Origin: Amyelois transitella
Taxonomy: Eukaryota; Arthropoda; Insecta; Lepidoptera; Pyralidae
DNA: 64,000 bases
Assembly: GCF_032362555.1 (NCBI RefSeq)
Contig: NC_083528.1
Location: 5,146,001-5,210,000, forward strand
Direction of reading: 5' to 3'
Part shown: in pieces, positions 1 to 64,000 of the stretch
Position numbering within the stretch: position 1 is the first letter of the stretch
Layout: every line of letters starts with the position of its first letter
The notes under the pieces: generated by a model
Seen by the model: the letters and a program-made list of their open reading frames with translations, nothing else
Database searches by the model: none
What the model was told of the DNA's origin: nothing
Position numbers and translations under genes: made by a program

Positions 1-122
1 CTCCCATGGATGCCGTAAAAAGCGAGTAAGGGATAGGTTTGGGATTCTTCTTTTAGGCGACGGGCTAGCAACCTGTCACTATTTGAATCTCAATTCTATC
101 ATTAAGCCAAACAGCTGAATGG
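1..122 (+). repeat. Family A SINE-like repeat, 5'-truncated by window edge
   Basis: The window opens inside a family A copy. It holds the middle of the unit (ccatggatgccgtaaaa, then ggcgacgggctagcaacctgtc, then the block ending at gccaaacagctgaa) but lacks the 3' ATGT tail. Family A is my label for the commonest repeat here: a unit of about 260 bp that starts GTGCCGTGTGGTTCCCGGCAC, a 6-bp hairpin, and ends in (TATG)n. Confidence 0.8.
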
Positions 123-593
123 TATTTCCATTTGGAAAAATACATACTCTCAAGGCAGAGAGCCTTTAATGGTATGTATTTTTTGTGCACTAGATAAAAT
201 TCCCGCGGGAAAGGTTATTTTCGGGATTTTCTCTTGCGTTTTAACCCCGTCATTTTTTTATTTATTATTAATATCATTCTTTACAAATTACAGAAGAAAC
301 TGATACATATCACATTTTTCCCTTGCGGAGTATACAGAGTCAATACTGGCAGGACTCCAATCAACGGTAAGCTGGACATCTTAATCACTGAACAACTAAG
401 TAATAAAATGTTGAAAAACGTAAAAAAAGACCCGTGTTTATCTTCAGTTCCACCTCAGGTCATACCGATCATTCACATCGGTTTGGGTGTAAGGCACGAC
501 CTTCATGCCATGACGTCAGTCCACTTCAGGCCACTGCGAGCCAATGACCGATTGGATCACATGCTTTCAAAATACCCAAATATTTCTGTTTGA

Positions 594-724
594 TATTGTT
601 TGAAACTCAACTGTATCATTGGGCCGAATGGCTGAACGTGGCCTATCAGTCTTTTGGAGACTGTTAGCTCTGTCTACCCCGCAAGGAATATAGGCGTAAT
701 TATTTAAATATGTATGTATGTATA
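594..724 (+). repeat. Family A repeat, 3' half with ATGT tail
   Basis: Diverged 3' half: gctgaacgtggcctatcag, tctgtctaccccgcaagg and an atgtatgtatgta tail. The 5' half is missing. From 123 to 593, between this and the previous copy, there is only AT-rich DNA with an unconvincing 119-residue open frame. Confidence 0.75.
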
Positions 725-2784
725 TATTTTTTATGAAACACAATAATGCAACCGCGTTTCCGCCCGCGAAAAGCGGAAAATCCCGCCAATTGCAATTCCC
801 GCGGGTAAATCGGGGAATCCCCTGTTAGAAAAACCTTTATTCTAAATTTAAATTTCTAGACCAAACGGTTTGGATATGTCAGTCGTAAAGTCAGTGCCAT
901 CTTACTTATTACGGGGTAGACAGAACCAACAGTCTGAGAAAGACTAAAAGGCCACGCCGCGCTGTATGGCTTATTTTATAGCAGATCATAAAATACTTTT
1001 TTTCAATGTGATCACGTTCACGCGTAATTATCTAACGCACTTGCCGGTCGAGTGATGTTCATGAAGTTCTCACAAATGAACAAAATAATGCTTTATGTGT
1101 GGAAAGGTCAGGTCAGGTGTACCCTAAACCGACTTGCATGAAAAATATGCAGGGATTGTGGCAACTGAAAGGATGTAATAACTCTTAAAAAGAAGTTCTT
1201 AATCAACGATTTATTTTGCTTTTGTCTTCATTTAAAAAAAATCTTTTTGCGACAATCAACACATTTATTTGTTCAACTGAAAACCTTTAACAACAATATT
1301 TAGTTTATTACGTCAATAAATTATAGATAAAGTAGGTAGAAAAACTAAACATTACGCAATTAAAATATATATGTTCATTTCTTATATCATCATCCCTTAC
1401 GGGGTGAGCAGAAAAGATTTTAATTATTCATTATTCAAATTGATTAATCATGGATTACAGATTTAGATAGTGAGAGAGAAGTAAACGATATTTTTTTTAA
1501 TAATACAAGTATTAAACGCGCACATAACGTATAATATTAAAATAAAACGCGAAAGTTTAAAAACAGTTAAAACGATTTCCTTCATACAAACTTGTATCGT
1601 TACTTTTATGCCAAAGGCAATTAGTCATACAACGTTTTTTCATAGGATAGGATTATCATAGGGATTCACTAAGAGCGTACCTATGTATGTCCTGAAATTT
1701 TCACGGAAACCGGAACTGTGCGCGTTTTTAATTCCATCATTAATAAGCCATCCTATGGCTAAACGGGTCCTCATAAGTTTTTCAATAATTGATTCTGTCT
1801 GCCCTGTTAAACAAAAAGACGTGTTTCATGTGTTAAAAATTTACAAATTAAAGGAATAAATAATTGTTCTGAACCTTCAAAAGTCCTTTATTTCTCAAAG
1901 TCATTGTGATGCAATACGTCGCAATTCGCAGGAATGATTCAGTGACGCGGCGATCAAACGATGACCTTGACGATCAGTGTGCATTGACCTTTATTTACGC
2001 AACATTATTCGCACTGGTCGATGGCATTTTAGGAAAATTTTACCTGTTATTTAAACAAAATTAATGTGTTATTGTTAAACTTTGTGATTGTTATTTGTTT
2101 TCACTGGGTTTGTCTGCTTTTTTCGCATCCAGATTTTCTAATACACAGCTGTTTTTTCGGATTGATTTAACATGATTGTCTCAATAAAGAACGACTTGGT
2201 ACATACAACTATTAAACTGTGCCTACCCCGCATAATAAGTGAGAAAAGGTAACGAAGAATAAGAAGAAAGAGGAAATTGGAGAAATGAGTTTTGCTCATA
2301 CACACTAGTGAAATAATAAAGTTATATTCCTGAAAAGACTTTATTTTCCTGCTAAATTCATAAGTCTAAACCTTACAAAAATTGGCACGGTCTGCGCTGA
2401 CGCAACCCCCGCAGTTTCGCAGAAGGTATTGGCGCAATACGCCTTTTTTTTCTTTGTTAGGTCAGCGTAGGTCAGAGCAGAAAAGAAATAATTGTCACAC
2501 TCCATCACTCATTACATGTAAAATATGGATAATGAAATTCTTAGTACCCACTAATAGACCACAAAATACGCATCGTATGCTTTGATCCTGAATTCCAGGA
2601 AATTCCAAAGGTAACGTTTAACTTTTCTTTGACATTACGGCGACTGGAAAGTAATACAATAATTGCTGCAACAGTTTAATATAAAATTATTTAAATACGT
2701 AAAAATAATATTTATTACAAAAAATTGAGTTTCAATGAATTTCACGTTCATACAAATAGTCACGACTAAATTCTTTAGACAGTG
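725..2784. other. Gene-free, mostly unique AT-rich DNA
   Basis: No supported exon. It contains a decayed antisense family A fragment near 905-965 (ggggtagacagaaccaacag) and a short repeat near 2218-2280 (gagaaaaggtaacgaagaa) that recurs near 59041-59095. The 67-residue frame at 2382-2585 has no family signature and is not called as a gene. Confidence 0.5.
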
Positions 2785-2890
2785 ACAGCCATCTTGAAAA
2801 GACTAAGGCCTCGTTCAGCTTACTAATGGAGTTGAGATTCTAATAGTGACAGGTTGGTAGCCCATCGCCTAAAGGAAGTATCCCAAATTT
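2785..2890 (-). repeat. Family A repeat fragment, antisense
   Basis: The reverse complement matches the middle and 3' part of family A (cttgaaaagact, aatagtgacaggttggtagcccatcgcc). It is truncated at both ends. Confidence 0.7.
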
Positions 2891-2925
2891 ATTAGCATTT
2901 TCCTTGATTGACTTTTACAGACTTG

Positions 2926-2976
2926 CATGGGAGCTTTTAATTGACAATACTTGCCACTTAATTAAAAGCTTCCATG
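2926..2976. repeat. Short foldback hairpin (17-bp arms)
   Basis: Arms 2926-2942 and 2960-2976 are inverted copies with one mismatch (CATGGGAGCTTTTAATT against AATTAAAAGCTTCCATG), separated by 17 nt. The right arm abuts the first base of the following family A element, so the foldback may mark an insertion boundary. Confidence 0.6.
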
Positions 2977-3243
2977 TGTCGTGTGGTTCTCGGCACCAAT
3001 AAAAAAAACATTAGGACCACTCCATCTCGTTCCCACGGATGTCGTAAAATGCGACTAAGCGATGTAAGGTTTATAAACTTGGGATACTTCTTTTAGGCGA
3101 TGGGCTACCAACCTGTCACTATTTGAATCTCAATTCTATCATTAAGCCAAACAGCTGAACGTGGCCTATCAGTCTTTTCAAGACTGTTGGCTCTGTCTAC
3201 CCCGCAAGGGATATAGACGTGGTTATATGTATGCATGTATGTA
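2976..3243 (+). repeat. Full-length family A repeat
   Basis: Runs from the 5' gtgtcgtgtggttctcggcac hairpin through the ccactccatctcgttccca block, the aggcgatgggctaccaacc block and taccccgcaagggatatagac to a tatgtatgcatgtatgta tail. Confidence 0.85.
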
Positions 3244-3284
3244 CTAATAAATTAAAGTACTATACTAGTATTTATTTATTTATT

Positions 3285-3342
3285 ACAGAGGTAGTCTCTG
3301 CCTACCCCTCCGGGAAAGAGGCGTGATTTTATGTATGTATGT
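3285..3342 (+). repeat. Family D repeat fragment
   Basis: Contains gtagtctctgcctacccctccgggaaagaggcgtgatttt followed by an ATGT tail. This is the end of family D, best seen at 49090-49255 and 18522-18660 in the opposite orientation. Confidence 0.65.
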
Positions 3343-3497
3343 ATGTACTTGCCACTTAAAGGACATGGTCCAGTGTGCTCGCAACATCTGTAACCAACAG
3401 AAATGGAAGTACATCACTGAAAGAACAATCCTCGGGAAAGAATACGACCCGCCGAACACCTCTCCATGTACCTCGTCTGCGCAACCACGACCACTAG
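3343..3497 (+). other. Short coding-like fragment of unknown origin
   Basis: A frame stays open for about 50 codons from near 3352 to a TAG near 3499. It is less AT-rich than its surroundings and contains cysteine-rich text (CARNICNQQKW). There is no start codon, splice context or recognised domain. It lies between a family D end and a LINE 3' end, so a captured gene scrap or transposon ORF remnant is more likely than a live exon. Confidence 0.25.
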
Positions 3498-3660
3498 AAT
3501 AGAATAGAATAGATTTATTATCAAAATTGGATACAAGGCATCACTTATTGACGTCACATAACTTAAATCTAATTATAACTACTGCCGCTTCCAAAGCGCA
3601 TGTGTAGAAGAAGCGGCGGACATTGGAGTTCAACCACTCTGACAAGAGTGTTCGACTATA
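3498..3660 (-). mobile_element. Non-LTR retrotransposon 3' end (family E), antisense
   Basis: The reverse complement reads tgttccgccgcttcttctac, acatgcgctttggaagcgg, tagtagttataattagattta, gacgtcaataagtgat and ends in an (attct)n tail. The same 3' terminus occurs sense at 8828, 11308 and 17129. This looks like a 5'-truncated LINE insertion; the clade cannot be assigned from the 3' UTR. Confidence 0.6.
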
Positions 3661-3677
3661 TTCTATTCTATTCTCTG

Positions 3678-3920
3678 ATGGCCTCTGTGGCGCAGCGGTT
3701 GAACGCTTGTCTGCGACACCGAAGGTCCCGGGTTCGAATCCCGGCCAGGGCATGATGAGAAAAGAACTTTTTCTGATTGGCCTGGGTCTTGGATGTTTAT
3801 CTATATAAGTATTTGTTATAAAATATAATATTGTTGAGTTAGTATTTCGTAACACAAGTTTCGAACTTACTTCGAGGCTAACTCAATCTGTGTGATTTTT
3901 CCCGTATATATTTATTTATT
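3678..3920 (+). repeat. Family B tRNA-derived SINE, complete
   Basis: The head carries a pol III A box (TGGCGCAGCGG) and B box (GGGTTCGAATCCC) with tRNA-like spacing. It continues through a unique body (tgatgagaaaagaactttttc, gtcttggatgtttatctata) to the 3' segment gaggctaactcaatctgtgt and a tattta tail. It is not a functional tRNA because there is no acceptor stem closing on the 5' end and the body runs straight on. This copy has the best-preserved internal promoter in the window. Confidence 0.85.
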
Positions 3921-4212
3921 CTATACTAAGAAGAAGAAGACTTTCCAGTCGCTATGATGCTGGTACACTTCTTTTTTAAATACGTCACAAAACGGATGAC
4001 AGTCATTATGCGGTTTACAGTGTAATAAAATAATGCACGACGGTTTGGTGGAAATTCGTGGAAAATTGCGCAGTTTTAAGGTTCAAGATTCGGCCTTGAT
4101 AATTTGCGCAGTCTACTTGTTTTCGGTGAATCAGGTATATGATATATCGATTGATAGTTATTGCGCAATTGGCTATCTTATTTATTTACTAGGTTTGTAC
4201 TCAATATTCCAT

Positions 4213-4470
4213 GTGCCGTGTGGTTCTCGGCAGCAATAAAAAAGAAGAATAGGACCACTCCATCTCGTTCCCATGGATGTCGTAAAATGCGACTAAGGGT
4301 TAGGCTTATAAACTTGGGATTCTTCTTTCAGGCGATGGCCTAGCAACCTGTCACTATTTGAATTCCAATTCTATCATTAAGCCAAACAGCTGAACGTGGC
4401 CTTTTAGTCTTTTCAAGACTGTTGGCTCTGTCTACCCCGCAATGGTATATACTTGATTTTATGTATGTTA
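4213..4470 (+). repeat. Full-length family A repeat
   Basis: Begins gtgccgtgtggttctcggca and ends with taccccgcaatggtatatac and a decayed ATGT tail. The overlapping 60- to 68-residue open frames are artefacts of the repeat. Confidence 0.85.
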
Positions 4471-4839
4471 CGCATGTTTGTACTCACCCAGTTGGAAAAT
4501 TCAATATTTTTTCTGTTAATGCCATTAAAACCAGGAAGATATAATTATGTAGAACAAATTACAAACAATAGGAATGAGTGGTAAGTTATAATAAAAATTT
4601 TAGTGACTTTTAAATATTTCTTTATTAAGCTAGCTTACTTATTGCCGCAACTTCACTCTCATGAATCTCGAAGGCAACCTTTTTTCATTTTAAGAGACGA
4701 AGTAGTTTTACTTAAAAATATAAGGTCGCTTTATACTTCTTAGTTATTACTATACCTAGTAAGAAGTATGTATAAGGGGACCTTATGTACTACTTATTAC
4801 GTTACATAGGTATACCATGTTCTTAAAGTTACATATATA

Positions 4840-5053
4840 TTAACACGTCTATATTCGTTAAGTGGTAGACAGAGCCAACAGTCTTGAAAATACTGAAAAA
4901 CCACGTTCAGCTGTTTGGCTTAAGATGGAATTGACATTCCAATAGTGACAAGTTGCTATCTCATCGCCTTCAAGAAGAATAGGTACCAAATTTATTATAT
5001 TTTCCCTTAGTCACCTATTATGTCATTCTAAAGTGCCGGAAATCACACGGCAC
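4840..5053 (-). repeat. Family A repeat, antisense, partly deleted
   Basis: The reverse complement has the 5' hairpin (cggcac at the right end) and the 3' region (tagacagagccaacagtc at the left end), but the middle ccactccatctc block is lost. Confidence 0.8.
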
Positions 5054-5334
5054 TTGTTAAAGGTTATGTGAATTATTTCCACAATTATCACGCTATCAGA
5101 AAACAAACATGACTCTCTATATTGAGTCACAGATAGCGTCGTGACGTCATCGGTGACTCATATACTTTCTTTGCAATATTTACAAAAATGTTTACTTATA
5201 GCTTAGGGTAAATTTTATTGTTATAATTTTATGTGGAATGAAGGGTATTTTATCTATCTACATATCTGAGCTGACTCAATGAGAGTGAGATGAATTTATT
5301 GCACAAGGATAATATAATCTTTTTATGTATAAAG

Positions 5335-5575
5335 AGAGCTCGGTGGTCGAACGGTTAAGGTGCCCGACTTAAATTAGCAAGTACGTAATTCGTGTAGTTC
5401 AAATCTTACCTCGACCATTACTCGTTTTTGAGTTATGTACGTTAGTTAGAGTGCTAACCGATTCTTTCACGGTGGGAGAAAACATCGTGTGAAACCTGCA
5501 CATTCAGGCAACTGAATATGTAACCATATGATCCAATATGAGTTAGTTTAAAACCTGACTTACCCAATTCAGGAT
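5335..5575 (+). repeat. Family C tRNA-headed SINE
   Basis: The head contains gtggtcgaacggttaagg (A-box-like) and gtagttcaaatcttacc (B-box-like), followed by the family body (cggtgggagaaaacatcgtg, aaacctgcacattcaggcaa, atccaatatgagtta). A second copy faces it immediately downstream. Confidence 0.7.
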
Positions 5576-5775
5576 GTATGTAAATAAGGGAAGAAACCCG
5601 GGCTTTTCTCCATAGTAACCTCTCACCGTAAGAGCACCGCACTTTAACCAATGTACATAACTCAGGAAAAATAATTGGTTCATGGCCGTGATAGGTAGAT
5701 TTGAACCTGTGCCCACACTCATTACTTGCGCGTTTTAACCAGCCATTTTAACCACCACTTCGATCACCGAAACTC
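5576..5775 (-). repeat. Family C SINE, antisense, forming an inverted pair
   Basis: The reverse complement shows the tRNA-like head (gttttaaccagccattttaacc read on the + strand near 5735) and the catggccgtgataggtagat segment, then gttatgtacattggttaaag. With the upstream copy it makes a tail-to-tail inverted arrangement. Confidence 0.65.
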
Positions 5776-6427
5776 CAACAAATTGACACACAATCTGTGT
5801 GACGCGATAATTAGTGACGTCATCGTTATAAAGGCTGCCTCGTGACGAGTCCGGTTTTTAGTATGACGTCACATGCGTCACTGCGTCTGCGCGGAGGTTG
5901 AGTCAGACTATAGAGGGGTGAGGAATTTTTATGCATGACTTTATTATATCAAATTCGGGGTGAGTCATATGTTTGAGTTAGTTTTTACCCTAATTTTAGT
6001 TTCCACGCTGGTGTGGTATGGCTTTGTAACGGAAAAATCTATCTCTGACTTAAAATCCTGTTAATTTCCGTCTCCACAATAATTTCGAGAACTATATATT
6101 TTTGAACATTTAAGGCAAAAAGGCAGTTTATGCTGTGAGTTGATATGTCAGTCAATCAATTAGTCTACTGATTATAATGACATTTGTATTAAGATATAGT
6201 GATATATTGATTTTAAACTGTCGCGATGCATTATACTTTTTATAGATAGTCGCTCGAGTCGCTCGGTGACCACTGATCTTTGTAACATGATTCGAAACTT
6301 TCGTATGTTACGTGCGTGTTGTACCTGAATTATTTGTAAACAATGATAGATTGTTCTTAAACACCAAAGCACTGACACGAGTAAGCTCTTAAATTTTTAC
6401 AAAAGAAAATAGATCGCTACCCTTTCT

Positions 6428-7008
6428 GACGGCCTCTGTGTCGCAGCGGTAATACGCTTGTCTACGACACTGAAGGTCCCGGGTTCGAAATCCGGTCAAG
6501 GCATGATGAGAAACGCACTTTCTATGACTGGTCTGGGTCTTGGATGTTTATCTATATAAGAAATTAGTATAAAATATAGTATCGTTGAGTTATTAAAAAT
6601 AAAATAAAATAAAATAAAAATAAAAATCATTTATTGCAGGCATAGCCCATAGTGTTAGTAACAGAGGAACTTATAACTATGTTAGTACATCTATATTAAA
6701 GTTTATTGACGGTGTGGTGTCTTTGGCTAGATGAACGCGAGTCCAGTGTTTCATAATAGCACTGTCCACGTCCAATCTAGCCGCCACCGTCTTCACCAGA
6801 ATGTTGGTGCTGCTCCGGACTCGGTGAATCAAGGAAGCTGTGCGTTTTCTTATAATGGCTGACAGACTGTCAACTCCAGCCTCCGCCAGCATCCCCGAGG
6901 CACTGGAAGGATTATTATCTCGTAACACATGTTTAGAACTTACTTCGAGGTTAACTCAATCTGTGTAATTTGTGCCGTATACTCGTATATGTTTTTATTT
7001 ATTTATTT
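6428..7008 (+). repeat. Family B SINE split by a nested LINE insertion
   Basis: The head and body occupy 6428 to about 6593 (tgtcgcagcgg A box, ggttcgaaatcc mutated B box). The 3' segment resumes near 6912 (tatctcgtaacacatg, gaggttaactcaatctgtgt) and ends in a tattta tail. Removing about 6594-6911 restores the normal SINE order, so the LINE fragment inserted into an existing SINE. Confidence 0.8.
6594..6911 (-). mobile_element. 5'-truncated LINE with C-terminal ORF remnant
   Basis: On the minus strand an open frame ends at 6677 and resembles the C-terminal tail of LINE-encoded reverse-transcriptase proteins (AEAGVDSLSAIIRKR, then RVRSSTNILVKTV, then MKHWTRVHL). It is followed by a short 3' UTR, AATAAA and a (TAAAA)n tail at about 6596-6630. 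This is a typical dead-on-arrival insertion; only about the last 80 residues survive and the catalytic part is absent. The clade is uncertain. Confidence 0.65.
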
Positions 7009-7079
7009 CTCCATTCTCTCCGCCAGACCAACCTGCCAGTGATGAATGTGAAAAAAGCGAATGAAAAGCGCAGGTCTCG

Positions 7080-7195
7080 TGGCAAGATGTAGTCTCTGCC
7101 TACCCCTCCTGGAAAGCGGCACGAAGTTATGGGATGTAGTATCTGCCTACCCCTCCTGGAGGTAACAGGCAGAGGCACGAAGTTATGGATGTATG
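7080..7195 (+). repeat. Family D repeat, two tandem end copies
   Basis: gtagtctctgcctacccctcctgg occurs near 7088 and, slightly changed, near 7137, each followed by ggcacgaagttatgg. This suggests a local duplication of the family D end. Confidence 0.6.
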
Positions 7196-7784
7196 TACCA
7201 TTACTTAATTTACTTAATATGTGCAATGCGAGTAACGCCCATTATAATTATTGTTATGCACTTCTCTTCCGAGGTTCAAGGCGCTAGCGTTACGTGATTT
7301 CCTGACTCCGTGTTGCGATAATTACACAAAATACACAACATATAAGAAAGTAAAATAAAAATGGCGGACTTAATACTAATAGACTTAATGCTAATAATGA
7401 CAGTCAACCTAGAAATCTCAAACGTAGGCACAAAAAAGTATATAAAAGCTAATAGTAGGTAAGTAGGTATATAAGGCTACCAGGTCTAGCCATCTAAAGC
7501 TATCACTGTGTTCATGGTCCGGAAGTCGTTAAATAAGGTGCTAATTCCTGTGTCCCCCCTTTTATGGCATCCACGAAAAGAAGATGGAGTAATCTCATTC
7601 TAAAATAAGTAATTTTTTTTATAAAACACATCATACTGTCATACAAATAATAATATAATTTAACAAATAACCGTTATTCAAATCAAACAATAAGGTTCAT
7701 CGACCTTTTTTACCGTATGTATTACCTAACACTTTTTTACTCGTTACACATACCTGCATCCGGTCGAAAGTACGCAAACATTTG

Positions 7785-7985
7785 CAGTTTCACCAAACAG
7801 AGGGCGCGCATCGCGCATGCGCAAGTGTACGAGGCGGGAAAGTCGGACGTGTTTGGAATCACTAAAATGCTGGCTGGATGCGATTTATTTGTTTCCCCTA
7901 GTCTATGGTCTGGAGCTGTTTCTTTTTTATCCGCCTTCAAAAAAGAGGTGGTAGTCAGTCGGTCAGTCAGTAAGCCCACGATTAC
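7785..7985 (+). promoter_or_regulatory. Promoter-like GC-rich island with NRF1-type palindrome
   Basis: The island contains gcgcatgcgc near 7814, the consensus of NRF1/Ewg-type factors, within CpG-rich sequence. About 130-150 bp further on is a run of TCAGT pentamers (gtagtcagtcggtcagtcagt), the arthropod initiator core. A 148-codon open frame spans 7717-8163 but shows no domain. Direction and target gene are unknown; a distal alternative promoter is possible. Confidence 0.3.
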
Positions 7986-8512
7986 CACAAACTTCGCTGA
8001 TCCGATTTCGATGCGGTTTTCAGGAAAGAGTTTGTTACACTTAGAAGAAGATTTGAGATATTTAACCGACTTAAATAAAGGCGGTTCCCTTTTTACAAAA
8101 GTTGAAAGAGAATTTCAAATTCAATTCAGTGAGTTCAGTCAGTTCAAGATCCATTTTATATAACACTTAGGTGATGCAAAAACTCACTAGTAACATTAAA
8201 ATACAATTTCAGTATGAATACCTTTACTAATTCCTTTTTTTATAAACTTTTCATTTAATTTAATTATGTGGACGTATGTACCCATGACAAGGGTCGATGT
8301 TCGATTGGATACTAATAGTTTGCATATCTCAATCACCGCATTCGATCTGAATTTAAAATATAAATTTACGTATAAATTTGCGTGCATACAAACTCATTAT
8401 ACCACAGATTATTAAGTGGTTCGCTAATTTATGTTCTGAATGAGGACTTGCATATGAACTAATCAAATTCACCTGTTTTAAGATAGTTTTATTTAAATTA
8501 CCGTGCCGTGTG

Positions 8513-8764
8513 GTTCCCGGCACCAATACAAAAAATAATAGGACCACTCCATCTCTTTCCCATGGATGTCGTAAAAGGCGACTAAGGGATAGGCTTACAA
8601 ACTTGGGATTCTTTTTTAGGCGATGGGCTAGCAACCTGTCACTTTTTGAATCTCAATTCTATCATTAAGCCAAATAGCTGAACGTGGCCACTCAGTCTTT
8701 TCAAAACTGTTGGCTCTGTCTACCCCGCAAAGGACATAGACTTGACCATATGTATGTATGTATG
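8513..8764 (+). repeat. Full-length family A repeat
   Basis: Carries the 5' hairpin gtgccgtgtggttcccggcac and a tail of perfect ATGT units (tatgtatgtatgtatg). Very close to the copy at 19133-19394 throughout. Confidence 0.9.
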
Positions 8765-8827
8765 AACGCGACAGAATTTCAACCTAATTGTTTAAGTCAA
8801 AGCCGTTCCTCCACCAACGCTCGATTC

Positions 8828-8975
8828 ATTATGCTGCAGTGTAGTTTGTTCCGCCGCTTCTTGTACACATGCGCTTTGGAAGCGGTAGTAGTTATAATTA
8901 GATTTAAGTGATGTGACGTCAATAAGTGATACCTTGTATCCAATTTTGAAAATAAATCTATTCTATTCTATTATA
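8828..8975 (+). mobile_element. Family E LINE 3' end
   Basis: gctgcagtgtagtttgttcc, gccgcttcttgtacacatgc, gaagcggtagtagttat and tgatgtgacgtcaataagtg, ending in aataaatctattctattcta. It lies about 65 bp downstream of the family A element. Confidence 0.65.
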
Positions 8976-9229
8976 AGCATAGATATACATACAGTAGTGT
9001 ACCTCCACCGTGAAGCATCAGACATGTGAGTCAGTACCCCACTTTCGCAAAGAAAGTTAGCTGTTTGCACGGCGGGTCGACGACCGGCTGACGTAATCAA
9101 AATTATCGGGTTGCGTAAATCTTCACCGTCCATTCATCTTGGTAGTGAACTTGGCCTCAGATTGTGGTCTATGGAGTCTTTATAACATACCATTGCAACA
9201 CTATGGCCTTTCCATATAATATTGACACA

Positions 9230-9345
9230 CAAGAAGGAGAGAAAGGGTAATAAACTTGGGATTCTTCATTTAGGCGATGATCTAGCAATCTGTCAATATC
9301 TGAATCTCAATTCCATCACTAAGCTATCCAGCTGAACGGTTCGGA
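9230..9345 (+). repeat. Family A fragment, decayed
   Basis: The middle segment only: aataaacttgggattcttca, ttaggcgatgatctagcaa and tcaattccatcactaagc. Confidence 0.65.
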
Positions 9346-10869
9346 AGGGTTCGTAGCAGTCTTGGCTTCTTTTCTGAAGCGCGGATTAGCTAATGATGGA
9401 AACATTTTGTTGCTCGTTCACCCCGATCATTGCGTCAACGTAAGGCATAGGGCTTTGTCTCCTCCTGCCGACTGACTGACTGCGCGTTTGTCAAGGAGAA
9501 ATGTCACTGTCTTCCCCTTCTTCCTAATAGTGGGTCGAATATTGTAGACAAATGTTGCCAGTTCGCAACTGAACAAGCATTATAAGGGGCTTCCCTTTTT
9601 ATAGCCTTTTAATTTTTTAGGAATGATTTCTTGATGGAATAATGTAAGAATAAAAATAATCCATATTTATTCCCTACAATCAGAGTAAAGCTTAAGGCAT
9701 GCCACGAAGTATAAAGAGAGACTGTACGTCTGAACTAAGTACGGCTTGTACGAGTATCTTCGTACACCAGCATCTCGTTTACTTGGGGCTGTAACGGGAG
9801 CGATGTTTCGGGCTGATTGACAGACGGTGTGTGACAGAGTGATTTCACCACAGGGCAGAGTGATAGAAGAGCCTATCTACCTACCTATCTATCATCATGT
9901 GTTCCTGTTAAAACAGCAGGCAAATTATAAGTTTGAAGTTACAGCTCGACACTGATCCTGTACTTAGTTTTATCTCCAATTTTAAGATGCATTCTTAACA
10001 GTTTGATAGATTTTAATAGATATTTGTTTAGCCATCTGAAGATCACAGCCTCTGCAATAAACTTTATTCGCAAAACCTCGGAGTGAATGAACTGTTGATG
10101 TAACGGTTACGTAACCAACCAGGCCTTGAACGGCCATCTTTGTTATGTTGAAGAGAAAGCAGTGCAAATGCAAGAGGCTATATGCCTTGTTCTCTACGAG
10201 TGAAACTTGTGTCCATAAGATTTCTTGTTTCCCGTCCATCTATCCATTCTCATATTCCGTACATTTTTGACATCCATAAAAAAAAAGAAATTACAAAAAT
10301 TTAAATTAAAAAAACCAAAAAATACGGAATCGTTCTATGTGTGCTTCTTACTATTGCCTAATGATTCTGATTTCTATGATTAAAAATAAATAACATTACA
10401 ATGTATTTATTATTTATTGTACCTGATTCCAGGGTCGATGGAGTAAGGCCGCTACCAACAAGCAAACAGCAATCACAACAAAATTGCACTGATAAGCGGG
10501 TGCGCAATAATTACTAACTTCAGATCCTATGCGATAATAAGTGCGTAGGCGCAGCATGCAATTCCTGATATACTCTCTGATACATTGATCAACAAGCTTT
10601 TGTCCGCGATACGTGTTAAATGCAAAATGTTTCTCTTTTCCTAAGTTTTCATTGAGAAATCCTTCCTTTATGTTGGTTAATTCCTACATAAGAGACAGAA
10701 AAACAATGCCATTTTGTAGACAAATGGGCTTACAAACAAACAAAATTTGACTATTTCCCGAAGGGTGAAACGTTCGTATTTCATCAACGATCGAACCCGG
10801 AACCTGTATTTAAACATAAATAAAAAAACCGTTAATCTGACGTACGCTAAATTGCTATCCTATACATAC
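9346..10869. other. Gene-free stretch with a perfect bZIP palindrome
   Basis: No supported exon. The notable short site is GGTTACGTAACC at 10105-10116, a 12-bp palindrome containing TTACGTAA, the PAR-bZIP/C-EBP core. An 85-residue minus-strand frame (9982-10239) has no recognisable domain. Confidence 0.4.
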
Positions 10870-11000
10870 ATACATATGATCACGGCTTTATCACTAACGG
10901 GAAAGACGAAGCCAACAATCTAAAAAAAGGCCACTTTCAGTATATGTGTGCATGGTTTCATGATACAATTGAGATTCAAACAGTGAAAGGTTAGCCTTTC
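10870..11000 (-). repeat. Family A fragment, antisense, strongly decayed
   Basis: gaagccaacaatct, aaaggccactttcagtat and gattcaaacagtgaaaggtta match the antisense 3' half of family A with many changes. Confidence 0.5.
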
Positions 11001-11307
11001 CCTATTTTACCTAGCTTACATAGATAGCCTAAGCTTTCTAAGGCAAAGTTGGTCTGTGCCTGGGCTCAGCAGGTTCAAGGCCCTGGTAACGTCACCTTCC
11101 TCCATTTCTCCTTACGTCACATGGCCGCTGCAGCTCACTCCCACTATGTCCATATCTATTTCCTTAGTTGTTTGTCTTGTGATCAACGTGCGAGTTTGTT
11201 TACGTAAAGCGTAGAGATTATAAATGTTTTTTAATGTAGATAATGTGCATTCGTCCATGATTTAGATTTATGAGATCTATATTTGTATATTGACGTCCGA
11301 TGAAAAT

Positions 11308-11450
11308 GCTGCAGTGTAGCTTGTTCCGCCGCTTCTTCTACACATGCGCTTTGGAAGCAGTAGTAGTTATAATTAGATTTCAGTGATGTTACGTCAATAA
11401 GTGATACGTTGTATCCAATTTTATGTATGTATGTATGTATTCTATTCTAA
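11308..11450 (+). mobile_element. Family E LINE 3' end
   Basis: tgctgcagtgtagcttgttcc, gccgcttcttctacacatgc and gatgttacgtcaataagtg, ending with a tatgtatgtatgtatt tract instead of the usual aataaat. The tail has been replaced or expanded as a microsatellite. Confidence 0.65.
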
Positions 11451-11743
11451 ACTGAACGAAACATAGAGTGCAAATAATATTGCTAAATAAGTTTTTTTAT
11501 TCCAAGATAAAGAATTTCATTATGACAAAAATGAGTTGTATCGAAATAAACAAATAACTGATGTTTTAACCATGATGGCCAAATATTGGCTAACAATGAT
11601 CAAATAGGAAAATTTCAATATTATATATATTCCTACATTAGTATTTGCCCAGGATTTGTCACGTAGCAATATATCGTGAACCTAAATCTGTAGAATAACG
11701 TGGAAGTCAAAAATAATGGTCATTTTTGATTTATTTATAAAAG

Positions 11744-11940
11744 TTTCCAGAGGTCAGATCGGAGTCGCTACATGTAAAAACCTGACCTTAACATGTCACA
11801 GGTGGACCCCGGGCTTCTCACCAGAAAGAGCGCAAACGAAACTTCTACATCCATCTCAGTTTGGTCCAAAGATTCGACTAGCAGGGAATGCCTTGTGGCA
11901 TAAAGTCCACCTGTTGTATATTTTACGTGAATAAAGATTA
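11744..11940 (+). mobile_element. Family C fragment joined to another LINE 3' end
   Basis: 11744-11835 matches the family C 3' part (cggagtcgctacatgtaaaa, gacccc gggcttctcacc). It is followed by acatccatctcagtttggtc, aagtccacctgttgtatat, tttacgtgaataaagattaa and an ataaataaa tail. The second module recurs at 23736-23850 and 41238-41300 and behaves like a non-LTR 3' terminus. Confidence 0.55.
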
Positions 11941-11987
11941 AATAAATAAAATAACTTTTTAAATATCTAATAACGCACCTGTCGCAA

Positions 11988-12075
11988 CATGGCCTTTCAG
12001 TATTTTTAAGACTGTTGGCTCTGTCTACCCCACAAGGAATATAGACATGATTATTATATGTATGTATGCATGCAT
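11988..12075 (+). repeat. Family A 3' end
   Basis: catggcctttcagtattttt, ggctctgtctaccccaca and an atgtatgtatgcatgcat tail. The 5' two thirds are absent. Confidence 0.75.
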
Positions 12076-12133
12076 TAAGAAATCCGCTAGCGTTAATCCG
12101 ATATACTTCCATAACCTCAACATATTATGTAGT

Positions 12134-12260
12134 TTACGTAACTTCGTTAAGGGTAGGAGAAGTTCGATAACCTGACAATGTCAATGTGAGTGCGTACGCG
12201 CATCGAAGGTGGGGCAAGTCAATGGAGGGGATGAGGAAATTAGGTTACGCAACTGTGAAG
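12134..12260. promoter_or_regulatory. bZIP-site module 1
   Basis: Contains TTACGTAA (12134-12141), caatgtcaatg (12176-12186), a CpG-rich spacer (gtgcgtacgcgcatcg) and GTTACGCAAC (12244-12253). The order caatgtcaatg, CpG spacer, a(c/t)taggttacgcaac recurs at 12868-12932 and, reduced, at 14118-14151. Whether this is an enhancer or a decayed repeat cannot be decided here. Confidence 0.35.
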
Positions 12261-12854
12261 TGGAAATGATGAAAACGAAAGTGGGGCGGAGACAGGAAAA
12301 CTTGTTACTTTGGTAATTAGAGGTGGAACTCACGATTATTTACATTTAACGTACTTATTAGTGACATGCGTACAAGCATAGAAACAGAGCCTGAAAAAGT
12401 TAAAATATATATGGGTGAATTTCAACAAGATACTTTTTTGTGTCATTTCGGTGGTATTTTTTTGATACAATGCTATGCTATCTACATATTTTTTTTTTAT
12501 CAATGATGTAGGGGAAGCTAACCCAAGTTGGGTCGTAGTTGTTGCCTTAGATAGATTGATTGAGATGTATCGATATTGTAGATGATTTTTGAAGTCAACT
12601 CGATAGTAAAACTATCGATAGTTCGGCATCCTTTAATGTGTGGTTTCATTTTAAATCGCCGCCCTAGTAACTATAGGCTCTATACCCAAGGCATTTTATC
12701 ACCAAACAGTAATATAGTAAGATTATAATGGTAATCTTATAAATCTACGTTGAAAGAATTGTTCTGACGTGAACACTCGAACATTGCAAAATACCCACCC
12801 ACACAGATCTAACAACAATCAGGTATATCCCTCCTTATAGAGGGGGTAGAAGAG

Positions 12855-12980
12855 GTCACCGACCCCGCAATGTCAATGCGAAGCGTGCGCGCGAGTGGGA
12901 AGCGACCGCGGGCGGAAACTAGGTTACGCAACGTATCCGTAATATGTACTAATACGTGCCATGCGCGTGCGCACCGGTGG
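12855..12980. promoter_or_regulatory. bZIP-site module 2
   Basis: Contains caatgtcaatg (12868-12878), agcgtgcgcgcgagtg and GTTACGCAAC (12923-12932), then a second CpG-rich run (gccatgcgcgtgcgcaccgg). It is the clearest copy of the three. Confidence 0.35.
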
Positions 12981-14099
12981 AAGTGTAAGTGAGGAAATTA
13001 TGCTTTTTATTGAATGTATTGTTTGTTTAACAAATAAATTGAGAATTATATAAGTATAGGCTACTTTTTATGTATATTTTGTAATATGCAATTGAATTTA
13101 CTGTATTTGAATTAATCAAAGTATAACATACTTACATATGTACATACATAAAAATCACTAATACTTCTAACTGTAAATGAATATTCATGAACGGTTTACA
13201 GTATTTCAGAAGATTGGCTCTTACAAACAAAACAATTAAAGTTACAAATATAACCTTTGATTATATCATATACCTATTGTTAGACCAAGCAATATGTCGA
13301 TAGCATTCATAATTTTCAAAACTCTCATCAACTTTGGAACGGTTATATCCGTTACTTATAAGGCTAACAGAGAACTATGGATCCGTTACTATAAGAACTT
13401 CCGTTTCGCAACAGGAAGATTCAAGCTTCCAGTGAAAGTGAGGTGATTGACACACTGTCATGAATTAAGAATTGAGTGATTCTCAATTCTTGTGTATAAT
13501 TTATACATTGCCATGTAATTATGTGACTAGGTTCGGAACAAGGTTAGCACTGTTTGGGATCAAAGTATGATTTATTGTGTCTCATGTTTGGAAGGAAACC
13601 TTATCATAAATGAGAAGGTGAGGTAGCTAGAGGAGATGTTAGTATACTTCACTTGACAGTTTGTCAATCAACCAGGTTTATATCATGACCGTGATGCGAC
13701 CATTCAATTTATAAATACGTATAGGAATAAAATTTGCGTTTTGTTTTGAAGTGTCGATTTACTTAACAGTGTTAGAGGCATATACATATATACATATATA
13801 AAATTGTATACATATATATATATTATTATTATACATATATATATTAAAAAAATTGTGTATTTATTATTTATCCCTACCGGGGTAGACAGAGTGTCCAACT
13901 TTAAATGTAAACAACCTAAAAATGCGCTCAAAAAGTCTACTCGTCTGACCTCCGTGACTGTATTAAAAATTAAAAAAAAAGTTAACAAAACACCCGTATT
14001 GTAGCATACACAATAAGGAGCTGCTTTTAGAAGCTAGTTTTTCACGGATCTTTATTCTGGTAGTGACATTGAATTATACAACAGGAAGAGACAGTGAAA

Positions 14100-14155
14100 G
14101 TTGGGTCGCTGACTCGGAAATCAATGCGTGAGGTGAATTAGGTTACGTAACAAAA
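14100..14155. promoter_or_regulatory. bZIP-site module 3, shortened
   Basis: gactcggaaatcaatgcgtg, then aattaggttacgtaac with the perfect GTTACGTAAC palindrome at 14142-14151. The CpG spacer of the other two modules is almost gone. Confidence 0.3.
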
Positions 14156-14489
14156 GTGAAGTGTGAAAGAAAGTTGTGAATAGTCCCGTTGGGAAGAGCG
14201 ATGTGGTGTACTAACCTTTCTCTACTTCAAACAGCATAGGAACTCTGAACGTATTTTTTTATGGACATCCTACTTGTGACAGTGTCTATGATAGAAAAGT
14301 TCTATAAAGGCGCCCAAATACCATCCAGACAGAGTTTTTCAAGAAAAGACCGTATCGTTGGATGGGTCTTTGTAAGTAAGTGACGTGAGGGAAATTGCTG
14401 CAGTTTTTTATTATGCCAATATTTTCTTTTACATTATAATACATGTTAGAGCTGCATGTCACTGAGATGAAAATGTTATGCGCGTGTCA

Positions 14490-14730
14490 TTAATTCAATG
14501 CAGGAGAGCCGCTTACGACGGTACAGTCACGTCCTGTGGAAGACTGAAAGATATCTGGGTAACAAACCTTACCTCATCATAGGTCATGCCTCCACCGGGC
14601 AGGTAGAAAGACCAGGCCAAATTAAAACCTGGCTCCTAGTCGTTATAGATGTTGCGCGTCCCAATTGTCTTAAAACTGAAGACCGAACAGAATGAACACA
14701 ACAATTCGGAAAACGGATCCCCAGGTCCTG
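14490..14730 (+). pseudogene. Decayed RTE-like reverse-transcriptase C-terminal fragment
   Basis: The frame at 14498-14695 reads LRRYSHVLWKTERYLGNK, then GQVERPGQIKTWLLVVIDVA, and ends in a stop, followed by FGKRI. This matches the tail after RTE-type reverse-transcriptase domains, usually R-Y-G-H-V-x-R, then G-R-P-x-x-x-W-x-D, then R-x-x-W-R. Several consensus positions are lost, no upstream RT domain is visible and the frame is broken, so this is a fossil. Confidence 0.5.
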
Positions 14731-15631
14731 AAAACCCGTGGTAGATGGTTCAACTGGAAAAACGGCATGATGTTAAATTTGAAAAATCATTCGCTTTTGA
14801 AATAAAGATTGACGTGACCTTCTTAAGGTCGCAGAAAGAAGCTGGACTCAGCCCGCATCAAGGAGAAAATTTCCTGAAGAACTTATTATTTTAAAACGCT
14901 TAAAAAAAATAAAAATGAACACAAAATAACACAAACAACAAAAATATAAATCAGAATCGACCGTAACCATCAAATCATTTATAACAAAAAACTTTCGCTT
15001 CAAAATTAATAGAAAAATTAAAAAAATATTGTTAAACCGGATCCGGTGTGACCCGGCGTTTATAGTCTATGGTCGCGAACGGGGTGACCGAGATCCGGAG
15101 AAACGGCGGGAAAGTGACCCCGAATGCACTAGGTGCATAACGGTGCTGCATGTATTGTGAAATGTACCGACTATTACACAGATTAGAGATTTTACGTGCT
15201 GGCTGGTAGAAAAGGACGCATCTAGCTTAGATTTTTTTGTATCGGCATTCCGAATTTAAATGTTCAATTGACATCTCTTTTTTTAAATTTTAGACCATGG
15301 TGAATGAGTGATGATTTTATAAAAAAATTATAAAAATAAATGCAAATATGTTTTTCCCTTGGAAACAAGTCCATTATGCAGTCGTAAACATTGTTTTTAT
15401 TGCAAACCTCCGAAACTTAAGAATTAATGCCGAGGATGTCCTAATAGAGTTTACAGTAGCGCCATCTATAATAAATAATGTCTGTATAACGGATTTCTTC
15501 AGGTTCGAAGTCCATGGCGTCACATCAATGGATGGAAGTAGATGGCGTCATCATGCATGGCATCATTAGAGCTATCCAATGCCTGTTTGTCAATAAAAAA
15601 TTCAAAAATTTTTATCAAATTTGTCAAACAA
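14731..15631. other. Gene-free AT-rich DNA
   Basis: No exon or named repeat recognised. A 73-residue frame at 15348-15569 lacks any domain. The stretch near 15030-15150 is GC-richer (ggatccggtgtgacccggcg) without clear motifs. Confidence 0.4.
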
Positions 15632-15880
15632 TTTTTTTTTTTTTTATATATACGGGACAAATTACACAGATTGAGTTAGCCTCGAAGTAAGTTCGAGACT
15701 TGTGTTACGAGATACTAACTCAACGATACTATATTTAATAATAAGTACTTAGATATATAAACATCCAAGACCCAGAACAATCAGAGAAAGTTCGTTTCTC
15801 ATCATGCACTGGCCGGGATTCGAACCCGGGACCTCCGGTGTCACAGACAGGCGTATTACCGCTGCGCCACAGAGGCCGTC
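15632..15880 (-). repeat. Family B tRNA-derived SINE, complete, antisense
   Basis: The reverse complement has the head gacggcctctgtggcgcagc with the B box GGGTTCGAATCCC, the full body and the 3' terminus, followed by a T-rich tract at 15632-15645 that corresponds to the A-rich tail. Confidence 0.85.
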
Positions 15881-16183
15881 GATTTCATCCGATTTCGCAC
15901 ACCTTATTTATCTAAACTCTTCGTTATTTCGCTATATGTCTCTTTACTGGTATCCATAACTACCTCATGCACCCTCCTAAATTTTTGCAGCTATCAACAA
16001 AGCATACATTCTGAAGCATTATGTAGACTGAAAATATCCGTTCGTAATTATGTAGGTATATTAATATTAATAAGATGTTAGTTTTAGACGACGAAAGTAC
16101 CAACTCGTAGAAAACTCGAGAAAATGATACTTCCCGCGAAACGATTAGTCTTGTGCGCCAGTGTAGGCGAGGCGTAATATAGA

Positions 16184-16242
16184 TTCCATGCTAAGAGCCA
16201 TTAATATAATAATTTAATATATTAATGGCTCTTAGCATGGAA
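16184..16242. repeat. Perfect 25-bp foldback hairpin
   Basis: Arms 16184-16208 and 16218-16242 are exact inverted complements (ttccatgctaagagccatta at the left end of the stem) around a 9-nt loop ataatttaa. There is no flanking TIR/TSD structure and no poly-T terminator context. Confidence 0.8.
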
Positions 16243-16499
16243 AATAAGAAAATGATTTATTTATTATTAATAAATAAACCATTTGCTTATTTTCCCGCGC
16301 AGATTGATGACCGAGCAAGCGAAGCAAGTAAGGTTTACCAGTCAACTTGGGGCGAAAATAAATTTTTTGTATGTATTTATGTTAGTAACGCGATAACTTT
16401 CGAACTGTTAGTCTTATTTTGATAAAATTTAAAATCTATGTTGGAGCTGTCAATTGAATCGTTAAGTTTTGAGATAAAATTCAATCGAGGGAAAGAGTT

Positions 16500-16650
16500 C
16501 TTCACTGGGCATTATAATGCGATGGGCTACAAAGCTAACAACCTGTTACTATCTGGATCTAATCTCTATTCCATCATAAAGTCATCCAGCTAAATATTAT
16601 ATTTGATTAATTTTGAGACTGTCAGCTCTAGGTACTCCATAAGGCGAAAA
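16500..16650 (+). repeat. Family A fragment, decayed
   Basis: gcgatgggctacaaagctaa, tctattccatcataaagtca and ttttgagactgtcagctct, with numerous substitutions. Confidence 0.5.
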
Positions 16651-17028
16651 ATTCTTGTATAGATTAAATAAACGAACATAAACTTTAATTAACTCAACAA
16701 GAATTAAAAAGTAATTGACTTATATTATAATATACGCATAGCTTTCAGTGGATCAATATCTCACGTCTAACTACGTCCATTTCATCTTACCTTCTCAGTT
16801 ACTAAGTCATAAATCTTAATTCTTTATCTCTTGGCGTAGAGCTCACAATCTCTTAGACGTGTAATTACTGTTAATTGATTTACTCGTTTATCCTGACTTT
16901 TCCGTCAAGCACGAGCGCTAATCGTGTAACGAACAATATTGCCAAGTTACACGCAAGTAGTATGAAGTGTTTAGTAGCAATATAGTCGACTTACACACTT
17001 CTGAAACATGATCTTAGACTTCTGTATA

Positions 17029-17128
17029 TTTTTAGGCAATTTTTATGCTTGGGCTTTGTAAATTGACTTCAAGAACAAAATTTCTAGAAGTCAATTTACA
17101 AAGCTCAAGCATAAAAATTGCCTAAAAA
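17029..17128. repeat. Long foldback hairpin, 42-bp arms
   Basis: Arms 17029-17070 and 17087-17128 pair over 42 bp with one G-T position (ttgggctt against aagctcaa), around a 16-nt loop. The right arm is followed at once by cactgcaagtgcagtttgttc, the start of a family E LINE 3' end. It could fold as a pre-miRNA-like RNA or be a rearranged insertion junction. Confidence 0.8.
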
Positions 17129-17255
17129 CACTGCAAGTGCAGTTTGTTCTATTTTTCTGCTACATTTGCGCGTTGGAAGATGTAGTAGATTTAGTACTTA
17201 TTATACTTATGTTGCCGACATTAAGTATCCTATTTGGAAAATAAATCAATTTCTA
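17129..17255 (+). mobile_element. Family E LINE 3' end, decayed
   Basis: gtgcagtttgttctattttt, ttgcgcgttggaagatgtag and gacattaagtatcctatttg followed by aaaataaat. This is a diverged version of the copies at 8828 and 11308. Confidence 0.5.
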
Positions 17256-18521
17256 ATGAGGTCCATGAAGGTTTAATAACATACTCGTACATTGATACAT
17301 TAAAATCACGCCTCTTTCCTGAAAACAATAAAGCTGACTTTGTTTATTTTAAAGCCTTGAAAGCATACAAAAGACACATTGTAAAGTCGACAGGTGCATC
17401 CTGCATTCTAATATGTATGCAGTGTGCCATTCAACGATTCTCAGTGTATCCCGTCTTCGACTATAAATCGATAAATAAATTCAGAAAAGTAATAAATGAA
17501 GACCCCACATCACACGTACGCATTTGTTTTGTTCAACGGTAGGATAAACAAACAAACAAACTTTACATAAAATAAAATAAAAAGTTTAACTATACTTTAT
17601 AGTAACTTTATTTAGTTCTTATATTGCCTGCTTGTTTGTTACTATGAAAGTGATTTAATACATATCACGTCTATTATCTCTTAAGGGGAACATAGAGCCA
17701 ATAGTCAGAAGGCTCTAAGGTCACGTTTACCTGAAAGGCTCAATGATGGAATTCAGATTCAAAAGTGGCATGTTATTAGCCCATTGTAAACAAATTTGTT
17801 AACAATTTCCTTAACAAAGTTGAATAATAAGGCACCAGAGTTTGAAAAATCTTTAGAGGACTGGCTAAAAAATTTAAAAAAAATCGTGCAGTATTCATGG
17901 TTCAAAGCGGCCAGTTCACGGTCATTATTGATAATGCCAACATAACAAAACTGTGGTTTATGTTGCACATATAAGTAGGTCAGACGCTGGTGAAAGTCAG
18001 GCGAAAGGTGGCCGTAACGAGGTCAGTTACTCGCGTTACGTGTAGCGTACTGTGACACTTTCTTTAATTGAGATGTGGTAGCCATCTTGGATTTATGTTT
18101 GTATTGTAACGGTCCGCGGTTTGGGCGCGATTAGAGATTAGCGATTAGACATTCTATTTTTAAATTAATGATCTTGACTTGGAATCTTTTTTACAATGCT
18201 GCTTATGAAAAGTATGCAGTAAGTAAGTCAACTTATATTGTAAATTATATTGTATGAGTATATAAATACAATTAAGGTGCAAATTATTAAAGATTATATA
18301 TAATAATTACGTTTAAACCATAAACCAGAGAGAGTAGAGGTCGTAAAGCCAATTCTAATCCCCTAGACCTTGTTGTCAAGGTCATGTGTGATTTGCTTCT
18401 TATTTAAATTTGTAATGCCCTAGCTGAATCATAGTTCTTTATGTTCAGATACCTGATTGTGCACATTTGCTCCACATCAGTTACCATTCAAACCAATGTT
18501 ACTCAGAGAGATAGCCCTTGA
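17256..18521. other. Gene-free stretch
   Basis: It holds a 102-codon frame (17234-17542) with no recognised domain, a decayed antisense family A piece at 17650-17790 and a CpG-containing patch near 18000-18140 (gagatgtggtagccatcttg, gtccgcggtttgggcgcg). Confidence 0.4.
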
Positions 18522-18660
18522 TACATACATACATAAAATCACGCCTCTCTCCCGGAGGGGTTAGGCAGAGACTACCTCTTTCCACTTGCCACGATCTCAG
18601 CATACTTCCTTCGGTTCATCCACATTCTTAGCTCTCTTCATGCAAGCGTGGCGATACGTG
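18522..18660 (-). repeat. Family D repeat, near-complete, antisense
   Basis: acatacatacataaaatcac, gcctctctcccggaggggtt, gactacctctttccacttgc, catccacattcttagctctc and ttcatgcaagcgtggcgata. ATGT units at the left edge correspond to the 3' tail. Confidence 0.7.
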
Positions 18661-19132
18661 ATACATAGCCCTTGATACATGGTCACATTTAGATTTGCAG
18701 CCGTGTACTGCTTACAAGTTTAACCGTAACCACTACTCCATCGACGCTCTTAAATTACCTTTTAATAATACCTAATATTAATAAATCATAGCAATAATCC
18801 TCATTTCTAAGCCCACGCATTAGTGATGTCTAGAACAAGTTATCGACTATCGAGAGAGTCCCAGTTCCAAGTCCCGTTAGCTGGAGAAAGTGGTCGACAC
18901 GCGCGCTGCACCTCCTATGCAAATTATGCAATTATGTTTATGCTCGCGACGGTATAGAGGGCGCCGCTATAGCATTTCTATGCTGGAATTCATAAAAAAA
19001 AAATTTAATCAAATATATACTTTGCATAATTATTTTTAAGATTAACTTGCTTTTTCCTGGTTGGAAATTCTAAAAAGTGTTTTTTAACAGTCTCCTAGTA
19101 TGCCTATGTATGCCATGTTTATATTGTAAAAA

Positions 19133-19394
19133 GTGCCGTGTGGCTCCCGGCACCAATACAAAAAAGAATAGGACCACTCCATCTCTTTCCCATGGATGTC
19201 GTAAAAGGCGACTAAGGGATAGGCTTACAAACTTGGGATTCTTTTTTAGGCGATGGGCTAGCAACCTGTCACTAGTTGAATCTCAATTCTATCGTTAAGC
19301 CAAATAGCTGAACGTGGCCATTCAGTCTTTTCAAGACTGTTGGCTCTGTCTACCCCGCAAGGGATATAGACGTGACCATATGTATGTATGTATG
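19133..19394 (+). repeat. Full-length family A repeat
   Basis: Best-preserved example, running from gtgccgtgtggctcccggcac to a tatgtatgtatgtatg tail with all internal blocks intact. Two overlapping short frames in opposite directions are repeat artefacts. Confidence 0.9.
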
Positions 19395-19729
19395 TTTATA
19401 TTGATAAAGGTTGACCAATAAGATAATAAAGATTTTCTGATTAATTATTTTGAAAAAAATAATCAAAATAAATCCTATAATTTACTATGGCATAGGTATC
19501 TACATTTACTAGTCGAGTAAATACATAACGCTGATAATACATATAACGGAACATATAAATTAACATAAATATTACTCATAAATCATTCCAAGTACTTAAC
19601 GAGTTTTAATCTTAAAAATAAATCTATACATATTCAAAATATAATAAATAATATGCATAGTAAAATACCAGACACAGACTACATCAAAAAAAGATAGCAA
19701 CTATTACAATTACATCATTTCTCTTCGCC

Positions 19730-20290
19730 GTTTACAGTTATGCGACTCCGATACAGAGAAGCAGAACACAGCTTTCGAACGTCTAACAAGAATGATCTAA
19801 CGTGACAAAGCGAAAAAATGATGCCATCCGCCATATTGGTGTAATGCTGGTCACAAAAAAACTAACGGAATAAAATGCCTAGCAGCCGAGCGGAGAAAGG
19901 CTTTCGATTGTCCTACATTTCACCGCACGCGAATCGACACCGAGCTCAGCGTGCGGCGCGACAACACTACCGTTCGATTTTCAAATCTTATTTCCACAAC
20001 GGAACTGTCAAAGTCGGCTGGCGGAAAAATTGACGTTTACCGCTTGAAAATTCGAACATCCGTAGCGACATCTACACGCAAACACATGATGCATTGCGTC
20101 TCGTTCTAACGCCTGCATTAGCGTTGCATTGTCTTGCTCAGCGCAACATTGAAAAAGAAAGCACTGTTTTTTTACCCGCCATTTTACCCGAGAGTATGTC
20201 GAAGAAAGCTGAAATGCATGTGTGTAATATTAGAAACGTTTTATACAGCGGTTGCATCGCATTGGTAGTTGCATAAGAAAATTGCATTTC
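19730..20290. promoter_or_regulatory. CpG-rich promoter-like interval
   Basis: It is clearly richer in CG than its flanks (ccgcacgcgaatcgacacc, gtgcggcgcgacaacactac, gtagcgacatctacacgc), repeat-free, and includes gatgccatccgccatattgg, a YY1/Pho-like GCCAT context. No coding exon can be read through it; a short plus-strand frame at 20094-20276 has no domain. A promoter or untranslated first exon is plausible, for example for a gene reaching further right, but no transcript evidence is available. Confidence 0.3.
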
Positions 20291-21029
20291 CCCGCTGGTT
20301 GCTCGATGCGACAAGTGGAAATTACTCGATTTTCACTCGTGATCAATTAATCATAGCAACTTAACTATTACAATGGGGTAATAGAAGTTTTATATTCGAT
20401 TATTATATTTGACTCGATTAAACTTTGATTTTGCGTAAGAGCACTTGTATTCATGGCATGAAAAATGTGAATACCATCGAAAACTTCTTTAAAAATGTTT
20501 CAGAGCTCAGTTTTCTAAAACCCATTATTCCTTTAATTAAACCCCATATTCTGTGAAACCCATGTAATACCAAGTCGGATAATTAATTCAATCCCTTAAG
20601 CTATTACATAATTAATTCTAAATAAATAGATTAACTTGGCCTTGTACTTAGATAGCCTTCAAAAACTTCTAGAAGAAATAATTGTCTGTACCTATAACCT
20701 TGAATAATATTAAATAAAATTTATCAGAAATAAAAAAGGAAGATTCCTTATAAGGTATTTTTCCATTTGCCACGATTTTTGCATACTTTAAAAAAACATT
20801 ATTGAGATAAGCATGAAAATACAAGGTTGATAGACAAAGCCATTTCCAAGAAACAACTTATTAATTAAGAAGTGGACCTCTTCCAAGCTTAATTAATAAA
20901 TATTTTTCTTAAGAGCCCCCATTATGTTTTACGACCGTCACTTTCTTTGTTGGAAGAGATTGTCCGACCTACAAAAATGAACAATGCAACTATAGTTTTC
21001 TGACAAAAGAAAAAAATTAAGATAGAGTA

Positions 21030-21145
21030 GATCTCAATTCCATAATTTTTAACCCATACAGCTGAACGTGGCCTTTCAGTCTTTTCAAGGCAGTTGGCTC
21101 TGTTTAGCCCGCAAGATAGACGTGATTATACATTTCTATGTTATG
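21030..21145 (+). repeat. Family A 3' part
   Basis: gatctcaattccataatttt, gctgaacgtggcctttcag and ctgtttagcccgcaagatag. It lies just upstream of a 5' part in the same orientation, so the two together resemble a disrupted tandem pair. Confidence 0.7.
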
Positions 21146-21171
21146 TGGTCATATAAAGTACCCTCGGACAA

Positions 21172-21335
21172 GTGCCGTGTGGTTCACCGCTCTGTAGAAT
21201 TGAACCACTCCATATTTTTCCCGTGGATGTCGTAAAAGGTGACTAAGGGGATGTCTAATAAACTTGGGTTTCTTCTTGTAGGCGATGTGTTAGCAACCTG
21301 TCAGTATTTAAATCTCAATTCCATCATTAAAAAGA
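21172..21335 (+). repeat. Family A 5' part
   Basis: gtgccgtgtggttcaccgct, gtggatgtcgtaaaaggtga and ttgtaggcgatgtgttagc, ending after ctcaattccatcatta. Confidence 0.75.
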
Positions 21336-21660
21336 CTAACAATGCAATCTGACCACAATTGTGGAGATCGACTTCTATGCTCCTCACATTACCAAACTTT
21401 TTGCCACGGTTAACCTTTAAACTAATAGGAATATTTTGAGTGTAAGTTTCCTGTTTTCTACGCTGATTTCAGCTCAGGTGAAAGACCTTTCTCGATGCGA
21501 TGAGTCAACAAGAAAGTTATTAACAATTCTCAGAACTGTTTGTGTGTAAAGTATACTTCAGGTCATGGCATTTAAGGAATAAGTAAGGTATAACACTGAG
21601 CGACTTCTGTCTAAAATCACAGCGTGATCCAATACGAATGCTAACAATGACTCTTTCCTG

Positions 21661-21870
21661 TACATACATACATATCACGTCTATATCCCTTGCGGGCTAG
21701 ATAGAGCCAACAGCCTTGAAAAGACTGAATGGCCACGTTCAGCTATTTGGCTTAATGATAGAATTGAGATTCAAATCGTGACAGGTTGCAAGCCCATCGC
21801 CTAAAAAAGAATTCCAAGTTTGTAAGCCTATCCCTTAGTCGCCTTTTACGACATCCATGGGAAAGAGACT
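21661..21870 (-). repeat. Family A repeat, antisense, lacking the 5' end
   Basis: tacatacatacatatcacgt, cttgcgggctagatagagcc and cagctatttggcttaatgat through cgacatccatgggaaagaga. The 5' hairpin is missing. Confidence 0.85.
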
Positions 21871-21884
21871 TTCCTGTACTTTGA

Positions 21885-22010
21885 ATGTTAACCAATGTTC
21901 TGAAGGTGAGGGAAAACATAGTGAGGAAACCTTCACGTCATTTAGGTTTAACTCTATGTCAAACCATGATCCAACATGAGTTAGGTTTTGCGAAAGTAAC
22001 ATCACCGACG
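21885..22010 (+). repeat. Family C SINE fragment
   Basis: Body segment only: gaaggtgagggaaaacatag, tgaggaaaccttcacgtcat and atgatccaacatgagttagg. Confidence 0.55.
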
Positions 22011-22119
22011 GTTTATGTATTCTGTGAAAAGGATGTAACCGGGATAAACATCACGAGATTAAGATTTAAATTTAAAAAGATTCATTCCAAAACATAACAT
22101 CGTTAGTGAACTTGACCGC

Positions 22120-22235
22120 GGCAAACTTTCTTTTTCGCCGTTACGCGAAGTGTCACGCGACCCCGAAACGTTCGCTCCAGTTGTAAAGATTGTGTCTTCA
22201 AGATGGCGCCCGGCGGCCATTTTTAACCCATGACG
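22120..22235. promoter_or_regulatory. GC-rich island with AAGATGGCG / GGCCATTTT motif
   Basis: cgccgttacgcgaagtgtca, cgcgaccccgaaacgttcg, then caagatggcgcccggcggcc followed by attttt. AAGATGGCG and its facing partner are the YY1/Pho core seen in many metazoan promoters. No exon is recognised next to it. Confidence 0.3.
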
Positions 22236-22396
22236 TAAAAAGAGGGATTGTTAAACTGCAACAGTACCCGTAATTGAAGCGCTTGCATGAAAAGATAAGA
22301 AAGTGGATGAAGCGAGTAAGTGTGCATGGATCGTGGCAAATGGAAAGATGTAGTCTCTGCGTAACCTCCGGAGAAGAAGGGTGATATTATGTACTT

Positions 22397-22603
22397 ACTA
22401 GAGGCCGCCCGCGACTTCGTCCGCATGGAAACCCTATCAATCCCGCGGGAACTCTGGGATAAAAAGTAGCCTATGTGTTATTCTGGGTCTTCAGCTACCT
22501 GCATACCAAATTTCATGGTAATCGGTTCAGTAGTTTTTGCGTGAAAGAGTAACAAACATCCATACATCCATACAAACTTTCGCCTTTATAATAGTAGTAG
22601 GAT
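22397..22603 (+). mobile_element. Family F non-LTR 3' terminus (RTE-like), copy 1
   Basis: actagaggccgcccgcgact, tcgtccgcatggaaacccta, ttcatggtaatcggttcagt, acaaactttcgcctttataa and agtagtaggat. The pattern is that of widespread lepidopteran non-LTR or nonautonomous derivatives. It is the same length as the copy at 38552-38758 and differs from it at about one position, which implies recent mobility. Confidence 0.7.
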
Positions 22604-22664
22604 ATGTATAAAACTGAAAATAGCGTGGCATAACTGTTGAGATGTACCTATTAACTATGTTTTA

Positions 22665-22917
22665 GACGGCCTCTGTGGCGCAGCGTTACCTAGTACGCTT
22701 GTCTGTGACACCGGAGGTTTGGGTTCGCGGTCAGGGTATGATGAGAAAAGAGGTTTTTCTGATTGGCCTGAGTCTTGGATGTTTATCTAAGTATATAAGT
22801 ATTTATTATAAAATATAGTACCGTTGAGTTAGTATCTCGTAACACAAGTCTCGAACTTTCTTCAAGGCTAACTCAATCTGTGTAATTTGACCCGTATACT
22901 TATATATAAAAAAAAAG
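22665..22917 (+). repeat. Family B SINE with damaged promoter boxes
   Basis: tggcgcagcgttacctagta (altered A box region) and ggtttgggttcgcggtcagg (deleted B box), but the body and 3' segment are intact, ending in tatatataaaaaaaaaagc. Pol III transcription of this copy is unlikely. Confidence 0.8.
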
Positions 22918-22959
22918 CTATGCCAAAAGTCCGAGACGGTCCACGTATAACCACAAACC

Positions 22960-23240
22960 TGGATTAGGTATAGTCAGGTTTTTACATGAAGTGACTTCCC
23001 TCTGATCTCCGCAATCGTTTCAAAGTACGACAACTTCGTCACACTTGCTTGAAGTGATTTATGAATGTTGACGAAGCTAGTCATATCTCTTTTTCCTCCT
23101 GGCTTTAGTCCCAGTTGCATCCTCATCACTCTGGAGAGGAGCCTGGGGTATGCCTTTGACCATGGTTGGAAGCTAGATATGTAAGAAGATCGTAGGGAAG
23201 AAAGGTGAGGAGTCCGCCTACCCCTCAGAGAAAACATTGG
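22960..23240 (-). repeat. Family C SINE 3' part, antisense
   Basis: ggtttttacatgaagtgact, ctggctttagtcccagttgc, atcctcatcactctggagag and ggtatgcctttgaccatgg. It matches the 3' half of the full-length copy at 59300-59672. Confidence 0.6.
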
Positions 23241-23447
23241 GTTTTATATGTTTATATATATGTTACAACGTCCTACACACAGAAATCTGAATACAATAAT
23301 TCAGCATTACGGCAAAGTGACTCACGATTATGTGTGCCTATTCTGAATAACTGTATGTAATTGACTGTATTGTTTGTTTTGCCGTATGTAGGTACTGATA
23401 GGTAATTCACTGTGATGATGGATATATTATTATTTCTTTTACTGTTA

Positions 23448-23704
23448 GTGCCGTGTGGTTCCCGGCACTAATAGAAAAAAGAATAGGACTACTCCATCTC
23501 TTTCCCACGGATGTCGTAAAAGGCGACTTAGGGATTGGCTTATAATATTGGGGTTCTTCTTTTAGGCGATGGGCTAGCAACCTGTCACTGTTTGAATATC
23601 TCACTATCATTAAGCCAAACAGCTGAACGTGGCCTTTCAGTCATTCCAAGACTGTTAGCTCTGTCTACCCGCAAGGGATAAAGACGTGATGATATGTATG
23701 TATG
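23448..23704 (+). repeat. Full-length family A repeat
   Basis: gtgccgtgtggttcccggcac at the start and atatgtatgtatgtgtg at the end. There is one deleted base in taccccgcaaggg. Confidence 0.88.
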
Positions 23705-23735
23705 TGTGTTTTACTGTTATCACACTACCGTACAT

Positions 23736-23850
23736 CCATCTCAGTTTGGTCCTAAGGTTCGACTCTTTCGCTCACAGAGAAAGCCTTATGAGACTAAGTC
23801 AACCTATTTAGGTACATTTAACGTGCATAAAGTTTGAATAAATAAATATA
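23736..23850 (+). mobile_element. Non-LTR 3' end, same module as at 11836-11940
   Basis: catccatctcagtttggtcc, taaggttcgactctttcgct and acgtgcataaagtttgaata, followed by aataaata. Confidence 0.5.
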
Positions 23851-23861
23851 TATTCTATCTG

Positions 23862-23925
23862 GTGCCGTGTGGTTCTCGGCACTATCGAATAGAACCACTA
23901 TATCTCTTTGCCATAGATGTAGCAA
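23862..23925 (+). repeat. Family A 5' fragment
   Basis: ggtgccgtgtggttctcggcac, then gaaccactatatctctttgc. The rest is lost. Confidence 0.7.
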
Positions 23926-24016
23926 GGAGAAGGAATGAGAAGATATGGCATATGTTTTATTTATATTACTGAAATATGACTGAGACTAAATAAATAAATA
24001 AGAATAATAAATATTT

Positions 24017-24064
24017 GCAACATCCGAAAGGGTAAATATGAAGATTTACCCTTTCGGATGTTGC
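24017..24064. repeat. Perfect 21-bp foldback hairpin
   Basis: Arms 24017-24037 and 24044-24064 are exact inverted complements (gcaacatccgaaagggtaaa at the left) around the 6-nt loop atgaag. Confidence 0.85.
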
Positions 24065-24148
24065 ACATAATGCTGTTATACATAATATTTAAGACCTTGT
24101 TGTACTCATATTATGCAAATAAAAGTTTGAATTTGAATTTGACTTGAT
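24065..24148 (+). mobile_element. Non-LTR 3' terminal tail
   Basis: gaccttgttgtactcatatt, then gcaaataaaagtttgaattt followed by gaatttgact, a repetitive TTTGAA tail. It begins immediately after the 21-bp hairpin. Confidence 0.45.
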
Positions 24149-24188
24149 CATGATTTTTGGTGGTTTTTCAACTCCGAAATTTCCGATC

Positions 24189-24229
24189 CATTGTAACTTC
24201 TCTTGAGAGGTTCAAGAGAAGTTACAATG
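24189..24229. repeat. Perfect 18-bp foldback hairpin
   Basis: Arms 24189-24206 and 24212-24229 (cattgtaacttctcttga and its inverse) around the 5-nt loop gaggt. It lies 125 bp from the 21-bp hairpin. Confidence 0.85.
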
Positions 24230-24284
24230 AATGAACCGCAATCATTACAATTATAAAATGAATATAATTATCGCACACATATAA

Positions 24285-24415
24285 ATCAATATTTGAATCT
24301 CGGTTCTATCATTAAGCCAAATAGCTGAACGTGGCCATTCAGTCTTCTCAAGACTGTTGGCTCTGTCTACCCCGCAAGGGATATAGACGTGACCATATGT
24401 ATGTATGTATGTATA
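24285..24415 (+). repeat. Family A 3' half
   Basis: gaatctcggttctatcatta, agctgaacgtggccattcag and taccccgcaagggatatag, with a perfect (TATG)n tail. Confidence 0.85.
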
Positions 24416-24474
24416 TAAATCAAACATTTATCAGACAGACCTTGGAATACCTATATTGTATAATCTGTGTAATG

Positions 24475-24550
24475 TCACGGACGCCCGCGGCCATTTGCAA
24501 CGGCGGTTAGCACGATTCGCTGCGCGCGCGCACTTTCTTATTACCTCCGC
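24475..24550. promoter_or_regulatory. Small GC-rich island
   Basis: cacggacgcccgcggccatt, tgcaacggcggttagcacga and ttcgctgcgcgcgcgcactt, against strongly AT-rich flanks. Function is not known. Confidence 0.2.
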
Positions 24551-24723
24551 TTGTGCTGGGAAGAAATTGTTGTAGTTAATATTTTATTGAAATATTAATT
24601 CAGAAATGATTTTTCTCTAGAATTTGAATTTGTAAATATGACTGACAGATTTATAAAAATTATCAAAGCTGCATCGCTGAAAGAGACACACACATAAAAT
24701 TTTTAAAGACAAAGTTATTCTAT

Positions 24724-24972
24724 GTGCCATGTAATTCCTGGCACCAATAAAAAAAAATTATGTGACCACTGCATCTCTTTCCCATGAATGTTGTAAAAGG
24801 CGACTAAGGGCTTATAAACTTGGGATTCTTCTTTAAGGCGATGGGCTTGCAACCTGTTACTGTTTGAATTTAAATTCTATCATTTAACTAAACAGCTGAA
24901 CGTGGCCTTTCAGACTTTTCATGACTGTAGGCTCTGTCTACCCCGAAAGACCTGATTAAATGTATATATGTA
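24724..24972 (+). repeat. Near full-length family A repeat
   Basis: gtgccatgtaattcctggca through ctgtctaccccgaaagac, with a decayed tail. Confidence 0.85.
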
Positions 24973-26729
24973 AGTACATTCTACGTGTGCAGTACGTAGT
25001 ACCTATATAAAGATGTTCTTTATTTTCCATTATATTATGTATTATTATAAGTTTGTAACTTCATTATATCGGCATATCGGATATACAAAGTGTTGCTATA
25101 ATCTCATCTCATTTAAATTATCTGCCTTTAATTCAATAAAAAGTAACCATTGGTACAAAAAAGTACAGTCGGCAGCAGATAAACAGAGCATCCTATCTGC
25201 ATAATCCAATGCCATAATCCGGTTTAGGTATTAGCACTCTGTACTGTACATAAACAGCATCTCTCTGCGGTCTCCTCACTTAATGTGATTCATCTACAGG
25301 TGCCCTAAAAACCAATGACTAACTGACTTGACTCCTACGATGACTTACCAGTGGTCATTTACCCAAAAAGAGTAGGTAATTCGTCATAACATTCAATAAT
25401 GACAAATAAAACGACATAATAAATAATTGACCGCCCGACGTAACTGCCGATAAGAAGCTATACGTGACTTTGAGATAATTTCTAGACGGAATCAGAAAGC
25501 GCGGCAAAACTTACACCAGTCGTGTCACCTTACCACGTCACCATTTCTTCCTATTAAATACTCAGCACTGCTATACATCGATGCTTTAACACAAACAAAT
25601 GTTAAACTCAATTCAAATAAAGAAGCAATGAATGTTCCGTCAAAAGAAAGTTACAATAAGGTTATCTACATAACAACTTGCAGCGAAAATGTTGTTGAGT
25701 CAATGTAGGTCACTGCCGCGCGTATAACGGCCTGCGCTCGATGTCCGCCCGCGTAACGTTACGTGTGGGAAATTATTTGAATTTGGAACGCCACTTTTTT
25801 TTCACTTCTTTTATCAAGCTGCCAGTGCCATTGTTCTTTTACATTTATTGTGCTGCGGTCTAGTTTAGCGGTGATTACATTGATGATGCTAAAAGTTTAC
25901 CGTTAACCGGACTTGTTTGAATTACGAACGCCCTGTTTGTTAACTTTTTTTATGTAGTAACTACTAAACACAGTTTGCGCGTATAATTTTGCTTTGTTAA
26001 CCGTTTTACAAATACAATAAAACTGTAAACATTATTATGATGAGTATAATTAGTCATTAGTAAACCCGGATAGGACTGAAGCCTTCACTCGGAGGGACTA
26101 GTCTGTCCTCAACCTTAGTGCTTGAATCTATCATCACTAAGTTTCCTCTCATCGTACCTAGAAGAATATGCTAGAAAGCAAGCCATTGGAAAAAGTTTTG
26201 ATAGGATTCTAACCTGTGTTTTATAACCATTTCTCCTCTTAGTCATTAATCTAATGAAAATACCAAATTCGTATTTATTGCAGTTTAACGGTAATCCTCT
26301 CAAAGCTGACTTTCCCTGGTTTCAGATCTCTATTATCAATGTTAGGTCGTCGACTAACACTTTTTGATACTTAGGTTTGAATTTTTCTTAATATCAATTT
26401 GACTATATAGTATAAGTCGATTTTGAAGTAACCTTGTTTAATAAATATTTATCTGATCTGAGGCTAGGTCTGGTCAGGTCAAGATGAGAAAGGTCAGGTC
26501 AAAATTTTGCGATGTACGATGGGTGCAAAAGTGAACACGCACAAATAAGATAGTTAGTGTTTTTTTTTTCTAAATTTTACTACGATTACAAATTAATTGC
26601 TACTTAAGTTGACAACTGTACCCCGACAATCATTTAGTCTACGGACGGTTCCTTAACATAATTTTTAGCTCTCGCGCGATTGAAAGACAGAAAATTTCAT
26701 CTTTGAATGATTACATATATACATTTATT
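24973..26729. other. Gene-free stretch with a CpG-rich patch
   Basis: No exon supported. 25680-25775 is GC-rich (ctgccgcgcgtataacggcc, gtccgcccgcgtaacgttac) and may be regulatory. The remainder is AT-rich without recognised repeats. Confidence 0.4.
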
Positions 26730-26905
26730 TACATATAATCACATCTTTGTCCCTAGCGGAGTAGACAGAGCCAGCAGTCTTGAAAAGACTGAAAGAATAC
26801 GATCAACAGTTTGGCTAAATGATAAAATTCAGATTCAAACAGTGACAGGTTGCCTGCCCCTCGTCTAAAAGAAAAATCCCAAGTTTATAAGCCTATAGCT
26901 GTGCC
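26730..26905 (-). repeat. Family A repeat, antisense, lacking the 5' end
   Basis: catataatcacatctttgtc, cagcagtcttgaaaagactg, acagtgacaggttgcctgcc and aatcccaagtttataagcct. Confidence 0.75.
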
Positions 26906-27294
26906 AAATATTCGTTATTCGTTACACACATGCAAAAACACAAAACTTTTCTTTCATCGACAAAAATTCTATTTTGTCGACGAATCGTTCATAATAAAAG
27001 CTTGTTTCTATTTTTTCTCTAATTGAATTCGGAAAATTAATATAATATGATTTTACAGAAATAAGTATTATATCAAGATGCACTGCTACTGTATATAAAA
27101 TTACAACCTGCTATGCGCTAACTGCACTTAGTACAGCTTTCACTAAACCCTTGAGCTTTTAATATTTGTTATCATCTAGACCTCATCTAGCTGATTTGGA
27201 TTATGTGTTCTTGTTATCATCAGGTTTTTAAATCTTAGGGAAAGCTACCTTGAGGGGATTTTTCTAAAGTGGAAATTTCTAGAATTTACTCCTT

Positions 27295-27425
27295 AGTGTC
27301 ATGCGGTTCCTTGCACTAAAATAGGACCACATATCTTCCCCATAAATATCGCTAAAGGAGATAAAGAAAATGCTAATAATATTAGGATACTTTTTGTAGG
27401 CGATGGGCCAGCAACCTTTAAATAA
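27295..27425 (+). repeat. Family A 5' part, decayed
   Basis: agtgtcatgcggttccttgc, gaccacatatcttccccata and ttgtaggcgatgggccagca. Confidence 0.55.
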
Positions 27426-27599
27426 TTAAATAAATTACTTTAAATTATAATATGCGAAGGCTAGTATGTAGGTTTAATAGTTATTTATTATGTAAATATA
27501 AAAAGAAAAAGAAAACAAAATACATAAATTTTAACAATCGAGTGGGCCGCCAACTCCAAATTGTTCAACTTCAACTCTGTACAATCAATTAAAAAAAAA

Positions 27600-27785
27600 A
27601 CACTGTCATGTCGGGTCAATAGCGCGGAACACTTTTCGGTGGAAAAAAGTACAATTTCCGCGCGGTAAAGGAAATTTTCCGGTCATGTAATGTTACAGGG
27701 CGGGTTTCCGCGCGCGTAACGGCGCCATTGGCATTGCATGCGTATACGCAACACTCACACGCGCGCAGTGTCAATCGATGGTTTT
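27600..27785. promoter_or_regulatory. GC-rich island
   Basis: ttccgcgcggtaaaggaaat, cagggcgggtttccgcgcgc, gtaacggcgccattggcatt and gcatgcgtatacgcaacact. Repeat-free. A decayed family A 3' end (ggctctgtctaccccataag) begins at 27842. Confidence 0.25.
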
Positions 27786-28507
27786 CAGTATAAATACTTA
27801 TTAGGATTGGAGATTTGTATTTTTATTAGTTTTTATTATATAGATTGTTGGCTCTGTCTACCCCATAAGGAATAAAGACATGATTATAAGTACGTATCTA
27901 TAATGTTATGCTTTAATTTGGTAATATTTTGCAGAAATAAAAATATTGTTAAATAAAATAGTATGTTATTTAAGAAGAAGGTATAGGTAAGTTTTGTAAG
28001 CATTATTAGTTATTATTAATAAGTTTATAATTAATAAAATAAGTACACAATTATTTACTAGTAATATTTAAAAAAAAAATACACAGCCACAGCCATCAAA
28101 TAGCCAGTCGCGAAAGTATGACGGCCCCCTCTCAAACGAGCACACAGACACAAATTACTGTACATATGTAGGTGCGCACGCACACAGCTGTATTTTCTAT
28201 GCGCACGCACAGTAATATTCCGTGTAAACATTCACTTCGTCTGTGTGGGTAAAGAAAGGTGTTTAACTAGGTGAAATGGGATCAGTGAGCTAGTCTGCGA
28301 CCGAATTTAATACAACCAATTATATTAATACCGATAATACCGGTATCTCATTAAAGCATTAACAATTTATGAATAATAGCATCTTGATGATTTGATTTGA
28401 AATTAATTAAATTACTCTTGTATATTGCAAAGTTGTAACTGTTCTGTTCTGTCTTGGTTAATTAAGCTTACTTACTCATATAAATAAATATATTAATTAA
28501 TTCATTC

Positions 28508-28690
28508 ATATAATCACGTGCGGGATAGACAAAGTCAGCAAGTCTTGAAATACTGGCCACATTCAGCTGTTTGGCTTCATGATAGAATTAAGAATCAAAT
28601 AGTGACAAGTTGCTAGCCCATCGCCTAAAAGAAGAACCCTAAGTTTATAAGCCTATCTCTTAGTCGCGTTTTACGACATCCATGGGAGAG
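28508..28690 (-). repeat. Family A repeat, antisense, lacking the 5' end
   Basis: tcacgtgcgggatagacaaa, agctgtttggcttcatgata and tcgcgttttacgacatccat, ending in gggagaga. Confidence 0.8.
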
Positions 28691-29136
28691 ATGGAGAGGC
28701 ACTCCGGGATTCTCTCTAGAAGAGTCATTCATTCATACAATTGATACAATTTGAATCACTTCTAAAATAAAAACTAATTCAAAACAATTAAAACAAACTA
28801 ATTTGCACAGTCTCACTTGTTTACTGGCCGTGAGCCCTTTCACTAAGAGAAACTATGGTAAAGTAAGCCGCCCTTTTGTACAGGGCATACTCGAACATTC
28901 TAGCAAGTTTCCAGTGATATCACATTCAAATTCAAAAATTTTATTCATTATTATGGGACACTTCATATCTCTTAACAATTGTCACATCTTTTGGTGTCAC
29001 AGCATTGGTTGACGTCAAATAAAATAATTTAAACTAAGTTTACTGCCGCTGCACTGCAGCATTTTCTTCGCAAAATATGAATATAATTTTACCTACTAAG
29101 TAAACTTTACCATAAAGATTATACAAATCCGTTATA

Positions 29137-29174
29137 ATAATAGCCTTTTAAGAAATCTTAAAAGGCTTATTATT
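29137..29174. repeat. Foldback hairpin, about 18-bp arms with one bulge
   Basis: taatagccttttaagaaatc followed by ttaaaaggcttattatt folds with a 2-nt loop and one bulged base. Confidence 0.6.
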
Positions 29175-30159
29175 CTTATTTGACGCGATAGCAATCTGAA
29201 TCCCATATATATATCCAACAATTAAAACGTGTTTTTCAGGCTTTTCGAGATTGTAAGCTCGGTCTATCTCGTATCGGGATAAATGCATAATATATGTATA
29301 TATATATGCGCTAGGTATAGATTTAGATAGGACCTCTCCGTTTTAAAACCATTGTTGCATCTTTCTAAAATTTTCATCATGACAGGTGAATGACATCTGC
29401 TGAAAACAGAATGAGTATCGAATCTTAAAAAAAATACGGTCCTCTCAAGTACCTCCTCCTTTTTTGAAGTTGGTGTTAAAGAAGATTTGCGAATTATCCT
29501 TGAAAAATTTGTTAAGAATCTTTTGATTTTTAAGAACACACAATCAAAGTTTTCTTTCTCTAAATGTTTCGGTTCTAAAAGAAATGAGAGAACGTTCAGG
29601 CATTAAAAATAGTTTACATAAAATGTTGCCTAAAATGGTTAATTCAGATAATAAAGGAAAAAACTGGAAATCTATGTATCTCAGATCTTTCTTTACGTCA
29701 ATGAGTTACAAAAAAACAAACTGACGCATAACCGCCGGCGCCTGCGCACCGACTAAGTAAACACAAACTTACATAAACGTGACCCAGAACTTGAGAGAAA
29801 GGTCTAGACCGGCCCCCTTCCACCGACTGGCTGCAGCAGACCTTAGAGACATTTGCATCTCAATTTTATGACTCTGCGCCAGATCTAGTATATACGTAGG
29901 GATGATAATACCGCATCAATTTATTCCAAGACTTCTCTTTTTGTAGTCGATACGCAAGACAGAGAGAGAGCGTTGGTGTTCGAACGGTTAAGGTACCCTG
30001 AACAGGTCTGGTGGGTCAGTTACAATACAAACATCAGATTTTCAAATATTCGTTCAAGGCGTGTATTGTCTTCGCCTCGCGTCGTCGCCTTCTTCTCAGT
30101 CAAATCGATAATCAATTTTTTTATTAATCTGTCAGTTATGTTCGTCTAAATGTAAAGTC

Positions 30160-30335
30160 AGCGAAACAGCGATAGTTTTCCGCACGATAAAAACGGCGTC
30201 GCGCGGGCCTGGCTACGGCAACAGCTCTATATTTATAAGAAAGCGGCCCTAAGGCAGCTTTCGTTCACGGCCTGTTTACGCCAGCACGCGACGCCATCAT
30301 GACGACCTACAGCTAGTTACGACGCTAGATCCTGT
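30160..30335 (+). promoter_or_regulatory. Candidate TATA-type promoter in a GC-rich island
   Basis: aaaaacggcgtcgcgcgggc, then tatatttataagaaagcgg near 30230, a TATA-like element with GC-rich DNA on both sides. About 30 bp further comes ggcagctttcgttcacggcc. Downstream, a five-codon frame starts at atgacgacctacagc. A promoter for the TASK gene about 6 kb to the right is possible but unproven, and the Harbinger element lies between. Confidence 0.3.
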
Positions 30336-30359
30336 CCCAGTATCAGGATGGACAGATGT

Positions 30360-30465
30360 CTAAGATAATCGCGTCTATATCCCTTGAGGGGAAGATAGAG
30401 CCAACAGTCTTGAGACTAAAAGGCCACGTTCATATTATTGTAATGATGGAATTGAAAGTGACAAG
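30360..30465 (-). repeat. Family A fragment, antisense
   Basis: cgcgtctatatcccttgagg, agccaacagtcttgagacta and gtaatgatggaattg. A 3' fragment of family B follows near 30605-30655 (gagactaactcaatctgtat). Confidence 0.6.
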
Positions 30466-31779
30466 ATAGATAGATGTATATAAAATCTGCGTAGGTACGA
30501 ATATCTGTAGGTACATAAACACGTAAAACGTACTCACATAAATGCTCAAATATCTTTAATACTATTATTTTATGGTCATATTGCAAAAAGACAGTGTTCT
30601 GTTATTTTACTTAGTTCGAGACTAACTCAATCTGTATAATCTATCCCGTAGATTTAATATTATAAAAAAGGAAGTTTGTAACTTTAATTGTTTGTTTGCA
30701 AGGTCCAATCTTCGAAAATACTGAACTTATCATAAAAAGTCTTTCACCGGTATAACAAATTACATTATCTGCGGATGTTATAGACTGTAAATGTAATACC
30801 TACTTACCATAGGCGAAGCAGAGGCGGGCCTATGATTTTTCTCATGATCCTGAAAACCTTATAAAACTTTTATTTCTTTTAAAATAATTTGAATGAAACG
30901 TTTATTTTTTTGATGATAGTTGTTTATTTTATTTTGCATCCACCTTGGGTGTCAAGCCCCCCAAAGTAATTATTTCGCGACAGTGCCATCTACCCACGTC
31001 TGCCAACATTATTTTGCAAGCCGCAGTTGCGTTGCGAAGCTTTCGCAACTTTAGTTATTTTTTGTCACCGCGTAGGAAATCATTATTTAAAACAAAAATT
31101 CGTACATAAATGTTCATAATACTTCTAAAAACAATGTTTATGTTATTTACAAATGTATACAGTACATACAACATACAAAAAGCTTTTTACAATTATTTCG
31201 TATGGTAACTCTGGCTGTCTGACCTTTTTTAATTAGGACCACCCTGAACAGGGGGCTTACCATAAACTTTAAGAAAACCATGATAGTTTTCGCCCGTTTT
31301 GTTTCAAGCTTAAAATAATGTTGTTCCAAATCATACCATGAACTTTTAAAACAAGATTGTTTTATTCCTGCTTAGTGTTGTGAAAGAACGAAGGATTTAT
31401 CTATTCCCTGGCGATTGTGAAAGCGAGACACAAGATGTGTTTCGTATAGCTGCGTCACTTTTACGCAGTGTTCCAATTGACTCTCATGGAGCTCTCATGA
31501 CGACAATACGAAATTTTAATTTCATAATCTCATTTATAAAATATGTGTTTTAAAAGTTAATAAGTGTATGAAAGGTGAATAAAGTATTAAAGTATTAAAT
31601 CTTAATCATTAAAACAAAATATGGCTTTTGAATTACGTTTCCAAGTGAAATTGTGTACCATACTACAGGCATCATTCGGAACATTTTTTGACGTCACAAC
31701 AAAACAGTCGGCGCGGCCACTCAAAAAGTCTCTGTGCTTATTCGAAGTAAAGAAAATAATTTGTATTTTTATTAAAACT

Positions 31780-32972
31780 ATGTCTAATTCCAAGTAAGTT
31801 TACTCAATTATTGGTGTGTATAATACGGACATAACGTGTGTTGTGAAACTATTTTATTTCTTGCAAATTCATATCATATAAGTATTTTGTTTCGTTAAAA
31901 ATTTCTCGTAGTAATAACAAGTCAGCTATGTTAAGTGGTATAAGTTTGAAGTGGGTTTTTTTTGCAGCGTTAGGAATCGTCGCGTTTCTATGAGGCAGCT
32001 TGAACTTTTGTGGGAATTCTTAAATTCTAATAAAGACATTGCGACTGGTTTTAACCGCTCCTTACAGGCGAAAGAATATTCGGCTAGGAAATGGCAAGAA
32101 ATCGCCGAAATTCTAAACGCACAAGGAGATGGTGCACTCAAAGATGGAAAAATGTGGTCAAAGGTAACTAAATAAAAATATATAAGGAGGTATATCTAAA
32201 CATATGTGTCAGTCAATGCATTACTTGGAGACTACTTATCATAACTTATTACATATTTCTTCTAGTACTGGGTGGATTACAAGGCAAAATTAAAAAAAAG
32301 GAATGCCGCTCTACATTCATCCAGACGGCGAACCGGAGGAGGATCAGCTAATGAGCCACCTTTGTCCCAAATAGAGGATAAATTTTTATCCATACTAGGA
32401 GTAGATTTTGGTCAAGGTATGGCTGGAATCAGAGTGGATCCATTAACAGAGGTAAATAATTGAAGTCATGTCAAAAATGAATGTGTATATATAATTTTTA
32501 TAATTGTTACTATTTTGTGTACTTTTAGGCACATACTGCAGTAACATCTGAACCTACATCACAGTCCATTTTGACAAGGGAAGGTATGGAAGAACCTTCA
32601 CTTGTACAACTCGAGGTGTTTGATGATGGTGCAGGACCTTCGCATGAAGTGGATAGGCATATGGACACTGAGCAAGCCATATTGGAGGATCCCTTTCCTG
32701 CGGTAGTTGAGGGGGAGAGAGCAGAGAGAGAAGAGCCAGAATTATTGGCACCATCTCCCCAGCCTAGTGGACGCCGCAGCCGCAGCCGCAGCCGCAGCCG
32801 CCATGTTTTATCTCGGGAGGACGCTAGGCGTCTTCTCGTGCAGTCGGCCCAAGAAAAAACAGAGGCCAGTGTGCGTAGCAGTAATGCCATGGAGGGTGTG
32901 CAGCGAAACCTGGCACTTATTGCCAATAGTCTAAAAACGATACAAGATGATATACGGGATATAAAAAGGTAA
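31780..32972 (+). CDS. Harbinger Myb/SANT-like DNA-binding protein
   Basis: Predicted exons are 31780-31793, 31968-32163, 32266-32451 and 32529-32972, all with GT-AG introns and consistent phase, giving 279 residues. Residues about 10-95 form a Myb/SANT-like domain of the zeste-related type (RQLELLWEFLNSN, then ARKWQEIAEILNAQG, then KMWSKYWVDYKAKLKKR). After an acidic linker comes a short RSRSRSRSR tract (cgcagc codon repeat near 32771-32805) and a helical C-terminus (ANSLKTIQDDIRDIKR). In known Harbinger elements the Myb-like partner binds near the ends and helps bring the transposase into the nucleus; that role is inferred here. Exon 1 is only 14 nt (MSNS plus two bases). If it is wrong, the start would be the Met at the RQLELLW segment. 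The gene lies convergent with the transposase inside the same TIRs. Confidence 0.85.
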
Positions 32973-33227
32973 TGACAACATACTTTTCATCAAAAAATAC
33001 TTTATTTTAAAGGACTAATATACATATTATAAAATTAATATTAGCTATTAGTGTTATTCTGAAATGAAATCTAAATTAAAAAAAAATTATAACTTAATTT
33101 CCGTAAACTTGATTTTAGTAAGTAAAAATCCAAATACCTATGTATTACTGAGAAAATAAATAAAATAATAAGCACTAAAATTTTGTATGTGATTAAAAGT
33201 ACTACATTATTATTTTCAGCATAATGT

Positions 33228-34838
33228 CTAGCGCCTTTCCCAGAGCCGCTGAATGAGAGCGTTCCTCACGGCCACACCCTGCTGGAGTGCTACGTTACCA
33301 CGCCCTCCTTCCGTCACTGGAATACTACTATGTGCAGAATAAATTGCCACTAATCGAGATTCTTCTTGTCTTTCTTCTGTAGTTAACTCTTGCGGAGGTA
33401 GCTTGGCTCCATTGCACATATTATGTAATATAACACATGAATTTACAATAGAACCAGCTACCTCTGGTTGATAGTGCAATCTTCTATGTAGTAGTAAACA
33501 ACGGAATCGTGCTTTTAAAAGACCAATTGTGCGTTCAATTATATTTCTAGTATGCACATGCAAATTTGTATAATGTGCCTCTGGTGTATTTGGTGCTGCA
33601 TTTAAAACAGGCGTCATCATGTACCGTCTTAATGGATATCCAGAGTCACCTGTAAAACAATTAAATTTTAACTTTTTTTATAATGAAGCTTTTTTTACAA
33701 GTTGATGATACTAGCACATCCACCATTATGCCTGCATTATGGTGACAGTTTCATTTATATACTACTTATAAAAATGCAAAATACTTACCAAGAAACCATA
33801 CATTTTCATTATTACTTAGTTCTTCCATGTAGTCCTTTAAAGGATGACTAGACCAAATGAAAGAGTCATGAGTTGCACCTCCATGACTGGCATCAACACT
33901 TATAATTTGCATGTCAGCATCACAAACCTAGAAACAATGTAAATATTTAGTTTTTATATTTATTTACAACCAAATTACTTAGTTATTTAAGATATTCATT
34001 TTTGGGCAAAATTATGCCAATTATTAAAAGTTTACTTACCAATTGTACGTTTAGAGAATGGTAATCCTTTCTGCAAAAATATCTGTCTTCATGCTGGTTA
34101 GGACGCTCAATAGCAACATGAGTGCCATCAATGCATCCTAATACTCCCGGAATATTAAACTTGTTATGAAATCTAAAACAAGGAATATATTATTTTTATT
34201 ACCATAAGAAAATGCACGGGATACAATAAAACATTAGTATTTATATTATATTTGTCTTGTATTAAGTTATTTTATATACCTTGTTTTTATTTTGTTTTGT
34301 TCATCACTATTATTAGGAAAGTGAATATATTTTTCTCTAAAATATGTATTATTTAGGCACTTTGAAATTTCATTTATGACAGTAGACACAGTTTGCTGAG
34401 CTACAAAATGCCCTTGAATCTTTCCTGTAGGTCTTTGATAAGACCCTGTGGCAAAAAATGACAAAGCAGTCAAAACCTGAAAAAAGCAAATACGTAAGTG
34501 AAGATAACACAAAGAATCCCCCATATAGATGCACTTTATTCTCATTATGATACATATTCTAAATAAAAGTTTTCTAGGTTTACCTTTGTCTCCACCGACA
34601 AGTCAGTAGCTTTTTGTGGTGTTTTAAGGAAAGGTCGAATCTCTTCACATAAATCGCGAGCTAGTGTTTTGGTCAATCGGTACTCCTTAACAAATTGAGC
34701 ATCCGTGTATATTTCAAACGGATCACATTGATCCCGTAATCGTCTATGCCGCTCCTTTGCTGCCTGCTTCCTCCTTACACTATCTTCATGGTCGTCTTCT
34801 TCTTCCAAGTATTCAAAGATCTCGTATTCATTAGCCAT
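33228..34838 (-). CDS. Harbinger DDE transposase (HARBI1-like)
   Basis: Five exons on the minus strand: 34584-34838, 34280-34476, 34040-34172, 33789-33927 and 33228-33649. All introns are GT-AG and the phases join without a stop, giving 381 residues. The catalytic triad of the DDE_4 superfamily is visible: D166 in GCIDGTH, D243 in GDSGYPL and E280 in RNIIERTIGLLKARFR, followed by the conserved VNSCVILHNMC segment. The acidic N-terminus (EIFEYLEEEDDHED) and a helical region before the catalytic domain are usual for HARBI1 relatives. The ATG at 34838 is chosen because an upstream in-frame Met adds a stretch with no family similarity. The enzyme would cut and paste the surrounding element. No broken residue was seen. 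Confidence 0.9.
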
Positions 34839-35246
34839 TACAAACGTTGTTTTATATATATCACGTAAACAAACACCTTCAAACACTAACGTAACGTAAC
34901 TAACACAGTGAACACTTTATGCTTACTTATTTCAACACTCAAATGTCTCATAAGGTTTTCAAGTGGTTTGTAAGCATTGAAGGAATCACACTCAATATGA
35001 AAAAAGTTTTGTTTCCATGGCATCCGACCAACTTTTTCAAGATCGCAAAAATTGACGTAAAAACAATATTACTAGTTGTCAAATAACGGCTTATAGTACG
35101 AAATTGAATGAACGTTTCGTTGTGACGTCATCAAAACTGCTAAGAAATGTAAGCTTAAAGTAATATTGTTTTCTAAGTGTCATGGTACAAATTTCAAAAG
35201 TAATATTGAAACAATACTGCTACAAGACATTATGGTAAGCCCCCAG

Positions 35247-44188
<8,942 letters not shown>

Positions 44189-44241
44189 TGAAATTTTGTG
44201 CCAAAGACGATGCCAAAATGTAGGTTAGTGTTAGTAAACTC

Positions 44242-44247
44242 AATAAA
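44242..44247 (+). terminator. Candidate poly(A) signal for TASK
   Basis: AATAAA lies 54 bp downstream of the TAG stop. Further AATAAA motifs occur downstream, for example near 45113 and 45330, so a longer 3' UTR is also possible. Confidence 0.4.
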
Positions 44248-44332
44248 TGGGCCAATTAATTAATTAGACATTTACAATTTCGCGGGTGTACCGTCGGAGT
44301 TTCACTTCTGATTGCGGTGAGTTTAACATTTA

Positions 44333-44512
44333 TACATATTATCACGTTTATATCTCATGTGGGGTTGACAGAGCCAACAGTCTTGAAAAGACCGAAAGGC
44401 CTCTTACAGCTGTATGGCTGTATAATGGAATTTAGATTCAATTAGTGACAGGTTGTTAGCCCATCCCCTACAAGAAGAATCCCAAGTTTATGAGCCTATA
44501 CCTTAAACACGT
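44333..44512 (-). repeat. Family A repeat, antisense, lacking the 5' end
   Basis: tatcacgtttatatctcatg, gacagagccaacagtcttga, attagtgacaggttgttagc and agaatcccaagtttatgag. Confidence 0.75.
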
Positions 44513-47500
44513 TTTTAAGTTTTAATACATTGTGTTGTGTTTTGAATGCAGAGTCTCTAACGCTGTGGTAACGTCAGTGACAAGATTTTGAAATTGTGTG
44601 ATTAGTCTCTCTAATTTATACATTACCTGTATATAAAATATATTATTTTTAGTTGGTAACCCATAACACAAGTCTTCAAGTTTGGGGTCACCTAAAATAG
44701 TTTAAATCTAGTTGATTTATCTAATATACTTCAACAGTTGCTTGTGATATAAACTCTTTGCTAGTTACATAAATCTATTTATATTGAAACATTAAAAAAA
44801 AAACAGTTTCAACTCACCCCGCACCAATTAGAAGTGAAAACTCGACAGGAGTGTAGTTTCGGGTTTAAAGTTATAGCTTTTACACTAAGGTGGATTAATC
44901 GCGTTTTTATTACTCAGAGCTTGGCTTGCTGTAGATATTGTAATATAGTTTTAAAGATGGCTTGTGCAGCGAATGGTATATAAGCTGTCGCATACTATAC
45001 TTTGTACAAGATTTATGTTCCATATAAGCACTATTATATACTCCATTCAGTTACATTTAAACTCACAAGCTTGTATTATTTATTTTAAGAACAACATGAT
45101 TTTCTATAGTGAATAAATGAGGTATAGTATGCTTAAGCTTTTCAGAAGTAGGTGATAAACTGTTTTGTTGGGTCAAAACTTCAAAGTTATTATTTTTTTA
45201 CCAAATTCATTCCATTTCAACCTATTATATTGACAGAAACCTTCGTTCTTTGCACCAAGCAATAACTAAAATATTTTTAAAGTTGATAAAGCACTTAACG
45301 ATGTGGCCTGGTACTGATATTAATTATTTAAAATAATAAATACAGTAGATACGTAAAAAAATTACAGTCAGTAAATTGATGTCAACAATATTACTATGTT
45401 AGTACTAATAACAATTATTAATAATAGTAACGGTAAAATTCAAGCTTTCTAAGCTATATAAGAATCCGGAAAAGCAGTACTTTTACGGCAGATCAGCTTT
45501 CTATACACTTCATTTGGCAGTAAACTAGATTTCACATTGATTAGAATAATGAATAATATGTATTTAGAACATTTTTGGTTGTTAGCAAAAACTTTATCAT
45601 ACATATAAAAAAACAGTCAACATAGATTAACGAAAACAAATAATTAACAATCGCGGACTTATCCCTGTGAAGGATTTTTTCCATTTAACCATGTATATCT
45701 ATTATAAAAAAATACTAACAAAATTAAAACAACTAAATGCTGCCACTAAAAAGACTTAGTCTGAAGCAAAGTCAACTCTTTCTAATTTTAATGTTTTATT
45801 TAAGCAAATTATTTGTAAACGTTTCAATTTACTGACATGTGGAAATCGTTATTGGACTGCTTCAAGCGTCACGGTATTTTAGAATTGCATATAAGAAGCT
45901 GAGTGTTTACCTAATTGATATATAAAATATATATATCTCATCTAGATTCAATAGTCTGAAATAATGGTTTCGCTGATTATTTTACATTAGTATATGTCGT
46001 CCAATATTATGACAAAAAAGTGATTGAAAATTCTTAATGTGCCAAATTTATATTCCACATAGGTACGTAATACTTACTAACCATAATGTCAGTACTATAT
46101 GTCACAATTTAGTCAATTTAATGTAAACCACATTTAAAGCTGTAATCTATGCTTACGTCCGAGTTTTCTCGTGACTATTGACTCTGTCTACCCCTTGAGA
46201 CAAATCACATCAGATATGTTATTAAATACTGTTATATGCGAACTCTGCTTATTTAATATTTCTAACTATTGACTCTAGATTATGTGAAATTAAAAAATAA
46301 TAGATATGTTTAGTGCATTTATTTCCAAATTTGTTATATACTACATATATTATATTTAAAAAACGATGCCATAAATAACAAAATTCTATAGATAATCTCA
46401 AAGATTGTTTTATTAATAAGTTTATAAGCAAAACATGGTTTTTAAAAAACATTATGTTAATGTCTTGCCAAATTTATTTATAAAGAAAATGGTCTCATAT
46501 GACTATAAATTTTTAACATTACAGTTCAAAATATTTGAATGAAATATTGAAAAATTAAATGTTAATTCAAAAAATTGCGTCAAAACGCAATGTTAAATAT
46601 GTCCTATCCATAAAATTTTATTACTCTTAAAACCATATTGGTTTTGTTCTAACCTTTTTGCTTTGAGCATTCAGTAAAACTGAATATGTTATGAAAAGCA
46701 GTTATTTGCATATAATTGATTTTAAAATGTGTTGGTTATAAATTTTAGGTTAACAGTAGGTATGTACTTAAAATTTTGTATATCGCATCGGCAATATTCG
46801 AGAGCACAGAATAACAAAACCTACCGCCGTATCATCAACCCGAAAGAAAACTCAATAAAATAATGACTTTATTACAAGTCCATATAACTTAAAATGCAAG
46901 TTTTCTGCTATCTCTCTCATAATATCGGACAGTTAGCGGGTTCAAATGGTGCGCTCTGATAGGATGACAGGCTCAAATATTTTCGCGCCAAACAAAAATT
47001 AGACATCAGTGTAACTTATAAAAATGGATAACACTGTAATTACAAGTTTTACACAACTTGCTTATGTAACTTTGAAAATTTTACGTAGGTTTTTACATAC
47101 TGAGATATAAAAGGAAATACTAGATTTTTCTCCTTACAAACGATTTCCCTAGTCAACCATTACAAGTTACAAGTCACATAAAAATGGCAAACCATTGATT
47201 GAAAATAAGCATGTGTTTGTTAAGAGAAATGATATGTCTTCGCTATATTAAATGTAAGAAAACTTCCAGTATTGTTTTGCTGTGATATTTTTGTTGTATT
47301 TATCCTACTTATTTGTAATTAATGTAAATATAGTTAGTGTTAATGGATATGAGCGAAAGAAGTTGAATAATTATGCTTATTTGAAATTATGCGAATCAGG
47401 CAGCTATATACTATTTTATAAGTTTTAAATTAGAATTCTTTTTATGAGGTTTGGTTAATGTTGCTGTTTTATTATAAAATCTGTTCAAGGGATTCTGAAA

Positions 47501-48185
47501 TCAGTACTACCTATTACAAAAAATGCTACTGTGTTTCTATTAAGTTTCTTTCCATACGATGAACATGCGCTCGCTTTCTTGCGAGCTTATATTATAAATT
47601 TCTGGGTTAGGTTGAATAAAATAAAAAAACGTTAGACGATCAACCCAGGAATTTTTGTTGAAATTGTGGATATTTTTATTTGCAAACATCTAGTCATTCT
47701 TCTGTAATTTTTTTGTGTCAGATAAAATAGTCACAAACAAATTATTCCCGCTCTCGTTCGATGAACGCAATAGCTATAAGTTTAGAGTATCATTATTCAT
47801 TTGCAAGCATCTAGTCATTTTTCGTAATTTATATTGTTTTAAAGGTGATAATTATGGATTCCACGTCTTGTAAATTATAATTTACATGAGCGAATTAATA
47901 ATATAGTGAGTCAATATAACAAGTGATTTTTAAAATAGACACGAACTGTCTATTATTGTGAACTTGTGTCTTCTTTATTGAATGTGAGTTAGAGTTTCCA
48001 GTGCGGTCGAGCCACGAAGAAAAATCCCAACTGTATCTAGGAGGGCTTTCTTTGAATTTTGGCGCGAACATTCCTATTGTATAGTATTTAATGAACGTTA
48101 AAATGGTACGTGAGCTAAATGTAATTTTAAATGCAAATACATATAATATAAATCGAATTTCATTTAAAATAAGTTTCTTTTTATT
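44513..48185. other. Repeat-poor AT-rich stretch downstream of TASK
   Basis: Over 3.5 kb with almost no copy of the repeat families that crowd the rest of the window. The only trace is a short family A remnant near 46170-46205, plus gcgcgaacat-type sequence at 46925-46995 and 48055-48075 that resembles 57101-57155. No open frame of note. It may be a long TASK 3' UTR or conserved regulatory DNA. Confidence 0.35.
46925..46995 (-). repeat. Short repeat shared with 57101-57155
   Basis: The reverse complement reads tttggcgcgaaaatatttga, then gagcgcaccatttgaacccg. At 57101 the + strand reads atggcgcgaacatatttgag, then agagcgcgccattttaactc. Two GCGCC-type boxes about 30 bp apart are conserved. Confidence 0.4.
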
Positions 48186-48189
48186 TATG

Positions 48190-48275
48190 TCTCCCTCTAT
48201 CGTATCATAACTCTATAGTATGGGTTGGCGCACCCCGGGTTCCTCTCTAGAAATATGAGGATGTAACTGGGACTA
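48190..48275 (+). repeat. Family C 3' end fragment
   Basis: gcgcaccccgggttcctctc, aggatgtaactgggactaac and ggctggaggaagaagaagc. This shows that family C ends in a (gaa)n-type tail. Confidence 0.5.
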
Positions 48276-48624
48276 ACGGCTGGAGGAAGAAGAAGCAAGT
48301 CACTGGAAGTGCTCCATGCTGAAACGGCCCTATATACTTGTATGCCACCCAAATACTGAGAATACTATCAAAAGCTTCTCATGCAATTGAGAGAGGTGTA
48401 CAAATAGACTTTTCGGTCGACCGTTAGTCTGAGCCGGAAACAATGCTTAAATCCGTTGGAGAAACAAAGAAAACCTACGTGGTTAAAATATATCAAATAA
48501 ACAGACCCCGTTTGCTCTATTCCAAATTTAATAAAGATCCGTCCAGCGCTCAGCCGTGTAAGCGTATAATATAAAATGTAATATAATATGGATACAATTC
48601 ACAACTTTCATACATATATATGGT

Positions 48625-48835
48625 ATCTTATATATAAAATTCTCGTGTCACAATGTTAGTTTCCGTACTCCTTGACCGATTCTCATGAAATTTTGTGAGC
48701 ATATTGAGTAGGTCTGAGAATCGGCCAACATCTATTTTTCATACCCCTTAGTGATGTCCCTTAACATTTTTTTTTAACTAGAAATTACTTAAAAAAATAT
48801 TTTCAAAACAACGTTTGCCGGGACAGCTAGTAATT
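48625..48835 (+). mobile_element. Dispersed repeat, non-LTR or rolling-circle remnant
   Basis: tatataaaattctcgtgtca, caatgttagtttccgtactc, gagaatcggccaacatctat and cgtttgccgggacagctagt. It is a common arthropod repeat type; the class cannot be fixed from this fragment. Confidence 0.5.
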
Positions 48836-49094
48836 AATAATCAACTATATTTTGTAAATAAGACAGATTTTAATGTTAATTAAATATTTATTCTTAATAA
48901 TATGAATGTAGTACATTATATTGGTATGTACATCAACTCTATCGTGTTACGGTGAGTTCCTTTTCCTTGTTAATTTAATTGCCATAAAACCGCTGTCGAG
49001 AAATTGCTTGCTCCAGCGCGGGGCTGTAACACATGCGATCGTGGTGTGAAGCCAGCTCTGGCATTTTGATTGACACGTACCCATTTAAAATGTT

Positions 49095-49258
49095 ACATAC
49101 ATTCATACATAAAATCACGCCTCTTTCCCGGTAGGCAGAGACTACCTCTTACCACTTGCCACAATTTTTGCATACTTCCTTCACTTCATCCACATTCATA
49201 ACTCTCTTCATGCAAGCTCGGCGGTTTCGGGTACTTTTGACCTGACCCTTTACCAGGA
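49095..49258 (-). repeat. Family D repeat, near-complete, antisense
   Basis: acattcatacataaaatcac, gcctctttcccggtaggcag, cttcatccacattcataact, ttcatgcaagctcggcggtt and ggtacttttgacctgacc. The most complete family D copy. Confidence 0.75.
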
Positions 49259-49289
49259 GCCCTTAAAATTAAATGTTTATGTGCCTATA

Positions 49290-52200
49290 TTAAATGTCTA
49301 CTTTTCTTTTACAACAATTGCACTTTTGAACACGATTCTTCAACTTGTAATGAAACTTGTTATGACAAGTATTGCATTTATAAACTTTTTGCCCACTATT
49401 TATCTTTAAGTGATATCTGAGAGCATCTTTATTTATATATTGTCGTTGACAAACGTCACATTTATATGGTTTCTCACCAGTATGAGTTCTCAAATGTATT
49501 TCCCAATTGTGCCGAGAAATGAACCGCCGCTTGCAAATGTTGCATTCAAATGGTTTCTCGTCGGTGTGAATTTTTAAATGCCTTTGCAAGTGATGCTTTC
49601 TTCTAAATCGGTTTCGACAAACATGACACTCGTGAAGTTTCTCAGACGTGTGTGTCTTTAAATGTTCTTGCAAATGATGCTTTCTAAAAAAATTCCGTTG
49701 ACATATATTACATTCAAAAGGTTTTACACCGGTGTGAGTTTTTAAATGGCGATTCAATTCGTAGGTACCACAATATCTTTGTTCACAAACATTACATTTA
49801 TATTTTCCATTGCCCGATTTCGCCTTATTTGATTTGTGCCGCTTTTGAATTCGTTTTGTCATATTCTCTTCAGGTGCTACCACTATTTCATATACGAGTT
49901 CCATATCCTCGCTTTTGATAGCCACAGCGCCATCTGAAATTTAAAAAATAGGTGAATTACTCGAACTTACATCGTGACTTGACATTGAAATTATTTTGAC
50001 GTAATATTATTTCGGATGGATGGATGATCACTCAATACCTACGAGGTTGATATTTAAATATTTACAGGCAAAGCCAGCTGGCATATTTTATACCATTGTC
50101 TTAGTATATAAAAACATTGAAACTAATTTTATCGTAAAACTATTATTGTTTTTCGGTTTTCTTAAATATAGTGCATTTGATTATTTCTCTCAGTTCTCAT
50201 ATATAAAGTTATTAGGAAACAAGATGAATTTGAATACATGACTTTAAGGTTGTGATCGATATAAAAGCTGGTAAATGACACTTGTGAAATAGGAAGACAG
50301 CTGCATATATCATTCTGACTGCAGTTAGAGTTAATGTATATCTTTAAATTTGGAGGTGCGAAGGAAGTATGCAGGGATCGTGGCAAGTGGAAAGATGTAG
50401 TCTCAGCCTACCCCTCCAGTAAAAAGACGTGATTTTAACTATGTATTTTATGAATAAATTATCAAATGAATGGTGTATATAAAATACCATCAGAATTAAC
50501 TGTGCCCATAATAAAATCTGGGCCATGTGGCTGCAATTCACCCGCACTCTTTAAGGCTATGCTATCGCCTTCACTGTGGTCATCCTCAGCTGCCGTAGAC
50601 TCCTCTTCTCCTGGGTGCTCGGAGTCAGGATCTAAAAATTAATATCATCATATTTTTTTTTTATAATTTTTATTTTCCTAGTTGTTCCTGGCACCGATAC
50701 GACAACAACACACTAATTGTAATAAAAGTGTATGTTTACTCTTTTTGAAACAAAGATGTGATAGGCTTGTAAACTTGGGATTCTTCTTTCGAGTGATGGG
50801 CTAGCAACCTGACTGTTTGAATTTCAATCTTATCATTAAGCCAAACAACTGAACCCCTGAACGCGCGAAAAGCTATTGCTGTTTCGCTTTTTATTATGAC
50901 GTGAAACGGAATAGCAATAGTTTTTCGCGGGAAATAAAAGGCTTCGTGCGTGTCTTGCTACAGTGGCAGACCAAGAAGCTTAATAGCAGAGAGTGCAACA
51001 CGAAACATTCCACGATGAGAAAGAGATAACTTACAATCTGACACCTCAACTTTGAAGCCACACGCTGCATAATGCAACTCATTTTTGACCTCTACATCTG
51101 CCAGGGTATCTTCGCTGTCAAGCTTGGGTGGCTTACTGAGAATTGGAAGAGAGTCAATACATTCTGCAGTCGTTGTGACTAGGTTTCCACACAGTCCGTT
51201 ATCCTTGCGGTTTACTAGGGATACTGATCTCTTTGTGAGCTGAAAATAAATCAATAAGTAGGAATATAGAATATTAGCTTTAGTAGTAGTGGTGGATTAG
51301 GTTTCATTTCATTTATCCTCTTTTTCAAAATTTTCCCATTTTCTCACAATAAAAATTGGCACTTGTGCTTCCTTGCTTTGGTCAACAACTATTTATGCAA
51401 AAAAAATATTACATTAAATGGATGCGAGATACAAGACAAAAGCCTCCAATATTGTATAAACAAAAGAATGCATCTGTCTGCCTAATTACATAAAAATAAA
51501 GAATATAAGATGATTGAGATGTAAAGAATTCTGATTACTTGAGAATTTCGCTTCAACAGTACTGTCAAAATTTCTTCAGCTTTCGCTGATGTGACCATAA
51601 ACTTGTAGCACTTCTTCAGCTGGGCATAGCAGATGTAACAAGCTGTTACTGGTCGCAGGTCAGGAGTCAGAAGCTGAAATCACAATTTTAAATTACTGTT
51701 ATCATGTTTTTAAAAAAACTGAAAATTTTTATTAATCCACACTTAGGTATAATAAAAAGAAAAGATTTGCTTGTTTGTAATGAATAAACTCAAAACTATT
51801 CAAAATATGTTACTGAAATAAACACAGATAGAATAGACCTTTAGGAATAAGATAGGCTTTAATACTCTTTTTCCTCATAATTCCCACAGGAGCATAAGCT
51901 AGTAAATTATATATTGTGTGCCAACTTAAAAGCATGGATTTTTTTTTTCACAAGTATTTTGTATTTGGTAACTCTCTTCGCCGTCTTAATGTCTCTTTTT
52001 ATCATTCAAGTTACAGATTTCATCTAGTTTGGGATGAATTCCAGGAGCGTACCTCAATTTTATGTAATTTGTTGGCAAAACTGTTACAGTTATTTTACTA
52101 TAAAAAAAATATCATTAAACCATTCATTTTACCAGTTAAGGCCAGAACTGTTACTGACAAAGTTAAACAATGTATGGCTGAAACTACTGGGTGTAAGAAG

Positions 52201-52449
52201 ATGAAATTTGGTATTGTTACTATTTATTATCTAGGAAAGTGTAGCACTTAAGAGATTATCTTTGGAATTTTAGTGGGAATGTGTTAGTAACAAAGAATTT
52301 TTAGGCACAGGTGCAAATAGTTAAAAACAGTCAAAACTTACAGGAGTTCTTGTGATCCTCTCAAATACAAGCTGTAAGGTATCGGCAATCGGTAACAGCC
52401 GCAAGTTGAACGACAAACAAATACGGCATATCGGTGCATACTCGTTCAT
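49290..52449 (-). CDS. ZAD-C2H2 zinc-finger protein
   Basis: Five minus-strand exons: 52342-52449, 51539-51673, 51035-51239, 50488-50631 and 49290-49933. All are GT-AG and in phase, giving 411 residues ending in TAA. The N-terminal ZAD domain shows its four zinc ligands, C8 and C11 (ICRICLSF) and C48 and C51 (CYICYAQL). A linker follows with an acidic stretch (HPGEEESTAAEDDHSEG). Four regular C2H2 fingers lie at about 244-348 with TGxKP-type linkers. Finger 5 (YKCDVC, ending HLKIN) has Asn where the last His belongs, and a sixth motif (YKCNTCHNKF, then CNCC) lacks a proper His pair. ZAD-ZNF proteins are nuclear, dimerise through ZAD and bind DNA; most are insect-lineage paralogues with unknown targets. 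The start ATG at 52449 is favoured because it directly precedes the ZAD cysteines. Confidence 0.9.
50355..50440 (+). repeat. Family D end fragment in ZAD gene intron 4
   Basis: ggtgcgaaggaagtatgcag, ggatcgtggcaagtggaaag and tagtctcagcctacccctcc. Confidence 0.6.
50690..50855 (+). repeat. Family A fragment in ZAD gene intron 3
   Basis: cttgtaaacttgggattctt, ctttcgagtgatgggctagc and aatcttatcattaagccaaa. The 5' part is decayed. Confidence 0.55.
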
Positions 52450-52744
52450 TATAATTTATCACATTCACACGCTCCACAAATAATTATAATTTACCTAGAT
52501 CCGGAAAAATTTATTTAGTGTTGCATTGCATTGGATCACAGATATTAATATTTGACTATGACGAGACGATGGAGCGGACTTAAAAAGCGATTTGCATAAA
52601 TAAGCGCTAACCCTCTAAAGATTAGCACAAACTAAAGCTATCTTCAAAATATAATCTTCATTTACTTTTTTTGCGCATCTATTCTACATCCCCGGAATCA
52701 TTCTGAAACCTTGGCAGGCAGCAAAAGGGGCGCTAACATAGATA

Positions 52745-52939
52745 TTAGACCGCAACCAAAGGAAGATCTTTCCCCAGGCAATGCGTATATTTTTTTCCAG
52801 ATTTCGCCACAATGATAGCTTCAGACTTGCGCCTAATGTGGTAGGTAAGTTGCCCACACTTTATTGTTTGTTGTTGTGTTGTGATCTCTGTGACTGACAC
52901 TAACGATATTGACGCTTGATCTTGTGTTGACGTTGACAT
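52745..52939 (-). other. Uncertain ORF upstream of the ZAD gene
   Basis: A 64-codon frame starting with an ATG at 52939, with Ser/Thr/Gln-rich text at its start (MSTSTQDQASISLVSVTEI). Its base composition is coding-like at first but there is no domain, and no splice partner can be shown. It could be the first exon of another gene, 5' UTR of the ZAD gene, or chance. Confidence 0.2.
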
Positions 52940-52996
52940 GTGGTTAACATTTATTTTTTAATATATGATTGATTATGATTAAGTTCATGGGAGGTA

Positions 52997-53248
52997 GATA
53001 AATAAATAAATAAATATATACGGGACAAATTACACTGATTGAGTTAGCCTCGAAGTAAGTTCGAGACTTGTGTTACGAGATACTAACTCAACGATACTAT
53101 ATTTTATAATAAATACTTATATAGATAAACATCCAAGACCCAGGCCAATCAGAAAAAGTTCTTTTCTCATCATGCCCTGGCCGGGATTCGAACCCGGGAC
53201 CTCCGGTGTCACAGACAAGCGTACTACCGCTGAGCCACAGAGGCCGTA
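52997..53248 (-). repeat. Family B tRNA-derived SINE, complete, antisense
   Basis: The reverse complement has ggcctctgtggctcagcggt and GGGTTCGAATCCC boxes and the whole body, with an aaataaataaataaatatat tail at the left. It is nearly identical in the body to the copy at 15632-15880. Confidence 0.87.
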
Positions 53249-53645
53249 AAAGGTAGGTACCTAAATAATGAAAATGTCTGGAGAATCTGGAAAATAAAAG
53301 GTAGGTAACGTTATATCCTCACGTCTCTGGGTCTTCGTGGTGCGCTATTGATTGAATATCTTGAATAATTCCGGTCTATCCCACTATTCCCATTGAGTTG
53401 TTACATGGTGGTCAGATTTTAAACGAAACGACTCTAGTCTACTAATTGCACATCTTTAATAAAAGGCAAGACGTTTAATCTAGTGGAGCTTAATATAGCT
53501 AAACAGGATTTTTGACATGGTTATTAAAAAACATGATTTGTTGCGGCAGACTTTTGCAAACTTCAGTGTGGATTTGTACGGTACCTACTTATTTTTCCTC
53601 GTCGCCTACCCAATATTGGATCATGGTAACATTATGTACATATAC

Positions 53646-54950
53646 TACTCTGTCAAGAAAGTAGCAGGAAAAGATCAATAATACACAAACTGTTTGTTAT
53701 TCATCCCAATTTATTTTATCACCTTCAAAATATGCTCCTTTAGAAACGATACACTTACGCCAACGAATAATTCAATCATCAAAACATTTTTTAAACGCTG
53801 TTTCCGGAATTGAGGTCAGTTCTCGCCGCGAATTCTCTTTTATGTCTTCTACCGATTGAAAACGGGTGCCACGAAGTGGTAATTTGAGTTTAGGAAAAAG
53901 AAAAAAGTCGGCTGGAACCATATCTGGTGAATATGGTGGTTGCTCGATGGTATTTGTTGAGTGTTTGGTTAAAAATTCGTTCACAATGATGGCCTTGTGC
54001 GAAGGTGCATTATCATGGTGCAAAATCCAAGAATTTTCTTTCCACAAATCTGGCCTTTTTCGTCGGATTTGCTCTCTTAAACGCCGCATAACACTCAAAT
54101 AATATTCCTTATTTACCGTTTGACCTTCCGGCAAGAATTCCGAGTGCACAACACCGCGATAGTCAAAGAAAACAGTCAACATGACTTTGACTTTTGAACG
54201 ACTTTGGCGTGGTTTTTTCGGTTTCGGTTCAGTTGGAAGGCGCCACTCCGAAGCTTGTTGACTAGTTTGCATGTCAAACTCGTAAACCCACGTCTCGTCA
54301 CCAGTAACAATGCGTTTCATGAATGTTGGGTCGGAATTGACTCGTTCTAGCATGTCCTCAGCGACTCTCATGCGATTGAGTTTTTGAAAAAAATTCAGGT
54401 CTTTTGGGACTAGCCGAGCGGCAACATGTTTCATACCCAAATTATTAGTTAAAATGGTACGGATCGACTCGTGAGATACAGAAAGTTCGGTGGCTATCTC
54501 TCTCAAAGTTGAATGAGGATTTTCAGTCACTATTTCCTTCACTTTTGCGATGTTAACTTCAGTTGCAGACGTTGATGGCCTACCATCACATCTCGACCGC
54601 TTTTGAACGCTTTGTACCACTCATAAGCACGAGTTTTTGATAAAGTCGATTCACCGTAAGCCTTCTGTAACATTTTCAGTGACTCCGAACACGATATTCC
54701 ATTGGCAATGCAAAATTTAAGACAAACTCTTTGTTCGATGTTTTTATCCATTATGAAATTAGCAATACACACTAGATATGATATAACTAAAAATAGCACT
54801 GTATTTAATGTAAACAACAGATGCAACTCAAACTCCGCGCCAAAATGGAAAACAGTTGTGCCAATCTAACAACAACAAAAAAAAAACAAAAATTTGAATT
54901 TGGAACCATAAATAAATAATCCATTCCCGATACTTTTCTGACTGAATGTA
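53646..54950 (-). mobile_element. mariner-type DNA transposon, inactivated
   Basis: The left end (ctctgtcaagaaagtagcagg after TA) and the inverse of the right end (cattcagtcagaaaagtatc after TA) are imperfect terminal repeats of about 25-30 bp, flanked by TA, the mariner target dinucleotide. The exact left boundary is uncertain by about 2 bp. The body encodes one broken transposase. Confidence 0.85.
53697..54751 (-). pseudogene. mariner transposase pseudogene (DD34D)
   Basis: The N-terminal part (ATG at 54751: MDKNIEQRVCLKFC) is in one frame up to about FKSGRDV. The rest continues in another frame from about 54600 (GRPSTSATEVN), so a small indel broke the gene. The catalytic residues are still readable: D in TGDETWVYEFD, D in LHHDNAPSH, and D in PADFFLF, with 34 residues between the last two, the mariner DD34D signature. 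After KKCFDD a TGA replaces the usual Trp, and the remaining C-terminus (IIRWRKCIVSKGAYFEGD) follows in frame to a natural TAA at 53697. Two independent lesions make it non-functional. It sits between two host genes and disrupts neither. Confidence 0.92.
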
Positions 54951-55229
54951 CATTATGTCCTTAATGTTTGCTCCCAATGAAAATGCATTAAGAAACACCT
55001 AGAGTATGATGAATAAGTTTTTCTTTCAGCTAGTTATTGTTGATCGATCCCATTCTTTTTTTAGTATAGAAAATCAAGGAGTATTAATCAAGGAAAGGAA
55101 ATTGATTCCCTGCAATGAAAAAATTTAAAAAAGTAAACTAAATTCATGATCAAAATCTTTAATCTCAAGATTTGTACTAAATAAAATTATTAAAATGTTA
55201 TCACAGCCATCTATTGTACTCTTTATATT

Positions 55230-58200
55230 TTAGTTTCGTTTCTTTTTTCTTCTTCCCACCGGTTTCTTTCCAGTAGTTTTCAATTGCTTTCTTCTAGAAA
55301 CTCCTCTCAGAGATGTGGTCAAGGTGATTCTGTCACCTAAATCAATATGTCCTTGGTCCTTCGGAGTAACCCAACTTGTGTCGAATTCGTCACTTTCAAG
55401 AAGCGACTCATCCAGCCACGTTTCTTCTTCAAAATCGATATTTTCACTTATATTGGAATCTTCTAGATCTTCATTTGATTTACTTTGCGTTCTATGCATA
55501 CTCTGGTTTTCCAAAACCCTAGTGTTCACTCCAAAATTAGTTTGTAAAGAACCAGTCTCAGTTATAAATTGTTTCGGCATAGAATTAGTTGGTACCTGTA
55601 AACAAATAATGGCAATGTTTCAAAGTACCATTCAAACAAAAAAAATTAAGATTAAGCTTTTCTAGAACTCTCGCAAATAAAGAAGTGTCCGTCACACACA
55701 CCATTTGAGGGTTCTACACAAAAATGTATCACATCCTTATCCTCTATGGGGGTAGACAATGCCAATATTCTCAAGACGTAGGTAATGATGTACATTATCT
55801 TTTTCAAGTCTTGTGAATATTGGCATTGTCTTAATGTCATAATGGACTTGAGGAATGAGCTCTACACACGCGCGAATTTAGCGCCACCTTAAAAATAATA
55901 CAGGTGTTTCGCAAATCCCAGGGGAACTAAAATTATTAACGGAATGAAAAGTACCTATGTTCTTCTTCAGACATATACGCAAAATTTCAAGAAGGTTGGT
56001 TCAGTAGATAACAAACAAAACAAGAGACAAACAAATAAAAAATAACGAATAAATTATGCCTTCGCATTTATAATGTTAGCAGCGGAACTCACTTCACGAT
56101 CAGATATTCTACTTGTCTCTGGCTGTTCCGCCCCCGCAGTTACATCTTCATTTGTCTCTGGTTGTAGTTCTAATGGCTCGTTCGTCTCTCTTTCGAAGGG
56201 ATCCTCTTCTTTCTTTATTACTACGTCGTCGAAATTATCTCTGTGAAAATATATTAAAAAAAATAAAGCTTTAGTTAATATACCTTGAAGAAAAATCAGA
56301 GACGTTCTGGCAGAATACGGGTCTAGAGTACCCGATACCGACAAGTATGAAGCGAAAGAATTCAGGAATCACAATTAATGTTTATTCTATCTATTTTAAA
56401 TTCTTGCGGTGGTGAGGGGCAAACAGGTAAACCTGGGAATTCAGGCAACTGTATGTGTAACAAATTTAACGTTCTTGATAACTTTAATTTTTCCTAAGTC
56501 ACCTCAACATACAAAAGTTACCAAGTAACCCTCGGTAAGTCTGTCTGATGGTTACACTTTCACTGAACCGATTTTGATGGAATTTTGGCACAGAGAGTAA
56601 ATCCTGAGTTAGTACTACTTTTTACTGCTAAATAGGAAACCACGTGGACAAAAGCTAGTAAAGAAATACATCACATACCCATGGTGGTTCGCAGCTTCCT
56701 CTAATGCGATTATTTTCAGTCTTACTGCGTCTATGATGCGTTTAATTTCATGCTGAAAAATAAAATTTGTTTTTAATGAAAAATACAACAGAAATGTCAT
56801 TACGGCGATTGAAAGTGTATATATGTAGTGTGAGTATAATAGCTAATGGATGGTCTTAGCTAATAGTATTAGAGGGTCATAAATTCATATGTAATTGAGA
56901 ATAAGACTATATTTAACTTTTATAAATACTTGAATGAGTAGATATTAGAATATTATTTTTACTTGATACGCTTGTAGAAATTCGTTTAGTTTATATCTAG
57001 TATATAATAGAATACAAGTTTCCTCTATAAGTGAATACTCGTATTCTTTTGAGAAATAAATTCTTAAACCTATAGAGGTGTAAAAAAGGCATTTTTTTAT
57101 TTATGGCGCGAACATATTTGAGCAAACCAGAGCGCGCCATTTTAACTCGCGGACTGTCTAGACTACTTAGTAGACTCTACTACGATAATACTATTATGAG
57201 CGAGGATAGCAGGAGACATTTTTTTTTTTCAGTTTTAATATTCTTTAAAAAAGGTCGTATTTGCGCTATTCTGAGCCCTCGAATATTTCCGATAATACAT
57301 TTATTATGCAAGGTCTTCCCAGTAAGTAATCAAATGATACTTGTGTTGGGAATTTTCTGTATTTTTGCATTGCAATCCATGACAGGTTAAATGCGCGAAA
57401 TGTATATGCTTTTTAACACCTATAATTGTACCGCATTTATAGCAAATAAAGTATTTGTATTTGGAAATAATTTAAAATATGATAGTACTGTAGCGAAACT
57501 CACATAAGGCTTCGGCGTGCTCACGCGCAGTATGTAATGCAGCGGATGCACCAATTTGCTCTCGCACTCGCCGCACAAGTCGTAGTTGTCACATTGTATG
57601 CAAGTGTATCTGAAACTGATAATAAAATACACATAAAACCTCATATTATTAGCAAAAGTTGACCAATTTGATCAGTTTATAAGCTTATCCCTGATTCGCC
57701 TTTCACAACATCCATAATGGAGTGGTTCTATTCTAAAGTGCAGGAAATATGCGAAATAATATAATAATACTCAATAATATGAAAAAAATGTAATGCTTAC
57801 CCTATTATTTCTCCTAAGCAGTGGTCACATGTAAAACCTTCATGTTTTTCCCTTACATACTCGTTTTCTTTATTTTCATCTGAAATAAACATTATTTAGT
57901 GTATTTTTTTAAAATAAGGATCCCTTGATTTGTGAAGATTCTTAATTAATAAAAGAAATAATAAAGACATAAGAATGTTCAGAGTGCGTAAAATTGTAAA
58001 GTCGGAAGAACACTAGGTACATACATACATACATATAGTCACGTCTTTATCTCTTACGGGGTACACAGAGCCCACATTCTCAAAAAGACTAAAGGGCGAC
58101 GTGCAGCTGTATCGCTTAAAGGTAGAATTGAAATTCAGACAGAGACAGGTTGCCAATCGCCTAAGAGGAGAATTCATTGTTATAAACAAGGGATCGGAAG

Positions 58201-61200
58201 CCTTTCCCTTAGTCGAATCGTGTTATAATGATCCATGGTCACCGAACAGACGGAGCAGTAGCCGGCTGGTTTTCAGTCGCTCGGTGACCACTGATCATTG
58301 TAACACGATTCGAAACGTCCGAGATAAAAAAAGGGTACGTTACGGTATTTATAGCTACATACAAACATACATATGGTTACAGACAGACTCAACAGTCTTG
58401 AAAAGACTGATAGGCCACGCTCAGCTATTTGGCTTAATGATACATACATACATACATATGGTCATGTCTATATCTCTTGCGGGGTAGACAATGCCAACAG
58501 TCTTGAAAAGATTTAATGATAGAATTGAGATTTACTTATTAACAGTATAATGCAACACGAAATTTTAAAATCAGAGATCTTTCCACTTGCCACGATATCT
58601 GCACACTTATTTCGCTTCATCCACACAGCATTCATAACTCTCCTCGTGCAAACTTTGTTGTACTCTTGACCTGACCTTTCGTGAAAGTATCTTACTTGCA
58701 GGTGGAATGATGATGAGAACGTACCTGGATGGTCGCCGTCAGTGAGTCGTGTCGATTGCTCACATGAAAACTGCGGGTCTGATGATTCGGATTCACCATC
58801 TAAAATAAAATAATACATTTAAGTAAAAAAAAAATATCGCTTGTCTGTAAAGTCAGTTTACTGACGAAAGTTGAACGTGACAACGTCTTAAGAAAATACT
58901 GATGGAATGGTAGCATTTTTCAAAAGAGAATTTTAATTTCATTTGTTTAATAGATTTGTATGATATGGAGAAGGAGGTATTATAGGAATTAACCAGTGAG
59001 ATGGCAATTGACTTTAATTGGAAGAAACTACAATACTGTTCCGACCCCACGTAGAAAGTGAGAAAAGGTAACGAAGAAGAAGAAGAAGAGAAGGAGGACG
59101 TTGCCGAACGCGAAGGCCGATTGTGCCTTTGATTTGTCGCTCGTTCTTCAAGCTTTACATGGAACGCCTCAGAGCGAGGTAACGCCGCATGAGTCATGTT
59201 TTTTCGTGCATGCAGCCGGCTCAATCGAATTATAAGACATCGTCACGTCAAAAAACCCAGTAAAGCGCGAGTTAAACTCGCTCACCGACCGTAAAATCCT
59301 TACAATCCTCCCCCTGGCTTCAGTCCCGGTTGCATCCTCTGGCAAGGAGCCCGGGGTATGACTTTGACCATGGATCTTGGTTTAGGTGAGTCAGGTTTTT
59401 ACACGAAGCCACTCCCATCTGACCTCCGCAACCTTTGCAGGTTACCCTAACCCGTATTGGATCGATCATGGTAACACATCCCGTTGCCTGAATGTGTAGG
59501 TTTCCTCGCGACGTTTTCCTTAACCGTAAGAACATCGTTAAGTATTCAAATGTACAAACTTCGAAAATAGTTATTGGTACATGGCCGAGGTGGGATTCGA
59601 ACCGGTGCCTTTATGCGCATCACGCATTTTAACCGGGCACATTACCGATTCGTCCACCGACGCTCTCCAGTAAAATCTAAAATATTCTTATTTATATTAC
59701 AAATGCGAAAGTAACCCTTGTGTACCTGTGCGTTAGGGCTAATTTCCTGTCATGCGTTTTGTCGCCCGCAATACGCGGATTCGAAATCTTTGTCCTGCGA
59801 GTGACCAGGAGCGTAAGCACCCGTACGCAAGCGATAAAACGCATGACAACAAAAGCGCACTCACATTTAAAATACTGAACCGATTTTGATGGAATTTGCT
59901 ACAGAAATAGGGTAAACGAGTATGTAATAGAAATACCAAGGTTTTTCATGTGACCGTTGCTTAGGAGAGATAATAGGGTATAAACATTTACAATTATGTT
60001 TTCTTATTTATAACTTCTTTCTTGCAGAAACCGATGTACAATATGATGATAAACAAAGAGTGCAGTTTATTAAAAAATATGCTTATAGTGCGTCGCTAGA
60101 TTCAGTGAAGTAGTTAGAATATATACGTTAGTCCGTACCTTGAGTACGCACATAAAAGTACGCCTCTTTTCTGGCAGTGACTAACTTAATCGTAATTTCA
60201 TTCATTTTTTTTAATGTGCAATGTGCATTCTTCCACGATTTATACTATTCTATTCATCCACATTCATAACTCTCTTCGTGCAAGCCCGTCAGTATCGGGT
60301 ACTCTTGACCTGACCTTTTGCCAGGAAGTCCCCAGGAGGAATAATGAAGAGAACGTAGGTACCTGAATTGTCGCCTTCAATGAGGTTGGTCGATTGCTGC
60401 CATGAAAATTGCGGGCCTGGTGATTCAGCATCTAAAATGGAACATTTAAACAGGTACATAGTATAGTCACATCTATATCCCTTCCGGGGTAGACAAAGCC
60501 AACATTCTTGAAAAGACTGAAAGGCCATGTTCAGAGCTGTATGGCTTTTTGATGGAATTGAGATTTAAATTGTGACAGGTTGGTAGCCCATCGCTTACAA
60601 GAGGAATCCTCTTTTTACATCCATGCTAACAATAAGGAGTGGTTTTATTCTTAATTGGATCTGTCGTGGTAACACATCCAGTTGTCAAATTCAGGTTTTC
60701 TCACGATGTTTTTCCTCTTCGTCAGAGCACCGGTTTTTATTTTAAAGTGGTAAAAAATAAAGCGTAGTGTGAAGTGATATACTATTTACCTGAGAGTCCA
60801 CTCAGACTTTCAACGTTCGACAAAGTAGACTCATCATCATCATCAGTTCTTCTTCGCTTCCAGGTACGGGATGAAGACGGTTCCGTACCATCTGAAACCA
60901 AAAGACGCGTGTTAGTTACAGTATTAACGTGTGATTCAACATTATCCTTTATTAGAATACTAGCTGTGCCCGCGACTTCGTCTGCGTGGAATAGTTATTA
61001 TTGGCATGATTGAAGCCCTTTAGGATGAATAATTTTCCCCGTTCTTTTTTTCACATTTTCCATTATTTCTTTGCTCCATATAGTTGCAGCGTGATGTTAT
61101 ATAGCCTAAAGCCTTCCTCGATAAATGGTCTATTCGACGCTAAAATAATTTTTAAATTCGAATCAGCAGTTCCTGAGATTAGCGCGTTCAAACAAACAAA

Positions 61201-64000
61201 CTCTTCAGCTTTATAATATTAGTATAGATAAGCATAAAAAGGTACAGACAGCGAGTAGTGACTTAGTATTATACTATGTAATGTAATGATCCTAGTGCTG
61301 ATGTGCTACAAGCACGCAAGCAAGCTGTGGAGTCTCCTAACACAGGTATGTATTACATACTTAACAGGAGACTTCAAACACTTTTGTTATTTACCATATT
61401 GTAAGTTAAAGAATAAATATTTTTTCATTTTTCATTTTATTCATTTTTCACTTGCCTTGTGTAAATTTTGATGATGAGAAATTTTCAACCCTGGACGCTT
61501 GATCGGTATTCTAAAACAAAAATATATATTAAATAACATAGGTACATATTTAGGTAGGCTTAATAGGGAATATCATGATGTTACAGCAAAAATATAGGAA
61601 ATATAGAATTGACAAGCCTTTTTGTTTTGATTTGCTTTTATTTTTTAAATATAAATTATTATTATTAGGTACCATATTTAAAGCATTTTAAATTAAAATC
61701 CAGTACAAGTGTATGTGAAAAAATCCGACAGTGTTACACAAGATGCATCTGGTCACGTCTATATCCCTTGGGGGGTAGACAGAGCCAACAGTCTTGAAAA
61801 GACTGATCGGCCACATTCAGCTATTTGGATTAATGATAGAATTGAGATCCAAATAGTGACAGGTTGCTAGCCCATCGCCTAAAAAAACAATCCCAAGTTT
61901 GTAAGCCTAATATAAATTATAAATTAATCGCCTTTTACGACAACCATGGGAAAGAGATGGAGTGGTCCTATTCTTTTTTTTATTAGTGCCAGGAACCACA
62001 CGGCACTTCTATCATCTACAAAAATGGCTGCCAGTACAAAGGGATGCAAATTTATACAAAGTTCCTCTTGGTTATCGGTAAAATATTTAGAAGAAGGTAA
62101 CATTCACCTACCCAGTTTATAAACTACTAGATACTATACCCCCATTTTGTACTACATTTAAAACGAATAATATATATATATATATTTAATATTTATTTAT
62201 TTATAGGTAGTTCTAGAAATTGTAGCGATACATACATTAATCGTGGAGGTACTAGCAACATCAATGTTTATATTGCACTTTTCATTCAGCCCGTCATATC
62301 TAGCCCGTAGCTAAAAAGGGATTACGAAACTTATCAACATAAAATCATTAATTTGTATTGTAGAAATTCAAAAGCTCTGTTACTCCCTTACATATTTCCT
62401 TTAGATATATATAATCCCTTTAATAATAGTCGGGAGTTAATATAAATAAACTATTATCAATTCACAGATAATATTTTTATAGTACTAATCATGGACGTAA
62501 TAATAAATAACAGGACTGAGCACTGTTGACCATAAGTCGGTCCGAGTAGGATGGGTAGTACAGAGGCTATTTGTTTCTTTCTATTAAAGTGTCCATGATA
62601 TAGATTTTTCGTGGAACAAAGTATATTTGTATAATATTATATTTTAATAGGTAGACTACTCATTTAGGTATCATAAATGTACGTATCATATGTGTATGTA
62701 AAGATTTGAGTAAAATAGGATAGGGATAGTGAACAAATAAAGTTAAATAAAAGAAAACTATGATTGTACATAGATTTTTATTAAAATCACAAATGACTAA
62801 ATAAAATTGTTTTGTGGAGTTTTTGACGCAGGCCTAGCTATTGTTTTTACCAGCTGTAACTCATGTGGTTCTTCATAATTTTCAATAGGGTGTAAAAACA
62901 AAGATTAGCTTACGTTTAAAAATCCCAGTTTTCCTCTATTACTTTTAAACACTTAAAAGGATTTTGATAAAACATGTTTGAGATCCATCGCATAAAATTT
63001 TGTTAGCAAATAAAAAAAACAAATCTAAATCAGTTTACCCGTTTAAGAGCTATGGTGTCACGTCCACAGATGTTTAAAAATCCCAGCTTTTCCTCTTTAA
63101 CTTTTGAACGCATATGACTTTTTTGTATAATTTTAAGCGCCTCACGATAAACTACAATTTAGCTAATAATACTTAATAAATCCATCAATTATCGTGGATA
63201 ATTTAGGTTATAAAATAATTTCCACGCATTTTTTAAATTTAAACTGATTTTGATAAAACATAGCTAATAACCATTGCATAACAATTAGCTAGCAAATAAA
63301 AAAAACGCATCTAAATCAGTTTCCTCATTCAAGAGCTATGATGCCACGTCCACAGACACACTTAGCGGTCAAACTTATAACAACCCTCTTTTTGTGTCGG
63401 GGGTTAAAGCAGTAGACTTTATTTGCTTAAATATGTATTAGCTTAGCATACATACCGATGGAAACACAAATGGTATTACATCTACTTTTAATAGCTGTCG
63501 CGAGTTAGCTTCATAAAAGTCTTCTTTTTTGAAGTGACGGCTACAGACAACGGAGTTTTTCGTTATTTTTTGCGACGTTGTAATAACATCTATCCACTTT
63601 TGTTTCATTTCTCCATCTTTAGGAAAACTGAAAGGAATATAATCACACTATCAAAATATTTTTCTGGCTTGTGACCACAAATTATATGTAATAATGTGTT
63701 TTTGAAATAGTACTCAACATGGTAATATGGTATTACATTGCAATAATTATAACATTTACTTTATAGTTTGCTTGTTTGTTTTGGTTAGTTAAACGTGAAC
63801 CTACTGAAATGTTATTAAAAAATATTTAAATAGCTAATATAGTAACAATTACTCAATTATCATTTACAGTCTATTGTTCGTAAGCTTGTTTTCATTTTAC
63901 ATACAATACAAACAAGATATGAATCGCCGGGACACCCTACTTGTCAATATTCAAAATTGTTTTCGATTGGCTTACCTGTGAAACGATATCCCACAACCTG
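55230..64000 (-). CDS. THAP-domain / ZZ zinc-finger protein (5' incomplete)
   Basis: Minus-strand exons in order: 63976->64000 (start outside the window), 63456-63627, 61456-61510, 60790-60891, 60363-60431, 58725-58799, 57801-57879, 57504-57609, 56679-56752, 56093-56240 and 55230-55595 (TAA). All phases join without a stop. The first two exons give a THAP domain: GCGISFHR, FPKDGEMKQKW, VVCSRHFKKEDF and the closing VIPFVFP, including C, W, C-x2-H and P marks. Exons 7-8 give a ZZ zinc finger: HEGFTCDHC, CIQC, CGEC and HPLHY. A helical exon follows (HEIKRIIDAVRLKIIALEEAA), then acidic linkers and a basic tail (GRRKKKRN). The intron after 61456 uses a GC donor (AAG|GCAAGT). Exons at 60363 and 58725 are duplicates. 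Known THAP proteins bind DNA, and ZZ domains often bind histone or protein N-termini, so a nuclear chromatin role is inferred. No named orthologue recognised. Confidence 0.82.
55754..55830. repeat. Inverted duplication, 24-bp arms
   Basis: Arms 55754-55777 (agacaatgccaatattctca, then agac) and 55807-55830 pair with one mismatch around a 29-nt loop. Both arms derive from the tagacagagccaacagtctt segment of family A, so two small antiparallel pieces of the repeat make the palindrome. It lies in the last intron of the THAP-ZZ gene. Confidence 0.7.
55940..56083 (+). mobile_element. Family F 3' end next to a THAP-ZZ splice donor
   Basis: tttcaagaaggttggttcag, tagataacaaacaaaacaag and tgccttcgcatttataatgt. 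It runs antisense to the gene and ends about 10 bp from the donor site of exon 56093-56240. Confidence 0.55.
57101..57155 (+). repeat. Short repeat shared with 46925-46995
   Basis: atggcgcgaacatatttgag, then agagcgcgccattttaactc. It lies in an intron of the THAP-ZZ gene; the 95-codon frame starting here has no other support. Confidence 0.4.
58025..58160 (-). repeat. Family A fragment, antisense, in THAP-ZZ intron
   Basis: catacatacatatagtcacg, gggtacacagagcccacatt and aagactaaagggcgacgtgc. A second antisense piece follows at 58440-58530 (acatacatatggtcatgtct, ggggtagacaatgccaacag). Confidence 0.65.
58570..58690 (-). repeat. Family D fragment downstream of duplicated exon (distal copy)
   Basis: gatctttccacttgccacga, cttatttcgcttcatccaca and gttgtactcttgacctgacc. 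The same family lies in the same place beside the sister exon at 60363. Confidence 0.6.
59300..59672 (-). repeat. Full-length family C SINE, antisense
   Basis: The right end has the tRNA-like head (gattcgaaccggtgcctt on the + strand is the inverted B box; gttttaaccgggcacattac is the inverted A-box region). The body and 3' part run leftward to ctggcttcagtcccggttgc and cctccccctgg. It defines the family at about 370 bp. Confidence 0.75.
59695..59995 (-). mobile_element. RTE-like repeat remnants in THAP-ZZ intron
   Basis: attacaaatgcgaaagtaac at the left and actgaaccgattttgatgga near 59874 are typical pieces of the genome-wide family that also occurs near 56560-56660. Confidence 0.4.
60150..60330 (-). 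repeat. Family D fragment downstream of duplicated exon (proximal copy)
   Basis: aaaagtacgcctcttttctg, tcatccacattcataactct, gcaagcccgtcagtatcggg and tactcttgacctgacctttt. Confidence 0.6.
60470..60660 (-). repeat. Family A repeat, antisense, in THAP-ZZ intron
   Basis: agtcacatctatatcccttc, ggggtagacaaagccaacat, tttttgatggaattgagatt and gtgacaggttggtagcccat. A family C scrap follows to about 60740. Confidence 0.75.
60962..61228 (+). mobile_element. RTE-like repeat in THAP-ZZ intron
   Basis: ctagctgtgcccgcgacttc, gtctgcgtggaatagttatt, agcagttcctgagattagcg and ttcagctttataatattagt. A classic insect non-LTR 3' terminus, different from family F. Confidence 0.55.
61751..62006 (-). repeat. Full-length family A repeat, antisense, in THAP-ZZ intron
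   Basis: ggtcacgtctatatcccttg at the left to gtgccaggaaccacacggcac at the right, with all internal blocks present. Confidence 0.88.
62870..63410. repeat. Dispersed repeat with internal duplicated module
   Basis: The module attttgataaaacat, ccat(c/t)gcataa, agcaaataaaaaaaac, tctaaatcagttt, aagagctatg(g/a)tg(t/c)cacgtccacaga occurs at about 62960-63072 and again at 63245-63358. The second copy continues to caaacttataacaaccctct and tttgtgtcgggggtta, a sequence seen at the ends of insect repeats. It lies in the THAP-ZZ intron between exons 63456 and 61456. Confidence 0.55.

Follow-up and report, generated by a model that had tools for sequence, protein, structure and literature searches.

A complete DNA transposon of 3992 bp lies at positions 31252–35243 of the window, the 64,000-nt stretch that was analysed (C24:5146001–5210000 of the host genome). 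It contains two convergent genes, a Myb/SANT gene with four exons on the forward strand (279 aa) and a DDE transposase gene with five exons on the reverse strand (381 aa), and both are open. The features are as follows, with the basis of each in brackets.

31249–31251, no strand: left target site duplication, CAG (perfect CWG duplications at five of the six other aligned copies)
31252–31265, + strand: left terminal inverted repeat (TIR), GGGGCTTACCATAA (end comparison)
31277–31341, + strand: TIR core repeated inward on the left subterminal side, as ACCATGA at 31277 and 31335 (k-mer enrichment)
31780–31793, + strand: Myb/SANT exon 1 with ATG (gene model; alternative in-frame ATG at 31621)
31968–32163, + strand: Myb/SANT exon 2 (gene model and Pfam; coincides with the match of aa 9–70 in a second family)
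32266–32451, + strand: Myb/SANT exon 3 (gene model; match of aa 70–129 in the second family)
32529–32972, + strand: Myb/SANT exon 4 with stop (gene model)
33228–33649, − strand: transposase exon 5 with stop, holding D243 and E280 (gene model and Pfam)
33789–33927, − strand: transposase exon 4 (gene model)
34040–34172, − strand: transposase exon 3, holding D166 (gene model)
34280–34476, − strand: transposase exon 2 (gene model)
34584–34838, − strand: transposase exon 1 with ATG (gene model)
35180–35186, − strand: TIR core repeated inward on the right subterminal side, as ACCATGA (k-mer enrichment)
35230–35243, − strand: right TIR (end comparison)
35244–35246, no strand: right target site duplication, CAG (flank comparison)

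Ends and predicted genes

The two TIRs are identical at 14 of 14 positions in opposite orientation. With up to two mismatches allowed, the 14-bp sequence matches the window at the two element ends only, while shuffled controls gave a mean of 0.32 matches and two or more matches in 5 of 100 shuffles. A chance origin of the ends is excluded because six more copies in the genome carry them, five of the six with perfect CWG duplications.

Short pieces of the TIR recur just inside the ends. The two 86-bp subterminal stretches contain eight TIR 5-mers against a simulated mean of 1.3 (P = 0.0014), and the excess gives P = 0.005 against real background, with one TIR 5-mer on the opposite strand; TIR 6-mers give P = 0.018. 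The commonest 5- and 6-mers were not significantly enriched near the element ends (1083, 683, and 914 of 2000 simulations). The motif ACCATRA occurs three times in the subterminal stretches and was matched in 0 of 5000 simulations, but it was chosen after looking, so we prefer the TIR-defined k-mers as evidence. The subterminal repeats of the TIR core would be natural candidate binding sites for the Myb protein.

All seven predicted introns are of the GT–AG type, and the exon junctions are in phase. In the coding sequence, GC content is 0.51/0.57 at codon position 1 and drops to 0.29/0.39 at codon position 3, a clear three-base periodicity, and the introns are much GC-poorer than the coding sequence (0.25). 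Pfam assigns residues 165–318 of the transposase to DDE_Tnp_4 (127.8 bits; cut-off 24.8) and residues 7–82 of the Myb protein to Myb_DNA-bind_5 (24.7 bits; cut-off 21.7). The initial annotation had described intact ends, a CAG duplication, two open in-phase genes of these lengths, and a DDE triad of D166, D243, and E280, all of which is borne out.

Which Asp serves as the second catalytic residue is judged from the strand order of RNase H folds. We take the putative second Asp to be D243, in FLGDSGYP, over D216; a single-sequence fold model of the transposase was too poor to place it (mean pLDDT 35.8). A PDB sequence search returned no relative, its single match having an E value of 0.95.

In the Myb gene, a start at the in-frame ATG at 31621 would add 53 aa, making the choice of start uncertain. 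The exon 2/exon 3 junction is independently supported because a second family in the genome matches the Myb protein in two separate blocks, residues 9–70 and 70–129, which are exons 2 and 3. An Arg–Ser repeat in exon 4, near 32773–32802, is 6 or 12 bases shorter in three other copies, and a 4-base insertion in intron 2 (32186–32189) is found in the window copy and in none of the other six aligned copies.

Copies, relatives, and assignment

The genome examined comprises 327 Mb in 33 contigs. The exact TIR 14-mer occurs 22 times, compared with once for a reversed-pattern control, and the whole element, used as a DNA query, yielded at least 58 matching pieces among the best 40 of 95 candidates scored. 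Seven near-complete copies were aligned, each named after its contig: the window copy (C24) and the six below.

C11: C11:4031808–4035795
C31: C31:2723745–2727707
C2: C2:11477098–11481071
C32: C32:6490558–6494514
C13a: C13:650616–655221
C13b: C13:1899392–1903199

The alignment excludes partial copies, for example C32:1133409–1136027, as well as a C23 copy that a long insert has split and that has CAG at its left flank and CTG at its right. The TIRs are kept in the six other aligned copies, in C31 with one mismatch at one end. Perfect CWG duplications flank six of the seven copies, as CAG at C24, C13b, and C32 and as CTG at C2, C11, and C31; C13a, with CTG/GCT, is the sole imperfect case.

Four of the seven copies (C24, C11, C31, and C2) have both genes open and standard splice sites; the transposase is open in six and the Myb gene in five. 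The four intact copies, that is, three besides the window copy, diverge by 0.13–0.45% over aligned sites with gaps excluded (4–37 gap columns per pair). An older subfamily, C32 and C13b, is about 1.4–1.7% away. The near-complete copies identified are few and at most 1.7% diverged, unlike the many diverged copies that would mark an old element.

A search for close short derivatives found one element of 149 bp on C11, flanked by CTG on both sides, together with a few end fragments and no burst. When used as a genome query, the 149-bp element, covering the left end only, gave 13 matches, namely itself, eight left ends belonging to large copies, and four further pieces (three diverged fragments on C1, C29, and C19, plus one of 39 bp on C23). 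The right end is 71–72% similar at nine or more places in the whole-element search (three on C10, two on C9, and one each on C8, C7, C5, and C2), apparently a related short family. In the second family both genes are recognisable, and its copies on C5 and C6 are 99.2% identical. Exon-level transposase matches number at least 171 among the best 108 of 652 candidates, the exons of the present family included.

The full copy on C2 is inserted exactly in the CWG adjoining the end of a short relative, which also forms an identical head-to-tail array on C10 with a period of 1182 bp. Insertion into the CWG flanking resident elements could build tandem arrays, and the family might be moving now and partly targeting its own kind, a scenario that we consider unlikely.

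Intact copies had been regarded as rare, and this expectation fails on several counts. Here four of seven aligned copies have both genes open, and the second family, in which both genes can be recognised, has two nearly identical copies. Elsewhere, 11 of 23 NuwaI and 88 of 214 PIF/Harbinger families are given as potentially active in the excerpted text of a survey (PMC4482050), and 269 intact copies of Harbinger-Snek are given for one sea krait in an excerpt of another study (PMC8437027).

The target duplication and the ends guide the assignment. As defined in the survey excerpt, PIF/Harbinger proper has a TWA target duplication, whereas NuwaI has a CWG duplication, TIRs of 12–61 bp usually starting with GGG, and two ORFs in most candidates (PMC4482050). 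The present element has the CWG duplication in six of seven aligned copies, a 14-bp TIR with a GGG start, and two ORFs encoding a DDE transposase and a Myb/SANT protein; the DDE_Tnp_4-type transposase with its triad residues is a feature of the PHIS/Harbinger superfamily. The 5′-TWA-3′ duplication was absent from the seven aligned copies. Because the target is CWG instead of TWA, the element fits the NuwaI group of this superfamily. The earlier label of Harbinger stands for the superfamily; that the CAG/CTG duplication differs from the TWA of strict PIF/Harbinger and points to NuwaI had been missed. A strict PIF/Harbinger element with an atypical target would share the two-gene layout and the Pfam domains, but with its published duplication being TWA, and with the CWG duplications and the GGG start seen here, this reading is very improbable.

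Other sequence collections were searched as well. Protein scans yielded 4 stretches in viral_contigs and 78 in genome_contigs, none of them confirmed as a relative. A degenerate GCIDGTH pattern gave six stretches in viral_contigs, all read as chance (best tblastn E value 0.042 over 13 residues). A pattern combining the TIR and CWG picked up 24 stretches in the collections: none of the 24 had a second end, neither protein matched at E 0.1, and there was no DNA match to the element.

Selection, age, and mobility

Selection was examined between the young (C24, C11, C31, C2, and C13a) and old (C13b and C32) subfamilies. Across the ten young–old pairs, which are non-independent through their common history, the transposase pN/pS is 0.14–0.35 with Fisher P values of 0.004–0.066. 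The contrast is strongest for C24, C11, or C13a against C13b (P = 0.004), where 6 of 245 synonymous sites differ and 3 of 898 nonsynonymous ones; P is 0.010–0.066 in the remaining pairs, with C31–C32 and C2–C32 missing 0.05. The transposase differences between subfamilies are thus mostly silent per site and show signs of selection. The Myb gene, with pN/pS of 0.63–0.85 between subfamilies, is less constrained than the transposase.

Such constraint could also be expected if the host had domesticated the two genes and retained them as a pair, like LPLG2/LPM2 of Lepidoptera, so that the open frames would reflect host use and not mobility. However, the ends and target duplication are intact here, and the seven near-complete copies are dispersed, three of them with a broken gene. 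LPLG1 and LPLG2–LPM2 likewise derive from a PIF transposase, with a Myb/MADF partner in LPLG2–LPM2, but unlike the present element they are described as single-copy and without TIRs or duplications in the accessible part of the source (PMC9710019). Host domestication is therefore hardly credible.

Among the four intact copies, the selection signal is absent in pairwise comparisons of both genes. Their Myb differences, 1–4 per pair, are all nonsynonymous with no synonymous ones, and the transposase of C24 differs from that of C2 by five nonsynonymous changes to one synonymous change.

Private substitutions number 1 in C11, 3 in C31, 4 in C13a, 8 in C24, 9 in C2, 12 in C13b, and 19 in C32. At a butterfly mutation rate of 2.9e-9, the 8 in 3992 positions (0.2%) of the window copy correspond to roughly 0.7 million generations. 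Therefore, the window copy is young, though not the youngest. The initial annotation of the element as young agrees further with the closest copy differing at 0.38% of sites, the signs of transposase selection, and the low divergence of the few near-complete copies. It had also been called likely much younger than a mariner in the window, whose two lesions, one frame change and one stop, are indeed visible; two lesions versus none gives P = 0.12 at equal age, by itself a weak argument. The commonest 260-bp repeat of the host DNA appears to resemble lepidopteran SINEs, which would suit a lepidopteran host. None of the 46 SINE pieces in the window lies inside the element (P = 0.051), a hint of young age that is suggestive only.

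In identity and recent mobility, the locus is very probably a cut-and-paste transposon of the NuwaI type within the PHIS (Harbinger) superfamily, young and equipped with the parts required for transposition. We infer mobility from the anatomy, the copy divergence, and the selection between subfamilies, and think it fairly likely that the element is able to move today; perhaps it is autonomous. A distinct possibility is that a NuwaI-type element was mobile until about 1 million generations ago but today is repressed or lacks a required part, which competes with present mobility only and leaves identity untouched. The 8 private substitutions of the window copy and the 1–9 of the other three intact copies would allow this, as would the low copy number with no burst of short derivatives, the exclusively nonsynonymous Myb differences, and the partial copies on C32 and C20. 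On the other hand, both frames are kept in four copies, and C11 and C31 have only one and three private substitutions.

Splicing, expression, and protein contact are likewise inferred, and the mechanism is proposed by analogy with Harbinger3_DR and Ping/Pong. The Myb/SANT protein would bind the TIR-like repeats near both ends, help the transposase into the nucleus, and recruit it. The DDE transposase would cut the element out and reinsert it at a CWG site, whose 3 bp become duplicated. Provided that both proteins function, the element is a natural CWG-targeting Harbinger that needed no reconstruction, with short ends and small genes, and it would permit a direct test of how a Myb partner and a transposase set a CWG versus a TWA target. 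For the host genome, a recent, low-copy expansion is documented.

Comparison with known systems

The element is very probably a further member of the established NuwaI-type kind, sharing its duplication, ends, and gene pair. At 3992 bp it compares with a published NuwaI mean of about 4462, and its apparently lepidopteran host with published hosts that, in the survey excerpt, are 12 bony fish plus a single beetle, crustacean, mollusc, and anthozoan (PMC4482050). Among the papers listed by searches of the open-licence PMC literature, none was seen to report NuwaI in Lepidoptera, as judged by title and start of abstract. A MITE study of Helicoverpa, in its excerpted text, assigns PIF/Harbinger by TWA, AT, or AWT duplications (PMC9033116). 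Ping/Pong-type elements of PIF/Harbinger proper have the same superfamily, gene content, and 3-bp length of duplication, but their TWA target is unmatched here.

The 15-bp palindromic target of the Harbinger3_DR type, AAACACCWGGTCTTT, was compared with the site of the element, which agrees at 7 of 15 positions, a score that 46% of the CWG sites in the window reach or exceed; likeness to this target was rejected. The empty site of the window copy is palindromic at five of seven flank pairs, and 21 of 1439 window CWG sites are as good. Over six copies together, however, only 14 of 42 flank pairs are palindromic (P = 0.22, assuming 0.27 per pair), and an extended palindrome was rejected.

Harbinger3_DR of zebrafish is described in the excerpts available as reconstructed and active in human cells. 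Its Myb-like protein is reported to bind the TIRs and to be required for the transposase to reach the nucleus (PMC2836001, in excerpt), and also to recognise a subterminal 9-bp motif (PMC9710019, in excerpt). Reportedly, Harbinger3_DR needs both its genes, and its target is centred on CWG; the present element likewise has two genes, and CWG is also its target.

Repeat variation and convergent 3′ ends in the element

In the NuwaI-type Harbinger-superfamily transposon at window positions 31252-35243, exon 4 of the Myb/SANT gene carries an Arg-Ser hexamer repeat (32773-32802). Compared with the window copy, this repeat is shorter by 6 bases in the near-complete copy on contig C2 and by 12 bases in those on C31 and C32, and every change is in-frame. 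Between the Myb/SANT gene and the convergent DDE transposase gene (32970-33230), poly(A)-like signals lie on the plus strand at 33075-33192 and on the minus strand at 33006. Judged from these signals, the 3′ ends of the two genes are predicted to overlap, and such an overlap would be a possible source of double-stranded RNA.

Related families and their target sites

The same genome contains a second Harbinger-like family, in which both genes are recognisable and the terminal inverted repeat begins with CAGGC. Its copies and their flanks (left/right) are as follows.

C5:2258873-2263627, flanks CAG/CTG
C6:3366299-3371057, flanks CTG/CAG
C7:8107598, flanks CAG/CAG
C14:2298293, right flank CAG, the sole flank found

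Exchanging the ends of the C5 and C6 copies would make both duplications match again, and the mismatched flanks look as they would after ectopic exchange, although with two cases they could have arisen by chance.

A full copy of the studied element (C2:11477098-11481071) is placed exactly in the CWG adjoining the end of a short relative (C2:11481075-11482172), whose end region is 96% identical to a unit on C10. There (C10:4645500-4648400), the related short element is arrayed head-to-tail with a 1182-bp period, and its units are 100% identical across the 1555 bp compared. The array may reflect recent tandem duplication or repeated self-insertion.

Other repeats and reading frames in the window

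SINE-like repeats are dense throughout the window, which also contains a mariner transposase and other features.

2976-3242, 8503-8764 and 19133-19395, examples of a 260-bp SINE-like family (39 pieces)
3680-3920, 15646-15879 and 53005-53247, examples of a SINE-like family with a tRNA-like head (7 pieces)
42984-43125, 21-bp tandem repeat
43250-44188, plus strand, 312-aa open frame
49290-49940, minus strand, C2H2 zinc-finger reading frame
53772-54700, minus strand, mariner transposase (Pfam Transposase_1)

One tRNA-like head of the 7-piece family was read as tRNA-His. The mariner transposase has a frame change close to its start and a stop close to its end. A Pfam search of the 312-aa frame at E 0.01 returned no match.

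Further Harbinger-like transposases in the genome

The 12.4-Mb contig C32 seems to be frequent among the partial and stop-bearing element and transposase matches listed; it is perhaps the W chromosome or another low-recombination region. Also among the matches listed are three to Harbinger-like transposases at 34% identity, in open frames of 284-286 aa (C20:7226143, C19:1899532 and C20:1962676), and five at 45% identity with the same or almost the same scores (C24:3736747, C29:1136039, C17:3790783, C19:8503797 and C31:4742015). These two groups suggest additional young Harbinger-like families.
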